Assembly (NCBI RefSeq): GCF_001663155.1
Contig: NZ_CP015963.1
Coordinates: 1,760,001 to 1,824,000 of the forward strand
Length of the DNA stretch: 64,000 bases
Reading direction: 5' to 3'
Origin: Altererythrobacter ishigakiensis
GTDB taxonomy: Bacteria > Pseudomonadota > Alphaproteobacteria > Sphingomonadales > Sphingomonadaceae
Below, piece after piece: positions 1 to 64,000 of this stretch. Made by a program: the position numbers and the translations under genes. Under the pieces are notes generated by a model. It was not told the DNA's origin. It was given only the letters and a program-made list of their open reading frames with translations, and ran no database searches. Position 1 is the stretch's first letter. Each line of letters begins with the position of its first letter.

Positions 1-581
1 ATGACATCTCGAATTACATCAAGAAGGGTAAGCTGTGGGAAGCGTTTACTTCCGAACAGCTGCCCGTGCTGCTGATTGACGAGATCGACAAAGCTGACAT
101 CGAGTTTCCTAACGACCTGCTTCAGGAACTCGACCGGATGAGCTTCGATGTCTATGAGACTCACGAAACGATCAGCGCGAAAGAGCGGCCGATTGTTGTC
201 ATTACTTCGAACAATGAGAAGGAATTGCCCGACGCGTTTTTGCGCCGTTGTTTCTTCCACTACATCAAGTTCCCTGACCGGGACACAATGCGTGAGATCA
301 TCGAAGTCCATTATCCGGGCATTCAGAAGACATTGGTGACCAAAGCTATGGACATCTTTTATGAGCTTCGCGAAGTTCCCGGCCTGAAGAAAAAGCCGTC
401 GACCAGCGAACTGCTTGACTGGCTAAAGCTGCTTCTTAACGAAGACATGCCGATGGAAGTATTGGCGGACAGCAATCCGAACAGTGCAATTCCGCCGTTG
501 CATGGCGCGCTGCTCAAAAACGAGCAGGATGTAATGATGTTCGAGCGGCTCGCTTTTATGGCCCGGCGTAACCCGAGCTAA
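1..581 (+). CDS. MoxR-family AAA+ ATPase, C-terminal part (5' end outside window)
   Basis: The frame is open from the left edge (first full codon at 3), so the N-terminus with Walker A lies upstream. What remains has the Walker B stretch LLIDEIDKAD, a sensor-1 element (ITSNN) and the segment DAFLRRCFFHYIKFPD, which carries the arginine-finger region, followed by a helical lid. MoxR ATPases work as chaperone-like remodelers with a VWA-domain partner. Such a partner is encoded 1.5 kb downstream at 2127-3311, but an antisense chemoreceptor gene lies between them. The stop is 16 bp from the convergent chemoreceptor stop. The substrate cannot be told from sequence. Confidence 0.9.
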   Translation, partial: DISNYIKKGKLWEAFTSEQLPVLLIDEIDKADIEFPNDLLQELDRMSFDVYETHETISAKERPIVVITSNNEKELPDAFLRRCFFHYIKFPDRDTMREIIEVHYPGIQKTLVTKAMDIFYELREVPGLKKKPSTSELLDWLKLLLNEDMPMEVLADSNPNSAIPPLHGALLKNEQDVMMFERLAFMARRNPS

Positions 582-596
582 GGCAAACTGTTAGCT

Positions 597-1997
597 TTAG
601 TCAAAGCTGTAAGCCAGTTCGTAGTCACCCCAACGCTCTCCGTTTATGTAGAGCGGAACATAGACGTTGCGAACAACGATGTATTTCTCTCCATCGCCCT
701 CCTGGCGATAGACAGCCATCGTGTACGGCGCATTGCTGACCTTCGCTTTCTTGTCGACCCCGTCAAAAATGATGCGGCCATTGCGACAAAAGGCGGTGTC
801 ATGCGCCAGATTTCCGGTCGGCTGCTTCGAACGCGCAGTCAGGTGTGTTGGTAGAAATCCGTTCACATCGGTGCAGGCTGCGGCAAGCAAGCGACTATCA
901 CTAGCTTGAGCCTTGTCCAGCAATGGGCGCCAGTTCGCGTGAATCCAATTTGTCCCTACGGTCGAGAAGCGCGGCGGATTGCTGCCTTCAATCGATTGAT
1001 AGTTGCGATCAAACAATGCGGCTTTGTCCACCTTGTTTTCCGCAATCGCATGCTCCGTAAACTCTACAAGTTCGCGGGCAAATGCCTGCGCTTGCTCCAC
1101 CATGACGCTGTCTTCAGGTGAGAGCCCGGCATGGACGATGCTGTCAAACATATCGCTGGCAGTCAGTTCGAGTTCTTCCATCCGACGGTGAGCTCGCTGC
1201 AGCTTGTCTTCGTTGTCAGTTGCGGCCTTGTCGAAGCTGTCCAGAACATCACGCACGCTAACCACATGATCGCTGATCGTTGTGGTTGATCGTGCGATCT
1301 GGTCATTCTGCTTGTCGACCTCCTCAACCAGCTCGCCCACGCTCAGAATTGTGCTTTCGATTTGAGCGACAGACGATTTTGCCTGCCCACTGGCGCTTGA
1401 CCCGGCTTCAATCCGTTCAATCACCTGTTGAGCTTCGGTTCCCAAGGCTTCGACCGTAGCGGTGATTTCCTCGGTCGCCACGCGAGTATCGTTGGCCAAG
1501 CTTTTTACCTCGCTTGCAACAACGGCGAAGGTTCGTCCCGCTTCGCCAGCACGCATTGCCTCAATGGTGGCGTTGAGCGCCAAGATATTGGTTGTTTCGG
1601 CAATATCCTCGATATCCTTCGAGCAACGACGCACCTGATCCATGGCCGCCGCAAAACTTGTCACGTGCTGCGCGAGCGCTTCGACCAGTTCGAGCACCTC
1701 ATTGATCTGGCCCAGCGACGAGTGGATCAGTGTAGTGCCCTCACCCAGCCGCTCAATCGCGCGTTCGGACAGGAGCCGAGCTTCATCGCTGGCTTCTGCA
1801 ACCTTGTTCTGATCTGCTTCAAGCGCGGTGACAGTGGCACGCAGGGAGTTGTGTTCCTCGCGCAGGGTTTCGGATGACTTCAAAACGGCTTCGACAATAC
1901 CGGCAACGTCGGTGCAACCGACGGTTACATCGCCGCAGCTATCCGGAATCTTGTCGATTGCCGATGCTCCCGCGGTATCAATTTCGATTGGCTTCAT
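597..1997 (-). CDS. soluble methyl-accepting chemotaxis protein with C-terminal Cache-like sensor region
   Basis: A 466-residue chemoreceptor with no signal peptide and no membrane segment, so probably cytosolic. Residues of about 40-290 are long coiled coil. The hairpin tip is recognisable near residues 135-180 ([21 protein letters not shown], then [12 protein letters not shown]), the signature of the MCP signalling domain that contacts CheA/CheW. The last ~150 residues ([14 protein letters not shown]..., [26 protein letters not shown]) resemble the Cache-like sensor found at the C-terminus of some proteobacterial receptors. No che genes are in the window. The gene sits antisense between the MoxR and VWA genes, which are usually adjacent. 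The ligand is unknown. Confidence 0.9.
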
Positions 1998-2126
1998 GCC
2001 CCTGCATTCCCCACAATTATGTTCGGGGAGCTTCGGTAACTACCTATGGTTATCGTCTGGTTAAATTGACTAGGATTGTTTCAACGGGGCTGGTGGCGGC
2101 GACATAGGTGCGCTATCGCAACCTTT

Positions 2127-3311
2127 ATGTTCTTCAATTTCGTAGATGAGTTACGCGCTGCGGGTATTTCCGCGAGCTTTAAAGAGCACCTTACTTTGTT
2201 GGAGGCGCTGGATAAGGACGTAATCGAGCAAACGCCCGAGGCCTTCTATTACCTGTCACGCGCAACCTTCGTAAAGGATGAAGGCCTGATCGACCGCTTT
2301 GATCAGGTCTTCAACAAGGTCTTCAAGGGCATCCTGTCCGATTATGGCCAGAACCCCGTTGAAATCCCCGAAGACTGGCTGAAAGCCGTTGCAGAGAAGT
2401 TCTTATCCGAAGAGGAAATGGAAAAGATCAAGTCGCTGGGGGACTGGGACGAGATCATGGGTACGCTGAAGAAGCGTCTTGAAGAGCAGCAGAAGCGCCA
2501 TGAAGGTGGCAATAAATGGATCGGTACAGGCGGGACCTCTCCGTTTGGGCATTCGGGCTACAATCCCGAAGGCGTTCGTATCGGCGGTGAAAGCAAGCAC
2601 AAGCGCGCAATCAAGGTTTGGGAGAAACGCGAGTTCAAGAACCTCGACAGCACCAAAGAACTGGGCACGCGCAATATCAAGATGGCGCTGCGCCGTCTGC
2701 GGCGTTTCGCGCGAGAGGGTAATCCTGATCAGCTTGATTTGGACGCAACGATTGATGGAACTGCGAAACAAGGCTGGCTCGACATTCACATGCGTCCGGA
2801 GCGGCGAAATGCGGTAAAGCTACTGCTTTTCTTGGATGTGGGCGGATCGATGGACCCATTCATCAAGCTTTGTGAAGAGTTGTTCAGCGCGGCTACCAGC
2901 GAGTTCAAAAATCTGGAATTCTTCTACTTCCACAACTGCCTGTATGAGGGTGTATGGAAGGACAACAAGCGCCGCTGGCAAGAACGCACAAAGGTTTGGG
3001 ATGTGCTGCACAAGTATGGCCACGACTATAAGGTTATCTTTGTCGGTGATGCTGCAATGAGCCCGTATGAAATCACACATCCGGGCGGCAGTGTAGAGCA
3101 TATGAACGAAGAAGCCGGCGCAGTCTGGATGCAACGTGTAACCAACACTTACCCAGCTACGGTTTGGCTCAATCCGGTGCCTGAAAAGCAGTGGGGTTAT
3201 TCACAGAGCACAAAGATCATGAAGCAACTGGTCAATGACCGGATGTATCCTCTTACATTGGATGGGCTTGATGATGCGATGCGCGAGTTGAGCCGGAAAC
3301 AGGGGCATTAA
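2127..3311 (+). CDS. VWA domain-containing CoxE-like protein
   Basis: 394 residues from the ATG at 2127. An in-frame TTG at 2076 would add 17 unlikely residues, and no strong ribosome-binding site decides between them. The C-terminal half is a von Willebrand A domain with a MIDAS-like DVGGSM motif near residue 237. The N-terminal half is helical and charged (EEEMEKIKSLGDWDEIMGTL). Proteins of this kind pair with MoxR ATPases, as in CoxD/CoxE, and are thought to act in metal-dependent maturation or remodeling of client complexes. The MoxR gene ending at 581 is the obvious partner. The client is unknown. Confidence 0.88.
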   Translation: MFFNFVDELRAAGISASFKEHLTLLEALDKDVIEQTPEAFYYLSRATFVKDEGLIDRFDQVFNKVFKGILSDYGQNPVEIPEDWLKAVAEKFLSEEEMEKIKSLGDWDEIMGTLKKRLEEQQKRHEGGNKWIGTGGTSPFGHSGYNPEGVRIGGESKHKRAIKVWEKREFKNLDSTKELGTRNIKMALRRLRRFAREGNPDQLDLDATIDGTAKQGWLDIHMRPERRNAVKLLLFLDVGGSMDPFIKLCEELFSAATSEFKNLEFFYFHNCLYEGVWKDNKRRWQERTKVWDVLHKYGHDYKVIFVGDAAMSPYEITHPGGSVEHMNEEAGAVWMQRVTNTYPATVWLNPVPEKQWGYSQSTKIMKQLVNDRMYPLTLDGLDDAMRELSRKQGH

Positions 3312-3402
3312 GTCGGTAGGCGCCGACTGCCAAAACTGTTGAGTTTGCAGTTTACCTCGCTGCTGCTAGATTCCTCCGATGATTTTGTGATGGGGGAAAC
3401 CA

Positions 3403-3819
3403 ATGCGTAAATTGATGATTATTGCTGCGCCGCTGGCCTTGATGGCATGTGCTGAACAAGCGGCGGAGGTTGAGGAAGAAGTGGTCGAGACCGAACCTGC
3501 TGGCATGACCACAGCTAACGGTACCGCACCTGGTACCTATGCGGTTTCAAACGATGAGGGGCCTGCGGGAACTTCAGTCTTGAACGGCGACGGTACCTAT
3601 CAAGACCTTGCGGCCGACGGATCAGTAGCAGATGAGGGGACTTGGGAAGTCGTCGACGGCAAGACGTGCTTCACCTCTAACGAAGATGGTGCCGAGGCTT
3701 TGTGCTGGACTGAAAGCGAACCAGCAGAAGATGGATCGTTCACAGCCACTTCCGATGCTGGTGAAACAGTGACTGTTAGCCCGGCAGTAGTTGAAGCCGA
3801 GGGCGAGGCAGAAGAATAA
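3403..3819 (+). CDS. small putative lipoprotein
   Basis: 138 residues beginning with a short basic N-terminus, a hydrophobic stretch and a lipobox (LALMAC, Cys16), so a likely membrane-anchored lipoprotein. The mature part starts with a run of Ala/Glu/Val, then a Gly-, Thr- and Asp-rich region with motifs like GTYAVSNDEG and DEGTWEVVDGKTCF, suggesting a small beta-rich domain. Two cysteines (in KTCF and ALCW) could form a disulfide. It starts 91 bp after the VWA gene with a good Shine-Dalgarno (GGGGGAAA) and is followed by a strong terminator, so it is probably its own transcript. Function not recognised. Confidence 0.75.
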   Translation: MRKLMIIAAPLALMACAEQAAEVEEEVVETEPAGMTTANGTAPGTYAVSNDEGPAGTSVLNGDGTYQDLAADGSVADEGTWEVVDGKTCFTSNEDGAEALCWTESEPAEDGSFTATSDAGETVTVSPAVVEAEGEAEE

Positions 3820-3841
3820 GCCTCTCATATTGTTGAGTCAG

Positions 3842-3876
3842 AATGGGGCGGCCTAGTTGGTCGCCCCATTCATTTT
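3842..3876 (+). terminator. rho-independent terminator of the lipoprotein gene
   Basis: A 12-bp stem with one G-U pair (AATGGGGCGGCC with GGTCGCCCCATT) and a five-base loop is followed by CATTTTTC. It lies between the convergent lipoprotein and NamZ genes. The T-tract favours the plus direction. Confidence 0.85.
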
Positions 3877-5085
3877 TCAGTACAGAATTAGTTCTCGCAC
3901 ATCTGCGATCCATGTCGCCTCATCGGCTGAAGCGATAGCGTCAAGGTCGGCGGGCTTTGCGGACGGATCGTCGACCCATTTGCGCAATCCCGGCCCGCCA
4001 TTAATCACATCGATGGCGAGCACGTCGTCTGTGTATTCGTATTTGAATTCTGTCCCACGCCAGAGCCGGTAGTCTGGATAGAGTCTCCGGATTGCTTTAA
4101 ATGCCAGAGCTTGCAGCCGCCACGGCTTGAACTGCTGATGGTCGTAGTACGGACCTTCTGCGTGGATCATCAATGCGTTACACAGCTTCCCTGTGTGCTT
4201 ATGGAAAGTTGGTTCAAACCAGCATTCACGGATCGCGCAACCCTGCATCCAATCGGGTGCAAGGTTCCTCATTTCCGCCAGCACTGCCTTTGCATCAATG
4301 TCAGGCGCACCGAACAGCACTTCCAAGGGGCGCGTGGTGCCCCTGCCCTCGCTCACTGTCGCTCCTTCGATCATTACCGTACCGGCATAGGCGCGCGCCA
4401 TATTCACATTGGCGGCATTGGGTGACGGATTGATCCAGATCCGATCCGCCGGCCAGCCATGACCGCGACCATCAGGCTCCCAGCCCTGCATCTCGACTAC
4501 ACGATAATCGACGTCGAGATTAAAGTGGTGAATGAACCAGTGGCCCATTTCGCCCATTGTGAGGCCGTGCCGCATCGGCATGGGGGCGGCACCAACAAAG
4601 CTCTCATTGCCTGGAATCAGCAGAGTGCCTTCAACCGGCCTTCCCGCCGGGTTTGGCCTATCCAGCACCCAGACTGATTTGCCGGATTTTGCCGCTTCCT
4701 CAAGAAGATAGAGCAAAGTTGTGACAAAGGTATAGATGCGGCAGCCGAGGTCCTGAAGATCAAAAAGGAACACATCCGCAGAAGACATCATTTGCCCCGT
4801 CGGGCGGCGGACTTCTCCATAGAGCGAAAAAACAGGGATACCGAATTCTGGGTCAGTCTCGTCCGCCGTCTCGACCATGTTATCTTGTTTGTCGCCTTTA
4901 AGGCCATGCTGTGGCCCAAAGGCACTGCTCACATTCAAGCCGGCAGCGAACAGAGCATCCAAGCTATGAGTAAGATCCTGCGTGACAGACGCTGGATGCG
5001 CCACCAGCGCGACGCGTTTCCCTTCGAGTTCGGACAATAGCGACGGGTCAGCCAGCAGACGGTCGATGCCGAATTGGACGCTCAT
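3877..5085 (-). CDS. DUF1343 protein, exo-beta-N-acetylmuramidase NamZ family
   Basis: 402 residues matching the NamZ/DUF1343 layout: a Rossmann-like N-terminal half with GPQHGLKGDKQDNM, PVFSLYGEVRRPT, FDLQDLGCRIYTF and DRPNPAGRPVEGTL, and a C-terminal accessory half. Characterised members release N-acetylmuramic acid from the non-reducing end of peptidoglycan fragments. No signal peptide is visible (start [14 protein letters not shown]), so a cytoplasmic wall-recycling role is more likely than an exported hydrolase. Its start overlaps the stop of the DOMON-like gene by 4 bp (ATGA), so the two are translationally coupled. Confidence 0.9.
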   Translation of the reverse strand: MSVQFGIDRLLADPSLLSELEGKRVALVAHPASVTQDLTHSLDALFAAGLNVSSAFGPQHGLKGDKQDNMVETADETDPEFGIPVFSLYGEVRRPTGQMMSSADVFLFDLQDLGCRIYTFVTTLLYLLEEAAKSGKSVWVLDRPNPAGRPVEGTLLIPGNESFVGAAPMPMRHGLTMGEMGHWFIHHFNLDVDYRVVEMQGWEPDGRGHGWPADRIWINPSPNAANVNMARAYAGTVMIEGATVSEGRGTTRPLEVLFGAPDIDAKAVLAEMRNLAPDWMQGCAIRECWFEPTFHKHTGKLCNALMIHAEGPYYDHQQFKPWRLQALAFKAIRRLYPDYRLWRGTEFKYEYTDDVLAIDVINGGPGLRKWVDDPSAKPADLDAIASADEATWIADVRELILY

Positions 5086-5603
5086 GCACCTCTCTCCACA
5101 CGCAGCTTGCGACAGACGACACTGTGAAACTCCGGCTTTCCATCAGGGAATGCCAGAGCCCAGAACTGAATATTGCCATCAAGGTCTTCGACAATTGCGT
5201 TAAGCGCGACTTGTGCTGGGTCATGCAGCTCAGATGATATGTTCGCGCGCAACACCAATTCATTGGCCGAATGGGTACACGCCACCTCGATCGCCCTGAC
5301 CGGGCCGTCGCGTGAATTGAGGCGGAAATCATCAAAATCATAGCAAGCCCATTTCGAAGAGGGCGACAAATTGAATTCGCGATACCAATCACCTCCGTCG
5401 GGTTGCCAGAAGATCTCAAAACAGGTTGTTTTCCATAGGAAATCTTCGCGCATCGATGCCGCATGCTCGGGCACCTTTATCTTGCCAATCTCTCCGTGGA
5501 GGCGAAACTCTGCGGTGCCGCCATCTGCAGTTGGCTCGACACTTGCCGAAACCGCTGTAATCGGGCCAGGTTTACCATCGGGATGAAGAACCAGCGTGTG
5601 CAT
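5082..5603 (-). CDS. DOMON-like domain-containing protein
   Basis: 173 residues from the ATG at 5603 ([10 protein letters not shown]); a TTG 33 bp upstream is less likely. The protein is beta-rich, with [15 protein letters not shown] and [21 protein letters not shown], typical of DOMON-like proteins encoded next to DUF1343 genes in sphingomonads. DOMON folds bind haem or sugars, but no ligand residues can be assigned here. It is the first gene of a two-gene operon with the NamZ-family gene, which suggests a role in handling wall-derived sugars. This link is inferred from context only. Confidence 0.8.
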
Positions 5604-5684
5604 ATATTTCAGCCCTATGTCTGTGCGAACGGGCAAGCAAGAGGCTTACGTTCCGCAAAATGCATTGCTAGAGGCCTCTCCACA

Positions 5685-6914
5685 ATGAGCACATACAAAT
5701 CCGATCTTCTGAGCGTTCTGCATGAGCGCGGCTATATCCACCAGACCACCGATGCGCAGGGCTTGGACCAACTCGCCTGTGAAGGAGTGATCTCTGGTTA
5801 CATAGGCTTTGACGCAACCGCCCCTTCACTGCACGTCGGCTCGCTGGTTCAGATCATGATGCTGCGCCGATTGCAGCAGGCGGGGCACAAGCCGATCGTC
5901 GTGATGGGCGGAGGCACTACCAAGATCGGCGACCCCTCTGGCAAGGACGAGAGCCGAAAGCTGCTTACAGCTGAACTCATCGACGAGAACATTGCCGGTA
6001 TACGCAAAGTTTTCGAGCGTCTCTTGACCTTTGGTGATGGCCCGACGGACGCCATTATGGTCAACAATGATGAGTGGCTTAGCTCGCTTGGTTACATTGA
6101 GTTGCTGCGCGATGTTGGCCCGCATTTCACGATCAATCGCATGCTGACCTTCGATTCGGTAAAACTCCGACTTGAGCGCGAACAGCCGCTGACGTTCCTC
6201 GAATTCAACTACATGATCCTGCAGGCCTATGATTTTCTGGAGCTGGCAAGGCGCTATGAATGCCGATTGCAGATGGGCGGCAGTGACCAATGGGGCAACA
6301 TCGTAAACGGTATGGAGTTGGCCCGTCGCAAAGATGGTCGAGAGCTTTTCGGAGTGACGACCCCGTTGTTGACGACTGCCGATGGAGCCAAAATGGGCAA
6401 GACCGCGGCAGGTGCGGTCTGGCTCAATGAAGAACAGCTGCCCGGATATGATTTCTGGCAATACTGGCGCAATTGCGATGACCGAGACGTCGGGCGCTTC
6501 CTGCGATTGTTCACCGATCTGCCATTGGATGAGATTGCCCGGCTCGAAGCGCTTGAAGGCGCGCAGATCAATGATGCCAAGGTCGTGCTTGCCAATGAGG
6601 TGACCACATTGGTCCGCGGCGAAGATGCCGCCAAGGCGGCGGAGGCCACCGCTGCGCAAACTTTTGCTGGTGGTGGTACCGGGGATGATTTGCCCAGCGT
6701 GGCTGTTGGACCCGAAGGGATGCGCATTGCGGCATTGCTGACAGAGATCGGCTTCACTGCTTCGAATGGCGAAGCAAAGCGGAAGATTGCCGAAGGCGCT
6801 GTACGCCTCGACGGATTGCCTATTATAGATCCAGGTACGCTGGTCGAGGTGGGTGAAGGCGATCAACGCAAGCTGAGCCTCGGTAAAAAGAAGCACGGCA
6901 TTGTGACGCGTTAA
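5685..6914 (+). CDS. tyrS: tyrosine--tRNA ligase
   Basis: 409 residues from the ATG at 5685 (MSTYKSDLL), the usual TyrRS length. It is a class I synthetase: the HIGH-type motif is HVGS at residue 50 after [11 protein letters not shown], the KMSKS-type motif is KMGKT at residue 236, and [11 protein letters not shown] is the tyrosine/ATP pocket signature. A C-terminal S4 RNA-binding domain covers about 345-405 ([19 protein letters not shown]). The frame is open further upstream, but that part overlaps the divergent DOMON-like gene and has no family match. It charges tRNA-Tyr in the cytoplasm. Confidence 0.97.
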
Positions 6915-6981
6915 CCTCTGTAAACCGCTGAAATGTCATGAAGTTGTGAATGCGCTGCACGAAAATGCGACGAAAAGTGTC

Positions 6982-6996
6982 GAATTGATCCAATTC
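6982..6996. promoter_or_regulatory. perfect dyad upstream of the PilZ gene
   Basis: GAATTG-ATC-CAATTC is a perfect 6-3-6 inverted repeat, 68 bp before the PilZ start in the 149-bp tyrS-PilZ gap. It could be an operator. No protein is assigned, and a dyad this short can arise by chance. Confidence 0.3.
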
Positions 6997-7063
6997 ATCT
7001 TTACCAAATATCAGCCTTTCGCCGGCATACGACCTAGTCAGAAAAATAACTGGAGGTTGTGTT

Positions 7064-7402
7064 GTGAGTGCCGGAGCCAATCTGAGCGTAACTGATCTGC
7101 GTCGTGCGGCGCGTCACCCGGTAGATTTTCCGGTGATTGCCGAGCATCGCCGCTTGGGTGATATCGAGCTGCACGTAGCCAACCTGTCAGCCCATGGTTT
7201 CATGGTCGACAATGCTGATGGCCTGCAACGCGGAGATCGGGTGATCATCCGCCTGCCAGTTGTCGGACGCATTGAAGCCTATGTTATCTGGACGCGGGAT
7301 GAGCGAGCGGGCTTCCAGTTCGAACGTATCGTGCGCCTGGATGATTTCTTGGCCATCATTGACGAACTTCAGCCGAACCCTCGTTTGCGCAGACTTCGTT
7401 AA
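7064..7402 (+). CDS. PilZ domain-containing protein
   Basis: 112 residues from a GTG start at 7064, supported by the ribosome-binding site TGGAGG eight bases upstream. It is a single PilZ domain: the basic segment DLRRAARHPVDFPV supplies the RxxxR-type c-di-GMP contact, and NLSAHGF is the D/NxSxxG element, followed by a beta-barrel (GDRVIIRLPVVGRIEAYVIW). PilZ proteins bind cyclic di-GMP and usually act on motility, polysaccharide or cell-cycle targets. No diguanylate cyclase is in the window. It stands alone between tyrS and an MFS gene. Confidence 0.9.
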   Translation: MSAGANLSVTDLRRAARHPVDFPVIAEHRRLGDIELHVANLSAHGFMVDNADGLQRGDRVIIRLPVVGRIEAYVIWTRDERAGFQFERIVRLDDFLAIIDELQPNPRLRRLR

Positions 7403-7472
7403 AACGAACGCTTAGTTCCCGAATAGCTTTTGATATCTTGGCACGGGGCATTCGCCCTGCCATGGCGGTTGC

Positions 7473-8792
7473 GTGAATGAAGCAACCTCCCCCTCACCGC
7501 AAGAATTGAGCGAGCCTTCGCATCCGTTCGGCGTCGCCAACTTCCGGTATTACTGGGTCAGCCGTCTCAGTATGACCCTTGCCCAATATGCGATGCTGCT
7601 CATCATCGGTTGGCAGACGTATAACATTGCCCGCGACGACGGGATGACCATGGCCGAAGCATCAGGACAACTCGCTCTGATCGGCTTGCTACAGTTCCTG
7701 CCGCTATTTGTCCTAACGCCGTTTAGCGGGCTGGCTGCTGACCGGTTTGACCGACGCAAGCTCGGGCGCCTTACAGTGCTGCTTCAACTCGCTTGCGCGG
7801 CAATCTTGGGCTGGTTCAGCTGGAACGATGAAATTTCATTGCCAATCCTGTTTGGTGTGGCTGTGATTCTTGGCGTCGCAAGGGGCTTTGCCGGCCCCGC
7901 ACTGTCTGCGCTTTCGCCAAACCTCGTCCCTAAGAATATCTTGCCAACCGCTATCGCGTTATCATCGATTTCCTGGCAGGTCGGGATGATTGCCGGACCG
8001 GCGCTGGGCGGCTTTCTCTACCGCGTCGCGCCTGCCCTACCCTATGCCGCTGCATCAGGTCTGTTTCTCGTCTCTGCCATAGCGCTCACGTTGATTGGCA
8101 AGGTCCCTCAACCGGCTGTGCGCAAAGACCAGCGTCCGATTGGCGCGATCGTTGACGGCCTGGCATATGTCGTGCGCAACAAGATGGTGCTCGGTGCGAT
8201 AACGCTCGATCTGTTTGCCGTATTTCTTGCAGGTGCGACGGCACTATTTCCTGTTTATGCGAGAGATATCCTGCAGGTGGGAGAGGTTGGATTGTCCTTC
8301 CTTGCGGCCGCTCCCGCAACTGGTGCAGCGCTTACCGCGTTTTATTTCAGCTTCCGCCCTCTCAGGACAAATGTTGGTCCAAAGATGCTATGGGCAGTCG
8401 CCATATTCGGTGTTGCGACGATCATATTTGGGCTGTCGACCAACATGGCATTGAGCCTTGCTATGCTCTTCATAGTCGGAGCCGCTGATATGTTCAGTGT
8501 TTATATCCGTCAGTCGCTGATCCAGCTCCACACACCCGATGACAAGCGTGGCCGTGTATCTTCTGTCAGCCTGCTAACCATCAGCGCATCCAACGAAGGC
8601 GGTGATGCCTTTTCCGGTAGTCTGGCGTTTTTGATCGGGCCAGTGGCCGCAGTGGTTGCAGGAGGTCTCGGTGCGATTGTAACCGTTGGCCTTTGGAGTC
8701 GAATATTCCCGGTGTTGCGAACGACAAAGACATTCGATCCGCCTGAAGACGTGCTACAAGCAGAACGACAGACAAAATCCCAGGAGGCCTAG
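7473..8792 (+). CDS. MFS transporter, EntS-like (MFS_3)
   Basis: 439 residues with about 12 hydrophobic segments and the MFS loop 2-3 signature (GLAADRFDRRKLGRLTVLLQ) near residue 90. The resemblance is to the EntS/MFS_3 group of exporters, whose substrates range from siderophores to drugs, so the substrate is not predicted here. A GTG start is used; the ribosome-binding site is weak. The stop codon directly abuts the cysK start with no gap, so the two are probably co-transcribed. Confidence 0.85.
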   Translation: MNEATSPSPQELSEPSHPFGVANFRYYWVSRLSMTLAQYAMLLIIGWQTYNIARDDGMTMAEASGQLALIGLLQFLPLFVLTPFSGLAADRFDRRKLGRLTVLLQLACAAILGWFSWNDEISLPILFGVAVILGVARGFAGPALSALSPNLVPKNILPTAIALSSISWQVGMIAGPALGGFLYRVAPALPYAAASGLFLVSAIALTLIGKVPQPAVRKDQRPIGAIVDGLAYVVRNKMVLGAITLDLFAVFLAGATALFPVYARDILQVGEVGLSFLAAAPATGAALTAFYFSFRPLRTNVGPKMLWAVAIFGVATIIFGLSTNMALSLAMLFIVGAADMFSVYIRQSLIQLHTPDDKRGRVSSVSLLTISASNEGGDAFSGSLAFLIGPVAAVVAGGLGAIVTVGLWSRIFPVLRTTKTFDPPEDVLQAERQTKSQEA

Positions 8793-9713
8793 ATGAAAGC
8801 CGCAAATATCCTCGAAACCATCGGAAATACGCCGCACATTCGCCTTTCGCGTATGTTCCCGGATCACGAAGTCTGGATTAAGAGTGAGCGGGCAAACCCC
8901 GGTGGATCCATCAAAGACCGTATCGCTTTGGCCATGGTTGAAGATGCAGAGGCTTCAGGTGCATTGAAGCCCGGCGGAACAATCATTGAGCCAACCAGTG
9001 GCAATACCGGTATTGGTCTGGCTATGGTCGCGGCCGTCAAGGGCTATAATCTGGTGTTGGTCATGCCTGAGAGCATGTCATTGGAGCGCCGGCGACTGAT
9101 GTTGGCCTATGGCGCGACTTTCGATCTCACACCGAAAGAGAAAGGCATGAAGGGCGCGATAGAGCGCGCTCATGAGCTTGTCGCGAGTACAGACAACTCC
9201 TGGATGCCGAGCCAGTTTGACAATCCTGCGAACGTGGCGGTCCATGTGAAAACTACTGCGAAGGAGATACTGGCTGACTTCGCGGACTGCCCGATTGATG
9301 TCATGGTTACCGGGGTCGGCACTGGTGGACACCTGACTGGTTCCGCAGAGGAGTTGAAGCGCCATTGGCCGGGCATGAAGGCTTATGCGGTTGAACCTAC
9401 TCTCTCGCCGGTCATCAGCGGCGGTCAGCCAGGCCCGCACCCGATCCAGGGGATTGGCGCCGGCTTCATTCCTGGGAATTTGCACACGCAAGCGATCGAC
9501 GGTGCCATTCAGGTGGATCCCGAAGATGCGAAGGAGATGGCGCGGCGGGCCGCTCGGGAAGAAGGTATGTTGATTGGTATCTCTTCCGGCGCAACGTTGG
9601 CTGCAATTTCTCAGAAATTGAGTGAGCTGCCGGCCGGCGCGCGCGTTCTTGGGTTCAACTATGATACCGGCGAACGATACCTTTCAGTGCCGGATTTCTT
9701 GCCGGTCGAGTAG
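8793..9713 (+). CDS. cysK: cysteine synthase A
   Basis: 306 residues. O-acetylserine sulfhydrylase makes cysteine from O-acetylserine and sulfide using PLP. The PLP lysine is K41 in [12 protein letters not shown], the substrate loop is [12 protein letters not shown] (68-79), and the phosphate-binding glycine loop is [10 protein letters not shown]. The late segment ISSGATLAA completes the family pattern. The AGGAGG just before the ATG at 8793, inside the end of the MFS gene, gives a good ribosome-binding site. The transcript ends at the hairpin at 9731. Confidence 0.95.
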
Positions 9714-9730
9714 CACCCCCGCTGAAAAGA

Positions 9731-9760
9731 AAGGCCCGAAGGATTTCTCCTCCGGGCCTT
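9731..9760. terminator. bidirectional terminator between cysK and acyl-CoA dehydrogenase
   Basis: The stem AAGGCCCGAAGGA pairs with TCCTCCGGGCCTT (one mismatch), loop TTTC. On the minus strand it is followed by TTTCTTTTC, so it is strongest for the acyl-CoA dehydrogenase transcript. It also lies 17 bp after the cysK stop. Confidence 0.85.
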
Positions 9761-9782
9761 CCTGATTCTAATTCGGCCTGGC

Positions 9783-11588
9783 TTATGCCGCGGTCGCAAA
9801 CGCCTCTTCACCCAAAGCCATCATGCTCTCACTGCCGGCTTCGAGTTTGCGACGCAGAGCACCCGCATCAGGCAGGAAGCGCTCTGCATAATAGCGGGCG
9901 GACGTGAGCTTGGCTTCATAATAAGCTGCATCACTGGGAGAGTTGCCGAGGGCCTTGGTCGCGGTCTTTGCCATACGAAGCCACATCCAGCCGAGCGTAA
10001 CTATACCCATGATGTGCATATAATGATGCGCACCGGCCCCGAGATGATTGGGGTTCTGCATTGCATTGTTCATGAACCACATTGTCGCGGCCTGCTGTTG
10101 ACCAAGGGCCTTTTCTAGCATCTCTGCAATGTCTTTTAGTTCATCGATTTCCTTGGCTGAGGCGATGTCCTCTCCCACAATCTTGAAGAAAGCCTGTATG
10201 GCGGCCCCGCCCTTGCTGGCCAGCTTGCGGCCACACAGGTCCATGGCCTGAACACCATTAGTGCCTTCATAGATCTGAGCGATACGGGCATCTCGCACGA
10301 ACTGGCTCATGCCCCATTCTTCGACATAGCCGTGACCGCCAAACACCTGCTGCATGTTGGTGGCGATGTCATAACCCTTGTCAGTGCCGTAACCCTTGAT
10401 GACCGGAGTAAGCAAGCCGATCAGCGCGTCTGCTTGCTGACGCTCTTCTTCGGTCTGCGCCTTGTGTGTCAGATCCACCTGAAGAGCTCCCCACAAGCAC
10501 AGTGCTCGCATGCCTTCAGTGAAAACCTTTGCATCCATCAGCATCCGTCGGACATCAGGATGGACAAAGATTGGATCTGCCCTCTCGTCTGGTTGTGCCG
10601 GTCCTGTGAGCGCGCGGCCCTGACGGCGATCAAGTGCATAAACTACAGCGTTTTGATAGGCTGCTTCAGCCTGAGCCAGGCCTTGGATGCCAACACCCAG
10701 ACGAGCGGCATTCATCATGACGAACATTGCCGCGAGGCCTTTGTTCTCCTCACCGACCATCCAGCCTTTGGCACCATCATAATTCAGCACGCAGGTGGCG
10801 TTGCCATGGATTCCCATCTTGTGTTCGATCGAACCGCAGGACACTCCGTTGCGCTCACCAAGCGAGCCATCGTCATTGACCAGCACCTTGGGAACCACGA
10901 AGAGGGAAATACCTTTTGAACTGTCGGGCGCACCCGGTGTCTTTGCCAATACCAGATGGATGATATTGTCGGTGAGGTCATGCTCACCTGCGGAAATAAA
11001 GATCTTCGTTCCTGTGATTGAGTAACTTCCGTCAGCCTGTGGTTCGGCCTTTGTACGGATCATGCCCAAGTCGGTGCCGCAATGTGGCTCTGTCAGGTTC
11101 ATGGTCCCCAGCCATTCGCCTGAGACCATTTTGTGGACGTACTTCTCTTTCTGTTCGTCTGTGCCGGCAGCAATCAGAGCAGCAATGGCGCCGGTTGTAA
11201 GCCCCGGATACATGCCGAATGCCTGATTGGCAGAAGCGACGAATTCTTCAATCACGAAACCCAGAACGTGTGGCATGCCCTGACCACCAAATTCCTCTGG
11301 GGCAGAGATCGTGCCCCAGCCCGCTTCGCGATACTGTTCGAACGCCTCCTTGAAGCCGTCAGGTGTGGTCACGCTGCCATCTTCATGACGTGTGCAACCT
11401 TGCTGGTCCCCAGTCTGATTGAGCGGAGCCAGAACTTCAGAGCAGAACTTGCCTGCCTCGTTCACAACCGCTTCGACCATGTCGGGTGTTGCCATCTCGA
11501 ACCCGGGCAAGTTTCCATAACTTTCGAGCTCGAGCATTTCATTGATCACGAAACGTGTATCGCGCGAAGGGGCATTATAGATTGGCAT
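9783..11588 (-). CDS. acyl-CoA dehydrogenase, long (about 600 aa) family
   Basis: 601 residues, longer than the usual ~380 because of the extra C-terminal domain seen in the DmdC/AcdA-like branch. FAD-binding segments include MNLTEPHCGTDLG and KIFISAGEHD. YEGTNGVQAMDL holds the likely catalytic glutamate, E441. It oxidises an acyl-CoA to the 2-enoyl-CoA; whether the substrate is a fatty acyl-CoA or 3-methylmercaptopropionyl-CoA cannot be told without the other dmd genes, which are absent. It lies 53 bp downstream of a MerR regulator on the same strand, a common pairing for acyl-CoA catabolism genes. Confidence 0.9.
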   Translation of the reverse strand: MPIYNAPSRDTRFVINEMLELESYGNLPGFEMATPDMVEAVVNEAGKFCSEVLAPLNQTGDQQGCTRHEDGSVTTPDGFKEAFEQYREAGWGTISAPEEFGGQGMPHVLGFVIEEFVASANQAFGMYPGLTTGAIAALIAAGTDEQKEKYVHKMVSGEWLGTMNLTEPHCGTDLGMIRTKAEPQADGSYSITGTKIFISAGEHDLTDNIIHLVLAKTPGAPDSSKGISLFVVPKVLVNDDGSLGERNGVSCGSIEHKMGIHGNATCVLNYDGAKGWMVGEENKGLAAMFVMMNAARLGVGIQGLAQAEAAYQNAVVYALDRRQGRALTGPAQPDERADPIFVHPDVRRMLMDAKVFTEGMRALCLWGALQVDLTHKAQTEEERQQADALIGLLTPVIKGYGTDKGYDIATNMQQVFGGHGYVEEWGMSQFVRDARIAQIYEGTNGVQAMDLCGRKLASKGGAAIQAFFKIVGEDIASAKEIDELKDIAEMLEKALGQQQAATMWFMNNAMQNPNHLGAGAHHYMHIMGIVTLGWMWLRMAKTATKALGNSPSDAAYYEAKLTSARYYAERFLPDAGALRRKLEAGSESMMALGEEAFATAA

Positions 11589-11641
11589 CTAGAGGTCCTT
11601 GTTAAGAATAAGGGCTTGTTAGGAATAGGGGTTGGACAGAG

Positions 11642-12100
11642 TTACTGTTCGAGAATTAGTGTTTCGATCTGCTTTATGAAATCGGAAAGTTCTTTGATCG
11701 AGGAATCAATATCCGCTCGCTGTCGGCGCAATTTTGCGACATGTGCTTTGCACTTTTCGACCGTGACCCGGCGCTGTTCAACGCGGCCGTCATCGAGATC
11801 GTAAAGGTCAATCATCTCGCGGATTTCCACGAGACTGAAACCAACGTTCTTTGCCCGCATGATCCACGCGAGCCGTGCACGATCGCGTTTCGAATAGACC
11901 CGAGTCAAACCCACTCGCGCGGGTGAGATAAGTCCTTCATCCTCATAAAAACGAAGCGCACGCGCTGTGCACCCGAATTCGGTCGTGAGATCCGAAATCG
12001 AATATTGCTCACGTGCTAGCTTGTCCGGGCGATCTAGGTGAGCGCCTGACAGCTTGTCGTTGTCGCCATGATTTGAGTTGGTTGCAGGAGATGTACCCAT
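11642..12100 (-). CDS. MerR-family transcriptional regulator
   Basis: 152 residues. A ~30-residue N-terminal arm precedes the winged HTH (YSISDLTTEFGCTARALRFYEDEGLI, then RVYSKRDRARLAWIMRAKNVGFSL), followed by a coiled-coil dimer helix (TVEKCKAHVAKLRRQRADID). There is no cysteine cluster, so it is not a metal sensor; it resembles the regulators of acyl-CoA and branched-chain catabolism. It is cotranscribed with the downstream acyl-CoA dehydrogenase. No Shine-Dalgarno precedes the ATG at 12100, and a good -35/-10 pair places the transcript start almost at the ATG, so the mRNA is probably leaderless. Confidence 0.9.
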   Translation of the reverse strand: MGTSPATNSNHGDNDKLSGAHLDRPDKLAREQYSISDLTTEFGCTARALRFYEDEGLISPARVGLTRVYSKRDRARLAWIMRAKNVGFSLVEIREMIDLYDLDDGRVEQRRVTVEKCKAHVAKLRRQRADIDSSIKELSDFIKQIETLILEQ

Positions 12101-12106
12101 ACGACG

Positions 12107-12135
12107 GGCATAACTTACCTTTACGTTAGCGTCAA
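12107..12135 (-). promoter_or_regulatory. promoter and dyad operator of the merR-acyl-CoA dehydrogenase operon
   Basis: On the minus strand TTGACG (12135-12130) and TATGCC (12112-12107) are separated by exactly 17 bp. The -35 box is part of an imperfect dyad, TTGACG-CTAA-CGTAAA (12135-12120), as expected for a MerR operator that self-represses. The site also overlaps the hisI stop codon. Confidence 0.5.
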
Positions 12136-12572
12136 GAATTGACCTTTACGAGAGTATCACCCGATAGCTGGCGGTAGAAACAGGAACGCTCTCCTGTGTG
12201 GCAGGCTGGCCCTGAGGGCTCGACAAAAAGCAAAACGGCGTCCTGATCGCAGTCGACACGGATATCTGTGACGTTCATGACATTCCCCGAAGTTTCGCCT
12301 TTCTTCCACAACTGCTGACGCGAGCGGGACCAGAAATGTGCGACGTGGGTGCGCTGGGTTTCGTCAATCGCCTCCTGATTCATGTGGGCGACCATCAGGA
12401 TATCCTTTGTCTGACCGTCGATTACGATGGCTGTTATCAAGCCGTTTGCGTCAAACTTGGGATTGAAGGTTCGCGTCGTGTCGCGAGGTTCGCCGGCGAT
12501 TGAAGAACTAGGCAATGCATTTCCTTCGATGAATAGGTTCTGGCGTACGATGATTTGTTGCAGGATAACCAC
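12132..12572 (-). CDS. hisI: phosphoribosyl-AMP cyclohydrolase
   Basis: HisI opens the purine ring of phosphoribosyl-AMP in the third step of histidine synthesis and binds zinc. The signature [28 protein letters not shown] holds the metal-binding cysteines; MNQEAIDET and [19 protein letters not shown] are also typical. The longest form starts at a GTG (12572, 146 aa). A TTG at 12515 preceded by GAAGGAA would give 127 aa, closer to the family norm, and may be the true start. It stands apart from other his genes. Confidence 0.92.
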
Positions 12573-12599
12573 ATTGAGTTTCTAAAATCCATCTCTGTT

Positions 12600-12866
12600 C
12601 AACTTCTTACTTTAAGTTTTTTCCCCGCAGTGAGACGAAGACGCTTCGGGCTTCGGCCCGACCACCGAACAAAGGTGCAAAAAGCGCCAGGTTCAGGGGC
12701 AGTCAGGACGCAGCTCTCCAGCAACGATGAGCGCTTCTGACATGAACGATGAGGGATAGGACCTGAGTGGCCAAATTAGGGGGTGGCTGCTCTAGCTTCT
12801 TGGAAGTGGGTTCGTTTAAATTCGTCACGTGGCGCCCGGGGTCTTTTGACCTCGGGCGTTATGTTT
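12600..12866 (+). ncRNA. possible structured small RNA in the hisI-comF gap
   Basis: About 290 bp without a gene lies between two minus-strand genes. It contains a very stable hairpin with a C(UUCG)G tetraloop on the plus strand (12646-12661), a second small hairpin (CACC-GAACAAA-GGTG, about 12663-12677), a 9-bp direct repeat AACGATGAG (12723 and 12745, 22 bp apart), and at its end an 11-bp hairpin with a T-rich tail reading plus. No plus-strand gene exists for that terminator to serve. No known RNA family was recognised: no SRP core, no tmRNA tag, no RNase P motif. It may equally be just the hisI promoter region plus a comF terminator. Confidence 0.25.
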
Positions 12867-12867
12867 T
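12833..12867 (+). terminator. strong hairpin adjoining the comF stop
   Basis: CGCCCGGGGTC-TTTT-GACCTCGGGCG forms an 11-bp stem with one G-U pair, followed on the plus strand by TTATGTTTT. It directly abuts the comF stop codon, so it could end comF on the minus strand, but the minus side lacks a T-tract. Confidence 0.6.
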
Positions 12868-13679
12868 GGTCTCCCTTAAGGCTGCGGCATCTCCGTGCAG
12901 CACTTCGTTCATCACCCGAGCAAAGCAGGCAATCGAGACAGATGTTGCGCCCGCTTTCAGCAAAGCTTTTGTGCACGCGTCGCTGGTGGCACCACTCGTC
13001 AGCACATCATCAACCAAGACCACATCACGGCCACTGATCTTTTCAATGCGCTTTGCGTTTGTCTGGATAGCACCAGATTTTGTCTGGATAGCACCAGATA
13101 ATGCGCGCTCGCGCGCGGATCTGTGCAATCCACCAAGCATGGGTGTGTGCTTCCGGCGAACCAGACCATCTGCCAGTGCTTTGCTGCATCCCAATTTCTC
13201 CAATTCAGCGGCAAGCAGAGAAGACTGATTATAGCCACGGCGCCAAAGCCTCCATCGATGCAAGGGTACAGGAATCAGGATTGCAGCCCGCCCTGATTGT
13301 GGTGGGATTTTTGCAGCGATTAGCCGGGCAAGATGCCTCGCCAACACAATCTTCCCACCATGCTTGAAGGCCAGCAGGAGTTTTCGCGATGCATCGTTAT
13401 AGATCGTTGCTGCGCAGATACCCGAATGTCTTGGGGCTTGGCCAGACATTGAGCGCACTGAATTTCGTCGTCCTTCAAAAAATCAGGAGGAAACGGTCTA
13501 GAGAAGCTGGCGCAAGATGGCTCACCCGGGATCACTAGCGAACTCTTGCATGGTGCACAGAGTCCGCCCTGTTCTGCTGTCGCTGCGCCGCAAAGCGGAC
13601 AGCGCGGCGGATAAACCAGATCAATCAGTGGCACGATTGATTGCGCCACCGACTTAGCGAAACTGGAGCCAGATGCCAT
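12859..13679 (-). pseudogene. ComF-family phosphoribosyltransferase, frameshifted
   Basis: The N-terminal part (ATG 13679, AAGAG upstream) has the ComF zinc-finger region: YPPRCPLCG, GLCAPC, then QCAQCLAKP. The rest, with HSGICAATIYNDASRKLLLAFKHGG, the PVPLHRWRLWRRGYNQS motif and the PRPP loop VVLVDDVLTSGAT, is in a different frame. The switch falls at the C4 run (GGGG on plus, 13433-13436); one extra C would restore ...AKPPRHSGIC..., which fits the family. A 21-bp tandem repeat also inserts seven residues before the PRPP loop. ComF proteins are linked to DNA uptake. It is either a true pseudogene or a homopolymer sequencing error. Confidence 0.8.
13058..13099. repeat. perfect 21-bp tandem duplication inside comF
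   Basis: Two back-to-back copies of a 21-bp unit (13058-13078 and 13079-13099, beginning TTTGTCTGGATAGC) encode SGAIQT-K/N twice in the comF frame. The unit length keeps the frame. Confidence 0.95.
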
Positions 13680-13734
13680 ATCTCTTGCGCTGCACCTCTT
13701 GCCTTGTTTGGGTAAGCACGGCAGTGGTCGCACG

Positions 13735-14472
13735 ATGTCCGGGCAACAGGTACCTGCTATATTCTCAATGGCTCGTCGTGCACTGCGTAGCGAGCGCGCT
13801 GCCTCCGCCGGGGGCACGAATTGGCTCTACGATGCGATGCAGGAGGATATTGCCGAACGGCTCGACTTCATGCGCTTTGACCCGCAGACGGCTCTTTTGA
13901 TTGGTGCAGAAACTGGTCAGCTTGCACACCTTGTCGAAGCGCAGGGCACCAGGGTTAGAACTTTTCCAGAGTTGGATGAGGAGCAACCGCTACCTGTCGA
14001 AGGGGTAGAACTGCTTATCAGTCTGGCGCGGCTCGACACCGTCAACGATTTGCCCGGCGCTCTTATTCATTCACGAAATGCGCTGTCGCCGGGTGGCTTG
14101 ATGATAGCGCAGATAGTCGGCGCAGGTAGCCTGCTGACCTTGCGCCAAATCATGCTCGCCGCCGACGGCGATCTACCGGCTGCCCGTATCCATCCGCAGA
14201 TTGATGACAGAGCCGCAACCGCATTGTTGCAACGTGCCGGTTTCAGCAAACAGGTCGTCGATACACACAAGCTGACTGTGCGGTACAGTTCCCTTGATAG
14301 ATTGGTGAGCGACTTGAGAGAGCAAGCGCTTACTTCTGTGCTCAGGTCACCTGCGCCACAGATCGGCAAGGCTGCTCTTGCCCGCGCCAAGGCAAGGTTC
14401 GAGGAAATGCGCAAAGACGACGGGAAGGTCACTGAGACCTTCAATATCCTGACGCTAACCGCTTGGCGTTAG
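13735..14472 (+). CDS. BioC/NDUFAF5-like SAM-dependent methyltransferase
   Basis: 245 residues from the ATG at 13735. The N-terminal SRALRSERA-type segment (FSMARRALRSERAAS), a degenerate SAM motif (ALLIGAETGQLAHLV), LISLARLDTVNDLPGALIHSRNAL and LSPGGLMIAQIVG match the BioC-related methyltransferases homologous to mitochondrial NDUFAF5. That protein hydroxylates a complex I subunit, and the bacterial function is not settled. The family is often found beside comF in alphaproteobacteria. It is divergent from comF with 55 bp between the start codons, and overlaps the convergent ppdK end by 4 bp. Confidence 0.82.
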   Translation: MSGQQVPAIFSMARRALRSERAASAGGTNWLYDAMQEDIAERLDFMRFDPQTALLIGAETGQLAHLVEAQGTRVRTFPELDEEQPLPVEGVELLISLARLDTVNDLPGALIHSRNALSPGGLMIAQIVGAGSLLTLRQIMLAADGDLPAARIHPQIDDRAATALLQRAGFSKQVVDTHKLTVRYSSLDRLVSDLREQALTSVLRSPAPQIGKAALARAKARFEEMRKDDGKVTETFNILTLTAWR

Positions 14473-17135
14473 CCCTGCAAAGCAGCTTGCGCCGCAGCGA
14501 GACGCGCGATTGGCACGCGATATGGCGATGCGCTGACGTAATCGAGGCCCGTTTGCTCGCAGAAGGCGATACTGGCCGGATCACCGCCATGTTCGCCGCA
14601 GATGCCCAGCTTGATATCCGGGCGGGTTGCCCTGCTCCGATCTGCTGCAAGCTCGACCAACTGGCCCACGCCTTCGATGTCGAGGCTGACGAACGGATCT
14701 CGAGGAAATATGCCCTTGTCGACATACGGTGCGAGGAAACGTGCACTGTCATCGCGTGAGACACCCAGTGTCGTCTGCGTCAGGTCATTTGTGCCAAAGC
14801 TGAAGAAGGCACCTTCTTCCGCGATTTCTCCCGCCATCAAGGCCGCGCGTGGCAGCTCGATCATGGTGCCAACTAGATAATCAACGTTTGCGCCTTGCTC
14901 TTCGAAAACCTTCGCTGCCGTTGTGTCAACAAGCGCCTTGAGAATTTCCAGTTCGCGCTTCGTTGCGACCAGCGGGATCATGATCTCTGGCACTGGCGCT
15001 TCGCCAGTTGCCTTGGTCACTCCGCACGCCGCCTCAAAGATTGCGCGCGCCTGCATCTCGTAAATCTCAGGAAAGGTGATCCCAAGGCGGCAGCCGCGAT
15101 GGCCGAGCATGGGGTTGAATTCATGCAGTTCGTTCGCGCGCCGTTTCAGGTGGTCAACCCCCAAGCCAGTCGCGTCGGCCAGCTCGGCAAAGTCGGCATC
15201 TTCATGCGGCACAAACTCGTGCAACGGCGGATCAAGCAAACGGATCGTGCAGGGCAGCCCGCTCATTACTTCAAAGATTTCGCGGAAGTCGGCCCGCTGT
15301 TCTGGCAGCAGCTTCTTGAGCGCTGCCGCGCGCGTTGTCTCGTCCTCGGCCAGGATCATCTGCCGGACGGCGGTGATACGGCTTGCGTCGAAGAACATAT
15401 GCTCTGTGCGGCACAGTCCGATGCCTTCCGCACCAAACTGACGCGCCATTTTGCAGTCTGCGGGCGTTTCGGCGTTGGTCCGCACCCGCATACGGCGATA
15501 TTTGTCTGCCCATTCCATCAGCGTGCCGAAGTCACCAGCAAGCTCTGGTTCGATCGTGCGCACTTCGCCGGCCATAATCTGGCCATTGGCGCCATCGATA
15601 GTGATTGTATCACCCTCTTTCAGCTCGCGGTTGCCGATACGCAGTGTCTTGGATGCACGATCGATCGAAACGGACGAGGCACCGGAAACACATGGCCGGC
15701 CCATGCCGCGTGCAACCACGGCCGCGTGCGAAGTCATGCCGCCACGCGCGGTCAGAATGCCTTGGGCAGCGTGCATTCCGTGGATGTCCTCAGGCGAGGT
15801 TTCGACGCGCACCAAGATCACTTTCTCACCGCGCCCGGACCACTGCTCTGCCGTGTCTGCATCCAGCACAATCTTGCCTGAAGCTGCGCCCGGTGAAGCT
15901 GGTAGCCCCGTTCCAATTATATCGCGGTGCGCCTTCGGATCGAGCGTGGGGTGCAGCAGTTGATCCAGCGCCATCGGATCGACCCGCAGGATCGCGGTCT
16001 TCTCGTCGATAAGGCCTTCACCCACCATATCAACCGCCATCTTCAGTGCGGCCTTTGCGGTGCGCTTGCCCGAACGGGTTTGCAACATCCACAGCGTGCC
16101 CTGCTGCACGGTGAATTCGATGTCCTGCATGTCCTTGTAATGCGTTTCCAGCAGGTCGAATACGTGGGCTAGCTCGCCGTAAGCGTCCGGCATTGCCTCT
16201 TCCATCGATAGCGGCTTGGCATTCGCTTTCTCGCGCGCGGCCTTGGTGAGGTATTGCGGGGTGCGGATTCCCGCCACCACGTCCTCGCCCTGCGCGTTGA
16301 TCAGATATTCGCCGTAGTATGCGCGCTCACCGGTTGCAGGATCGCGGGTGAAGGCAACTCCGGTGGCCGATGTATCGCCCATATTTCCGAACACCATCGC
16401 CTGCACGTTGACGGCGGTGCCCCAATCGGCCGGAATGTCGTTCAAGCGGCGATAGACCTTTGCACGGTCGCTGTCCCAGCTGTCAAACACAGCGCGGATC
16501 GCGCCCCATAGCTGCTCGGTCACATCCTGCGGGAATGGATGCCCCAGTTCCTTCTCGGCGATGGATTTGTACTCGGCGACCAGTTCTTTCCAGTCCTCCG
16601 CCTCCATCTCGGTATCGGCGTATAGGCCCTTGTCCTCCTTTGCGATTTCCAGCGCTTCCTCGAACAGTCCGTGGTCCAGGCCGAGCACAACATCGGCATA
16701 CATCTGGATGAACCGCCGATAGCTGTCCCACGCAAAGCGTTCGTCACCCGATGCGCTGACGAGACCAGCAACAGTGTCATCGTTGAGCCCAAGGTTGAGG
16801 ACGGTATCCATCATGCCCGGCATGGAAACCCGTGCGCCGGAGCGGACCGAGACCAGCAGCGGGTCGCCCGCATCGCCAAAGCTTTTGCCCACAGTCGCTT
16901 CGATATGTTTCAGTGCGTCAGCTACCTGCGCGCGCAATTCATCCCCGAATTCAGCACCTTCTTGCAGGTACTTCACACACTCTTCAGTGGTGATGGTGAA
17001 GCCTGGCGGCACTGGCAGCCCGATGCTGGCCATCTCTGCCAGATTGGCGCCCTTCCCGCCGGTAACGGTCTTGTCCTTTTGGCGTTCATCCGAGTGATCT
17101 GCCGATCCGCCGAAAGTGTAAACCGTTTGAACCAT
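14469..17135 (-). CDS. ppdK: pyruvate, phosphate dikinase
   Basis: 888 residues, the usual length. It interconverts pyruvate + ATP + Pi and PEP + AMP + PPi. The N-terminal ATP-grasp part begins [23 protein letters not shown]-like; the swivelling phospho-carrier domain has the catalytic histidine H470 in [13 protein letters not shown]; the C-terminal PEP/pyruvate barrel carries [28 protein letters not shown] and [10 protein letters not shown] with its catalytic cysteine. Its ATG overlaps the glyS stop by one base (TGATG), so it is the third gene of a glyQ-glyS-ppdK operon. Confidence 0.97.
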   Translation of the reverse strand: [888 protein letters not shown]

Positions 17136-19141
17136 CAGCCTTCAATCCTTGAGAAATCTGCTACTTGATGCACCGCATCGCGGAAGCGCGATAGCAGCGT
17201 CAGGCGCGCCGCGCGCACATGCTTTTCTTCAGCGTTGACAATCACGTCTTCAAAGAAGCGGTCGATTGGAGCGCGAAGGCTCGCAAGAGCGGACATGGCA
17301 GCGGCAAAGTCTTCGCTTTCAATCGCCGCGACAGCCTTGGGCTGCGCCGCTTGAAGTGCATCGATCAGTGCCCTTTCCGCCTTCTCAGGAGAATGCGAAG
17401 GCTCAGTCGGCTCGAACTCCTCTTTCTTGAGGATATTGGCAGCGCGCTTGTATCCCGCGAGCAGGTTTGCGCCGTCCTCGGTTTCGATGAAGCTTTGCAG
17501 CGCCTTTACGCGGGCGAGCAGACGGACAAGATCATCTTCACCGCCGAGAGCCAAGACTGCATCGATCAGATCGTGACGAACGCCTGCTTCGCGTTGCTGG
17601 ACCTTGAGACGGTCCGCGAAGAATTCGAGCAAATCTCCTTCTGCAACTCCAAGGCGCAATCCGTTCCCGTCAATAGTCCGGATCACGCCAAGTGCTGCTC
17701 TACGCAGCGCGAATGGGTCTTTCGAGCCAGTCGGCTTCTCGTCAATCGAGAAAAAGCTACGCAGGGTGTCCAACTTATCCGCCAGAGACACCGCCACCGT
17801 CGCGGGCGCGGTCGGCACTTCGTCGCCCTGCCCGACCGGCTTGTAGTGATCGCGGATAGCGTCGCTGACTTCCTGAGGCAGGCCTTCCTTCTCGGCGTAA
17901 TAACCGCCCATCAGGCCTTGCAGCTCGGGAAATTCGCCGACCATTTCAGTAACGAGGTCCGCCTTGCACAGCCGCGCGGCCTGTTCGGCCAAGTCTGCGT
18001 CCGCCTTGACGATGTCTTCTTCGCATAGCCAGCGCGCCAGCTTCGCCACACGCTCAACCTTGTCGGCAACCGTGCCCAGCTTCTCGTGGAAGGTAATCCG
18101 CTCCAACTTTTTGGCGTGTTCGGCCAGCGGTGTCTTTTGATCAAGCTCCCAGAAGAACCGCGCATCGCTCAAACGCGCCGCGAGCACCTTGCGGTTGCCA
18201 TCCACCACCACAGCGGGGTCTTCCGCCATAATGTTGGCAGTGCACACAAAAGCATTGGCGAGTTTGCCGTTCTGGTCTTCGCAGACGAAATACTTCTGGT
18301 TCACCCGAGCGGTGAGCTGAATAACTTCGGGCGGAACGTCGAGATATTCCTCGTCAAATCGCCCGAGCAGCGGCACCGGCCATTCGGTCAGGCCGGCATT
18401 CTCGATCACCAGACCTTCGTCTTCGACCAGTGTCAGGCCAGCTTCCTCTGCGGCCTTTTTCGCGCCAGCGCGAACGGCATCCTGCCGCTCTTCATGATCG
18501 ACGATCACATGCGCTGCGCGCAGCTTGTCCGCATAGTCGTCAGCCGAACCGATTGTGATCACACCATCCGAGTGGAAGCGGTGGCCAACGGTTGTATTGC
18601 CGCTCGACACATCGCCAGCACTGCATCCGACCACTTCATTGCCCAGCAGCGCAACGATTCCCGACAATGGTCGGACCCATCGTGTGCTTTCGGTGCTGAT
18701 CGAGGCATCGCCCCATCGCATTGATTTGGGCCAAGCGAAATCGCGGATGATCGCCGGGATCGCCTCGGCGAGCAGATCCTTTACCGCCCTGCCCGGCTTT
18801 TCGATTACCGCGAAATAGGTATTGCGCCCTTTGACGTCGCGCACCTCCAGCTGGTCGCGCGCCACGCCGTTTTTTCGGCAGAAACCGTCGACCGCCTGAT
18901 CGGGCGCGCCCTCGGGCGGGCCTTTGGCTTCTTCGCGCACCGCTTCGGTCTCAGTCGGCAGATCGCGTGCAATCAGCGCCAGCCTGCGCGGCGTTGAGTA
19001 AACGGTCAGATCACCGACTGATACGCCGGCAGCATCCATCTCGCGGCGGAAGAGTTTTTCCAGTTCGGCACGCGCACCGGCCTGCATCCGCGCAGGAATT
19101 TCTTCGGAACGAAGTTCTAGGAGGAAGTCAGAAGCGTTCAT
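17135..19141 (-). CDS. glyS: glycine--tRNA ligase, beta subunit
   Basis: 668 residues from the ATG at 19141 ([19 protein letters not shown]), which overlaps the glyQ stop in ATGA; a longer frame upstream would run into glyQ. The beta subunit binds tRNA-Gly and acts only with GlyQ as an alpha2beta2 enzyme. [35 protein letters not shown] and [19 protein letters not shown] are typical; the C-terminal DALR-like anticodon-binding region has [15 protein letters not shown]. Confidence 0.97.
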
Positions 19142-20052
19142 TTCGACCACTCCGGATACTTCTCCGCCCAGCCAGCGGCCTCTTTCTCCATATGCGCTTC
19201 GCACGAACCACGCGCCAGATCGCGTACACGCCCCATATAGCTCGCGCGCTCTTGAACGCTGATCACGCCGCGCGCTTGCAGCAGATTGAAGATGTGGCTC
19301 GCCTCGACCGCCTGTTCATAGGCGGCAATCGGCACATTGGCCGCCAGCGCGTTCTTGCACTCCGCCTCCGCCTTGTTGAACAGGTCAAACAGCGCATCGG
19401 TATCGGCGACTTCGAAGTTCCACTTCGACATCTGTTTCTCGTTTTCGAGGAAGACTTCGCCGTAACTGACCCCACGACCGTTGAAATCGAGGTCGTACAC
19501 ATTGTCGACGCCCTGAATATACATAGCGAGGCGCTCAAGGCCGTAGGTCAGTTCGCCCGCGACGGGTTTGCAGTCAAACCCTCCCATCTGCTGGAAGTAA
19601 GTGAATTGCGTGACTTCCATTCCGTCACACCAAACTTCCCAGCCCAGGCCCCACGCGCCCAATGTAGGACTTTCCCAGTCATCCTCGACGAACCGGATAT
19701 CATGCTTGAGCGGATCGATCCCGATCACTTTCAGACTGTCGAGATACCATTGCTGGATCTCGGGCGGGCTTGGCTTCAGTATCACCTGATACTGATAGTA
19801 ATGCTGCAGGCGATTGGGGTTCTCACCATAGCGGCCATCAGTCGGGCGGCGGCATGGCTGAACGAAAGCTGCGTTCCATGGCTCGGGCCCTAGCGCACGC
19901 AAGGTCGTCGCCGTGTGAAAGGTACCCGCGCCCATGCGCATGTCATAGGGTTGTAGGATCAGACACCCCTTCGAACTCCAGAAATCATGGAGCGCAAGGA
20001 TCATGTCCTGAAACGACCTCTTGGGATCGCGTGGCGACGGTGTGAAACTCAT
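19138..20052 (-). CDS. glyQ: glycine--tRNA ligase, alpha subunit
   Basis: 304 residues. This is the catalytic class II subunit: [55 protein letters not shown] and [19 protein letters not shown] are nearly invariant in the family. It leads the glyQ-glyS-ppdK operon. The upstream gap (20053-20213, shared with the divergent TraB gene) holds the promoters for both directions; no riboswitch was recognised in it. Confidence 0.97.
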
Positions 20053-20213
20053 GGGCGTGGCCCATGGCGTAACCCCTCGCCAGCGTCAATGCTGCGCTGC
20101 AGCGGTTGCCAGCAAAGTGAGGATATCTCTACGCCAAAGGGCAAGATTTCATTGCCTATTCAGGGAGGCTACGGATAGATTCACCCAGAAAGTTCTTACG
20201 GATAGGAATAGTA

Positions 20214-21149
20214 ATGCATTTTCCCCGAGTTACCGCCGCTTTGGCCTGCGCGTCATTCCTTTATGGAGGCGCTGCTTTGGCGCAGGACGGGGCAGATGCC
20301 GCACAAGAAGAGCCCGCCGCAATCGAAACGGCAGCGGAACAGGGCGTGCTTGGCGCACCCGCGCTTTGGAAAGTGGCCGACGAAGATACAACGATCTATC
20401 TATTTGGTACGGTACACGCCCTGCCCAAGGGCATCGAGTGGTCGTCGAATATGCTCGACAACGCTTTGGCCGAATCTGACTCCATCGTAACCGAGATCAA
20501 GATGGGGCCTGAGATGGCGCAAGAGATGCAAAGCCTTGTGATGAGCAAGGGTGTTTTGCCGCCGGGAACAACGCTGCGCAGCCTTCTCACCGAAGAGCAA
20601 AACGCTGCATACGAAGAAGCAATGGCCAAGCTGTCGATGCCGCCTGCTGCCTTTGATCAGTATGAGCCCTGGTACGCCGGCATGTTGATGAGCATGCTAC
20701 CGCTGCTGCAGCAAGGGTATTCACCTGACGATGGCGTTGAGAAGTTATTGCTGACCAAGGCTGGCGGCAAACAACAAGAGGCACTCGAAACAATCGCATT
20801 TCAGATCAGTGTCTTTGATGAGTTGCCTCAGGATTCGCAGATCGGCTTTTTGGTTGATGCAGCCGAAGGGATCGATCAGATCAAACCTCTGCTCGACCAG
20901 ATGGTTGCCGAATGGGTTGAGGGTGACGCTCATGCGCTTGCGACACTTATGAATGACGGTTTGACCGATCCTGCCCTGGCCGAAAGTCTGCTCTACAAGC
21001 GTAATCGCAATTGGGCCGATTGGATCGACACGCGGCTTGGTGAACCCGGTACCGTCTTTATCGCGGTGGGTGCTGGCCACCTTGCAGGTGACAAGAGCGT
21101 TCAGGAATATCTGAAGGCGCGCGAGATCGAGACGGTTCGCGTCCAGTGA
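20214..21149 (+). CDS. TraB/GumN family protein, exported
   Basis: 311 residues with a signal peptide (MHFPRVTAALACASFLYGGAALAQ, cleavage near residue 24). The TraB/GumN hallmark GTVHALP lies at 65-71, the second conserved element FIAVGAGHLAGDKSV near the C-terminus. Members are predicted hydrolase- or protease-like proteins (Tiki relatives); the biochemical function here is unknown. A tandem paralog starts within its stop codon, so the two are one transcription unit. Confidence 0.87.
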   Translation: MHFPRVTAALACASFLYGGAALAQDGADAAQEEPAAIETAAEQGVLGAPALWKVADEDTTIYLFGTVHALPKGIEWSSNMLDNALAESDSIVTEIKMGPEMAQEMQSLVMSKGVLPPGTTLRSLLTEEQNAAYEEAMAKLSMPPAAFDQYEPWYAGMLMSMLPLLQQGYSPDDGVEKLLLTKAGGKQQEALETIAFQISVFDELPQDSQIGFLVDAAEGIDQIKPLLDQMVAEWVEGDAHALATLMNDGLTDPALAESLLYKRNRNWADWIDTRLGEPGTVFIAVGAGHLAGDKSVQEYLKAREIETVRVQ

Positions 21150-22036
21150 TCAAACGCATGGTATGTCTGCTGGCAGGCGTGTTTGCTCTTGCCAGTTGCG
21201 CATCTGAACCGCAGGAACCAGAGGCCAGCGATACGCCGCCGCCCTCGCCGATCCTTTACGAGATTGCAGACTCTGACGGAGCAGCCAGAGGCTGGCTGTT
21301 CGGTACCATGCACGCCCTGCCTGACGGGGTGGAATGGCGCACACAGACTCTTGGTGATGTGATCGATAGCGCAGACACGCTCGTCGTCGAAATTGGCGAT
21401 CTGGCAGACCGGCGCGCGATCAGTACGACATTCACAAGACTGGCGACCTCTCCGCGCCAGACCGATATACGTTCCAGAGTCTCGGCCGGTGACCTTCCTG
21501 TGCTGGACGACCTGATGAAAAAGGGGAACTTTTCATCGCGCGACTTCGCGAATGTCGAGACATGGGCTGCCGCCCTGATGTTGGCACAGGTGACAAGTAC
21601 TGGCTCAACCAGGAACGGCGTTGATGGTGCTCTGATAAATGAATTTCCCGCTGATCGGGTGCGCGAGCTTGAAGGCCCGTTTGTTCAGCTCAGCATTTTT
21701 GACCGCTTGGCCCCGCAAGATCAGCGTGATCTGCTCGCTGGTGTAATTGATGAATACCGCATCCTTCAGGAAGATCCAGAGCGACTTCGAAGGGCCTGGC
21801 TAAAGGGTGAAGAGCAGGCCCTCATTCAAGCAACACAAAGCGGTATCCTGGCTGATCCCGAACTCAAGCAAGCGCTCCTGGTAGAGCGCAACCGTGCATG
21901 GATCGATGACATCGATGTGCTTATCCGCGATGGTCGTAGACCTTTGGTGGCGGTTGGCGCGGCCCACCTGGTAGGTGAAGAAGGCCTCGCGGTGTTGCTA
22001 GAGGCGCAGGGGTACAGTCTGGAACGCCTGCAATAG
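21146..22036 (+). CDS. TraB/GumN family lipoprotein
   Basis: 296 residues from a GTG overlapping the previous stop by 4 bp. It starts with a lipoprotein signal ([11 protein letters not shown], Cys18). It has the same hallmarks as its neighbour: [15 protein letters not shown] and [15 protein letters not shown]. It is clearly a duplicate that has diverged, one copy soluble in the periplasm and this one anchored to a membrane. They may form a heteromer; this is inference only. Confidence 0.87.
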
Positions 22037-22148
22037 CGCTTGCCAATCACGTTCTCGCTCTCTAAAGGCCCGCGCTTCGGCGTCATGGTCATCCCTGGAG
22101 GTGTGGCGCGCGAAAAACTCTAATAACGCATTTCGAAAGGTAAGCGAC

Positions 22149-22835
22149 ATGAGCGATGCTCTGACACTTCCGGCCGAGGCGCGCGAACGGGCTGGCAAGG
22201 GAGCCTCCCGTGCACTGCGTCGTGAAGGCCGCGTCCCCGCCGTAATCTATGGCGGCAAGGAACAAGCAACCACCATCCACGTGGAAGAGAAAGAACTGGT
22301 CAAGCAATTGATGACCGGTCACTTCATGAACTCGATCGTAGAAATCGATCTGGGTGGCAAGACCATCAAAACCTTGCCTAAGGACGTGTCGCTTCATCCC
22401 GTCACTGACCGCCCTGTGCACGCTGACTTCCTGCGCCTTGCCAAAGGCGCCAAGGTTGAAGTTTCTGTACCGGTTGTATTTGTCAATGAAGACGCATCAC
22501 CGGGCCTCAAGAAGGGCGGCGTTCTCAACGTTGTCCGCCACGAGCTCGAGCTGGTTTGCGAAGCAGACAGAATCCCGGGCGAGATCGAGATCGACGTCAC
22601 TGGCAAGGAAGTCGGGGATTCGGTTCACATCAGCGAGCTGACGCTGCCAGAAGGCAGTGAGAGCGCGATTACCGATCGTGACTTCACCATCGCAACTCTG
22701 GTTGCTCCATCCGCACTCAAGAAGAGTGAGGAAGAGAGCGCCGAGGGCGATGAAGAAGCAGTTGAAGGTGAAGAAGGCACAGAAGCTGAAGGCGGCGATG
22801 AAGCTGCTGACGGCGAAGAAAGTGGCGACGAATAA
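22149..22835 (+). CDS. rplY: 50S ribosomal protein L25/general stress protein Ctc
   Basis: 228 residues from the ATG at 22149, preceded by AAAGG. The N-terminal L25 domain binds 5S rRNA ([21 protein letters not shown]); the central TL5/Ctc domain runs to about residue 185 ([22 protein letters not shown]). The last ~40 residues are a strongly acidic low-complexity tail of Glu, Gly, Ala and Asp, common in alphaproteobacterial L25. It precedes pth, the usual neighbour, with a DUF1330 gene between. Confidence 0.95.
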
Positions 22836-22874
22836 GTCACTGCTTCCATTTCTCACATTGAGAAATCACCAAGG

Positions 22875-22903
22875 CGCCGGCCCATTATTGGGTCGGCGTT
22901 TTT
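22875..22903 (+). terminator. rho-independent terminator of rplY
   Basis: CGCCGGCCCA-TTAT-TGGGTCGGCG, a 10-bp stem with one G-T pair, followed by TTTTTGC. It separates rplY from the DUF1330 gene. Confidence 0.9.
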
Positions 22904-22918
22904 GCATCGGGTCACAAT

Positions 22919-23347
22919 ATGTCACAAACAGAAAACTTCGTAGAGGTATCGCAAGCGCAGGGCGCTCGCTTCTTCTCCTCAAATGACGGTAACGGTCCTG
23001 TCTTCATGCTGAATTTGCTGAAGTTCAGAGATATAGCTGATTACGAACATGCGCCTGAACTGACGCCTGATACCCCAATCAGTGGTAAAGAATCTTACGC
23101 CATCTACATGGCCGAGATAGAGCCTTTGCTGAATGCGACCGGTGGTGAGGTTATCTTCTCTGGGAACGCACGCGAATATCTTATCGGACCAGAGCATGAG
23201 GGGTGGGACTTCGTGATGCTGGTAAAGCAAGCGAGCAAGCAGGACTTCCTTGCATTTGCCTCTGATCCGAATGCCCAGCGTATCACGCAGCATCGCACGG
23301 CAGCTGTGCTGGATTCTCGCCTGTTACCAGTTCACTCCGATGCTTGA
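22919..23347 (+). CDS. DUF1330-like protein
   Basis: 142 residues, cytosolic. The pattern GPVFMLNLLKFR, then YAIYMAEIEPLLNATGGEVIFSG, WDFVMLVKQASKQDFLAFASDP is that of DUF1330 and related dimeric alpha/beta-barrel (ferredoxin-like) proteins. No enzyme activity is established for these. It sits between the rplY terminator and pth, ending 32 bp before the pth start, and is probably cotranscribed with pth. Confidence 0.8.
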   Translation: MSQTENFVEVSQAQGARFFSSNDGNGPVFMLNLLKFRDIADYEHAPELTPDTPISGKESYAIYMAEIEPLLNATGGEVIFSGNAREYLIGPEHEGWDFVMLVKQASKQDFLAFASDPNAQRITQHRTAAVLDSRLLPVHSDA

Positions 23348-23379
23348 GCGCTACAAGAAAACTATCTAACGCCCCAGCC

Positions 23380-23949
23380 ATGCAAATTTGGGCTGGCCTC
23401 GGAAATCCTGGACCGCGCTATGCGATGAACCGGCATAATGTCGGCTTCATGGCGTGTGACGTCCTGGCTGAAATGCACGGTTTCGGTCCAGTTCAGAAGA
23501 AGTTTCAAGGTTGGGTGCAGGAAGGGCGGATTGGCGCATACAAGGTCCTACTCCTGAAACCTGCGACTTTCATGAATGAAAGCGGGCGCTCGATCGGGGA
23601 AGCGCTGCGTTACTACAAGCTTGGCCCTCAAGACCTGACCGTATTCTATGACGAACTGGATCTCGAGCCGTTCAAGATCAAGGTAAAGCGCGGAGGCGGT
23701 GCAGCCGGGCATAACGGAATTCGTTCAACCATTCAGCATGTGGGAGCCGATTTCCGCCGTGTGCGGATCGGGATTGGTCACCCCGGGCACAAGGAACGGG
23801 TCCATGGACATGTCTTGGGCAACTACGCCAAGGCCGAACAGGATGACTTGGTTGAGATGCTGGGAGCGATCGGCAGCGAAGCCGAATGGCTGGCGAAGGG
23901 AGATGATGCACGGTTTATGAGCGACTACGCGTTGCGCATGAACGGCTGA
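23380..23949 (+). CDS. pth: peptidyl-tRNA hydrolase
   Basis: 189 residues from the ATG at 23380 (MQIWAGLGNPG); a frame opening 36 bp upstream has no family support. It releases peptides from drop-off peptidyl-tRNA. The catalytic histidine is H19 in NRHNVGFM, the conserved aspartate is in VFYDELDLE, and KRGGGAAGHNGIRS is the family signature. Confidence 0.96.
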   Translation: MQIWAGLGNPGPRYAMNRHNVGFMACDVLAEMHGFGPVQKKFQGWVQEGRIGAYKVLLLKPATFMNESGRSIGEALRYYKLGPQDLTVFYDELDLEPFKIKVKRGGGAAGHNGIRSTIQHVGADFRRVRIGIGHPGHKERVHGHVLGNYAKAEQDDLVEMLGAIGSEAEWLAKGDDARFMSDYALRMNG

Positions 23950-23953
23950 TGCT

Positions 23954-24463
23954 ATGCAAAGAGTTTTGGTCATTGGCCCATGCGGAGCTGGCAAGAGCAC
24001 GGCATCTCATCGGATCGCGTCTGCGCTAGACCTGCCAATCTATCACCTCGACAAACTCCATTGGAGTGCCGGGTGGGTAGAAGGATCCAAAGATGAATTG
24101 CGCGCTGCCTTGGCACCGATTGTTGCGAGCGATTGCTGGCTGATCGATGGCAATTATGGCAGCACGATGGAAGCACGCCTTAAGCGCGCCGATACCGTTG
24201 TTTACTTGGACTACCCAATCACCCTGTGCCTTTGGCGAGCAGCAAAACGAGTGTGGCTTTACCGCGGGCGATCACGACCGGAAATGGCTGAAGATTGCCC
24301 CGAGAGGTTCGATCTGGACTTCTTCTGGTACATTGCGAACTGGAACAAGCACGCTCGACCGCGGACCGAAAACTTGATCCAGGGATCGGAAGCAAGCATC
24401 CTGCGTTTCAAGACTCCACGACAACTTGATCGGTGGCTGTCGAAACTGGAGAGTAGATCATGA
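23954..24463 (+). CDS. P-loop kinase-like ATPase (FlaR/topology-modulation type)
   Basis: 169 residues with a Walker A motif near the N-terminus (GPCGAGKST, 8-16), then LPIYHLDKLHWSAGW and CWLIDGNYGSTMEARLKRADTVVYLDYP, the pattern of the adenylate-kinase-like proteins often annotated as DNA topology modulation protein FlaR. The natural substrate is not known. It starts 4 bp after pth and its stop overlaps the next gene's start by 4 bp. Confidence 0.83.
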   Translation: MQRVLVIGPCGAGKSTASHRIASALDLPIYHLDKLHWSAGWVEGSKDELRAALAPIVASDCWLIDGNYGSTMEARLKRADTVVYLDYPITLCLWRAAKRVWLYRGRSRPEMAEDCPERFDLDFFWYIANWNKHARPRTENLIQGSEASILRFKTPRQLDRWLSKLESRS

Positions 24464-25455
24464 GCCATATTTCCCGTCGCGGCCTTCTTGCCGGTGGCGC
24501 AGCAGTTGGAACTTTCGCAGCGACCGCATCGCTCGCTCAGCCAGACCAAATTGCCGCAGATATTGATCTTCAGGGCAAGAATATTCTTGTGACTGGGTGT
24601 TCATCCGGTTTCGGACGCTTGATGGCAGAAGATTTTGCGCGCAAGGGCGCGACGGTGTTCGCAACGATGCGGAATATGCCTAGACCGGAAGCCGAAGAGC
24701 TGGAGACGCTTGCGGAAACCGAAGGCCTCGATCTGCATGTCATCGAGATCGATGTTATGTCTGATGAGCAAGTTTCATCGGGTGTAGCCAAAGCTGAAGA
24801 GATCGCAGGCGGCGCGATTGACGTGCTGATCAATAATGCAGGCATCGGTTATGCCGGCCCGATCGAGCTTCAGGACATGCAGGCGACACAGCTGATTTTC
24901 GATACCAATGTCTATGGCCCCCACCGTATGTCGCGCGCTGCCCTGCCCGCGATGCGCCGCGCCAAGGGTGGTTTGATATTTAACATTTCCTCTCAACTTG
25001 GGCGGGTGATCGTACCTTCAGCGGGACATTATTCGCCAACCAAATTTGCGCTCGAAGCAATGAGTGAAGCTATGGCCTACGAGTTGGTCCCGCATGGCGT
25101 CGAGGTCTGCGTGATCGAGCCCGGTGGCTATCCCACCAAGGTCTGGGTCAACCGCAACAGGTTGGCAAATGAATTGAAAGAGCGACTGAATTTTGACGAG
25201 CGTGCCGCCTACCCGCAACTTGTGGCGCGCATGGGCGAGGAAGATGGGACACGTCGTACCGCAGATCCGATGGATGTCCCCAATGCAATTGCCGAAATCA
25301 TCGCGATGCCGCCGGGCACACGCCCGCTGCGAAAGGCGGTTCATCCGGGCAACAAGCCGCAGGTCCCGATCAATGAGCTAACCGCGAAGGTTCAGGTCGA
25401 TTGGCTGGGACAGTCAGGCTTCGGTCCATGGATCAAGGACGTGCACAACGTCTGA
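24460..25455 (+). CDS. SDR family oxidoreductase with Tat signal
   Basis: 331 residues. A twin-arginine leader (SRRGLLAGGAAVGTFAATASLAQ) precedes a classical short-chain dehydrogenase: nucleotide-binding TGCSSGFG, NNAGIGYAGP, the catalytic serine in NISSQ, and the YxxxK pair in HYSPTKFAL. The product should fold with its NAD(P) in the cytoplasm and then be exported, which is unusual for an SDR. The substrate is unknown. It is translationally coupled to the upstream P-loop gene and ends 4 bp from the convergent metalloprotease. Confidence 0.88.
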   Translation: MSHISRRGLLAGGAAVGTFAATASLAQPDQIAADIDLQGKNILVTGCSSGFGRLMAEDFARKGATVFATMRNMPRPEAEELETLAETEGLDLHVIEIDVMSDEQVSSGVAKAEEIAGGAIDVLINNAGIGYAGPIELQDMQATQLIFDTNVYGPHRMSRAALPAMRRAKGGLIFNISSQLGRVIVPSAGHYSPTKFALEAMSEAMAYELVPHGVEVCVIEPGGYPTKVWVNRNRLANELKERLNFDERAAYPQLVARMGEEDGTRRTADPMDVPNAIAEIIAMPPGTRPLRKAVHPGNKPQVPINELTAKVQVDWLGQSGFGPWIKDVHNV

Positions 25456-25459
25456 CGAA

Positions 25460-27808
25460 TCAGATCGGACTGCCAGGAGGCACGTCAGGCAACAGCGCTT
25501 TGTTCCTGATCGCTGTATCAAGCGCCTGACGATCGGATAGGAGTGAGCCGAGCCCCCTCGCCCAGTCTCCTGCTGCACCACTCGCGCGGCTGCCACTCAG
25601 TTCCTTTGTCCAGGCTGCCAATCGGCCGTCAACCTGCATGGCCAAGGCACGCGAAAGGGCATTGTCGCGCGAAACCTTTGCCAGCGAAAGCGCGATGGTA
25701 GTGGCAATGCGTCGGCCCAACGCGCTGTCGGCTGCTGAAGTGTTGGCGTGAGAGATCAATCGACTCAGAACGCGATCTACATCGGGAGCTGAGATCCCGC
25801 TTGCCTGCTGGATATCGAGCCGATTCAGGCGTTCCGGTGCGAGCAGGTTTTCCAAGACAGAGACAGCACCGATCTCAGCTGCGCGCATCGGATCAAACAC
25901 CGATCCACCGGCTGTTGGCATGATTTCAATTGCCGTTGCATAGTCGCCGGTCGTGCGCGGGCCGTATGAAAGGACGGGGCGCAGTTGTTGTGGCACGGTC
26001 AATGCTTCTACCGACAGCGCATGCATCAGGCTGTCGAGGGCGGCCGTTTGCTGATTTGCGGGCACGGGCTTGACCTCTACATCGTCACCTGAAAGCCCGA
26101 TTGGTGTATAGACTCCGCCCAACAGTTTCGCGCTCGCCTCCGCCTGGTAGCGATGGAGCAGCCAGATAGGAACGAAGGCGCGCCGAAGGCTGGCCAGATC
26201 CTGCCCGGCCGGCACGGCGTCGATATCGAACCTTGCCAAGGCGGCCTTTCGAACATCCAGCACTCGATTGAGCTCAGCAACAGGATCTATCCCGTCGTCC
26301 CAAAGGCCGCCGTGCGGGTTCGCAGCACCAGTGCCATCAGTATCTGCGTTGGAGACGAACCTGAGGCCCCTCGCCTGCGCTTCCTGGACCATTGCGCGCG
26401 CTTCTTCGTCAGTCTTGGCGGCATAGAGATATCGGATCGCGAACTTGTCCCACTCGCCCACGCCCACGCCATAGGCATTGGCGATCGAGAGCTTGCCATC
26501 GACCAGTTCCACCCGCGGCGCAGGGTAATCCATTACCGAGTAGCGATCCTGTGTGCTGGCGGCGAAGTTGTGCGCCAACCCCAAAGTATGGCCAACTTCA
26601 TGGGCCCCCAGCTGACGAATTCGCGCGAGCGCCACGGGTACCGGATCGTTCGGATCACCGGTATCGGTCAGCCCCGCCCCCATCAGAGCCTGAAAGATCA
26701 TGATGTCTTGCCGCACTCGTAGCGAGCCGAGCATGACGCTGCCCTTGAGAATCTCGCCTGTACGCGGGTCGACGATGCTTGGGCCGTATGACCAACCCCG
26801 TGTTGCGCGGTTGACCCAATTGACAACGTTATAGCGCATATCGAATGGATCAACATCAGCGGGCAGTACTTCGACGCGGAATGCGTCGATAAAGCCCGCA
26901 TCCTCGAATGCCTCTGCCCACCAACCAACACCGTCTATCAGCGCTTGCCGTACAGGCTCCGGCGCGGCACCGTCGACATAATAGACAATGGGTTCCTTGA
27001 CCGGACTGCGCTCTGCATCAGGGTCTACCTTTTCCAGACGGTGACGCTCTGCCAATTGCACCAGCATCGATTGGCCCAGGGGAGCGGAAAAGTCATAGGT
27101 CGGCGTTGTAAAAGCGAAGCCGTATGGATCGGTGCGGCGCGGCATCTGATCATCGGGTAAGTCGACCAAAGAATGGCGCACCCACAGAGAAATATCGCTA
27201 CCATTCGGCGATACGTTACGCAGCGATGGGTTCGGCTTCTTAGACGTGAAACTCAGCAATGCCGAGAACTCGACATTTTCCGGGAAAGCCTTCACTCTCG
27301 CCGGGTCTGCCAAGGAATACTCACCTTGGAGCGCATACCCTTCACCCAGCTGCTCCGCGAATCCGAAATGGTCCTTGGCCAGGAATGGCGCGAAATCGAA
27401 GCTGAAGCTGCCGTCATCAGACGTATCTTTGATATCTCCGACCCACATTGTCGCATTGGAGAAACTATTTGCGATCGAGTCCTGTTGAGCCTGCGAACCA
27501 TTGGGTGCAATGAACTTGGTATTCTCAAGCTCAGCCACCACTTTCTTGCCAACGCGTCGGAACCGCAGAATTCCCGTTCGCAATGGTGCACCGCGATCTA
27601 CACCAGTCGCAGCCGAGCCTACACCGGTTTCTATCTGCGCTACATAAAGATAACGTCCTGCTACACCGTCTTCATCAGGAGCCGGCATGGTTAGAGTAAT
27701 CGTCCCATCTTCTGTATCGGCAGCAACCGGCACCAGAGTTTCCTGTGCGCTTAGCGGGCCCAGAGGCATAGCGGTCGCCAGCAAAGCAGATAGGATGAGT
27801 TTGCGCAT
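25460..27808 (-). CDS. exported zinc metalloprotease (DUF5117/DUF4953 type)
   Basis: 782 residues from the ATG at 27808, with GGGGGAA just upstream; an earlier ATG gives 20 unlikely residues. A signal peptide (MRKLILSALLATAMPLGPLSAQ) leads to a DUF5117-like beta-rich region (to about 220) and a metzincin-like domain with the extended zinc motif HEVGHTLGLAHN (HExxHxxGxxH) followed by a Met-turn-like SVMDYPAPR. The C-terminal third is helical. It is expected in the periplasm or outside; the protein target is unknown. Confidence 0.9.
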   Translation of the reverse strand: MRKLILSALLATAMPLGPLSAQETLVPVAADTEDGTITLTMPAPDEDGVAGRYLYVAQIETGVGSAATGVDRGAPLRTGILRFRRVGKKVVAELENTKFIAPNGSQAQQDSIANSFSNATMWVGDIKDTSDDGSFSFDFAPFLAKDHFGFAEQLGEGYALQGEYSLADPARVKAFPENVEFSALLSFTSKKPNPSLRNVSPNGSDISLWVRHSLVDLPDDQMPRRTDPYGFAFTTPTYDFSAPLGQSMLVQLAERHRLEKVDPDAERSPVKEPIVYYVDGAAPEPVRQALIDGVGWWAEAFEDAGFIDAFRVEVLPADVDPFDMRYNVVNWVNRATRGWSYGPSIVDPRTGEILKGSVMLGSLRVRQDIMIFQALMGAGLTDTGDPNDPVPVALARIRQLGAHEVGHTLGLAHNFAASTQDRYSVMDYPAPRVELVDGKLSIANAYGVGVGEWDKFAIRYLYAAKTDEEARAMVQEAQARGLRFVSNADTDGTGAANPHGGLWDDGIDPVAELNRVLDVRKAALARFDIDAVPAGQDLASLRRAFVPIWLLHRYQAEASAKLLGGVYTPIGLSGDDVEVKPVPANQQTAALDSLMHALSVEALTVPQQLRPVLSYGPRTTGDYATAIEIMPTAGGSVFDPMRAAEIGAVSVLENLLAPERLNRLDIQQASGISAPDVDRVLSRLISHANTSAADSALGRRIATTIALSLAKVSRDNALSRALAMQVDGRLAAWTKELSGSRASGAAGDWARGLGSLLSDRQALDTAIRNKALLPDVPPGSPI

Positions 27809-27931
27809 CGTATTCCCCCAGTTGTTAGACCAAGAGTTAGCAGCTTCGCGAAATCTGTCGAGCATCACGCTTCCCTGCGGCGCGCTTACCCGCTAAGGCG
27901 CCCGAAAATTCAAGATAACCGGAGTTTTGCG

Positions 27932-29032
27932 ATGGGTTTCCGTTGCGGGATCGTCGGTTTGCCAAACGTCGGCAAATCGACCCTCTTTAATGCATTGACT
28001 GAAACGCAGGCTGCTCAGGCTGCGAACTATCCATTTTGCACGATTGAGCCGAACGTCGGTCAGGTAGCAGTTCCTGACGAACGTCTCGATAAGATCGCTG
28101 CAATCGCCAAGAGCGCGAAGGTGATCCCGACACAGCTTGCGTTTGTCGACATCGCCGGCCTCGTCAAAGGTGCGAGCCAAGGCGAAGGCCTCGGCAACCA
28201 GTTCCTCGGTAATATCCGCGAGGTTGATGCCATCGTGCACGTACTACGTTGCTTCGAGGATGATGACATCCAGCATGTTGCAAACAAAGTCGATCCGCTC
28301 GCCGACGCTGAAGTGGTTGAGACTGAGCTGATGCTGGCTGACTTGGAGAGCTTGGAGAAACGTGTGCCAAACGCGCAAAAGCGCGCAACTGGCGGGGATA
28401 AGGAAGCCAAGATCATGGCTTCTGTTCTTGGGCAAGCACTAGAGCTCCTGCGCGACGGCAAGCCAGCACGGCTCACCGAACCCAACGACGAAGAAGAGGC
28501 GCGGGTCTTTGCGCAGGCGCAACTGCTGACGGCAAAACCGGTCCTTTACGTGTGCAACGTGGCCGAAGAAGATGCGGCTGACGGCAATGAATTATCCGCA
28601 AAGGTGTTTGCCAAGGCCGAGGCCGAAGGCGCGCAAGCTGTGGTGGTTTCGGCTGCAATCGAAGCTGAGTTGGTCGCCATGCCGATGGAAGATCGTGCGG
28701 AGTATCTTGAAGCCTTGGGCCTTTCCGAAAGCGGCCTCGCACGCGTGATCAAGGCTGGATATGAACTACTTGGCCTGCAAACCTTTTTCACCGCAGGGCC
28801 GAAGGAATCTCGCGCATGGACATTCCCGAAAGGTGCGAAGGCCCCTCAAGCCGCTGGTGAAATTCACACGGATTTCGAGAAGGGGTTCATCCGCGCCGAG
28901 ACGATTGCCTATGACGACTACATCGCGCTGAACGGTGAAGCGGGTGCGAAGGAAGCGGGCAAAATGCGACAGGAGGGCAAGGAATACCTTGTCCAGGATG
29001 GTGACGTAATGCTGTTCAAATTCAACGTGTGA
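27932..29032 (+). CDS. ychF: redox-regulated ATPase YchF (OLA1)
   Basis: 366 residues. An Obg-like P-loop protein with G1 GLPNVGKSTLFNALT, G3 DIAGLVKGASQGEGLGN, a variant G4 (VLYVCNVAEED) that explains its preference for ATP over GTP, and a C-terminal TGS domain (FTAGPKESRAWTFPKGAKAP). It associates with ribosomes. The gene starts 123 bp from the divergent metalloprotease gene and is followed after 10 bp by the MaoC gene. Confidence 0.96.
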   Translation: MGFRCGIVGLPNVGKSTLFNALTETQAAQAANYPFCTIEPNVGQVAVPDERLDKIAAIAKSAKVIPTQLAFVDIAGLVKGASQGEGLGNQFLGNIREVDAIVHVLRCFEDDDIQHVANKVDPLADAEVVETELMLADLESLEKRVPNAQKRATGGDKEAKIMASVLGQALELLRDGKPARLTEPNDEEEARVFAQAQLLTAKPVLYVCNVAEEDAADGNELSAKVFAKAEAEGAQAVVVSAAIEAELVAMPMEDRAEYLEALGLSESGLARVIKAGYELLGLQTFFTAGPKESRAWTFPKGAKAPQAAGEIHTDFEKGFIRAETIAYDDYIALNGEAGAKEAGKMRQEGKEYLVQDGDVMLFKFNV

Positions 29033-29042
29033 GGCGCTCCGG

Positions 29043-29507
29043 ATGATCTATTACGAAGACCTCGAGATCGGGAAGCGTGCGTCATTCGGTCGGTACGAAG
29101 TAACGCGCGAGGAAGTGATCGAGTTTGCCAGCAAGTACGATCCCCAAGCCTTTCATCTCGACGATGAAACAGCCGCCAAAACACATTTCGGGCGTGTTTC
29201 CGCCAGCGGTTGGCACACCTGCGCCATGACCATGGCGATGATGGTTGAGAACATGAAGAACGTGCAACAGGCAGGCCTTGGCTCGCCCGGTGTCGACCAA
29301 CTGATGTGGAAAAAGCCGGTTTATCCCGGCGATACTTTGCGCGTCGAAAGCGAAGTGACCGAAAAACGCCGCAGCAAATCGAGGCGCGAAATGGGTATCT
29401 TCAAGAGCCGTGCGCAAGTCTTCAATCAGAACGACGAAGTCGTGCTGGAAATGACCTCAAACGGGCTAATCGCTGTTCGCGATCCAGATGCGCCGATCGA
29501 AGGCTAG
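29043..29507 (+). CDS. MaoC-family dehydratase
   Basis: 154 residues with a single hotdog fold. FASKYDPQAFHLDDETAAKTHFG contains the Asp/His hydratase-type pair of MaoC-like (R)-specific enoyl-CoA hydratases, and SGWHTCAMTMAMM follows. The acyl substrate is unknown. It is likely cotranscribed with ychF (10-bp gap) and overlaps the convergent mutL end by 4 bp. Confidence 0.9.
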   Translation: MIYYEDLEIGKRASFGRYEVTREEVIEFASKYDPQAFHLDDETAAKTHFGRVSASGWHTCAMTMAMMVENMKNVQQAGLGSPGVDQLMWKKPVYPGDTLRVESEVTEKRRSKSRREMGIFKSRAQVFNQNDEVVLEMTSNGLIAVRDPDAPIEG

Positions 29508-31330
29508 TGCCGCCCAAACAGCCTTTCGACATCTTCCATGCTCAGTTTCACCCACGTGGGGCGGCCGTGATTGCACTGGCCTGAGCGCGGCGTGCGCTCC
29601 ATCTCGCGTAGCAGGGCATTCATCTCCTCAACCCGAAGCACGCGCCCTGCCCGCACTGATCCATGACATGCCATGGTCGCAAGCACATGCTCGAGCTTTT
29701 CCTCAAGCAATAGCGCCTGCCCATGCTTGGCGATGTCATCCGCCAAATCGGTAAGCAGTGCCCGTGGATCACCCTTGCGAAGGGAATGCGGCATCGCGCG
29801 GACCAGCATTGCAGCCGGCCCAAAGCGTTCAATCACCAGGCCAAACTTCGCAAAACCTTGGGCCGCTTCTTCAAGCCGGTCGCAATCAACTTCGTCCAGT
29901 TCGACAACATCGGGTACAAGTAGCGCTTGCGAACGCGCCACTGCATCACCTGCTCCCGCTGCACGTAATCTCTCCAGCACAAGCCGTTCATGCGCCGCAT
30001 GCTGATCGACCAAAACCAGTCCGTCGGCAGCTTCTGCGACGATATAGGTGTTGGCGACCTGCCCACGCGCAATACCAAGCGGGAAGTCTTTGGGTGCATC
30101 GTGCTCATCAGCCTCGGTCACCCTGCCCTGCGGCGCATAGTCATCTCGCGCCATAACCTCACCTTCGTACGTGCGATAGGCCTGGCCCGCCTCGCTAACG
30201 CGCGTGCTGCGTGCAGTCCAATCGCGCCCCTCGAAGATTGACCGCAACGCCGGTGAAGGCTCTGCACCAGAAACAGGTTCTTGTTGCCAGCGCTCCATTG
30301 CGCCGCGATCCGGTCCTTGCGCGCTCCGTCTGTCACCGGTCCCGAGTGCTTGCCGAAGCCCTGAAACGATGAACCCGCGTACGCTATTGGCATCACGAAA
30401 GCGCACCTCAGTCTTGGCCGGGTGAACGTTTACGTCGACGTCTTCGGGTGGGAGCTCAAGAAACAGCGCCAGAACCGCATGCCGGTCGCGGGCGAGCATA
30501 TCAGCATAGGCACCGCGCACAGCCCCGACGAGCAAGCGGTCCTTCACTGGACGACCATTGACGAAAAGATACTGGTGATCTGCTACACCGCGATTGTAGG
30601 TCGGCAAACCTGCAATCCCAGTTAGCCTCATCACACCAGACTGACTTGGCCGCTTCAGATCGATCTTGACGCTGTTGTCCTTAAGTTCGCGCGCGATGAT
30701 GCCGGAGACGCGATCTGCCAGCGGCTCATCGGTCTGAAGTCCGAATATCCGACGCTCCCCATGCGTCAGTGAAATCGCGATATCCGGCCGCGCCATGGCC
30801 AGCCTGCGCACCACATCCAGACAGGCGGCGTATTCACTGCGCGGCGTACGCAGGAATTTGCGCCGCGCAGGGACTTTAGCGAAGAGCTGTTCCACTCTAA
30901 CGCGAGTGCCCGGTGGAAGCGCAGCAGGCCCTTCTTCTATGACCTCCCCGTGATCGACAACTCTCCGCCATCCGTCAGCCTCCCCCCTGACGTGGCTCTC
31001 AATTGTGAATTGCGCGACGCTGGCGATCGACGGCAGCGCCTCACCGCGAAACCCAAGCGTTGAGACAAGCTCGATCGCTTCATCGGGCAGCTTGGATGTG
31101 GCGTGGCGCTCGAGTGCGATGGACATCTCCCCGGGGCTCATTCCGCAGCCGTCATCGGCAACTTCGATCTTGCCCAGCCCGCCTTCGACCAGTTTTATGT
31201 CGATCCGACTCGCGCCAGCATCAATTGCATTTTCGACCAATTCCTTGAGCGCAGCTGCAGGTCGTTCCACCACTTCACCTGCCGCAATGCGGTTGATCAG
31301 GCTCTCGGGAAGGCGACGAATTGACGGCAT
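29504..31330 (-). CDS. mutL: DNA mismatch repair protein MutL
   Basis: 608 residues. The N-terminal GHKL ATPase has IAAGEVVERPAAALKELVENAIDAG, DDGCGM and TLGFRGEALPSIASV. The C-terminal dimerisation domain keeps the latent endonuclease motif DQHA-x2-E-x4-E (DQHAAHERLVLE) plus ACHGSVRAG and QCNHGRPT, so this MutL should nick DNA itself, as in bacteria without MutH. MutS is outside the window. Confidence 0.96.
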   Translation of the reverse strand: MPSIRRLPESLINRIAAGEVVERPAAALKELVENAIDAGASRIDIKLVEGGLGKIEVADDGCGMSPGEMSIALERHATSKLPDEAIELVSTLGFRGEALPSIASVAQFTIESHVRGEADGWRRVVDHGEVIEEGPAALPPGTRVRVEQLFAKVPARRKFLRTPRSEYAACLDVVRRLAMARPDIAISLTHGERRIFGLQTDEPLADRVSGIIARELKDNSVKIDLKRPSQSGVMRLTGIAGLPTYNRGVADHQYLFVNGRPVKDRLLVGAVRGAYADMLARDRHAVLALFLELPPEDVDVNVHPAKTEVRFRDANSVRGFIVSGLRQALGTGDRRSAQGPDRGAMERWQQEPVSGAEPSPALRSIFEGRDWTARSTRVSEAGQAYRTYEGEVMARDDYAPQGRVTEADEHDAPKDFPLGIARGQVANTYIVAEAADGLVLVDQHAAHERLVLERLRAAGAGDAVARSQALLVPDVVELDEVDCDRLEEAAQGFAKFGLVIERFGPAAMLVRAMPHSLRKGDPRALLTDLADDIAKHGQALLLEEKLEHVLATMACHGSVRAGRVLRVEEMNALLREMERTPRSGQCNHGRPTWVKLSMEDVERLFGRH

Positions 31331-31432
31331 TTTGCCAAGCTAGCGATCAAGCGCTGCAAATTCGAGGCCAGCGGTGGAAAATCCTGTGTGGATCGAACAA
31401 ATTTTTTGGCCTTTTTAGCCGCGTTGCAGTAG

Positions 31433-32563
<1,131 letters not shown>

Positions 32564-32566
32564 GTC

Positions 32567-33472
32567 ATGGCGCCGCCTTCGTCCCGGCGCTCTGGCCATT
32601 CGCGCAAGGCGCAATATTCACGTTTCACCGCTTACGTGATCGCTTCGGTTGGCGCGGCCATTGGCGCTGTATTTCTGGGCATTTCGCTTTTACAGACAAG
32701 TTCTTTCGGATCGCTTCGTGGCATGGCGGGGAATGCCGGAGAGCCAGGTGGACGGGTCGTCTCAGCATCGCGCGATGGCAGCGCAACTGTGTTTGATCAC
32801 ATTGCTGCATATTGGAATGCAGGTAATCAGAACGTCGAGCTGCGTGATGAGCTGGAAATCTCCCGGATCAGAATGGAAGAGTTGGAAGCGGTCAAGCAAG
32901 AGAACGCTCGGCTCAAGGCACTGTTGAATTTGGCTGAAGATGATGGCGAGCCCGTTACCGTAACCCGTATCATCGGTTCCAGCGCAGTAAGCGCGCGCCG
33001 GTTTGGCTATATCGGTGCGGGAACAGCTGACGGAGTGCAAGTCGGCATGCCGGTTCGATCGGAGCGCGGCATTCTTGGGCGGGTCCTGGAGACGGCTTCG
33101 TCTACTTCACGTGTTCTGCTGCTCACAGACAGTGAGAGTGTAATCCCGGTCAGGCGCGCGCAGGACGACTTGATCGCCTTCGCCGAAGGCCGCGGCGACG
33201 GACTGATCCGCATTCGACTGATCAATTTAGGCATCAATCCCATCGAAGTTGGTGATGTATTCGTTACCAGCGGTGCTGGAGGCTATTTCAAACCCGGTCT
33301 GGCTGTTGCGGTGGTTCACGAAATCACCGGTGACGGAGGACTCGCCAGAATGATCGCAGACCCTGCTGGCGCAGATTTCGTGCGTGTAGAGAAGTTTTCC
33401 GAAGCCGAAACCATTGTTGCTGCACAAGAATCGCCCGATCGAGTGTTAGGGGAAACTGGTGCAGGCGAATGA
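32567..33472 (+). CDS. mreC: rod shape-determining protein MreC
   Basis: 301 residues with one N-terminal membrane helix (YVIASVGAAIGAVFLGISLL), a periplasmic coiled coil (about 80-115, ISRIRMEELEAVKQENARLKALL) and two beta-barrel domains (PVTVTRIIGSS onward). It links MreB to the peptidoglycan synthases outside the membrane. It starts 3 bp after mreB and overlaps mreD by 4 bp. Confidence 0.95.
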   Translation: MAPPSSRRSGHSRKAQYSRFTAYVIASVGAAIGAVFLGISLLQTSSFGSLRGMAGNAGEPGGRVVSASRDGSATVFDHIAAYWNAGNQNVELRDELEISRIRMEELEAVKQENARLKALLNLAEDDGEPVTVTRIIGSSAVSARRFGYIGAGTADGVQVGMPVRSERGILGRVLETASSTSRVLLLTDSESVIPVRRAQDDLIAFAEGRGDGLIRIRLINLGINPIEVGDVFVTSGAGGYFKPGLAVAVVHEITGDGGLARMIADPAGADFVRVEKFSEAETIVAAQESPDRVLGETGAGE

Positions 33473-34029
33473 TCCGGAGTGAATTACAAATAGGTCGTAA
33501 GCGTACTCAATTCCGCCGACAGATCAATCGCGAACCTTCGCCATTGCTTGCAGGGGCGGTACTATACGGCTCAATCATTATCGCGTCGTGGCTGCCGACA
33601 TTTTTTGTAACAGCCAGCATGCCCTTGCTTCCGCCATTTGGTTACTTGCTGCTCGTGGCATGGCGATTGATGCGGCCGGGGACATTGCCAAGCTGGGTTG
33701 GTTTCCCGCTCGGTGCATTCGATGATCTCGTGAGCGGGCAACCTTTCGGAAGCGCCATTCTTTTGTGGTCACTCACCATGCTTATCTTTGAATGGATCGA
33801 AGCGCGTTTCCCGTGGCGGGGCTTCCTGCAAGATTGGATGGCCAGTGCAATTGCGGCCGGGTCCTACGTCATTCTATCTATTGCCGTTTCAGGAGCTACT
33901 TTGAGTTTACCGCTTCTTGTAGCGAGCACGCCGCAACTCTTGCTGTCCATGGCGCTGTACCCCATTATCGCGGCCATGGTCGCACTGCTTGATCGTTTTC
34001 GCCTTATCCGCATCAGGGAAGTTCGCTGA
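33469..34029 (+). CDS. mreD: rod shape-determining protein MreD
   Basis: 186 residues with about five membrane segments, starting after a basic N-terminus (QIGRKRTQFRRQINREP). The segment GFPLGAFDDLVSGQPFGSAILLW is the typical MreD core. It is an inner-membrane part of the elongasome. It overlaps mreC by 4 bp and mrdA by one base. Confidence 0.92.
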   Translation: MIRSELQIGRKRTQFRRQINREPSPLLAGAVLYGSIIIASWLPTFFVTASMPLLPPFGYLLLVAWRLMRPGTLPSWVGFPLGAFDDLVSGQPFGSAILLWSLTMLIFEWIEARFPWRGFLQDWMASAIAAGSYVILSIAVSGATLSLPLLVASTPQLLLSMALYPIIAAMVALLDRFRLIRIREVR

Positions 34030-36098
34030 TGGTCCAGCGCGGCACGCGGATTAACCTAAACCCGACGAAGCTGAGGAATACCTTCGATCGACGTAGCTTT
34101 GTAATCAGCACAGCAATGGGGGGGATCGGTGTGCTCTTGGCCGCGCGAATGGCCTACCTGTCGATTGGGGAGAACGAAAGGTATCGGACAGAAGCCGAGA
34201 GCAATCGTGTCAATTTGACCCTCATTCCGCCAAGACGCGGATGGATATTGGATCGCAACGGGGCACCGTTGGCGTCAAACCGCGCTGACTTTCGTGTTGA
34301 TATTATACCAGAGCGGATGAGTGATCCGAACGCGACGATCGATCGTATTGGAGAGCTGCTGGGCCTGGAGGCTGATCGCATCAGCGACTTAAAATCCAAG
34401 GTTGAGAATTCGCGTAAATTTCGCCCGATCGAGATAGCAAGCGGGCTTGACTACGAAGCATTTGCAGCCGTCAGTGTCCGCTTACCCGATCTGCAAGGGG
34501 TTGTGCCACAACGCGGCTTTTCGCGGTACTATCCCACGGCGTCGAGTGTAGGGCATTTGATTGGTTATGTTGGTCCCGCTTCGGCAGAGGAATACGAGCT
34601 GGATCGAAATCCGCTGCTCATTACTCCCGGTTACAAGATCGGGAAAGACGGTCTCGAGAAACAATTTGAACAAACACTTCGCGGGGTGCCCGGTGCACGC
34701 CGTGTAGAGGTAACTGCATCCGGGCGGATCGTGCGCGATCTTGAAACCCGCGAAGATATCCAGGGCGATGCAGTTCGACTAACAATCGACGGTCCTCTGC
34801 AAGACTATGCGGCAAGGCGTATTGGGTTGGAAAGCGGGTCAGTCGTTGTGATGGACTGCCTCACTGGCGATCTGTTGTGCATGGCATCGATGCCTAGCTT
34901 CGACCCAAACAGCTTTTCGGATGGCATTGGCAGCATCGAGTATTCAATGCTGCGGGATGACGAGCGGGTTCCGCTCAGAAACAAGGTCCTGAAAGGACTT
35001 TACCCGCCCGGGTCAACGGTCAAACCCATGCACTGCATGTCGTTCCTGAAGCAGGGGGTCGATCCTGAAGAAACGATCGTTTGCGGCGGAGGCAGACGCA
35101 TCGGGAATCGTTTTTTTCGATGCCATAGCAATCACGGCGTCGTGAACATGACAAAGGCGATCGCTCAAAGTTGCGATAGCTATTTCTATCACTTCGCGCA
35201 GCAGGTCGGCTTCGACAACCTCGCAATCCTGGCAAAAGATCTTGGTCTTGGCCAGCAATACCCTCTTCCTGTGACAAGCCAGTTTTTTGGAACCGTCCCG
35301 ACGTCTGAATGGAAGCTCGACAAGTTTGGTCGGGAATGGCAGCCGTATGACACGGTCAATGCCTCAATCGGCCAAGGATACTACCTTACAAGCCCGCTGC
35401 AATTGGCGGTGATGACTGCGCGGCTCGCAACAGGGCAGCGCATCAACCCAAGGTTGGTCCTGAACGGCGCAACTGAGACCTTCAGTTCCTACAATTTCGG
35501 CGGTCAGGAAATCCAATACATCCGAAGCGCAATGAACGAAGTGGTAAACGGTGCCGGCACGGCCCGCCGGGCCCAGTTGCCGATTCCGGGAGTACAGTTG
35601 GCCGGCAAGACAGGAACAGCGCAAGTCGTGTCCTTAAGTGTATCCGACGGGCGTTCTGGTCCCTGGAAATATCGTGACCACGGGCTGTTCGTCTTTTTCG
35701 CACCATTCGAAAATCCACGCTATGCCGGCGCTGTAGTAATCGAACACGGTGGTGGATCGGGAGCCGCATACCCAATAGCGCGTGACGTGATGACATTCAT
35801 GTTCGATCCGCAGAAAGGCCTCGAAGCCTTGCAGGCTCTCGAACAACAATGGGGCGGAACGGCACATGAGCGGCTTGAAGCCCGCTATGCCGCTTATGCT
35901 GCCGAGCGCGGGGAGGCACTTTTAAAGCCACCGCGCCGCGATGAAGATATTTTTGCCCGTGTCGACGCTGAGGCACGGATTGCAGCGGCCCAGTCCGAAA
36001 CCATTGCTGATGACGCCATTATACCGCGTGAAGACCAAACCGCTGTCGGGACGACACCACCGGGTACATCGCTTGATCCAGCAGCGGAGATTGAGTGA
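34029..36098 (+). CDS. mrdA: penicillin-binding protein 2
   Basis: 689 residues: one N-terminal membrane helix (STAMGGIGVLLAARMAYLS), the PBP dimerisation domain (RRGWILDRNGAPLASNRADF) and a transpeptidase domain with the active-site motif STVK (PGSTVKPMHCM), the second motif SCD and the KTG triad (GKTGTAQVV). It cross-links side-wall peptidoglycan with RodA. The ~70-residue C-terminal tail after about 620 is charged, predicted disordered, and less conserved. Confidence 0.96.
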   Translation: MVQRGTRINLNPTKLRNTFDRRSFVISTAMGGIGVLLAARMAYLSIGENERYRTEAESNRVNLTLIPPRRGWILDRNGAPLASNRADFRVDIIPERMSDPNATIDRIGELLGLEADRISDLKSKVENSRKFRPIEIASGLDYEAFAAVSVRLPDLQGVVPQRGFSRYYPTASSVGHLIGYVGPASAEEYELDRNPLLITPGYKIGKDGLEKQFEQTLRGVPGARRVEVTASGRIVRDLETREDIQGDAVRLTIDGPLQDYAARRIGLESGSVVVMDCLTGDLLCMASMPSFDPNSFSDGIGSIEYSMLRDDERVPLRNKVLKGLYPPGSTVKPMHCMSFLKQGVDPEETIVCGGGRRIGNRFFRCHSNHGVVNMTKAIAQSCDSYFYHFAQQVGFDNLAILAKDLGLGQQYPLPVTSQFFGTVPTSEWKLDKFGREWQPYDTVNASIGQGYYLTSPLQLAVMTARLATGQRINPRLVLNGATETFSSYNFGGQEIQYIRSAMNEVVNGAGTARRAQLPIPGVQLAGKTGTAQVVSLSVSDGRSGPWKYRDHGLFVFFAPFENPRYAGAVVIEHGGGSGAAYPIARDVMTFMFDPQKGLEALQALEQQWGGTAHERLEARYAAYAAERGEALLKPPRRDEDIFARVDAEARIAAAQSETIADDAIIPREDQTAVGTTPPGTSLDPAAEIE

Positions 36099-37237
36099 TG
36101 AACCGGTTCGGAAAGACCAGCAACAATTCGCTCATTCCCGCTCCGATTGCTCGCCAACCGTGGGAAATGTTGATCCCTTTGCTGACGCTGGTCCTGTTTG
36201 GGGCAGCGGTACTTTATTCCGCCGCGGGTGGTGCGATACAACCATTCGCCGCATCGCATATTGTCAGGTTCACAGTTTTCATGGTCATGGCAGCAATAAT
36301 AGCATCGCTTCCGCAGCCACTTGTGAAATTCCTGACTTACCCGGCATACGTTACGGTGCTTTTGATGCTTCTTGCAGTCGAGGTCGTTGGAGCGATTGGT
36401 GGAGGTAGTCAGCGGTGGCTTGATCTGGGGTTCATGCGATTGCAACCGTCTGAAATCATGAAGCCGGTTGTGGTTCTGGCGCTTGCGCGATTCTATTCTT
36501 CGCTGCCACCGGGAATGGTCGGAAACTGGCAGGCTCTGGTTCTACCCGGCGCTTTGATCGCCATGCCGATGTCGTTGGTTTTATTGCAGCCAGATCTGGG
36601 AACGTCGCTCGCAATTGCATTCGGCGGTGCGATAGTGATGCTGTTGGCAGGCCTCCCGGTCCGGTGGTTTGCTATCGGTGGTGCGATCGCCGCTGTTTTA
36701 GCACCCCTCGCCTTCTTCTTCGGCCTTCAAGAATATCAGCAGCGGCGCGTGACGACATTTATGGACCCGGAAAGTGATCCGCTTGGGGCGGGTTACCACA
36801 TTACCCAGTCGAAAATCGCAATCGGGTCAGGCGGCTTGACAGGCAAAGGCTTCAATCAAGGCTCGCAAAGTCATCTGGACTACCTTCCTGAGCCTCACAC
36901 AGACTTTGTTTTTGCAACCATGGCTGAGGAATGGGGACTAATCGGCGGCTTGTTCGTCATCGTGATGTTCAGCTTGATATTGCGCTGGGGTTGGCGAGTT
37001 GCGCGGGCGTCTAACGATCGGTTCGCCATGCTGCTGGCTGGTGGAGCAACGGCGACAGTATTCTTCTACATCGCGATCAATCTGATGATGGTCATGGGAT
37101 TGGCGCCTGTTGTAGGCATTCCGCTGCCATGGATGAGCCATGGCGGTTCTTCCATGCTGACCAACATGATCTGCGTAGGATTACTTATGATGGTCAACCG
37201 CTGGAACAGAGAGGCACCCCGGCGCGGTCTGCATTGA
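36095..37237 (+). CDS. rodA: peptidoglycan glycosyltransferase RodA
   Basis: 380 residues, about ten membrane segments, SEDS family. Signatures: GGSQRWLDLGFMRLQPSEIMK, LLQPDLGTSLAIAFG, and the C-terminal LPEPHTDFVFATMAEEWG followed by IPLPWMSHGGSSMLTNM. It polymerises lipid II glycan strands together with PBP2, encoded just upstream with a 4-bp overlap. It is the last gene of the rod operon. Confidence 0.96.
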   Translation: MMNRFGKTSNNSLIPAPIARQPWEMLIPLLTLVLFGAAVLYSAAGGAIQPFAASHIVRFTVFMVMAAIIASLPQPLVKFLTYPAYVTVLLMLLAVEVVGAIGGGSQRWLDLGFMRLQPSEIMKPVVVLALARFYSSLPPGMVGNWQALVLPGALIAMPMSLVLLQPDLGTSLAIAFGGAIVMLLAGLPVRWFAIGGAIAAVLAPLAFFFGLQEYQQRRVTTFMDPESDPLGAGYHITQSKIAIGSGGLTGKGFNQGSQSHLDYLPEPHTDFVFATMAEEWGLIGGLFVIVMFSLILRWGWRVARASNDRFAMLLAGGATATVFFYIAINLMMVMGLAPVVGIPLPWMSHGGSSMLTNMICVGLLMMVNRWNREAPRRGLH

Positions 37238-37306
37238 CCAACTCAATCGAGTAACAAAGGCTTTCAATTCCAAGCAGCAGCGCTATATGAGCGCCTCTTC
37301 CGATTC

Positions 37307-37331
37307 GGAACCGCGCAGAACGCGCGTCGTT
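37307..37331 (+). promoter_or_regulatory. EcfG-type general stress promoter before tRNA-Lys
   Basis: GGAAC (37307-37311), 16 bp, CGTT (37328-37331): an exact match to the sigma-EcfG consensus GGAAC-N16/17-CGTT. The tRNA begins 13 bp after CGTT, leaving room for a leader of only a few bases. No good sigma-70 promoter is evident in this gap. Confidence 0.45.
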
Positions 37332-37344
37332 ATCTGAACAAAGT

Positions 37345-37420
<76 letters not shown>

Positions 37421-37464
37421 TTTTCTCCGCCCAAGCCGTTAGATCATCCTCTCTTTAGGCCAAG

Positions 37465-37482
37465 AACACATTTCTATGTGTT
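37465..37482. promoter_or_regulatory. distal operator-like dyad upstream of ribB
   Basis: AACACAT-TTCT-ATGTGTT is a perfect 7-4-7 inverted repeat, sharing the core CACAT-N4-ATGTG with a second dyad 52 bp downstream. It lies 64 bp before the ribB ATG. Confidence 0.55.
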
Positions 37483-37516
37483 TAGATGCTTTAGATAAGC
37501 ACTTTTCTAGCTTGAA

Positions 37517-37534
37517 ATCACATCACAATGTGAT
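37517..37534. promoter_or_regulatory. proximal operator-like dyad upstream of ribB
   Basis: ATCACAT-CACA-ATGTGAT is a perfect 7-4-7 inverted repeat ending 11 bp before the ribB ATG. Weak -35/-10 candidates (TTTAGA-N17-TGAAAT, ending near 37518) would put it over the -10 box or transcript start, a repressor position. Confidence 0.55.
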
Positions 37535-37545
37535 ATCGCTGGCTT

Positions 37546-38793
37546 ATGAGCACATCTACAATCACACGCGTACGCGATCTCATATCATCGGGCGAGATGT
37601 CCCGCGCTGGTCTGGCCAGAGCTGCCGGTCTGCATGCCAACACGTTGCGGGATTGCGCGGAAGCCAGTTGGAATCCAACTGCAGAGACCCTCTCGAAACT
37701 GGAGAACTTCCTCACAGGTAATGATGACCGCCCTGCACTCGTCGGAATCGAAGAGATCATCGACGAAGCGCGGAACGGCCGTATGTACATTTTGGTAGAT
37801 GACGAAGATCGCGAGAACGAAGGCGATCTCATCATCCCTGCTCAAATGGCGACACCGAACGCCATCAACTTCATGGCCACACACGGTCGCGGATTGATTT
37901 GCCTTGCTCTTAGCCGCAAGCGCGTTGAAGCGCTTGGCCTTGAGCAAATGACAGCGAATAATTCTGAAAGCATGCAGACCGCTTTCACGATCTCAATCGA
38001 AGCGAAGGAAGGGGTGACAACCGGTATTTCAGCAGCTGATCGCGCTCGAACTGTATCAGTGGCGATTGATGCGACCAAGGGACCCAATGATATCGTAAAA
38101 CCAGGGCATGTCTTCCCGTTGACAGCCAGGGATGGCGGGGTGCTAGTGCGCGCTGGCCATACCGAAGCAGCGGTCGACATCTCTCGGCTCGCTGGCTTGA
38201 ACCCGTCAGGTGTGATCTGCGAGATCATGAATGAAGATGGCAGTATGGCACGGTTGGACGACTTGATCGGTTTTGCCCGAAAGCATGACCTCAAGATCGG
38301 CACAATCCGCGACCTGATCGAATATCGCCGCCGCAATGACCATCTGGTTGAACGTGTCAGCGAACGGAGCTTTGAGTCTGATTACGGCGGTCAGTGGCGT
38401 CTGATTACCTACCGGAACACCGTTGATGGCAGCGAGGCATTGGTCTTGCAAAAGGGACACGTCGTGCCCGGTGAGCCCACCCTCGCCCGTGTACATCCGG
38501 TTTCGGTGCTCGACGATGTTCTTGGCCAGCCGGGAGAGCGCAAGCGTGTTCTGCAACGCTCTATGGAAGCGGTCGGCAAACACGGCTCCGGCGTGATCGT
38601 TGTGCTCCGCGATCGTCCTGCCACAAACAATTATAGCGAGGAAGACGAACTTAGGAATGTGGGCATCGGCTCACAAATCCTTGCGGACTTGAAGATCCAT
38701 GACATGATCCTTTTGAGCAATTCCCAACCTAATGTTGTCGCGATCGAAGGTTATGGCCTGAATATCGTAGATCACATGCCCATCCCGGAGTGA
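37546..38793 (+). CDS. ribB: HTH-fused 3,4-dihydroxy-2-butanone-4-phosphate synthase (RibB/RibBX type)
   Basis: 415 residues in three parts. Residues 1-58 form a Cro/C1-type helix-turn-helix (SRAGLARAAGLHANTLRDC, then NPTAETLSKLENFL). Residues ~65-265 are DHBP synthase, which turns ribulose 5-phosphate into the four-carbon precursor of riboflavin: acidic site DDEDRENEGD (85-94), HGRGLIC, and PGHVFPLTARDGGV with AGHTEAAVD. Residues ~280-410 resemble GTP cyclohydrolase II, but the three zinc cysteines are replaced (VHPVSVLDDVLGQPGERK), so that activity is probably lost, as in RibBX proteins. Two matching dyads lie upstream and no FMN riboswitch was seen, which suggests self-regulation. It is followed by ribH after 8 bp. 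Confidence 0.93.
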   Translation: MSTSTITRVRDLISSGEMSRAGLARAAGLHANTLRDCAEASWNPTAETLSKLENFLTGNDDRPALVGIEEIIDEARNGRMYILVDDEDRENEGDLIIPAQMATPNAINFMATHGRGLICLALSRKRVEALGLEQMTANNSESMQTAFTISIEAKEGVTTGISAADRARTVSVAIDATKGPNDIVKPGHVFPLTARDGGVLVRAGHTEAAVDISRLAGLNPSGVICEIMNEDGSMARLDDLIGFARKHDLKIGTIRDLIEYRRRNDHLVERVSERSFESDYGGQWRLITYRNTVDGSEALVLQKGHVVPGEPTLARVHPVSVLDDVLGQPGERKRVLQRSMEAVGKHGSGVIVVLRDRPATNNYSEEDELRNVGIGSQILADLKIHDMILLSNSQPNVVAIEGYGLNIVDHMPIPE

Positions 38794-38801
38794 CCCGATA
38801 A

Positions 38802-39224
38802 ATGGCCAAAATCCTGATAGTCGAAGCCCGTTTCTACGGACACTTGAATGATATGCTCATTCGCGGCGCAAGAGCCGCCATCGAAGCTGCAGGTCACGAA
38901 GTGGAAGTTCTAACCGTCCCAGGAGCGCTCGAGATACCGGGTGCTATCGCCCTCGCGCTTGAGAGCGATCAATATGATGGGTTCGTTGCGATTGGCGTGG
39001 TAATCCGCGGTGAAACCTATCACTTCGAGATTGTGGCCGGAGAGAGTGCACGCGCGATTATGGCGCTGACTATGGACGGCATTGCAATCGGCAATGGCAT
39101 TCTGACCGTTGAGAACGAGGAGCAGGCACTTGTCCGTGCGGACCCCGCTCAAAAGAATAAGGGTGGCGAGGCTGCCGTAGCAGCGCTCGCCCTACTCAAG
39201 ATTCAGGAACGTTTCGCCGGTTGA
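38802..39224 (+). CDS. ribH: 6,7-dimethyl-8-ribityllumazine synthase
   Basis: 140 residues. It condenses the DHBP made by RibB with the ribityl-pyrimidine to lumazine, the next-to-last step to riboflavin. Signatures: [17 protein letters not shown], the phosphate-binding [15 protein letters not shown], and [14 protein letters not shown] with the catalytic histidine. It is cotranscribed with ribB. Its TGA directly abuts the complementary stop of eno (TGATCA). Confidence 0.95.
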
Positions 39225-41241
<2,017 letters not shown>

Positions 41242-41265
41242 GACGCCGCACGGAAGGGGCTGACT

Positions 41266-41706
41266 ATGGATGATCCGGATCGGGCTCAACGTAGCCCGGC
41301 CGAAGTGGATGAGGAATTGGACGCTGCGGTTCGCGGCGACAATGATTCTGCGCCTACGCGATCTTCTATTGTTGATGACCTCACAGCTTTGGCGGAAGAC
41401 GGCAAAACGCTATTTCAGGCCGAAATTGGCTTTCAGAAGACGCGCTTGGCTTTTGCGGCCAACCGCAGCAAGTCTGCCCTATTCTCAGGGCTAATGGCAT
41501 TTGGCTTCTTGCATCTCGCGTTAATTGCGCTGGTTGTTGGTATGGTGATCGCTCTGACACCATATGTCACAGCATTTGGTGCGACCGCCATTGTTGTAAG
41601 CTTATTATTGATCGGGGCCTATTTGCTGGCGCTTCGTGTACGCAATTCAACGCGTGAAATCGGCGAAGTCTTCGACAGCACTTCGGACGAAGATGAGAAT
41701 GGCTGA
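41266..41706 (+). CDS. phage-holin-superfamily-like (Holin-X) membrane protein
   Basis: 146 residues: a charged N-terminus, a helical segment (SSIVDDLTALAEDGKTLFQAEIGFQKTRLAF), two membrane helices (LMAFGFLHLALIALVVGMVIAL and FGATAIVVSLLLIGAYLLAL) and a short acidic tail. This is the layout of the Holin-X/DUF1469 family of chromosomal membrane proteins; no lysis role is implied, as there is no phage around it. GGAAGGGG precedes the start. Cotranscribed with its neighbours. Confidence 0.75.
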   Translation: MDDPDRAQRSPAEVDEELDAAVRGDNDSAPTRSSIVDDLTALAEDGKTLFQAEIGFQKTRLAFAANRSKSALFSGLMAFGFLHLALIALVVGMVIALTPYVTAFGATAIVVSLLLIGAYLLALRVRNSTREIGEVFDSTSDEDENG

Positions 41707-42010
41707 TCTGAAACAACAGCTAAAGGAAGACAAGGCGATCCGTGGCGCTGCACGATCAATTGTGGCAGCGCAAATCGCGCAGGTACGCCAGGGATTGTCA
41801 GGCCAACGGATCGGGTCGCAATTGGCCGATAGTTTAGGCGAGCCTGCGATTGACAAGTTGGACAAGCTGGGCCTGCCGGCCAAGGTAATTGCCGCTGCCG
41901 CTGCAGGGGCAGCAGGAGTTCTCGCAATTGCATTGGCATGGAAGCCAGTCGCAGCTTTGCTTGCTTCAGACAACGAGGCAACCTCAACGGAGGTCGATAA
42001 TGACGCGTGA
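41699..42010 (+). CDS. small single-pass membrane protein
   Basis: 103 residues from the ATG at 41699, overlapping the previous gene by 8 bp; an ATG at 41693 is also possible. Helical N-terminal half (KQQLKEDKAIRGAARSIVAA) and one membrane segment (VIAAAAAGAAGVLAIALAW). It was not recognised beyond being a typical third gene in this kind of stress-membrane cluster. The coupled overlaps indicate it is really translated. Confidence 0.65.
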   Translation: MADLKQQLKEDKAIRGAARSIVAAQIAQVRQGLSGQRIGSQLADSLGEPAIDKLDKLGLPAKVIAAAAAGAAGVLAIALAWKPVAALLASDNEATSTEVDNDA

Positions 42011-42356
42011 ACAAAAGAGAGAGGCTCTGAAAGAACGGATCGCTGCCGCTCAAGCGCGTTTCGGTGATCGCTCGCCCGAAGATATCGCTTCAGATGCTGC
42101 AAGCGCGGCATTCCAATACGCGAAACAAAACCCTGTCGTAGTGATCGGCGGAGCACTGGCACTGGGGCTTGCGCTGGGTAGCTTTACGCGCCGTGGAAGA
42201 AAGGCCGCCGCCGCTGGTGGCTTGTTTACCCGATTGGCAACAGATGTTGCGATTGGTTTCGCGGTGGCGATGTATGAGAAGGCCCATCACGCGAAGAGCG
42301 AGGTTGGATTGGCAAAAGGTCAGGAACTGATCGAGCAGAATTCCGATCAGGAATAG
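42000..42356 (+). CDS. small membrane protein of the stress cluster
   Basis: 118 residues from the ATG at 42000, overlapping the previous gene by 11 bp. N-terminal helix (EQKREALKERIAAAQARFG), a hydrophobic segment KQNPVVVIGGALALGLALGSF ended by basic residues (TRRGRK), and a weaker second one (LATDVAIGFAVAMYEKA). It resembles the C-terminal anchor of YqjD/DUF883 proteins. Last gene of the cluster; function unknown. Confidence 0.65.
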   Translation: MTREQKREALKERIAAAQARFGDRSPEDIASDAASAAFQYAKQNPVVVIGGALALGLALGSFTRRGRKAAAAGGLFTRLATDVAIGFAVAMYEKAHHAKSEVGLAKGQELIEQNSDQE

Positions 42357-42438
42357 GAATTCGTTGCCCTCACGCACTTGCCTCCACGGCATAGTCGTTT
42401 ATTGGGCGCCGCAATTGCTATAGCGAACAGGAATAATC

Positions 42439-42669
42439 ATGGCGGAACTCGAAACCAAGCAGCGCCTGCACCTTGTTATGGGTGGCCGGGTCAAAGACCC
42501 TAGGTCGCATGAATTTCAGGACCCTGAAAGCATTCACGTGGTCGGCGTTTTCAGTAATTATGACGACGCGGTTGAGGCATGGCGCGGACAGGCACAGCGC
42601 ACCGTTGACGATGCTGAAATGAAGTATGTTGTCGTCCACATACACAAGCTGCTGGAACCGGACGAATAA
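42439..42669 (+). CDS. DUF4170 domain-containing protein
   Basis: 76 residues. The sequence HLVMGGRVKDPRSHEFQDP, VVGVFSNYDDAVEAWRGQAQRTVDDAEMKYVVVHIH is a near-textbook DUF4170 protein, a small alphaproteobacterial family of unknown function. It is followed after 14 bp by a GNAT gene. Confidence 0.88.
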   Translation: MAELETKQRLHLVMGGRVKDPRSHEFQDPESIHVVGVFSNYDDAVEAWRGQAQRTVDDAEMKYVVVHIHKLLEPDE

Positions 42670-42683
42670 TTCCCCCGGCGACC

Positions 42684-43172
42684 ATGTATGCTTTTCGCCG
42701 ATTCAGGCGTAGCGATGCAGAACGGCTTGAGCAGGTCTTTGTAGACGCAGTCTCAGTGATCGGGTTGCGGGCTTATTCAGCATCGCAGGTTGCAGCTTGG
42801 GTGGCTCGGTCGCCTGCCGCGAAAGATCGTATTATTGAACGCGCCGAGTTGGGCCATTGGGTAATCGTTGCCGCCGAGGAGAGCGGTATGCCGGTTGCCT
42901 ACGCCCTGCTGGAACAAGATGGCCATCTCGACCATCTTTACTGCCATCCCGATCATACCCGAAATGGACTGGCTGATCGGCTGCTTGAAGCTGCGGAAGA
43001 ACAGGCGCTGACTTGGGATTGTAAACGGCTGTACACTGAGGCGAGCGAGCTGGCGCGCCCGTCATTCGAACGCGCCGGCTATGGCGTTACGCAAAGGCGG
43101 GACTTCACAATCGAACACGAAGGCAAGCTCGTGCCGATCCACAACTATGCTATGGAAAAGACGCTCGGTTGA
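42684..43172 (+). CDS. GNAT family N-acetyltransferase
   Basis: 162 residues with the GNAT fold: YAFRRFRRSDAERLEQVF, strand beta4 VAYALLEQDGHLDHLYCHPDHTRNGLADRLLEAAEE (the acetyl-CoA loop has R-N-G-L-A), then YTEASELARPSFERAGYGVTQRR. It resembles the YafP-like group. The substrate is unknown. Convergent with greA, 18 bp between the stops. Confidence 0.9.
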   Translation: MYAFRRFRRSDAERLEQVFVDAVSVIGLRAYSASQVAAWVARSPAAKDRIIERAELGHWVIVAAEESGMPVAYALLEQDGHLDHLYCHPDHTRNGLADRLLEAAEEQALTWDCKRLYTEASELARPSFERAGYGVTQRRDFTIEHEGKLVPIHNYAMEKTLG

Positions 43173-43190
43173 GCGTCCCTTCTGTAAAAA

Positions 43191-43667
43191 TCAGATAAAT
43201 TCGATCTTGTCGACGAGGTAGAACTTATCGCCTGAAGGGACAGTCACTTCGATCTCTTCGCCAACTTCCTTGCCGATCAGCGCACGGGCAATCGGAGAGT
43301 TGTAGGAAATGCGTCCCTTGTTGGCATTTGCTTCGGTCTGACCGACTATCTGGTATTTTACCGGTTTGTCGTCTTCATCAAGCAAAGTCACAGTTGCGCC
43401 GAAAACCACCCGGTCGCCGGACAAGGTAGCAGGGTCGATGATCTGTGCGCGGCTGACCTTGTCTTCCAACTCGGCGATTTGGGCTTCAACCTGCCCCTGA
43501 CGCTCTTTGGCGGCGTGATATTCGGCGTTCTCCGATAGATCGCCGTGCGCACGAGCTTCCTCGATTGCATCAACAATTTTTGGTCGCTCCGTGCGCAATG
43601 CCTTCAGGTCAGCAGTCAACTGCTCATAACCTTCTGCCAGCATTGGAACCTTTTCCATCGTAGCCAT
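43191..43667 (-). CDS. greA: transcription elongation factor GreA
   Basis: 158 residues. The N-terminal coiled coil with acidic tip ([20 protein letters not shown]) enters the RNA polymerase channel to stimulate cleavage of backtracked RNA; the C-terminal FKBP-like domain has [27 protein letters not shown]. The first ATG (43667) is kept because AAGGAAAG lies at proper spacing. It follows carB on the same strand, a common arrangement. Confidence 0.96.
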
Positions 43668-43713
43668 CTCTTCTTTCCTTTGGCGCTTATCCCCATGAAA
43701 AAACGGTCATTTC

Positions 43714-43752
43714 AAACGAGGCCGCATCTAAAGAAGCGGCCAAATCTCGTTT
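43714..43752 (-). terminator. stem-loop between carB and greA
   Basis: On the minus strand AAACGAG + GCCGC pairs with GCGGC + CTCGTTT, with a five-base bulge on one side and a 10-base loop. TTTTTT follows about ten bases later. It may end the carAB transcript or reduce read-through into greA; the distance to the T-run makes it a non-ideal terminator. Confidence 0.5.
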
Positions 43753-43779
43753 AAAATGTCGGGAAAAAGCTTGTGTTCG

Positions 43780-46700
43780 CTAGCTATAATAGTCCTGCAA
43801 CGAGCGGACTTCAAGATCAGTTGCATTTACCGCACGAATTGTGTTGGCAACTGCCAATGAAGCTGCTGCTGTTGTATAGTACGGCAGTTTGGCCTCCAGG
43901 GCCGATGCACGGATCGATTTTGAGTCCAGCAAAGACTGCCAACCTTCCGTAGTATTGAAGATCAGATCGACCTCGCCGTCTATAATCTTGTCCACGATAT
44001 GTGGCTGACCCTCGGCCACCTTGTTGATCCGTTCAACAGGCAAACCTTGTGCGCTGAGATATGTTTGTGTGCCGCCTGTCGCGATCGCTTTGAAGCCTTG
44101 ATCAATCAGAGACTGCACCGCCGGCACTATATGCACCTTGTCGCTGTCTTTCACCGATACAAACAATGTCCCTTTCGCAGGCAGTTTCATTCCCGCTGCC
44201 AATTGCGATTTGAGGAAAGCTGCCTCGAAACCCGTGTCGATGCCCATGACTTCGCCGGTCGACTTCATTTCCGGTGAAAGGATCGGATCAGCCCCCGGGA
44301 AACGGTTGAATGGGAAGACCGCTTCCTTAACCGCCATGTAGGGCAATTCGCGCTTGAATGGCTCGAAATTGGAAAGCGGCTCGCCTGCCATCACCCGCGC
44401 GGCAATCTTGGCTACCGGCTGACCGATTGCCTTCGCGACAAATGGTACCGTGCGGGAGGCGCGTGGATTAACTTCGATCAGGTAGACTTCGCCGTCCTTA
44501 ACCGCGAATTGCACGTTCATCAGACCTACGACATTTAGCGCCTTTGCCAAGGCTTCCGCCTGCCGTTCCATCTCTGCAACAATGTCGGCGGGCAGCGAGT
44601 ATGGCGGCAGTGTGCAGGCACTATCGCCCGAATGGACACCGGCTTCCTCGATATGTTGCATCACGCCCGCGATGCGCACTTCCTTGCCATCGCACAGCGC
44701 ATCGACATCACATTCGACCGCGTCGCGCAGATATTGATCGACCAGAACCGGGCTGTCGCCTGACACGTTCACAGCCGTGCGGATGTAGTCATCCAGTTGC
44801 GCCTCACTGTCGACGATTTCCATCGCGCGGCCACCCAGCACGTAGGACGGGCGCAACAACACCGGATAGCCGATCCGTGCGGCAACAGCTGCGGCTTCAT
44901 CTCGACTGTAGGCAATGCCGTTATCCGGTTGCTTGAGCTTCAGCTGATTGACGAGCTTCGCAAACCGCTCTCGGTCCTCGGCCAAGTCGATTGCATTTGG
45001 GGAAGTTCCCAAAATCGGCACCCCGGCATCTTCCAGCGCTTGCGCGAGTTTCAGCGGAGTCTGTCCACCGAACTGCACGATTACGCCTGCCAATGTCCCC
45101 TTGGACATCTCTACGCGCATGATTTCCAGCACGTCTTCCGCCGTCAGCGGTTCAAAATAGAGCCTGTCCGAAGTGTCATAGTCGGTGGAAACCGTTTCCG
45201 GATTGCAGTTGACCATGATCGTTTCATAGCCAGCCTCTTCCAGCGCAAAACAGGCATGCACGCAGCAGTAATCGAACTCGATGCCCTGTCCGATCCGGTT
45301 CGGGCCGCCGCCCAGGATCACTACCTTCTTGCGGTCAGACGGATCGGCCTCACACTCAGGCTCGCCAAAGCTTGGCGCTTCATAGGTTGAGTACATGTAA
45401 GGTGTGATCGCTTCGAATTCGGCGGCGCAGCTGTCAATGCGTTTGAAGACAGGACGCACGCCAAGCTTTTCACGCAGTGCGCGGACTTCGTCTTCGCTGG
45501 TCGCACCAGCCATCGCCTGCAAGGCATCATGCAGTAGGCCTGAGCGCTTGGCTTGCGTCTCACCCAGCCCGCCTGCAACACCCACCGAGCGTACAGCCAA
45601 TGTAGCGAGGCGCTTGTCCGAAAAGCCCATCGATTTGAGCTTGCGCAATTCCGCCGCATCGCGCGGCAGACCGTCTGCGGCAATCCGTTTTTCAGCCGCA
45701 ATAATCTCTTCGATCTGGCGGAGGAACCAGGGATCGTAGGATGTAACAGCGTGGATATCTTCCACACTCATGCCTTCGCGAAATGCCTGTCCTACATTCA
45801 GCAAACGATCCGGTGTCCGCTTGCTGAGCGCGGCAGTCAGCACTTCGCGCGAAACACCTTCCAGCGCAGGCACGCGATTGAACCCGTCCAGATCGGTTTC
45901 TAGCCCGCGTAGAGCCTTCTGCATCGATTCCTGGAGGTTCCGGCCAATCGCCATGACTTCGCCGACCGACTTCATCGCGGTGGCCAGCTCTGGCTTCGCG
46001 CCTTTGAACTTCTCGAAAGCGAAGCGCGGGATCTTGGTCACCACGTAATCGATTGTAGGCTCGAAGGATGCCGGTGTAGCGCCAGTAATCTCGTTGGTAA
46101 TCTCGTCCAGCGTGTAGCCCACGGCCAGCTTTGCTGCGACCCGCGCAATCGGGAAACCGGTGGCTTTGGATGCCAGAGCGGACGAACGTGACACGCGCGG
46201 GTTCATCTCGATCACGATCAAGCGACCGTCCGCCGGGTTGACCGCAAACTGGACGTTGGAGCCTCCGGTTTCGACGCCAATCTCGCGCAGCACCTCGAGC
46301 GAGGCGGTGCGCATGATCTGATATTCCTTGTCCGTCAGCGTCAGCGCGGGCGCGACAGTGATGCTGTCACCGGTGTGGACGCCCATCGGATCGACATTCT
46401 CGATCGAGCAGATGATGATGCAGTTATCGTGCTTATCGCGCACAACCTCCATCTCATACTCTTTCCACCCCAGCAGCGATTCCTCGATCAGCACTTCTGT
46501 GGTGGGCGACGCGTCGAGGCCTTCGCGAACAATCCGCTCAAACTCGGCCTTGTTGTAGGCAATGCCGCCGCCCGTACCGCCCAACGTAAAGCTGGGGCGG
46601 ATGATCGCGGGGAGCTTGGTGCGCTCCAGAACTTTCAGCGCGTCGTCCAATGAATGCGCAATGCCGCTGCGCGCGCTTTCCAGCCCGATCTTGTCCATCG

Positions 46701-47103
46701 CCTCACGGAACTTCTGGCGATCCTCGGCCTTGTCGATGGCTTCGGCGTCGGCGCCGATCATCTGCACGCCATACTTGTCGAGCACACCCATCTTGTTGAG
46801 CGAGAGCGCGCAGTTCAGCGCGGTCTGCCCGCCCATCGTCGGCAGCACGGCATCGGGCCGTTCTTTGGCGATGATCTTCTCGACGATTTCGGGCGTGATC
46901 GGCTCGATATAGGTCGCATCGGCAAACTCGGGATCGGTCATGATCGTGGCCGGGTTCGAGTTGACCAGGATGACGCGATAGCCCTCTTCCTTCAGGGCCT
47001 TGATCGCTTGCGTGCCGGAATAGTCGAACTCGCACGCCTGGCCGATGATGATTGGGCCAGCGCCAATTACGAGGATCGAGGAAATGTCAGTGCGTTTGGG
47101 CAT
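43780..47103 (-). CDS. carB: carbamoyl-phosphate synthase, large subunit
   Basis: 1107 residues. Two homologous ATP-grasp halves (first [20 protein letters not shown], second [19 protein letters not shown]) make carbamoyl phosphate from bicarbonate, ammonia and two ATP; the C-terminal MGS-like domain (about 970-1080, [21 protein letters not shown]) is the allosteric part. It supplies pyrimidine and arginine synthesis. Its start overlaps a small membrane-protein gene by 17 bp, which separates it from carA. Confidence 0.97.
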
Positions 47104-47461
47104 CTTGGTCCGATATCATCTGTATATGGAGGGGGTAGCCTGCGACCCGCGCACGCTCGAACACGCAGTGGATCGCTATGTCATTTTCTTTATTGATTTT
47201 GATCAGCGAGAAAGGAACGCCATCCAGACCGTTCGCATCTTTCATATAGAACTGCTTGGCTCCGCATTCTCTGAGCAATGCGCCGCTTGTTTGTGCAATC
47301 GCTTCAAACTGGTCGATTTCTTCCAGAGTGAGTACCCGCTCAGATACGCTAAGATAGGGCTGAAGTTTGTCTCCGCTCGAAAAAGCGACGGATGTGGCGA
47401 TTGAAGCTATTGCAGACGTCGCTGCCCCCAAAGCGAACCAAGTAAGCCTAGTACGCCTCAC
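47087..47461 (-). CDS. small membrane-anchored protein encoded between carA and carB
   Basis: 124 residues from a GTG that overlaps the carA stop (GTGA). Basic N-terminus, one hydrophobic segment ([22 protein letters not shown]), then a soluble part with two cysteines ([18 protein letters not shown] and [13 protein letters not shown]) and a C-terminus ([13 protein letters not shown]) overlapping carB. The tight coupling on both sides argues that it is a real gene of the carAB operon. No family is recognised; its role is unknown. Confidence 0.65.
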
Positions 47462-48639
47462 CCCAACATCCCCACGAATTTCTCGAACAGGTAGAAGCTG
47501 TCCTGCGGGCCGGGTGAGGCCTCTGGGTGGTATTGCACGCCGAAGGCTTGCTTGCCTTTGATGGAAATCCCGCAATTGCTGCCATCGAACAGGCTGACGT
47601 GGGTTTGCTCGACATTGTCAGGCAGGCTGTCTGCATCCACCGCAAAGCCGTGGTTCATGCTGGTAATCTCGACGAGCGTTTCGCTGTCGCCCCAGCCCGC
47701 GCCAACACGCTGAACCGGGTGGTTCGCGCCGCGGTGTCCCTGGTGCATCTTCACTGTCTTCGCGCCCGCTGCCAGCGCCAGCATTTGGTGACCGAGGCAT
47801 ATCCCGAACAGCGGAATATCACGATCAAGCAGTCCCTTGATCACTGGCACAGCATATTCGCCCGTCGCCGCCGGATCGCCCGGTCCGTTGGACAGGAACA
47901 CACCCGCCGGCTCCAGCTCCAGCACATCCTCCAGCGAGGTCTTGGCCGGAACCACTGTGACCTTCGCACCTGCGCGCACCAGATTGCGGAAGATGTTGTC
48001 CTTCGCGCCGTAGTCGATCGCCACGATGTGTGGGCGCGCATCGCCCTCACCCGTCCCATAGCCATGACCAAGCTGCCAGTAAGAGCCGCTCCAGTCTTCG
48101 TGAGCCTCACGGGTCACGACCTTCGCCAGATCCATCCCTTCCAGCCCGGCCCAGCCTTGCGCCTTCTCAACCAGAGCCGGGATATCGAACTTTCCATCGG
48201 GCGAATGTGCGATCACCGCATTGGGTGCGCCGCCCAGGCGAATGCGCCGCGTCAGCGCGCGGGTATCGACACCAGACAGGCCAATCTTGCCATTGGCCGC
48301 CATCCAATCGGTGAAGCCTTCGATACTGCGGAAATTGCTTGGCCGCGTTACGTCTTCGCGCACCACGCATCCCACCGCGCCCTCAACCTTGCTTTCGATG
48401 TCTTCAGGGTTCGCGCCAACATTGCCGATATGCGGAAAAGTGAAGGTGACGATCTGCGCGGCATAGCTGGGATCGGTCATCACTTCCTGATAACCGGTCA
48501 TGGCAGTGTTGAAGCACACTTCACCCACCGCATCGCCACTCGCGCCGAAGCCCCTGCCCCAAATCACACTGCCATCGGCCAGAACAAGGACTCCTGTGCT
48601 CCCTTTGGGTTGCGCAGGATGAGAGGCAGCAGAGGCCAT
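47458..48639 (-). CDS. carA: carbamoyl-phosphate synthase, small subunit
   Basis: 393 residues from the ATG at 48639 (GGAGC upstream); an ATG 48 bp earlier is less likely. The N-terminal domain has EVCFNTAMTGYQEVMTDPSYAAQIV; the class I glutamine amidotransferase domain has the nucleophile cysteine in LFGICLGHQMLALA and the histidine-glutamate of FGVQYHPEASPGP. It delivers ammonia from glutamine to CarB. Confidence 0.97.
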   Translation of the reverse strand: MASAASHPAQPKGSTGVLVLADGSVIWGRGFGASGDAVGEVCFNTAMTGYQEVMTDPSYAAQIVTFTFPHIGNVGANPEDIESKVEGAVGCVVREDVTRPSNFRSIEGFTDWMAANGKIGLSGVDTRALTRRIRLGGAPNAVIAHSPDGKFDIPALVEKAQGWAGLEGMDLAKVVTREAHEDWSGSYWQLGHGYGTGEGDARPHIVAIDYGAKDNIFRNLVRAGAKVTVVPAKTSLEDVLELEPAGVFLSNGPGDPAATGEYAVPVIKGLLDRDIPLFGICLGHQMLALAAGAKTVKMHQGHRGANHPVQRVGAGWGDSETLVEITSMNHGFAVDADSLPDNVEQTHVSLFDGSNCGISIKGKQAFGVQYHPEASPGPQDSFYLFEKFVGMLG

Positions 48640-48786
48640 TTCGGTGCTCCGAGTAAAAGGTTTTCCGGCGATGTCGCTAAGACCCATCCGCTAGGCTTGC
48701 GGATCGGGTCCGTCAACCTATCTGTGCATTGTATTTTGCGCTATCCGCGCATGCATTCGAATCCATCCACAAGAAAGACTGTAATC

Positions 48787-49239
48787 ATGCTCCGCGATGA
48801 TATCAAAGCCGCCACGATCACTGCCATGAAGGCAAAGGATAAGGACCGCACCGCTGCGCTTCGCCTGATCGCTGCGAAGATCAAGGATCGCGATATTGAG
48901 GCCCGGACTGGCAAGGCGCCGGAAAATGACGACGAGCTGGTGACCGAAGTGCTGCAGAAGATGGCGAAGCAGCGCAAGGAATCGATCCAGATGTATGACG
49001 ATGGCGACCGCAAGGAGCTGGCGGATCAGGAACGCGCGGAGCTGGCTGTCATCGAAGAGTTCTTGCCTGCCATGATGGACGAGGCCGCGACCAAGGCCGC
49101 TATCGAAGCAGTGAAGGCGGACATTGGCGCCGAATCGATCAAGGACATGGGACGCGTTATGGGTGAGCTGAAGAAGCGCCACGGCGCTGAGCTAGACATG
49201 GGTCTTGCCAGCGGATTGGTGAAAGCCGCACTTTCTTGA
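48787..49239 (+). CDS. GatB/YqeY domain-containing protein
   Basis: 150 residues from the ATG at 48787. The whole protein is the YqeY helical domain (LRDDIKAATITAMKAKDKDRTAALRLIAAKIKD; ELAVIEEFLPAMMDEA; GRVMGELKKRHGAELDMGLASGLVK), related to the tRNA-binding tail of GatB. Function is not established. It is regularly found just before dnaG-rpoD in alphaproteobacteria, as here. The frame is open far upstream, but that stretch is antisense to carA. Confidence 0.93.
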   Translation: MLRDDIKAATITAMKAKDKDRTAALRLIAAKIKDRDIEARTGKAPENDDELVTEVLQKMAKQRKESIQMYDDGDRKELADQERAELAVIEEFLPAMMDEAATKAAIEAVKADIGAESIKDMGRVMGELKKRHGAELDMGLASGLVKAALS

Positions 49240-49304
49240 GATTGGCACAGGCTGGTCCACAGCCAACGCTTGAACATGGCGCCGATCCCGCGCATTGATA
49301 ACCC

Positions 49305-51191
49305 ATGTCGATCACCCCGCAATGGAAGGATGAACTGCGTGCGCGCGTGACGCTGTCATCCGTCATCATGCGGACGACCAAGCTGCAGCGTGCGGGACGC
49401 GAATGGAAGGCGTGCTGCCCGTTCCACAACGAAAAGACGCCCAGCTTCACCGTAAACGATCAAAAGGGTTTCTATCACTGCTTCGGCTGTGGTGCGCATG
49501 GCGATGTCATTTCATGGATGACTGATCAGCGCGGTTTGCCGTTCATGGATGCAATCAAGGAATTGGCCGTGCAGGCGGGGATGGAGGTCCCTCGCCCCGA
49601 TCCTGTTGCGGCTCAACGCGCGGAAAAACGAGCTAGCCTGGTCGATGTAACCGAAGCTGCGCAGCACTGGTTTGTGGAAATGCTGGGCTCGCCAGGTGGG
49701 GCGCGAGCGCGTGATTATCTCGCTTCTCGTGGATTTTCGCCCCAGGTCATTCGCGAATTCGGCTTTGGCTATGCGCCTGACAGTAAAGTTGCGTTGAAAG
49801 GCGCGCTGTCGGATTTTGAGGAAGGCATGCTGGTGGAAAGCGGCATGCAGATCAGCGTGGACGACAAAGCGCCTTATGACCGCTTCCGGGACCGGCTAAT
49901 GCTGCCCATTCAGGACCAACGCGGACGCGTGATCGCGTTCGGCGGGCGAATTCTTGAGAGCCGCGACGGCGTTGCGAAATACCTCAATTCTCCCGATACC
50001 CCGCTGTTCGACAAGGGGCGCACGCTATACAATCTGCACCGCGCCGGCCCTGCAAGCCGCCATACGAACCGTATGGTCGTTGTCGAAGGCTATATGGATG
50101 TGATCGCTCTGGCCCATGCTGGCATAAGCGATGCGGTGGCGCCTTTAGGTACAGCGCTCACTGAGAACCAGCTGACATTGCTGTGGCGTCTGGTCGACGC
50201 ACCAGTGCTCTGTTTCGATGGTGATAATGCCGGACAACGCGCGGCAATGCGTGCAATTGAGCGAGCGCTTCCGATGCTTCAGCCGGGCAAGACTTTGTCG
50301 ATTGTGCGATTGCCTTCCGGGCTGGATCCGGACGACCTGATCAACCAGCAAGGCGCCGGCGCGATGCAGAAGCTGCTGGCGGAGCCCGCTAGTCTGCTGG
50401 ATACGCTCTGGTCCTTTGAACGCGACGCGCAGGAACTGCGTACACCGGAAGACAAGGCCGGCTTGAAGTCCCGTTTGCTTCAGCATGTCGATGCGATCCA
50501 GCACCCCGATATCCGCGCACTTTATAAACGCGAATTGCTGGAGCGTTTTTCCGGTTTCGCTTTTCCACCTCGCCCGCAGCGCGAATGGAAGCCCGGGGCA
50601 CGTTCAACCTGGCAGCCCGCCCCGCGACTTTCCAGCGATGCCGCCGCGAAACTGCGTCACGCCATATCCGGCGGTGCGCGTGACGAATTCACCCGGGCGG
50701 TTGTCCATGGATTGCTGCAGCATCCAGGCGAGATTCTTCGCCACGCAGAAGCGCTCGGTAAGCTTGCCCAATTTGATGCAAAAATGACAGAAACTGTCGA
50801 AAGCCTGCTTGAACTGTCAGAAACGCTTGATTCGCGCGGCCAAGTCGCCATATCAGCATCGGAAGGCATTCCCGCCCCACCGGATAACAGACGCTACGCT
50901 TTCCTGAGAGAAAGCACCAACCCGGTAGATGCGCGCGAGGAATTGGCTGAAGCCGTTGCTTTGCTGGTCGAAAGGCCGGCGCTTTTGTCCGCTCTTGAGG
51001 CGACAAAGGTCCGGTTCAATGAAGACCCGGAGGGCGCATTTGCAGAACAAACGCGGCTGCGTGAACGGCTCACTTCTTTGAATCTACGCTTGAAGGAATT
51101 CGGGCGACGAAAGGCCGGTATATCGGCCGGGGCAGAAATTTCTCGAGAGAGCGCCGACGATGAAGCACTCTCCGACATGAAAACGGACTGA
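49305..51191 (+). CDS. dnaG: DNA primase
   Basis: 628 residues. CHC2 zinc finger (CCPFHNEKTPSFTVNDQKG, then HCFGC), RNA-polymerase core with a TOPRIM domain (VVEGYMDVIALAHAG and the acidic FDGDNAGQRAA), and a C-terminal DnaB-helicase-binding region. It makes RNA primers for replication. It lies 65 bp after the yqeY gene and 9 bp before rpoD, the classical macromolecular-synthesis arrangement without rpsU. Confidence 0.96.
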   Translation: MSITPQWKDELRARVTLSSVIMRTTKLQRAGREWKACCPFHNEKTPSFTVNDQKGFYHCFGCGAHGDVISWMTDQRGLPFMDAIKELAVQAGMEVPRPDPVAAQRAEKRASLVDVTEAAQHWFVEMLGSPGGARARDYLASRGFSPQVIREFGFGYAPDSKVALKGALSDFEEGMLVESGMQISVDDKAPYDRFRDRLMLPIQDQRGRVIAFGGRILESRDGVAKYLNSPDTPLFDKGRTLYNLHRAGPASRHTNRMVVVEGYMDVIALAHAGISDAVAPLGTALTENQLTLLWRLVDAPVLCFDGDNAGQRAAMRAIERALPMLQPGKTLSIVRLPSGLDPDDLINQQGAGAMQKLLAEPASLLDTLWSFERDAQELRTPEDKAGLKSRLLQHVDAIQHPDIRALYKRELLERFSGFAFPPRPQREWKPGARSTWQPAPRLSSDAAAKLRHAISGGARDEFTRAVVHGLLQHPGEILRHAEALGKLAQFDAKMTETVESLLELSETLDSRGQVAISASEGIPAPPDNRRYAFLRESTNPVDAREELAEAVALLVERPALLSALEATKVRFNEDPEGAFAEQTRLRERLTSLNLRLKEFGRRKAGISAGAEISRESADDEALSDMKTD

Positions 51192-51200
51192 TTTGGACCT

Positions 51201-53231
51201 ATGGCGTCGAAAACCAAAAGCGCACCGAACAAAGACGATGACGCACCGCTGATCGATCTCAACGAAGCATCGATCAAGAAGCTCATGACCAAGGGCAAGA
51301 AGAAGGGCTACATCACCTATGATGAGCTCAATGCGGCCTTGCCCTCGGGTGAGATGAGCCCTGACCAGATCGAAGATATCCAGACTGCGCTTTCCGAAAT
51401 GGGTGTGCAGATCGTCGAGAATGACGAAGAGGCCGAGGCTGAGGCAGAACAGGACGCCGAAGTTGAGGAAATGCAGGTAGGCGAAGGCGCGAAGAAAGAC
51501 GCAAAGAAAACTGCCGCTGCAACTCCCGCCAAAAAGACAACGACCGGTGATCGCACAGACGATCCGGTGCGCATGTATCTGCGCGAAATGGGCGCAGTCG
51601 AGTTGCTCAGCCGTGAAGGCGAAATTGCAATCGCCAAACGTATCGAGGCAGGCCGCGACATGATGATCATGGGCCTGTGTCAAAGTCCGATTACTTTCCA
51701 CGCCATCATCCAATGGTCTGAAGCGCTGAACAACGAAGAAATGCAGCTTCGCGAGATTCTGGATCTTGACGCCATGCTTTCGAAAGAGCCGCCGGCTGAA
51801 AAGCTGGAAGAAGGCGCTGAAGACGACGATGATGACGAGATCTCCGAAGAAACCGCTGGCCCGACAATTCGCGATGACGACGATGATGTCGAGGATGAAG
51901 ACGACGGCGAAGAAGGCGAAGACGGCGAAGGCAAGAAGCGCGAGGACGATGATGAGGAGGACAACACCATGTCGCTCGCTCAGATGGAAGCCGCACTGAA
52001 GCCCGACGCGATTGAGCGTTTCGCCCGAATCACCAAGACCTTCAAAACTTTTGAGAAGCTGCAGAACGAGCGCGTTGAAACACTCGCTGCGGGTAAGGAA
52101 TTCCCGAAGGCGAAGGAAAACAAGTACGAGAAGCTGGGCGAAGAACTGACCGGCGAAGTGGAAAGTATGCAGTTCCACGCGACCAAGATCGAATTCCTGG
52201 TCGATAATCTCTATGCCTTCAACCGCCGCCTCACGGCTTTGGGCGGGCAGATGCTGCGCCTGGCAGAGCGGCATAAGGTCAAACGGATCGACTTCCTCAA
52301 GGCCTACGTCGGCAATGAGCTGGATGAGAGTTGGCTGACTGACAACGCCAAGAAAGATAAGAAATGGGCGGCCTTTGCTGAGAAGGAAGAAGCGGCGATT
52401 GACCGTATCCGTGCCGAAATCGCGGATATCGCCAGCCAGACCGGTATGGCGCTGCCTGAGCTACGCCGCATTGTGAACATGGTGCAAAAGGGCGAGCGCG
52501 AAGCACGTATCGCGAAGAAGGAAATGGTTGAGGCCAACCTTCGTCTCGTTATCTCGATCGCCAAGAAATACACCAATCGCGGCCTGCAATTCCTCGACCT
52601 TATTCAGGAAGGCAACATCGGCCTGATGAAGGCAGTCGACAAGTTCGAATATCGCCGCGGTTACAAGTTCAGCACTTACGCAACCTGGTGGATCCGTCAG
52701 GCAATTACGCGATCTATCGCAGACCAGGCGCGAACAATCCGTATCCCGGTCCACATGATCGAGACGATCAACAAGCTGGTCCGCACTTCGCGGCAATTCT
52801 TGCACGAGGAAGGGCGTGAACCTACTCCAGAAGAGATGGCAGCTCGCCTCTCCATGCCACTGGAAAAGGTTCGGAAGGTGATGAAGATCGCCAAGGAGCC
52901 GATTTCGCTAGAAACACCAATCGGTGACGAGGAAGATTCACACCTTGGCGATTTCATCGAGGACAAGAACGCGATTATCCCTGTGGATGCCGCCATTCAG
53001 GCGAACCTCAAGGAAACAGTCACCCGAGTCCTCGCATCGCTTACTCCGCGTGAAGAACGCGTTCTACGCATGCGCTTCGGCATCGGCATGAATACTGACC
53101 ATACGCTAGAGGAAGTTGGCCAACAGTTCTCGGTGACCCGCGAACGTATCCGTCAGATCGAGGCGAAGGCGCTACGCAAACTCAAGCACCCGAGCCGCAG
53201 CCGCAAAATGCGCTCGTTCCTGGATCAGTAG
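51201..53231 (+). CDS. rpoD: RNA polymerase sigma factor RpoD (sigma-70)
   Basis: 676 residues. Region 1.1 ([21 protein letters not shown]), region 1.2 ([29 protein letters not shown]), a non-conserved insert with a run of Asp/Glu at about 205-255, then regions 2 ([58 protein letters not shown]), 3 and 4 ([24 protein letters not shown]). It is the housekeeping sigma factor, transcribed with dnaG. Confidence 0.98.
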
Positions 53232-53323
53232 GTCGGTTTTCCCCATAAAGGCGCATTCCGCTCTCGCGTTCTAGCTTGAATTGCGATACCCATTGTGCAG
53301 TGCAGCATTTTGGGGTTCGAACC

Positions 53324-53947
53324 ATGCCAACCATTGCCATCATCAGCCAAAAGGGCGGGTCGGGTAAAACCACTATCGCCCTGCACTTGGCCGCGAGCGC
53401 TACGCAGGCGAAGCAACCCGCCTGCGTCATCGATACAGACCCACAAGCCACCGCGGCGGCGTGGGGCGACTGGCGCGGGGATTTTTATCCGTTGGTGGTA
53501 ACCAGCCCCCCTGCCCGCCTCGCGAAGACCATCGAGCGTGCGCACAAACAGGACGAGGTAGACGTGGTGGTCATCGATACACCTCCACACGCCGAAGCTG
53601 CAATGCGTGAAGCGATCAAGGCGGCCGACCTTGTCCTCATCCCGTCGCGCCCGCGCGCCTTCGATCTCCATGCTCTGGAGGCCGTGGCCGAGATGATCGA
53701 ATTCGCCGGAAAGCCAGCATATGTCGTTCTCAACGCCGTACCGGCGGGCGCCACTCGCCAAATTGAAGAAGCCAAGGAAACGGCGAGAAAGTTCGGCCTC
53801 AAAACCTGCCCCGTAAACTTCGGCGAGCGCGCAGACTTCCACCGGTCATCTGCGAAGGGAGAAGTTGCGGCAGAGATCGACGCAACCGGCAAGGCTGCGG
53901 CCGAGGCCAAGAAACTGTGGACCTGGGTACGCAAACAGATCAGCTAA
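53324..53947 (+). CDS. orphan ParA-family ATPase
   Basis: 207 residues from the ATG at 53324. Deviant Walker A KGGSGKTT with signature lysine, switch I IDTDPQATAAAW, Walker B VVVIDTPPH, and SRPRAFDLHALEAVAEMI. It is short and lacks an N-terminal HTH, like plasmid ParF and VirC1-type proteins. No ParB partner gene or clear centromere repeats are nearby, so its cargo is unknown. The promoter gap of 92 bp after rpoD holds a 10-bp palindrome GGTTCGAACC just before the ATG. Confidence 0.85.
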   Translation: MPTIAIISQKGGSGKTTIALHLAASATQAKQPACVIDTDPQATAAAWGDWRGDFYPLVVTSPPARLAKTIERAHKQDEVDVVVIDTPPHAEAAMREAIKAADLVLIPSRPRAFDLHALEAVAEMIEFAGKPAYVVLNAVPAGATRQIEEAKETARKFGLKTCPVNFGERADFHRSSAKGEVAAEIDATGKAAAEAKKLWTWVRKQIS

Positions 53948-54016
53948 CCCCAAATCACCGTCGAAAAGCCTGTATTCGGGGTGGAGAGAATCGTTCACGC
54001 TCCCTATGTGAAGCCC

Positions 54017-54481
54017 ATGCGTATAGCGATTGCATCTGACCACGCCGCCACTGAGCTCAAGTCCGAGCTAGCAGAATGGCTGATGGAAGCCGGGCATGAA
54101 GTTGCCGACCTTGGCCCGCATTCGACCGACAGCGTTGACTATCCAGATTATGGCTACAAGCTGGCTGAGGTTGTGGCTGATGGCACTGCAGAACGCGGCA
54201 TCGCCTTATGCGGTAGCGGGATCGGTATCTCGATCAGCGTGAACCGCAATCCGGCGGTACGTTGCGCGCTGGTCTCGGAACCCCTGTCTGCCGCCCTGTG
54301 TCGCGAACACAATGACGCGAATTGTATCGCTATGGGCGCACGACTGATCGGGATCGAAATGGCAAAGTCCTGCGTTGCGACATTTCTAGATACTGACTTC
54401 GCCGGCGGTCGGCACCAGCGCCGCGTCGACAAGCTTTCCAACCCGCCCACTGACACCGATACGATTGAGCCTCTCCAATGA
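54017..54481 (+). CDS. rpiB: ribose 5-phosphate isomerase B
   Basis: 154 residues from the ATG at 54017 ([15 protein letters not shown]). RpiB/LacAB family: the catalytic cysteine lies in [15 protein letters not shown], with SDHAA and the C-terminal [13 protein letters not shown]. It interconverts ribose 5-phosphate and ribulose 5-phosphate; the latter is also the substrate of RibB, encoded elsewhere in this window. The stop overlaps glyA by 4 bp. Confidence 0.95.
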
Positions 54482-55788
54482 GCACAGCACCATCCACTGA
54501 AACCAACATCATGCACCGCTTCTGGCACGATGACCTGGCAACTGCTGACCCCGAAGTCGCTGCGGCGATCGGCAAAGAGTTGAAGCGCCAACAGGACAAG
54601 ATTGAGCTGATCGCTTCTGAAAATATTGCCTCAAAGGCTGTCCTCGAAGCGACCGGTAGTGTCTTCACCAACAAATACGCGGAGGGTTATCCGGGCAAGC
54701 GATACTACGGCGGCTGTGACTACGCCGACGTAGTGGAAACGCTCGCGATCGAGCGCGCGAAAGAGCTGTTCGGGTGCAATTTCGCGAATGTTCAGCCCAA
54801 TTCCGGCAGTCAGATGAATCAGGCAGTGTTCCTGGCGCTCTTGCAGCCAGGTGACACTTTCATGGGTCTGGATTTGAATTCAGGCGGTCACCTGACCCAC
54901 GGCTCACCCGTCAACATGAGCGGAAAATGGTTCAATCCGGTCAGCTATGGTGTCCGCAAGGATGACGAGTTGATCGACATGGATGAAGTCGCGGCGATTG
55001 CGCGCGAACACAAGCCCAAGCTTATTATCTGCGGAGGAACAGCCTATTCACGCACCTGGGATTTCCCGCGGTTCCGTGAGATCGCGGATGAAGTAGGTGC
55101 GTATCTGCTTTGCGACATGAGCCACATCTCAGGCCTCGTCGCAGGCGGCGCACACCCATCCCCCTTCCCGCATGCACATGTGGTGACCAGCACGACGCAC
55201 AAAAGCCTGCGCGGCCCGCGGTCGGGCATTATCCTTTGGAATGACGAGGAACTGACCAAGCCATTGAACATGGCGGTGTTTCCCGGACTCCAGGGCGGCC
55301 CGCTCATGCATGTTGTGGCGGCCAAGGCCGTTGCATTCCGCGAAGCGCTGCGGCCTGAGTTCAAGACTTACGCGCATGCTGTGGTTGAAAACGCCCGCGC
55401 ACTGGCTGCCAGCATTGAAGAGAACGGTCTGCGGATCGTTTCGGGCGGCACAGACAACCACTCTATGCTGGTTGATCTGACCGCCAAGGATGTGACGGGC
55501 AAGTCTGCCGAAGCCGGCCTCGACCGGGCTTGGCTGACGTGCAACAAGAACGGCATTCCTTACGACACGCGCAGCCCGTTTGTGACAAGTGGCATTCGCC
55601 TTGGTACACCAGCGGGCACCACGCGCGGTTTTGGACCGGCTGAGTTCCGCAAAGTAGGCAAGCTGATCACCGAAGTGGTCGATGGGCTTGCCAAAAACGG
55701 TCCTGAAGGCGATGCTCAGATCGAGGAAGCCGTGCGCGGCCAGGTATCTGAGCTGTGTGCAGCTTTCCCTGTCTATCCGGAGAGCTGA
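54478..55788 (+). CDS. glyA: serine hydroxymethyltransferase
   Basis: 436 residues. A PLP enzyme that turns serine and tetrahydrofolate into glycine and methylene-THF. Signatures: [49 protein letters not shown], the PLP lysine in [14 protein letters not shown], and [10 protein letters not shown] near the C-terminus. It is in a run rpiB-glyA-(small protein)-nrdR-trmJ. Confidence 0.97.
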
Positions 55789-55791
55789 AAT

Positions 55792-56010
55792 ATGACTGAC
55801 AAATCCCCCCAGGAAAGCAACGTCTTCGACGATGTGAAAGACGAAGTCATCGGTATCGCAAAAAGTGGCGTCAAACACCCGGGAACGAAACCTGTTCTTA
55901 CAGGCGCAGCCGTTGGAGCAGTCGCGGGCGCGGTTTTGCCGGTTGTTACATGGCCGGTTGGCCTTCTCGCGGGCGTAGGCATTGCGATCTACAGCCGCGT
56001 CAAGAAATAG
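55792..56010 (+). CDS. small membrane protein between glyA and nrdR
   Basis: 72 residues starting 3 bp after the glyA stop, with GGAGAG inside the glyA end as ribosome-binding site. The N-terminal half is polar; the C-terminal half is one long Gly/Ala/Val-rich hydrophobic stretch (LTGAAVGAVAGAVLPVVTWP, GLLAGVGIAIY) ending in basic residues. It could form a helical hairpin in the inner membrane. Function not recognised. Confidence 0.65.
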   Translation: MTDKSPQESNVFDDVKDEVIGIAKSGVKHPGTKPVLTGAAVGAVAGAVLPVVTWPVGLLAGVGIAIYSRVKK

Positions 56011-56030
56011 CGGGATAACGCAAACAACTC

Positions 56031-56501
56031 ATGCGCTGCCCGTTTTGCGCCCATGATGACACGCAGGTCAAAGATAGCCGCCCGACCGAGGATAACACCT
56101 CGATCAGGCGCCGGCGCCAATGCTCAAGCTGTGGCGCCCGTTTCACGACGTTTGAACGTGTTCAGCTACGCGAGGTAATTGTCGTAAAGTCGGGTGACCG
56201 ACGTGAAGCTTTCGAGCGCAGCAAGCTGGAGCAATCGGTTGCTCTCGCGTGCCGGAAGCGCGGCGTAGACCAGGAACGGATCGATCAGCTGGTCTCCGGA
56301 ATTCAGCGTCAGGTCGAGACTGCCGGAGATTCGGAAGTGGCATCCTCGCGAATTGGCGAAATGGTGATGGACGGCCTGCGGCAGATCGATAGCGTCGCCT
56401 ATATCCGGTTTGCCAGCGTCTATCGCGACTTTTCCGAAGCAAAGGACTTCGAAGAGTTTGCCAGCACCGTGCAGGAAGCTGCTCAAAATGGGGCAAAATA
56501 A
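56031..56501 (+). CDS. nrdR: transcriptional regulator NrdR
   Basis: 156 residues. The N-terminal zinc ribbon ([10 protein letters not shown] ... [16 protein letters not shown]) is followed by an ATP-cone domain ([38 protein letters not shown]). It represses ribonucleotide reductase genes according to ATP/dATP. Its usual neighbour glyA is just upstream. The stop overlaps the trmJ-like gene by 14 bp. Confidence 0.96.
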
Positions 56502-57213
56502 CCAACCGATCTTCGTGCTTGTTCGCCCTCAACTTGGGGAAAATATCGGCAAGGCCGCGCGCGCTATGCTCAATTTCGGTCTAACCGAAATGCGGATTGT
56601 GGCGCCACGGGATGGCTGGCCCAATCCAGACGCTGGGCCCTCTGCTGCTGGCGCAGATATTGTTCTGGAGAACGCGAAGGTATTCGATACCACGGCCGAC
56701 GCCGTTGCAGATTGTGCTCATGTGTACGCGACGACCGTGCGGAAGCGCGGTGTGACCAAGCCCGTGGTGGGCCCCGATGAGGCTGGTGCTGCGATCCATG
56801 CGGAATCGGGTAAAAGCGCTATACTATTCGGCCCCGAACGGTCAGGCCTCGAAACTGAGGATGTGGCCCTTGCCCGGAGCATTCTGACGGTCCCGATTAA
56901 CCCCGAGTTCGGCTCGCTCAATCTCGCACAAGCAGTAATCCTATGTGCCTATGAGTGGTCTAAACAGGCCGACCTGGTGCAGCCGACAGCGGAAGACGAA
57001 GCGCTTCCCCCTGCTCCACAGGCGGATCTTGACGGACTTATCGCCCATTTTGAGCGCATGCTGGAACCAAAGGGATATTTCCTGCCGGAACCGCGCGCGG
57101 ATGCCACGCGGCGCACATTGCGCACCGTATTGACCAAGCCTGGGTGGGATCACTTGCAAGTGCGCACCTTGCGCGGGGTGTTGTCTTCGCTTGAACGCGG
57201 TGATCGGAAGTAA
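56488..57213 (+). CDS. TrmJ-type RNA 2'-O-methyltransferase
   Basis: 241 residues from the ATG at 56488, overlapping nrdR. SPOUT-class: [70 protein letters not shown] forms the trefoil-knot SAM site. TrmJ methylates the 2'-O of position 32 in tRNAs, and the C-terminal helices fit the TrmJ group, so it probably acts on tRNA; the target position is inferred. Confidence 0.9.
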
Positions 57214-57317
57214 AGCGGAACGCTTGAGAAATCTGTGAGTTCTACTCTGTACATCGGTATAGACGTGTGGCTAGTGCACCAAAACCCCCAACCCTCTCAA
57301 TTCATAGGATTCCCTTC

Positions 57318-57533
57318 ATGATTTCGACCTTGTTTGCTTTCGCGTTGGTCGCGCAAGCGCAACCCACTCCGCCAGCAGAGCAGAACTCGGAACAAACTGC
57401 CGAGCAAGTTCAGGAAGAGAAAGCCGAAGATAAACGTATCTGCCGCCGTATCAGCACGGGCATGGGTTCTCGCAAGAAAGAGCGTGTCTGTATGACAAGC
57501 GAAGAGTGGCGCGAATTCAACCGCGGCAACTGA
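57318..57533 (+). CDS. small exported protein with conserved CRR...VCMT motif
   Basis: 71 residues from the ATG at 57318. A signal peptide (MISTLFAFALVAQAQ) is followed by a Glu/Gln-rich linker and a C-terminal block RICRRISTGMGSRKKERVCMTSEEWREF with two cysteines, a pattern seen in small periplasmic proteins of sphingomonads. Function unknown. The gap before it has GGAAC-N16-AGTT (57217-57241), one base off the EcfG consensus. Confidence 0.72.
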   Translation: MISTLFAFALVAQAQPTPPAEQNSEQTAEQVQEEKAEDKRICRRISTGMGSRKKERVCMTSEEWREFNRGN

Positions 57534-57563
57534 CCTAGATCTGAGTTTGGAGCGCCGCGGGGC

Positions 57564-57875
57564 TTAGTTCCGCGTAGCGTCCCAGATTTCGAATTCATAC
57601 GCGATCGAGTTCTCCACCAGCAATTCCCATATTGCTTCGATGCGATCCCGGGGCATGCTACGCGCTTCTGCTGCTTTGCCAGCTGCTTGAATTACTGCGG
57701 CTTTGCGGGCTTCATCGCGGACGGTTTCACGAGATGGCTTTATGCGCGCTGCCGCGCGCATATAGCCAAAACGTCGCTCAAGCAGAGCGACAAGCTCTTG
57801 ATCGGTTGCGTCTACGCCGGCGCGCACCTCGCTCATTGTGGTGCATTCGTCTGGCATAAGGATTGTGTCGGTCAT
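57564..57875 (-). CDS. chorismate mutase (AroQ/CM_2 fold)
   Basis: 103 residues, all helical: EVRAGVDATDQELVALLERRFGYMRAAARIK, then RDEARKAAVIQAAGKAA and RDRIEAIWELLVENSIAYEFEIW. This is the AroQ-class chorismate mutase pattern; the length and ending are also close to PchB-type isochorismate-pyruvate lyases. Chorismate mutase would feed Phe/Tyr synthesis. It stands alone, 42 bp downstream of the GMC oxidoreductase start side... that is, it is transcribed away from the small exported protein and ahead of no other aro gene. Confidence 0.85.
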   Translation of the reverse strand: MTDTILMPDECTTMSEVRAGVDATDQELVALLERRFGYMRAAARIKPSRETVRDEARKAAVIQAAGKAAEARSMPRDRIEAIWELLVENSIAYEFEIWDATRN

Positions 57876-57917
57876 GGCCCGCGCTCTTAGCCTCTGGGGC
57901 GCGTTTGTCGAGACCAG

Positions 57918-59753
57918 TTAGGCAGCCACCGCGCTTTCGGCTATTGAATGGTCTTCCTTGATAAGGTCCGAAGCCCGTTCACCGATCATGATGCAAGGCG
58001 CATTGATGTTCCCGCTTGGGATCTCTGGCATGATGCTGGCATCTGCAATTCGTAAATTCTTGACGCCTTTAACGCGAAGTCTTTCATCAACCACGTCGCC
58101 TATCCGGCATGTGCAGCTGAGATGGTAGATCGTATTGCCAAAATGCAGGGCATGGTTTTCCAATAGTGCGTCGCTTGGCTCGTCACCTGGCTTGTAGCCG
58201 TGCTTGCGGGCGAGCTCCGGCGAAACCATCCAGTCTCCTAGCCCTTCGACGGGCCAGTTTTTGGCAATCTCCAGCGACTTTCGCATGAGCGCGACCATCA
58301 CCTTGAGGTCATGCGGATCGGCGAAGTAATTGAAATCGATCTTTGGGGCGACATGCGGGTCGCTTGATTGAAGAACGATTTCGCCTTCGCTGTGCGGCAC
58401 ACAATTGCTGGGCAGAATGATGATGTTTTCCGCTTCTGGTGCAAGGTCCCTTTCCGCGTCATCGAACATACGCGAGATGTCGCTGTTTGCTTGCTCCCGA
58501 AAGAAATCGACAGTGTTCGTGGCTGTCAGAAATCCGATTTGTCCGTCATGGGTGAAATCATCATCGAGCCCAGTTGAGTAGAAACACACTCCGTCATAGG
58601 TGCTGGAGGAGGCAAGGCTACTCCCGGTTCTCAACCACTCATCGTGTTGACGTTCGGCTTCGGCTTTCAACTCTTTCAGGTCATCGCTCATCGAATCATC
58701 GTCAGCAGGATCCTCTGGCAGTGGTCCATCGGGCCCACGCAGCATGTCGGGCCCGATCGCAACCGCAATTTCGCCCACAGATTGGCCGATACCCGGCGCT
58801 GGGAAAATCATGCCGACCAGGAAATGATCCTTCAGATGCTTGCCGACATGCTCGTTATGCAGTCGGCATACCACTCCCGCTTCTTCGAGCTCGCGGCGTG
58901 GGCCGATGCCGGAAAGCATCAGCAAATGCGGCGAACCTACGGCCCCTGCGGACAGGATTGTTTCGAGCGCCGCTGTCACTTGCTGGAGCTCGCCATTCGC
59001 GTCGCGGTATTCAATGCCTCGAGCGATCAATTCACCTTCTGATTCGTCAAGGATGATACGCTCTGCATGAACATTTGTGATGATGGTTAGATTGGGCCGG
59101 TTCTCAGCCGCGTTCTTCAGATAGCCGTGATAGGTGCTGGAACGCTTTCCATCACGTGTGTTGGTCTGCACCAAAGATGACACGCCGCCTTCCTGAAACC
59201 GTCCGCTGCCGTTGTAATCCCCCTCTGGCATGCCGGTACGTGTCGCAGCGATCACGAATTGCCGCGAACATGGTAGCACGGGCGAACGGATGCCCACTCC
59301 GATCGGGCCTGCCTGCCCTCGCCCCTCCCCATCGATTGCAGCTTCATTGGTTTGCGATACCTCTTCCAGCCTTTCGAATGCATATTCAACATCAGAAAAG
59401 CTCCAGCCCTTCGCGCCCTTGGCTTCCCAATTGTCAAAATCCCCCGGATGTCCGCGCACAAAAACCATATAGTTCATGGCAGATGACCCACCCAGCATCT
59501 TGCCGCGCGGTACCGGTATCTTGTTGTTGCGCAGCCCGCGACCTGCCTTTCCGGCCTCCCCCTGAAACATCCAGTCGCATTCAGGATCAAGTTGCAGCGA
59601 CGCACAAGCTGCCGGGATTTCCTCTCGCGCAGGTGGTTTTCCGCCCGCCTCAAGCAATGCCACCCTTACACTCGGGTTCTCGCTCAGCCTAGCAGCTAGA
59701 GCGGCGCCCGATGAGCCAGCTCCAACGATTACGAAATCAAACTCTTTAGACAC
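57918..59753 (-). CDS. GMC family oxidoreductase
   Basis: 611 residues from a GTG at 59753 (VSKEFDFVIVGAGSSG). FAD-binding Rossmann motif GAGSSGAALAARLSE at the N-terminus, GMC signature 1 (GKMLGGSSAMNYMVFVRGHPGDFDNW), signature 2 (ILSAGAVGSPHLLMLSGIGP) and the C-terminal active-site region HLSCTCRIG...PSGNINAPCIMIGERASD. It resembles choline/alcohol dehydrogenases, but the alcohol is not predictable. It is about 60 residues longer than CDH because of an acidic helical insert (about 345-385, EDPADDDSMSDDLKELKAEA). Confidence 0.9.
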   Translation of the reverse strand: MSKEFDFVIVGAGSSGAALAARLSENPSVRVALLEAGGKPPAREEIPAACASLQLDPECDWMFQGEAGKAGRGLRNNKIPVPRGKMLGGSSAMNYMVFVRGHPGDFDNWEAKGAKGWSFSDVEYAFERLEEVSQTNEAAIDGEGRGQAGPIGVGIRSPVLPCSRQFVIAATRTGMPEGDYNGSGRFQEGGVSSLVQTNTRDGKRSSTYHGYLKNAAENRPNLTIITNVHAERIILDESEGELIARGIEYRDANGELQQVTAALETILSAGAVGSPHLLMLSGIGPRRELEEAGVVCRLHNEHVGKHLKDHFLVGMIFPAPGIGQSVGEIAVAIGPDMLRGPDGPLPEDPADDDSMSDDLKELKAEAERQHDEWLRTGSSLASSSTYDGVCFYSTGLDDDFTHDGQIGFLTATNTVDFFREQANSDISRMFDDAERDLAPEAENIIILPSNCVPHSEGEIVLQSSDPHVAPKIDFNYFADPHDLKVMVALMRKSLEIAKNWPVEGLGDWMVSPELARKHGYKPGDEPSDALLENHALHFGNTIYHLSCTCRIGDVVDERLRVKGVKNLRIADASIMPEIPSGNINAPCIMIGERASDLIKEDHSIAESAVAA

Positions 59754-59832
59754 GCGGCAAACCCCCAAACTACGTTGTGGCGTGCGACCGCAAATCAAAG
59801 CTTACACATAAGCTCTAAAACCGCCAAGCGTC

Positions 59833-59860
59833 TTGACGCGGTGCACAATCCTGCTATCTG
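59833..59860 (+). promoter_or_regulatory. probable sigma-70 promoter of rpsD
   Basis: TTGACG (59833-59838), 16 bp, TATCTG (59855-59860). A start near 59867 would give a leader of about 120 bases. Confidence 0.5.
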
Positions 59861-59867
59861 CGCGCCT

Positions 59868-59986
59868 TCGCAAATTGGCTCCGCACCCCGGTGAAGCGGA
59901 AGCCGCGTTGGATATCCTATCCGACGGTGCGACGCCGGGTTAAATGGTCACCGTGAGGGTGACCCAGCAAACTGAAGGAAAGACTT
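59868..59986 (+). promoter_or_regulatory. structured leader of rpsD
   Basis: The untranslated leader can fold into at least two hairpins: TTGGATA-TCC-TATCCGA (about 59909-59925) and GGTCACC-GTGAG-GGTGACC (59946-59964), the latter ending 22 bases before the ATG. GAAGGAAAG is the ribosome-binding site. S4 controls its own synthesis in other bacteria; such a role here is only a possibility. Confidence 0.35.
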
Positions 59987-60601
59987 ATGTCAAAGCGCAA
60001 GAGCGCCAAGTACAAACTCGACCGCCGGATGGGCGAAAACATCTGGGGTCGTCCCAATTCTCCGGTAAACAAGCGTTCCTACGGCCCGGGCCAGCATGGT
60101 CAGCGTCGCAAGGGCAAGATGAGCGACTTCGGCCTGCAGCTTCGCGCAAAGCAGAAGCTGAAGGGCTATTACGGCGATGTAACCGAGAAGCAGTTCCGCT
60201 CAACCTATAAGGACGCAACCCGCATGAAGGGTGACACCGGTCAGAACCTGATCGGTCTGCTTGAGCGCCGCCTCGACATGATCGTGTATCGCGCCAAGTT
60301 CGCACCGACGATCTTTGCTGCGCGTCAGATCGTTTCACACGGTCACATCTATGTGAACGGTGTGAAGTGTAACATTGCATCGCGCCGCTGTGACGTTGGC
60401 GATGTGATCAGCCTCGGCAAGAAGGCGCAGGAGATGGCTCTGGTCATCGAAGCGCAAAGCCTGCCCGAGCGTGACATTCCTGACTACGTTGCACCAGATG
60501 GCAATGACAAGGTTCAGTTCACCCGCGTACCGAAACTGGATGAAGTCCCATATCCGGTCACAATGGAACCGAACCTGGTGGTCGAATTCTACTCGCGGTA
60601 A
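59987..60601 (+). CDS. rpsD: 30S ribosomal protein S4
   Basis: 204 residues. N-terminal rRNA-binding part ([46 protein letters not shown]) and an S4 domain ([34 protein letters not shown]). S4 starts assembly of the 30S subunit. It is encoded alone, as usual in alphaproteobacteria, and ends at a strong terminator. Confidence 0.98.
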
Positions 60602-60624
60602 TTGGCCGGAACATTACCTAATCG

Positions 60625-60656
60625 AAAAAGGGCGGTCCGTTTGGGCCGCCCTTTTT
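60625..60656 (+). terminator. rho-independent terminator of rpsD
   Basis: AAAAAGGGCGGTCC-GTTT-GGGCCGCCCTTTTT, a 14-bp stem with one G-T pair, the 3' arm ending in the T-tract. Confidence 0.93.
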
Positions 60657-60697
60657 GTATTTGCACGCAACCCTTTGCCGAGCCTATCCTGCGTGAA

Positions 60698-62481
<1,784 letters not shown>

Positions 62482-62485
62482 TCAC

Positions 62486-62522
62486 TTAAAAGAAAGGCCG
62501 GCGATGCAACGCAGCGCCGGCC
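62486..62522 (-). terminator. rho-independent terminator of the outer-membrane-type gene
   Basis: GGCCGGCG (62496-62503) pairs perfectly with CGCCGGCC (62515-62522). On the minus strand it is followed by TTTCTTTTAAG. It lies between the outer-membrane-type gene and tgt. Confidence 0.87.
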
Positions 62523-62541
62523 TGCTTCTGGATCTCGAATA

Positions 62542-63051
62542 CTAGAAGGAGAATACGAAGCCTGTGGTGCTACGGACCGTGTCGAACGAAACTGTGTCGA
62601 CATTGAAGCGCAGCTTTCCGCCTGCAAGGGGGATATCGACGCCAGCACCGACAATCAGATCGCTATCGCTGGTGTCCACTCCATCCAACTCACCATCGTC
62701 GAGTTCGATGTTGAGAATCTCTTCAACGTCGAGTTCGATTTCCTGGTAGCCACCGCGCAGATAGTATTTGGTGCCGCTTGAATCGGCGGTGCCGAAGCGA
62801 GCGAGCGCGCCATATTCATAGTCGACAGCGTCTGTGCCAAAATGGAAGTTACCTTCAAAACCGGCAAACATGCTGTCGCCAACAGGGAAATCGACGCCTG
62901 CAACTACCCCGAAGATCGGGCTTCCATCGTCAAGTTCCACACCATCAGATTCATCCGAACCAACACCCAGATCATGGTATCCGGCCGATACGCCGATAAA
63001 TGTTTCGGTCTCGTTGGAATCCTGAGCCAGCGCAGCGGCTGGCGTCATCAT
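62542..63051 (-). CDS. outer-membrane beta-barrel-like protein with interrupted signal peptide
   Basis: From the ATG at 63051 the product is 169 residues: MMTPAAALAQ, then alternating strands ending in aromatic residues (TFIGVSAGYHDLGVG, IFGVVAGVDFP, MFAGFEGNFHFG, KYYLRGGYQEIEL) and a C-terminal Phe (TTGFVFSF), the pattern of small OmpA/OprF-like barrels. The residue loops are acidic. The start is odd: the full signal peptide would begin at an ATG at 63090 (MRK, then FVAGLFAAAMM), but codon 4 is TAA, leaving a signal too short to work. It may be a recent pseudogene, or the upstream stop may be a sequencing error. Confidence 0.7.
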   Translation of the reverse strand: MMTPAAALAQDSNETETFIGVSAGYHDLGVGSDESDGVELDDGSPIFGVVAGVDFPVGDSMFAGFEGNFHFGTDAVDYEYGALARFGTADSSGTKYYLRGGYQEIELDVEEILNIELDDGELDGVDTSDSDLIVGAGVDIPLAGGKLRFNVDTVSFDTVRSTTGFVFSF

Positions 63052-63090
63052 AGCCGCTGCGAACAGCCCTGCTACAAATTACTTTCTCAT
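63052..63090 (-). other. upstream signal-peptide remnant with in-frame TAA
   Basis: ATG AGA AAG TAA TTT GTA... reads MRK-stop-FVAGLFAAA directly in frame with the barrel gene. Removing the stop at 63079-63081 would give a normal signal peptide MRKxFVAGLFAAAMMTPAAALAQ. Confidence 0.75.
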
Positions 63091-63185
63091 TTTCTGTACT
63101 TTCTTATCTAACCTCTCAGGGGGCGAGCGGCGAGCCGGATATCGCTTTTGGACCTGTGCATAACAAGGCAACTCGAAGTCACATT

Positions 63186-63205
63186 TTATCGTTTTATTAC
63201 GATAA
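63186..63205. promoter_or_regulatory. AT-rich dyad upstream of the outer-membrane-type gene
   Basis: TTATCG-TTTTATTA-CGATAA is a perfect 6-8-6 inverted repeat in an AT-rich stretch of the 156-bp gap. A further GTGTT...AACAC pair lies at about 63214-63233. It could be an operator or the promoter region; no protein is assigned. Confidence 0.3.
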
Positions 63206-63246
63206 TTTGCACGTGTTGTAATACGGTAACACAGTTTTATCTGCGG

Positions 63247-64000
63247 TCAGTCTCGAAGACGCCAACCCGTCTTGAAGATGTAGGCAATTATCGCAGTACA
63301 GACAGCCAGGAATCCCAGCGTGATACTCAACGATAACCCGAAGTTGACGTCTCCACTGCCGTAGAATGTCCAGCGCAGTCCGCTGACCAAATAGACAATG
63401 GGATTCGCTAGAGCGATCTTGTCCCACGGCGCTGGCAACATGTCGATCGAATAGAATGTACCACCCAGAAAGGTAAGCGGGGTGAGGAAGAGCAGAGGTA
63501 TAATGCCCAACTTCTCAAAATTGTCGGCCCATACGCCGAGTATGAACCCGAATAACGAGAAGCTTGCCGCCACCAGCATGATGAAGATTATGGCCAGAAT
63601 TGGATGCGCAATTGTGTAATCCACGAACAGGTTGGCAGTGATCAGTATAATGCTGGCGAGTATCAAGCTTTTCGCAGCTGCAGCACCAACGAAACCAATC
63701 AGCGTCTCCGCAACGCCCACCGGAGCTGACAGCAACTCATAGATTGTTCCTGTGAACCGCGGCATATAAATACCGAAGCTCGCGTTCGAAGTGGTTTCCC
63801 CAAGCAGGGTGAGCATGAGCAGTCCGGGGATGATAAACGCACCGTAAGTTACGCCATCGATGGGTTCCATCCGGCTGCCGATCGCAGAACCGAACACAAT
63901 GAAGTAGAGCGATGTTGTCAACACTGGCGCGAGGATCGATTGGAATGCAGTGCGAAACGCCCGCATTACCTCGCGCTTAAAAATGGACCAGGCGCCGCGG
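63247..64000 (-). CDS. ABC-2 type transporter permease, C-terminal part (5' end outside window)
   Basis: The frame stays open to the right edge ([17 protein letters not shown] precedes the first internal ATG at 63966). Six hydrophobic segments and the ABC-2 permease signature region ([41 protein letters not shown]) are present, close to the NodJ/YadH type. The ATPase gene is expected upstream, outside the window. Substrate unknown. Confidence 0.9.

Follow-up and report, generated by a model that had tools for sequence, protein, structure and literature searches.

The riboflavin synthesis gene described here encodes HTH-RibBX, which on comparative sequence evidence is probably an autoregulatory enzyme of vitamin B2 synthesis that would repress its own gene through a dyad lying just upstream; we put the probability of this reading at about 0.78. 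The gene is found in a stretch of 64,000 nucleotides of the Altererythrobacter ishigakiensis genome (contig NZ_CP015963.1), which we call the window and whose numbering is used for all features below.

A RibBX protein with an N-terminal HTH domain

The HTH-RibBX gene occupies positions 37546-38793 of the forward strand, stop codon included, and encodes 415 amino acids. An in-frame TGA at 37531-37533 lies inside the nearer of two upstream dyads, and therefore the ATG at 37546 is the first possible start. A forward-strand tRNA-Lys(ctt) gene (37345..37420) forms the left border of the control region. On the other side lies ribH, encoding lumazine synthase (38802..39224, forward strand; Pfam PF00885), which is probably co-transcribed with the HTH-ribBX gene. 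This arrangement is common among the relatives, with ribH downstream in 121 of 142 loci that encode an HTH-RibB, and within about 150 bp in 117 of these.

Residues 1-62 (37546..37731, forward strand) comprise the HTH domain. The earlier note had read the first ~58 residues as a Cro/C1-type HTH, an assignment that is weak in the single sequence and becomes clearer across the family. Taken alone the domain scores 15 bits against Pfam HTH_3, below the cut-off of 23, while among 41 members of the family 25 give an HTH_3 match at E ≤ 0.1, the best at 2e-5, and 25 likewise match HTH_26. The pattern of helices is that of the HTH fold of the Cro/C1 (XRE) class, to which the profile matches assign the domain. 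Thirteen of its residues are invariant in 41 relatives (A24, G28, L29, H30, N32, L34, R35, W42, N43, P44, T45, T48 and L52). AcrIIA15 (8jfr, 8jfu) shows 18-19% identity, and its second domain and biology are unrelated.

The 3,4-dihydroxy-2-butanone 4-phosphate (DHBP) synthase domain follows at residues 69-260 (37750..38325, forward strand), matching Pfam PF00926 with 282 bits. Its RENEGDL and GHTEA motifs are kept in all 142 HTH-containing relatives, and the protein is probably still enzymatically active as a DHBP synthase. The C-terminal third, a feature beyond those in the earlier note, is a GTP cyclohydrolase II (GCHII)-like domain (38350..38785, forward strand; PF00925 match) in which the three zinc cysteines are absent. 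Alignment with the Mycobacterium tuberculosis enzyme places other residues at these positions, and the zinc segment is free of cysteine in 137 of the 142 HTH proteins and contains a single one in the other five. It is probably a non-catalytic X domain.

This architecture recalls RibBX of Shewanella oneidensis and Aeromonas salmonicida, described as a functional RibB joined to a GCHII-like domain that lacks the zinc-binding and catalytic residues (PMC10012899). HTH-RibBX shares with it the synthase motifs, the GCHII-like domain lacking zinc cysteines, and a separate RibA encoded in the genome (at G000:C1:265566, over the NCBIfam cut-off). The best match in the PDB by sequence is RibBX of Acinetobacter baumannii (6mnz). 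In the A. salmonicida and A. baumannii proteins the synthase domain comes first, whereas HTH-RibBX has the HTH in front and candidate operators before its gene. Among 26 genomes searched, 24 have a ribA over the NCBIfam cut-off, and the remaining two (G157 and G243) have neither ribA nor RibB. These two belong to the genus of the window and are rated 100% complete; they also give no match to ribE, and may be riboflavin auxotrophs.

Two dyads upstream of the gene

The near dyad, ATCACAT-CACA-ATGTGAT (37517..37534), is the putative main operator, with a conserved core TCACAT-N4-ATGTGA at 37518-37533. The distal dyad, AACACAT-TTCT-ATGTGTT (37465..37482), is a putative second operator. Both are perfect 7-4-7 dyads sharing the core CACAT-N4-ATGTG with their centers 52 bp apart, just as they had been described from the sequence, and since this is about five helical turns the accompanying remark that two dimers would share one face of the helix holds for the window. 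The halves of a CRP-like consensus point in the opposite direction to those of the rib dyad, and a CRP-like site was rejected on this ground.

The shared core is rare. CACATN4ATGTG occurs twice in the window against 0.08 expected, and two or more copies arise in one of 100 shuffles. There are three places in the whole 2,673,978-bp genome, two of which are the window dyads, compared with one place for a reversed-pattern control. Exact TCACATN4ATGTGA has a single place in the genome, which is the near dyad; with up to two mismatches there are 55 places, compared with 13 for the reversed control.

The dyad accompanies the HTH domain

RibB loci were collected from 246 genomes of the order and from later searches, giving 171 loci, 142 with the HTH and 29 without. 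We scanned the 250 bp upstream of each for the best TCACAT-N(3-5)-ATGTGA with at most two mismatches. All 142 HTH loci have the dyad by this measure, compared with none of the 29 initial HTH-less loci. When the upstream regions of the HTH loci are shuffled with their composition kept, about 1.5% reach the threshold. The dyad is common to proteins down to about 60% identity to the RibB of the window, and the DNA around it has, as judged by eye, diverged among the relatives.

A second set, identified by organism name, comprised the best 80 of 585 matches, seven of which repeat earlier loci. It included Altererythrobacter, Erythrobacter, Porphyrobacter, Qipengyuania, Croceicoccus, Croceibacterium, Novosphingobium and uncultured relatives, plus one record titled Actinobacteria that is probably a misassigned contig. 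Of these 80 loci 79 could be scored, and all 79 have the dyad. No scorable HTH ortholog lacking the dyad was found in either set, and the result that the earlier note had named as refuting its reading did not appear.

The contrast has a possible origin in gene order. ribE immediately precedes 26 of the first 29 HTH-less ribB genes and, with the start chosen here, overlaps 22 of them, and because of this position these 26 probably have no promoter of their own. A regulator encoded elsewhere could thus bind the dyads and co-vary with a private ribB promoter, the HTH being structural or vestigial; since loss of the HTH mostly coincides with ribB lying behind ribE, any factor specific for the private promoter would co-vary with the HTH. 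In 40 of the 142 HTH loci ribE is directly upstream too, but there the two genes are 33-324 bp apart and the dyad lies in the gap; in two loci (L140 and L144) the dyad begins 11 bp inside ribE.

We added 20 further HTH-less ribB genes, of which 11 have no ribE match in the retrieved stretch and five are in genomes that encode an HTH-RibB. Some of the protein alignments extended past the true start, and all 49 HTH-less loci were therefore scanned up to residue 69. No HTH was detectable in the 49 (best E 0.58), and over the 370 bp that precede the enzyme domain none has a dyad with at most two mismatches. The same is true for the subset of 14 that have no ribE just upstream. When the scan is extended to 400 bp a single locus (L390) matches, with a 3-base gap, and on reading this is ribE coding sequence.

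Six of these 14 genes (L176 and L374-L378) lie in genomes that also carry an HTH-RibB with a dyad. The genes L374-L378, from G143, G194, G220, G130 and G080, are extra monofunctional ribB copies. The 14 genes without dyad and without ribE just upstream, these six among them, argue against a factor that simply follows the private promoter. Nor does the HTH look vestigial, with 13 invariant residues over 41 proteins that extend down to 60% identity to that of the window. A separate regulator would moreover need to be restricted to HTH-RibB promoters, and we consider it quite unlikely.

On a RibB tree the HTH label changes ten times, at least four of them on well-supported branches, the tree being a quick one with some long branches. 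The dyad follows the HTH in four of four independent contrasts, which are too few for formal significance.

Exact sites lie almost only at HTH-ribB genes

Exact sites were sought in 80 genomes, 60 with HTH-RibB, 18 with HTH-less RibB and two without ribB, and their positions were matched to ribB starts by eye. There are 39, of which 36 lie at the start of an HTH-ribB gene. No exact dyad occurs in the 20 genomes without HTH-RibB, and the reversed control pattern is absent from all 80. The three others probably arise by chance: one in G025, some 1.5 kb past ribB, one in G100 ahead of an ORF resembling a lipoprotein gene, and one at G156:C22. That in G025 (L237, 1501-1516) lies beyond ribH and an ORF that on reading resembles an aldo/keto reductase. 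The distribution of exact sites looks more like that of an autoregulator acting locally than like that of a global regulator, and 36 of 39 sites at HTH-ribB itself further disfavors a regulator encoded elsewhere.

We also considered a wider regulon within the genome of the window, and rejected it on the sites looked at. The four one-mismatch sites are all inside ORFs of at least 110 codons. From the 50 two-mismatch places we looked at the distal dyad and at 65562, 68954, 770432 and 1116990 (in L199). The site at 68954 (L184, 1501-1516; G000:C1:68954) lies about 0.6 kb before a flavin reductase-like ORF, inside another ORF, and is probably due to chance.

No site with at most two mismatches is present in any of 24 ribA loci scanned over their whole length, and the conserved site of HTH-RibB is seen only at its own gene. 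An N4 site with at most one mismatch is present in seven of 24 ribE loci, all in genomes where HTH-ribB lies directly behind ribE, and these seven are therefore the ribB site. An eighth match, with two mismatches, is in the ribE locus of the window's own genome (L199:312), at a distance of 1.1 kb past the end of the ribE ORF, and a one-mismatch N3 match in this locus falls within a different ORF.

The near dyad lies in a putative promoter spacer

The near dyad is adjoined at its core by a -35-like TTGAAA (37512..37517, forward strand) and followed by a -10-like TATCGC (37534..37539, forward strand), the latter a weak match to TATAAT; both are putative elements. A consensus promoter scan did not report the ribB promoter. 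Over the 142 loci, conservation next to the dyad is highest for a preceding A, for TTG at 7 or 6 bp ahead of the dyad, and for TA immediately after it. TTG is found at 7 or 6 bp in 81 loci, with other offsets occurring at most ten times, and TA directly follows the core in 95 loci, compared with 19 at the mirror position.

The start codon lies 11-14 nt past the dyad in 108 of the 142 loci. Pairing of the ribB starts with the tail of 16S rRNA has a median duplex energy of -1.7 kcal/mol, with 16% at or below -4, whereas for 92 ribH starts the median is -6.1 kcal/mol with 84% at or below -4. By these energies there is no clear Shine-Dalgarno sequence at the HTH-ribB starts. With the dyad between TTG and TA, the start codon 11-14 nt beyond and no clear Shine-Dalgarno sequence, the data suggest a leaderless, operator-blocked promoter, in which the operator would be the spacer and the transcript would begin at or near the ATG. 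The earlier note had placed the near dyad where a repressor would block the start. Its blocking position stands, with the amendment that the block would fall between the -35-like and -10-like elements.

A position just before the start codon would also fit an RNA hairpin at the 5′ end of the message, acting in translational or processing control. The innermost base pair of the dyad has T-G variants in 27 of the 142 loci, which could form a wobble pair in RNA, and these outnumber C-A variants, at 12. Yet the mismatched C-A pair is tolerated in those 12, and there is no compensatory change, as the C-G pair occurs in two of the 142 where about three would be expected from independent halves. The TTG and TA on its two sides suggest that transcription starts downstream of the dyad, a second copy is present further upstream, and 38 ribB loci (29 HTH-less, nine with HTH) give no Rfam matches over the cut-offs besides tRNAs. 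We judge an RNA hairpin very improbable.

Binding of HTH-RibBX to the dyads could alternatively activate the gene, as conserved sites upstream of a start might do. In Wolbachia, another alphaproteobacterium, the transcription factors wBmxR1 and wBmxR2 act on ribA and reportedly activate a reporter (PMC3518464); they are separate, unfused proteins, whereas in HTH-RibBX the HTH is fused to the enzyme. The best conserved site of HTH-ribB lies between the -35-like and -10-like elements, where repressors usually bind; for an activator, a position at the -35 element or further upstream would be normal. Activation is unlikely, and we retain repression by HTH-RibBX itself as the preferred reading.

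A second site at three or five helical turns

Upstream of the near dyad many relatives have a further half-site. In 81 of the 142 loci TGTGA recurs 30-33 bp, mostly 31-32 bp, ahead of the corresponding half of the near dyad, and in six, including the window, it does so at 52 bp; each other distance from 18 to 99 bp occurs at most twice. Of the 142 loci, 32 have a second complete dyad no more than 70 bp away (at most two mismatches), compared with 0.4% of shuffles, and the distances are 29-33 bp in 26, 52 bp in three and 19-25.5 bp in three. These distances correspond mainly to about three or five turns of the helix, which would place two dimers on the same side of it. Looping over 52 bp had been suggested from the window alone. 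That spacing is real here and is not general, and side-by-side dimers on one face are more likely than looping.

Tandem sites three turns apart are also a property of NrdR, and we asked whether another regulator, most plausibly NrdR, might own the dyads while the HTH of RibB does something else. The NrdR box has the consensus outline CAC-N8-GTG, which is shared by the rib dyads. NrdR boxes are mostly separated by 15-16 bp, about three turns center to center (PMC12051234), resembling the spacing of the ribB second half-sites, and the nrdA upstream region of the window's own genome (L357) has no clear NrdR box. Against this, none of 27 nrdA upstream regions from the same family has a rib-type dyad (N4, at most two mismatches), so that the operator at nrdA differs from that at ribB. 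A CAC-N8-GTG site is found in 14 of the 27, mostly of another type with CACTAT or CACAAT as the left half, and in five (L347, L349, L350, L368 and L369) NrdR-like boxes stand in tandems of 30-32 bp. Exact rib dyads are absent from the 18 HTH-less and two ribB-less genomes of the family, whereas NrdR is described as universal (PMC12051234). Ownership by NrdR is thus improbable, leaving HTH-RibBX as the favored occupant of the site.

Range of the fusion and the search for an FMN riboswitch

The family of relatives, by organism names, is the Sphingomonadaceae. The HTH profile matches 11 of 337 genomes in a class-wide sample. Strong matches (E < 1e-32) come from four genomes, all of the window's family and all HTH-RibB; the rest are weaker HTHs with E from 1.8e-10 to 9.5e-4. 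In a class-wide protein search of 385 genomes, those matches listed outside the family that extend into the HTH region contain a stop or begin at residue 26 or later. Within the samples searched, the fusion appears to be confined to the Sphingomonadaceae.

FMN riboswitches (RF00050) are a usual means of controlling bacterial rib genes. None is present in 36900-38000, where the sole match over a family cut-off is a tRNA, bearing out the earlier statement that the gap upstream of the gene has none. There is also none in 42 Sphingomonadaceae genomes, 36 of which have HTH-RibB, and two of seven sister-family genomes have one, both searches using stricter filters that can lose weak matches. In one sister-family genome (G004:C1:1016622-1017534) a monofunctional ribB is immediately preceded by an FMN riboswitch, the ordinary form of control. 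With no such element found in 36900-38000, at the 38 ribB loci or in the 42 family genomes, control of HTH-ribB by an FMN riboswitch was rejected.

Similar HTH domains occur in other contexts. In G034, from family f5 of the same order, one is fused to CoaBC, an enzyme of coenzyme A biosynthesis, in a protein of about 490 amino acids (L172, 3-1484, reverse strand), and has 37% identity to the RibB HTH with an hhalign probability of 98; when its HTH part was searched against a database, a single additional protein of this kind came up (P0122). Small stand-alone HTH proteins of 94 and 78 codons (L171, 449-730, and L227, 1456-1689, both reverse strand) have the same WNP(T/R)AET signature, and are a possible source of the fused domain.

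A model for autoregulation

RibB forms homodimers. The homodimer of HTH-RibBX would pair two N-terminal Cro/C1-type HTH domains, which could then read the dyad TCACAT-N4-ATGTGA. Bound to the near dyad, between the -35-like and -10-like elements, the protein would exclude RNA polymerase and so repress ribBX-ribH. A second dimer on the same face of the DNA, three turns away in most of the relatives that have one and five turns away here, would strengthen binding. We can only guess at the signal: a ligand of the enzyme (ribulose 5-phosphate or DHBP) might release or tighten binding, or alternatively a flavin or nucleotide bound by the degenerate GCHII domain might do so. A role for the latter domain as metabolite sensor is a reasonable guess.

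Enzyme and HTH are likewise united in one polypeptide in RbkR, the archaeal HTH-riboflavin kinase (Haloferax HVO_0326 and others), which is listed for the vitamin B2 pathway as 'bifunctional as gene regulator and enzyme' (PMC8305020). Its relative MJ0056 is given there as an enzyme only, without the N-terminal HTH (PMC8305020), as in the HTH-less RibB proteins. HTH-RibBX has the same combination of enzyme with DNA-binding domain, and a conserved candidate site before its own gene, but the enzyme is a DHBP synthase, the HTH is of Cro/C1 type and the organisms are bacteria. A search of titles and abstracts, with most subscription journals outside its reach, found no report of an HTH-RibB fusion or its operator. 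HTH-RibBX with its putative operator would be a new variant, a bacterial addition to known enzyme-regulator fusions such as RbkR.

BzdR offers a second comparison. It is a regulator in which an XRE-HTH is fused to a shikimate kinase-like domain, and an enzyme-active fusion, Q1, was built to model an ancestral stage (PMC3602430). BzdR has lost catalysis and senses benzoyl-CoA, whereas HTH-RibBX keeps the synthase motifs and sits behind its own candidate operator. The most extended form of our proposal has a catalytic HTH-RibBX as its own repressor, with an operator in the spacer of a leaderless promoter and a dead GCHII domain sensing a metabolite, replacing the FMN riboswitch across the Sphingomonadaceae and providing a natural counterpart to the enzyme-to-repressor stage of BzdR. 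In this entirety it is tentative, and we would sooner expect one or other part to fail.

If HTH-RibBX does repress its own gene, it would explain the control of vitamin B2 synthesis in a large and well-studied family without a detected FMN riboswitch, and would suggest a role for the degenerate GCHII domain of RibBX proteins. It would also provide a natural, probably still enzymatic fusion in which to study the evolution of repressors from enzymes, and a compact pairing of enzyme and operator in which the 16-bp site is sharply defined.
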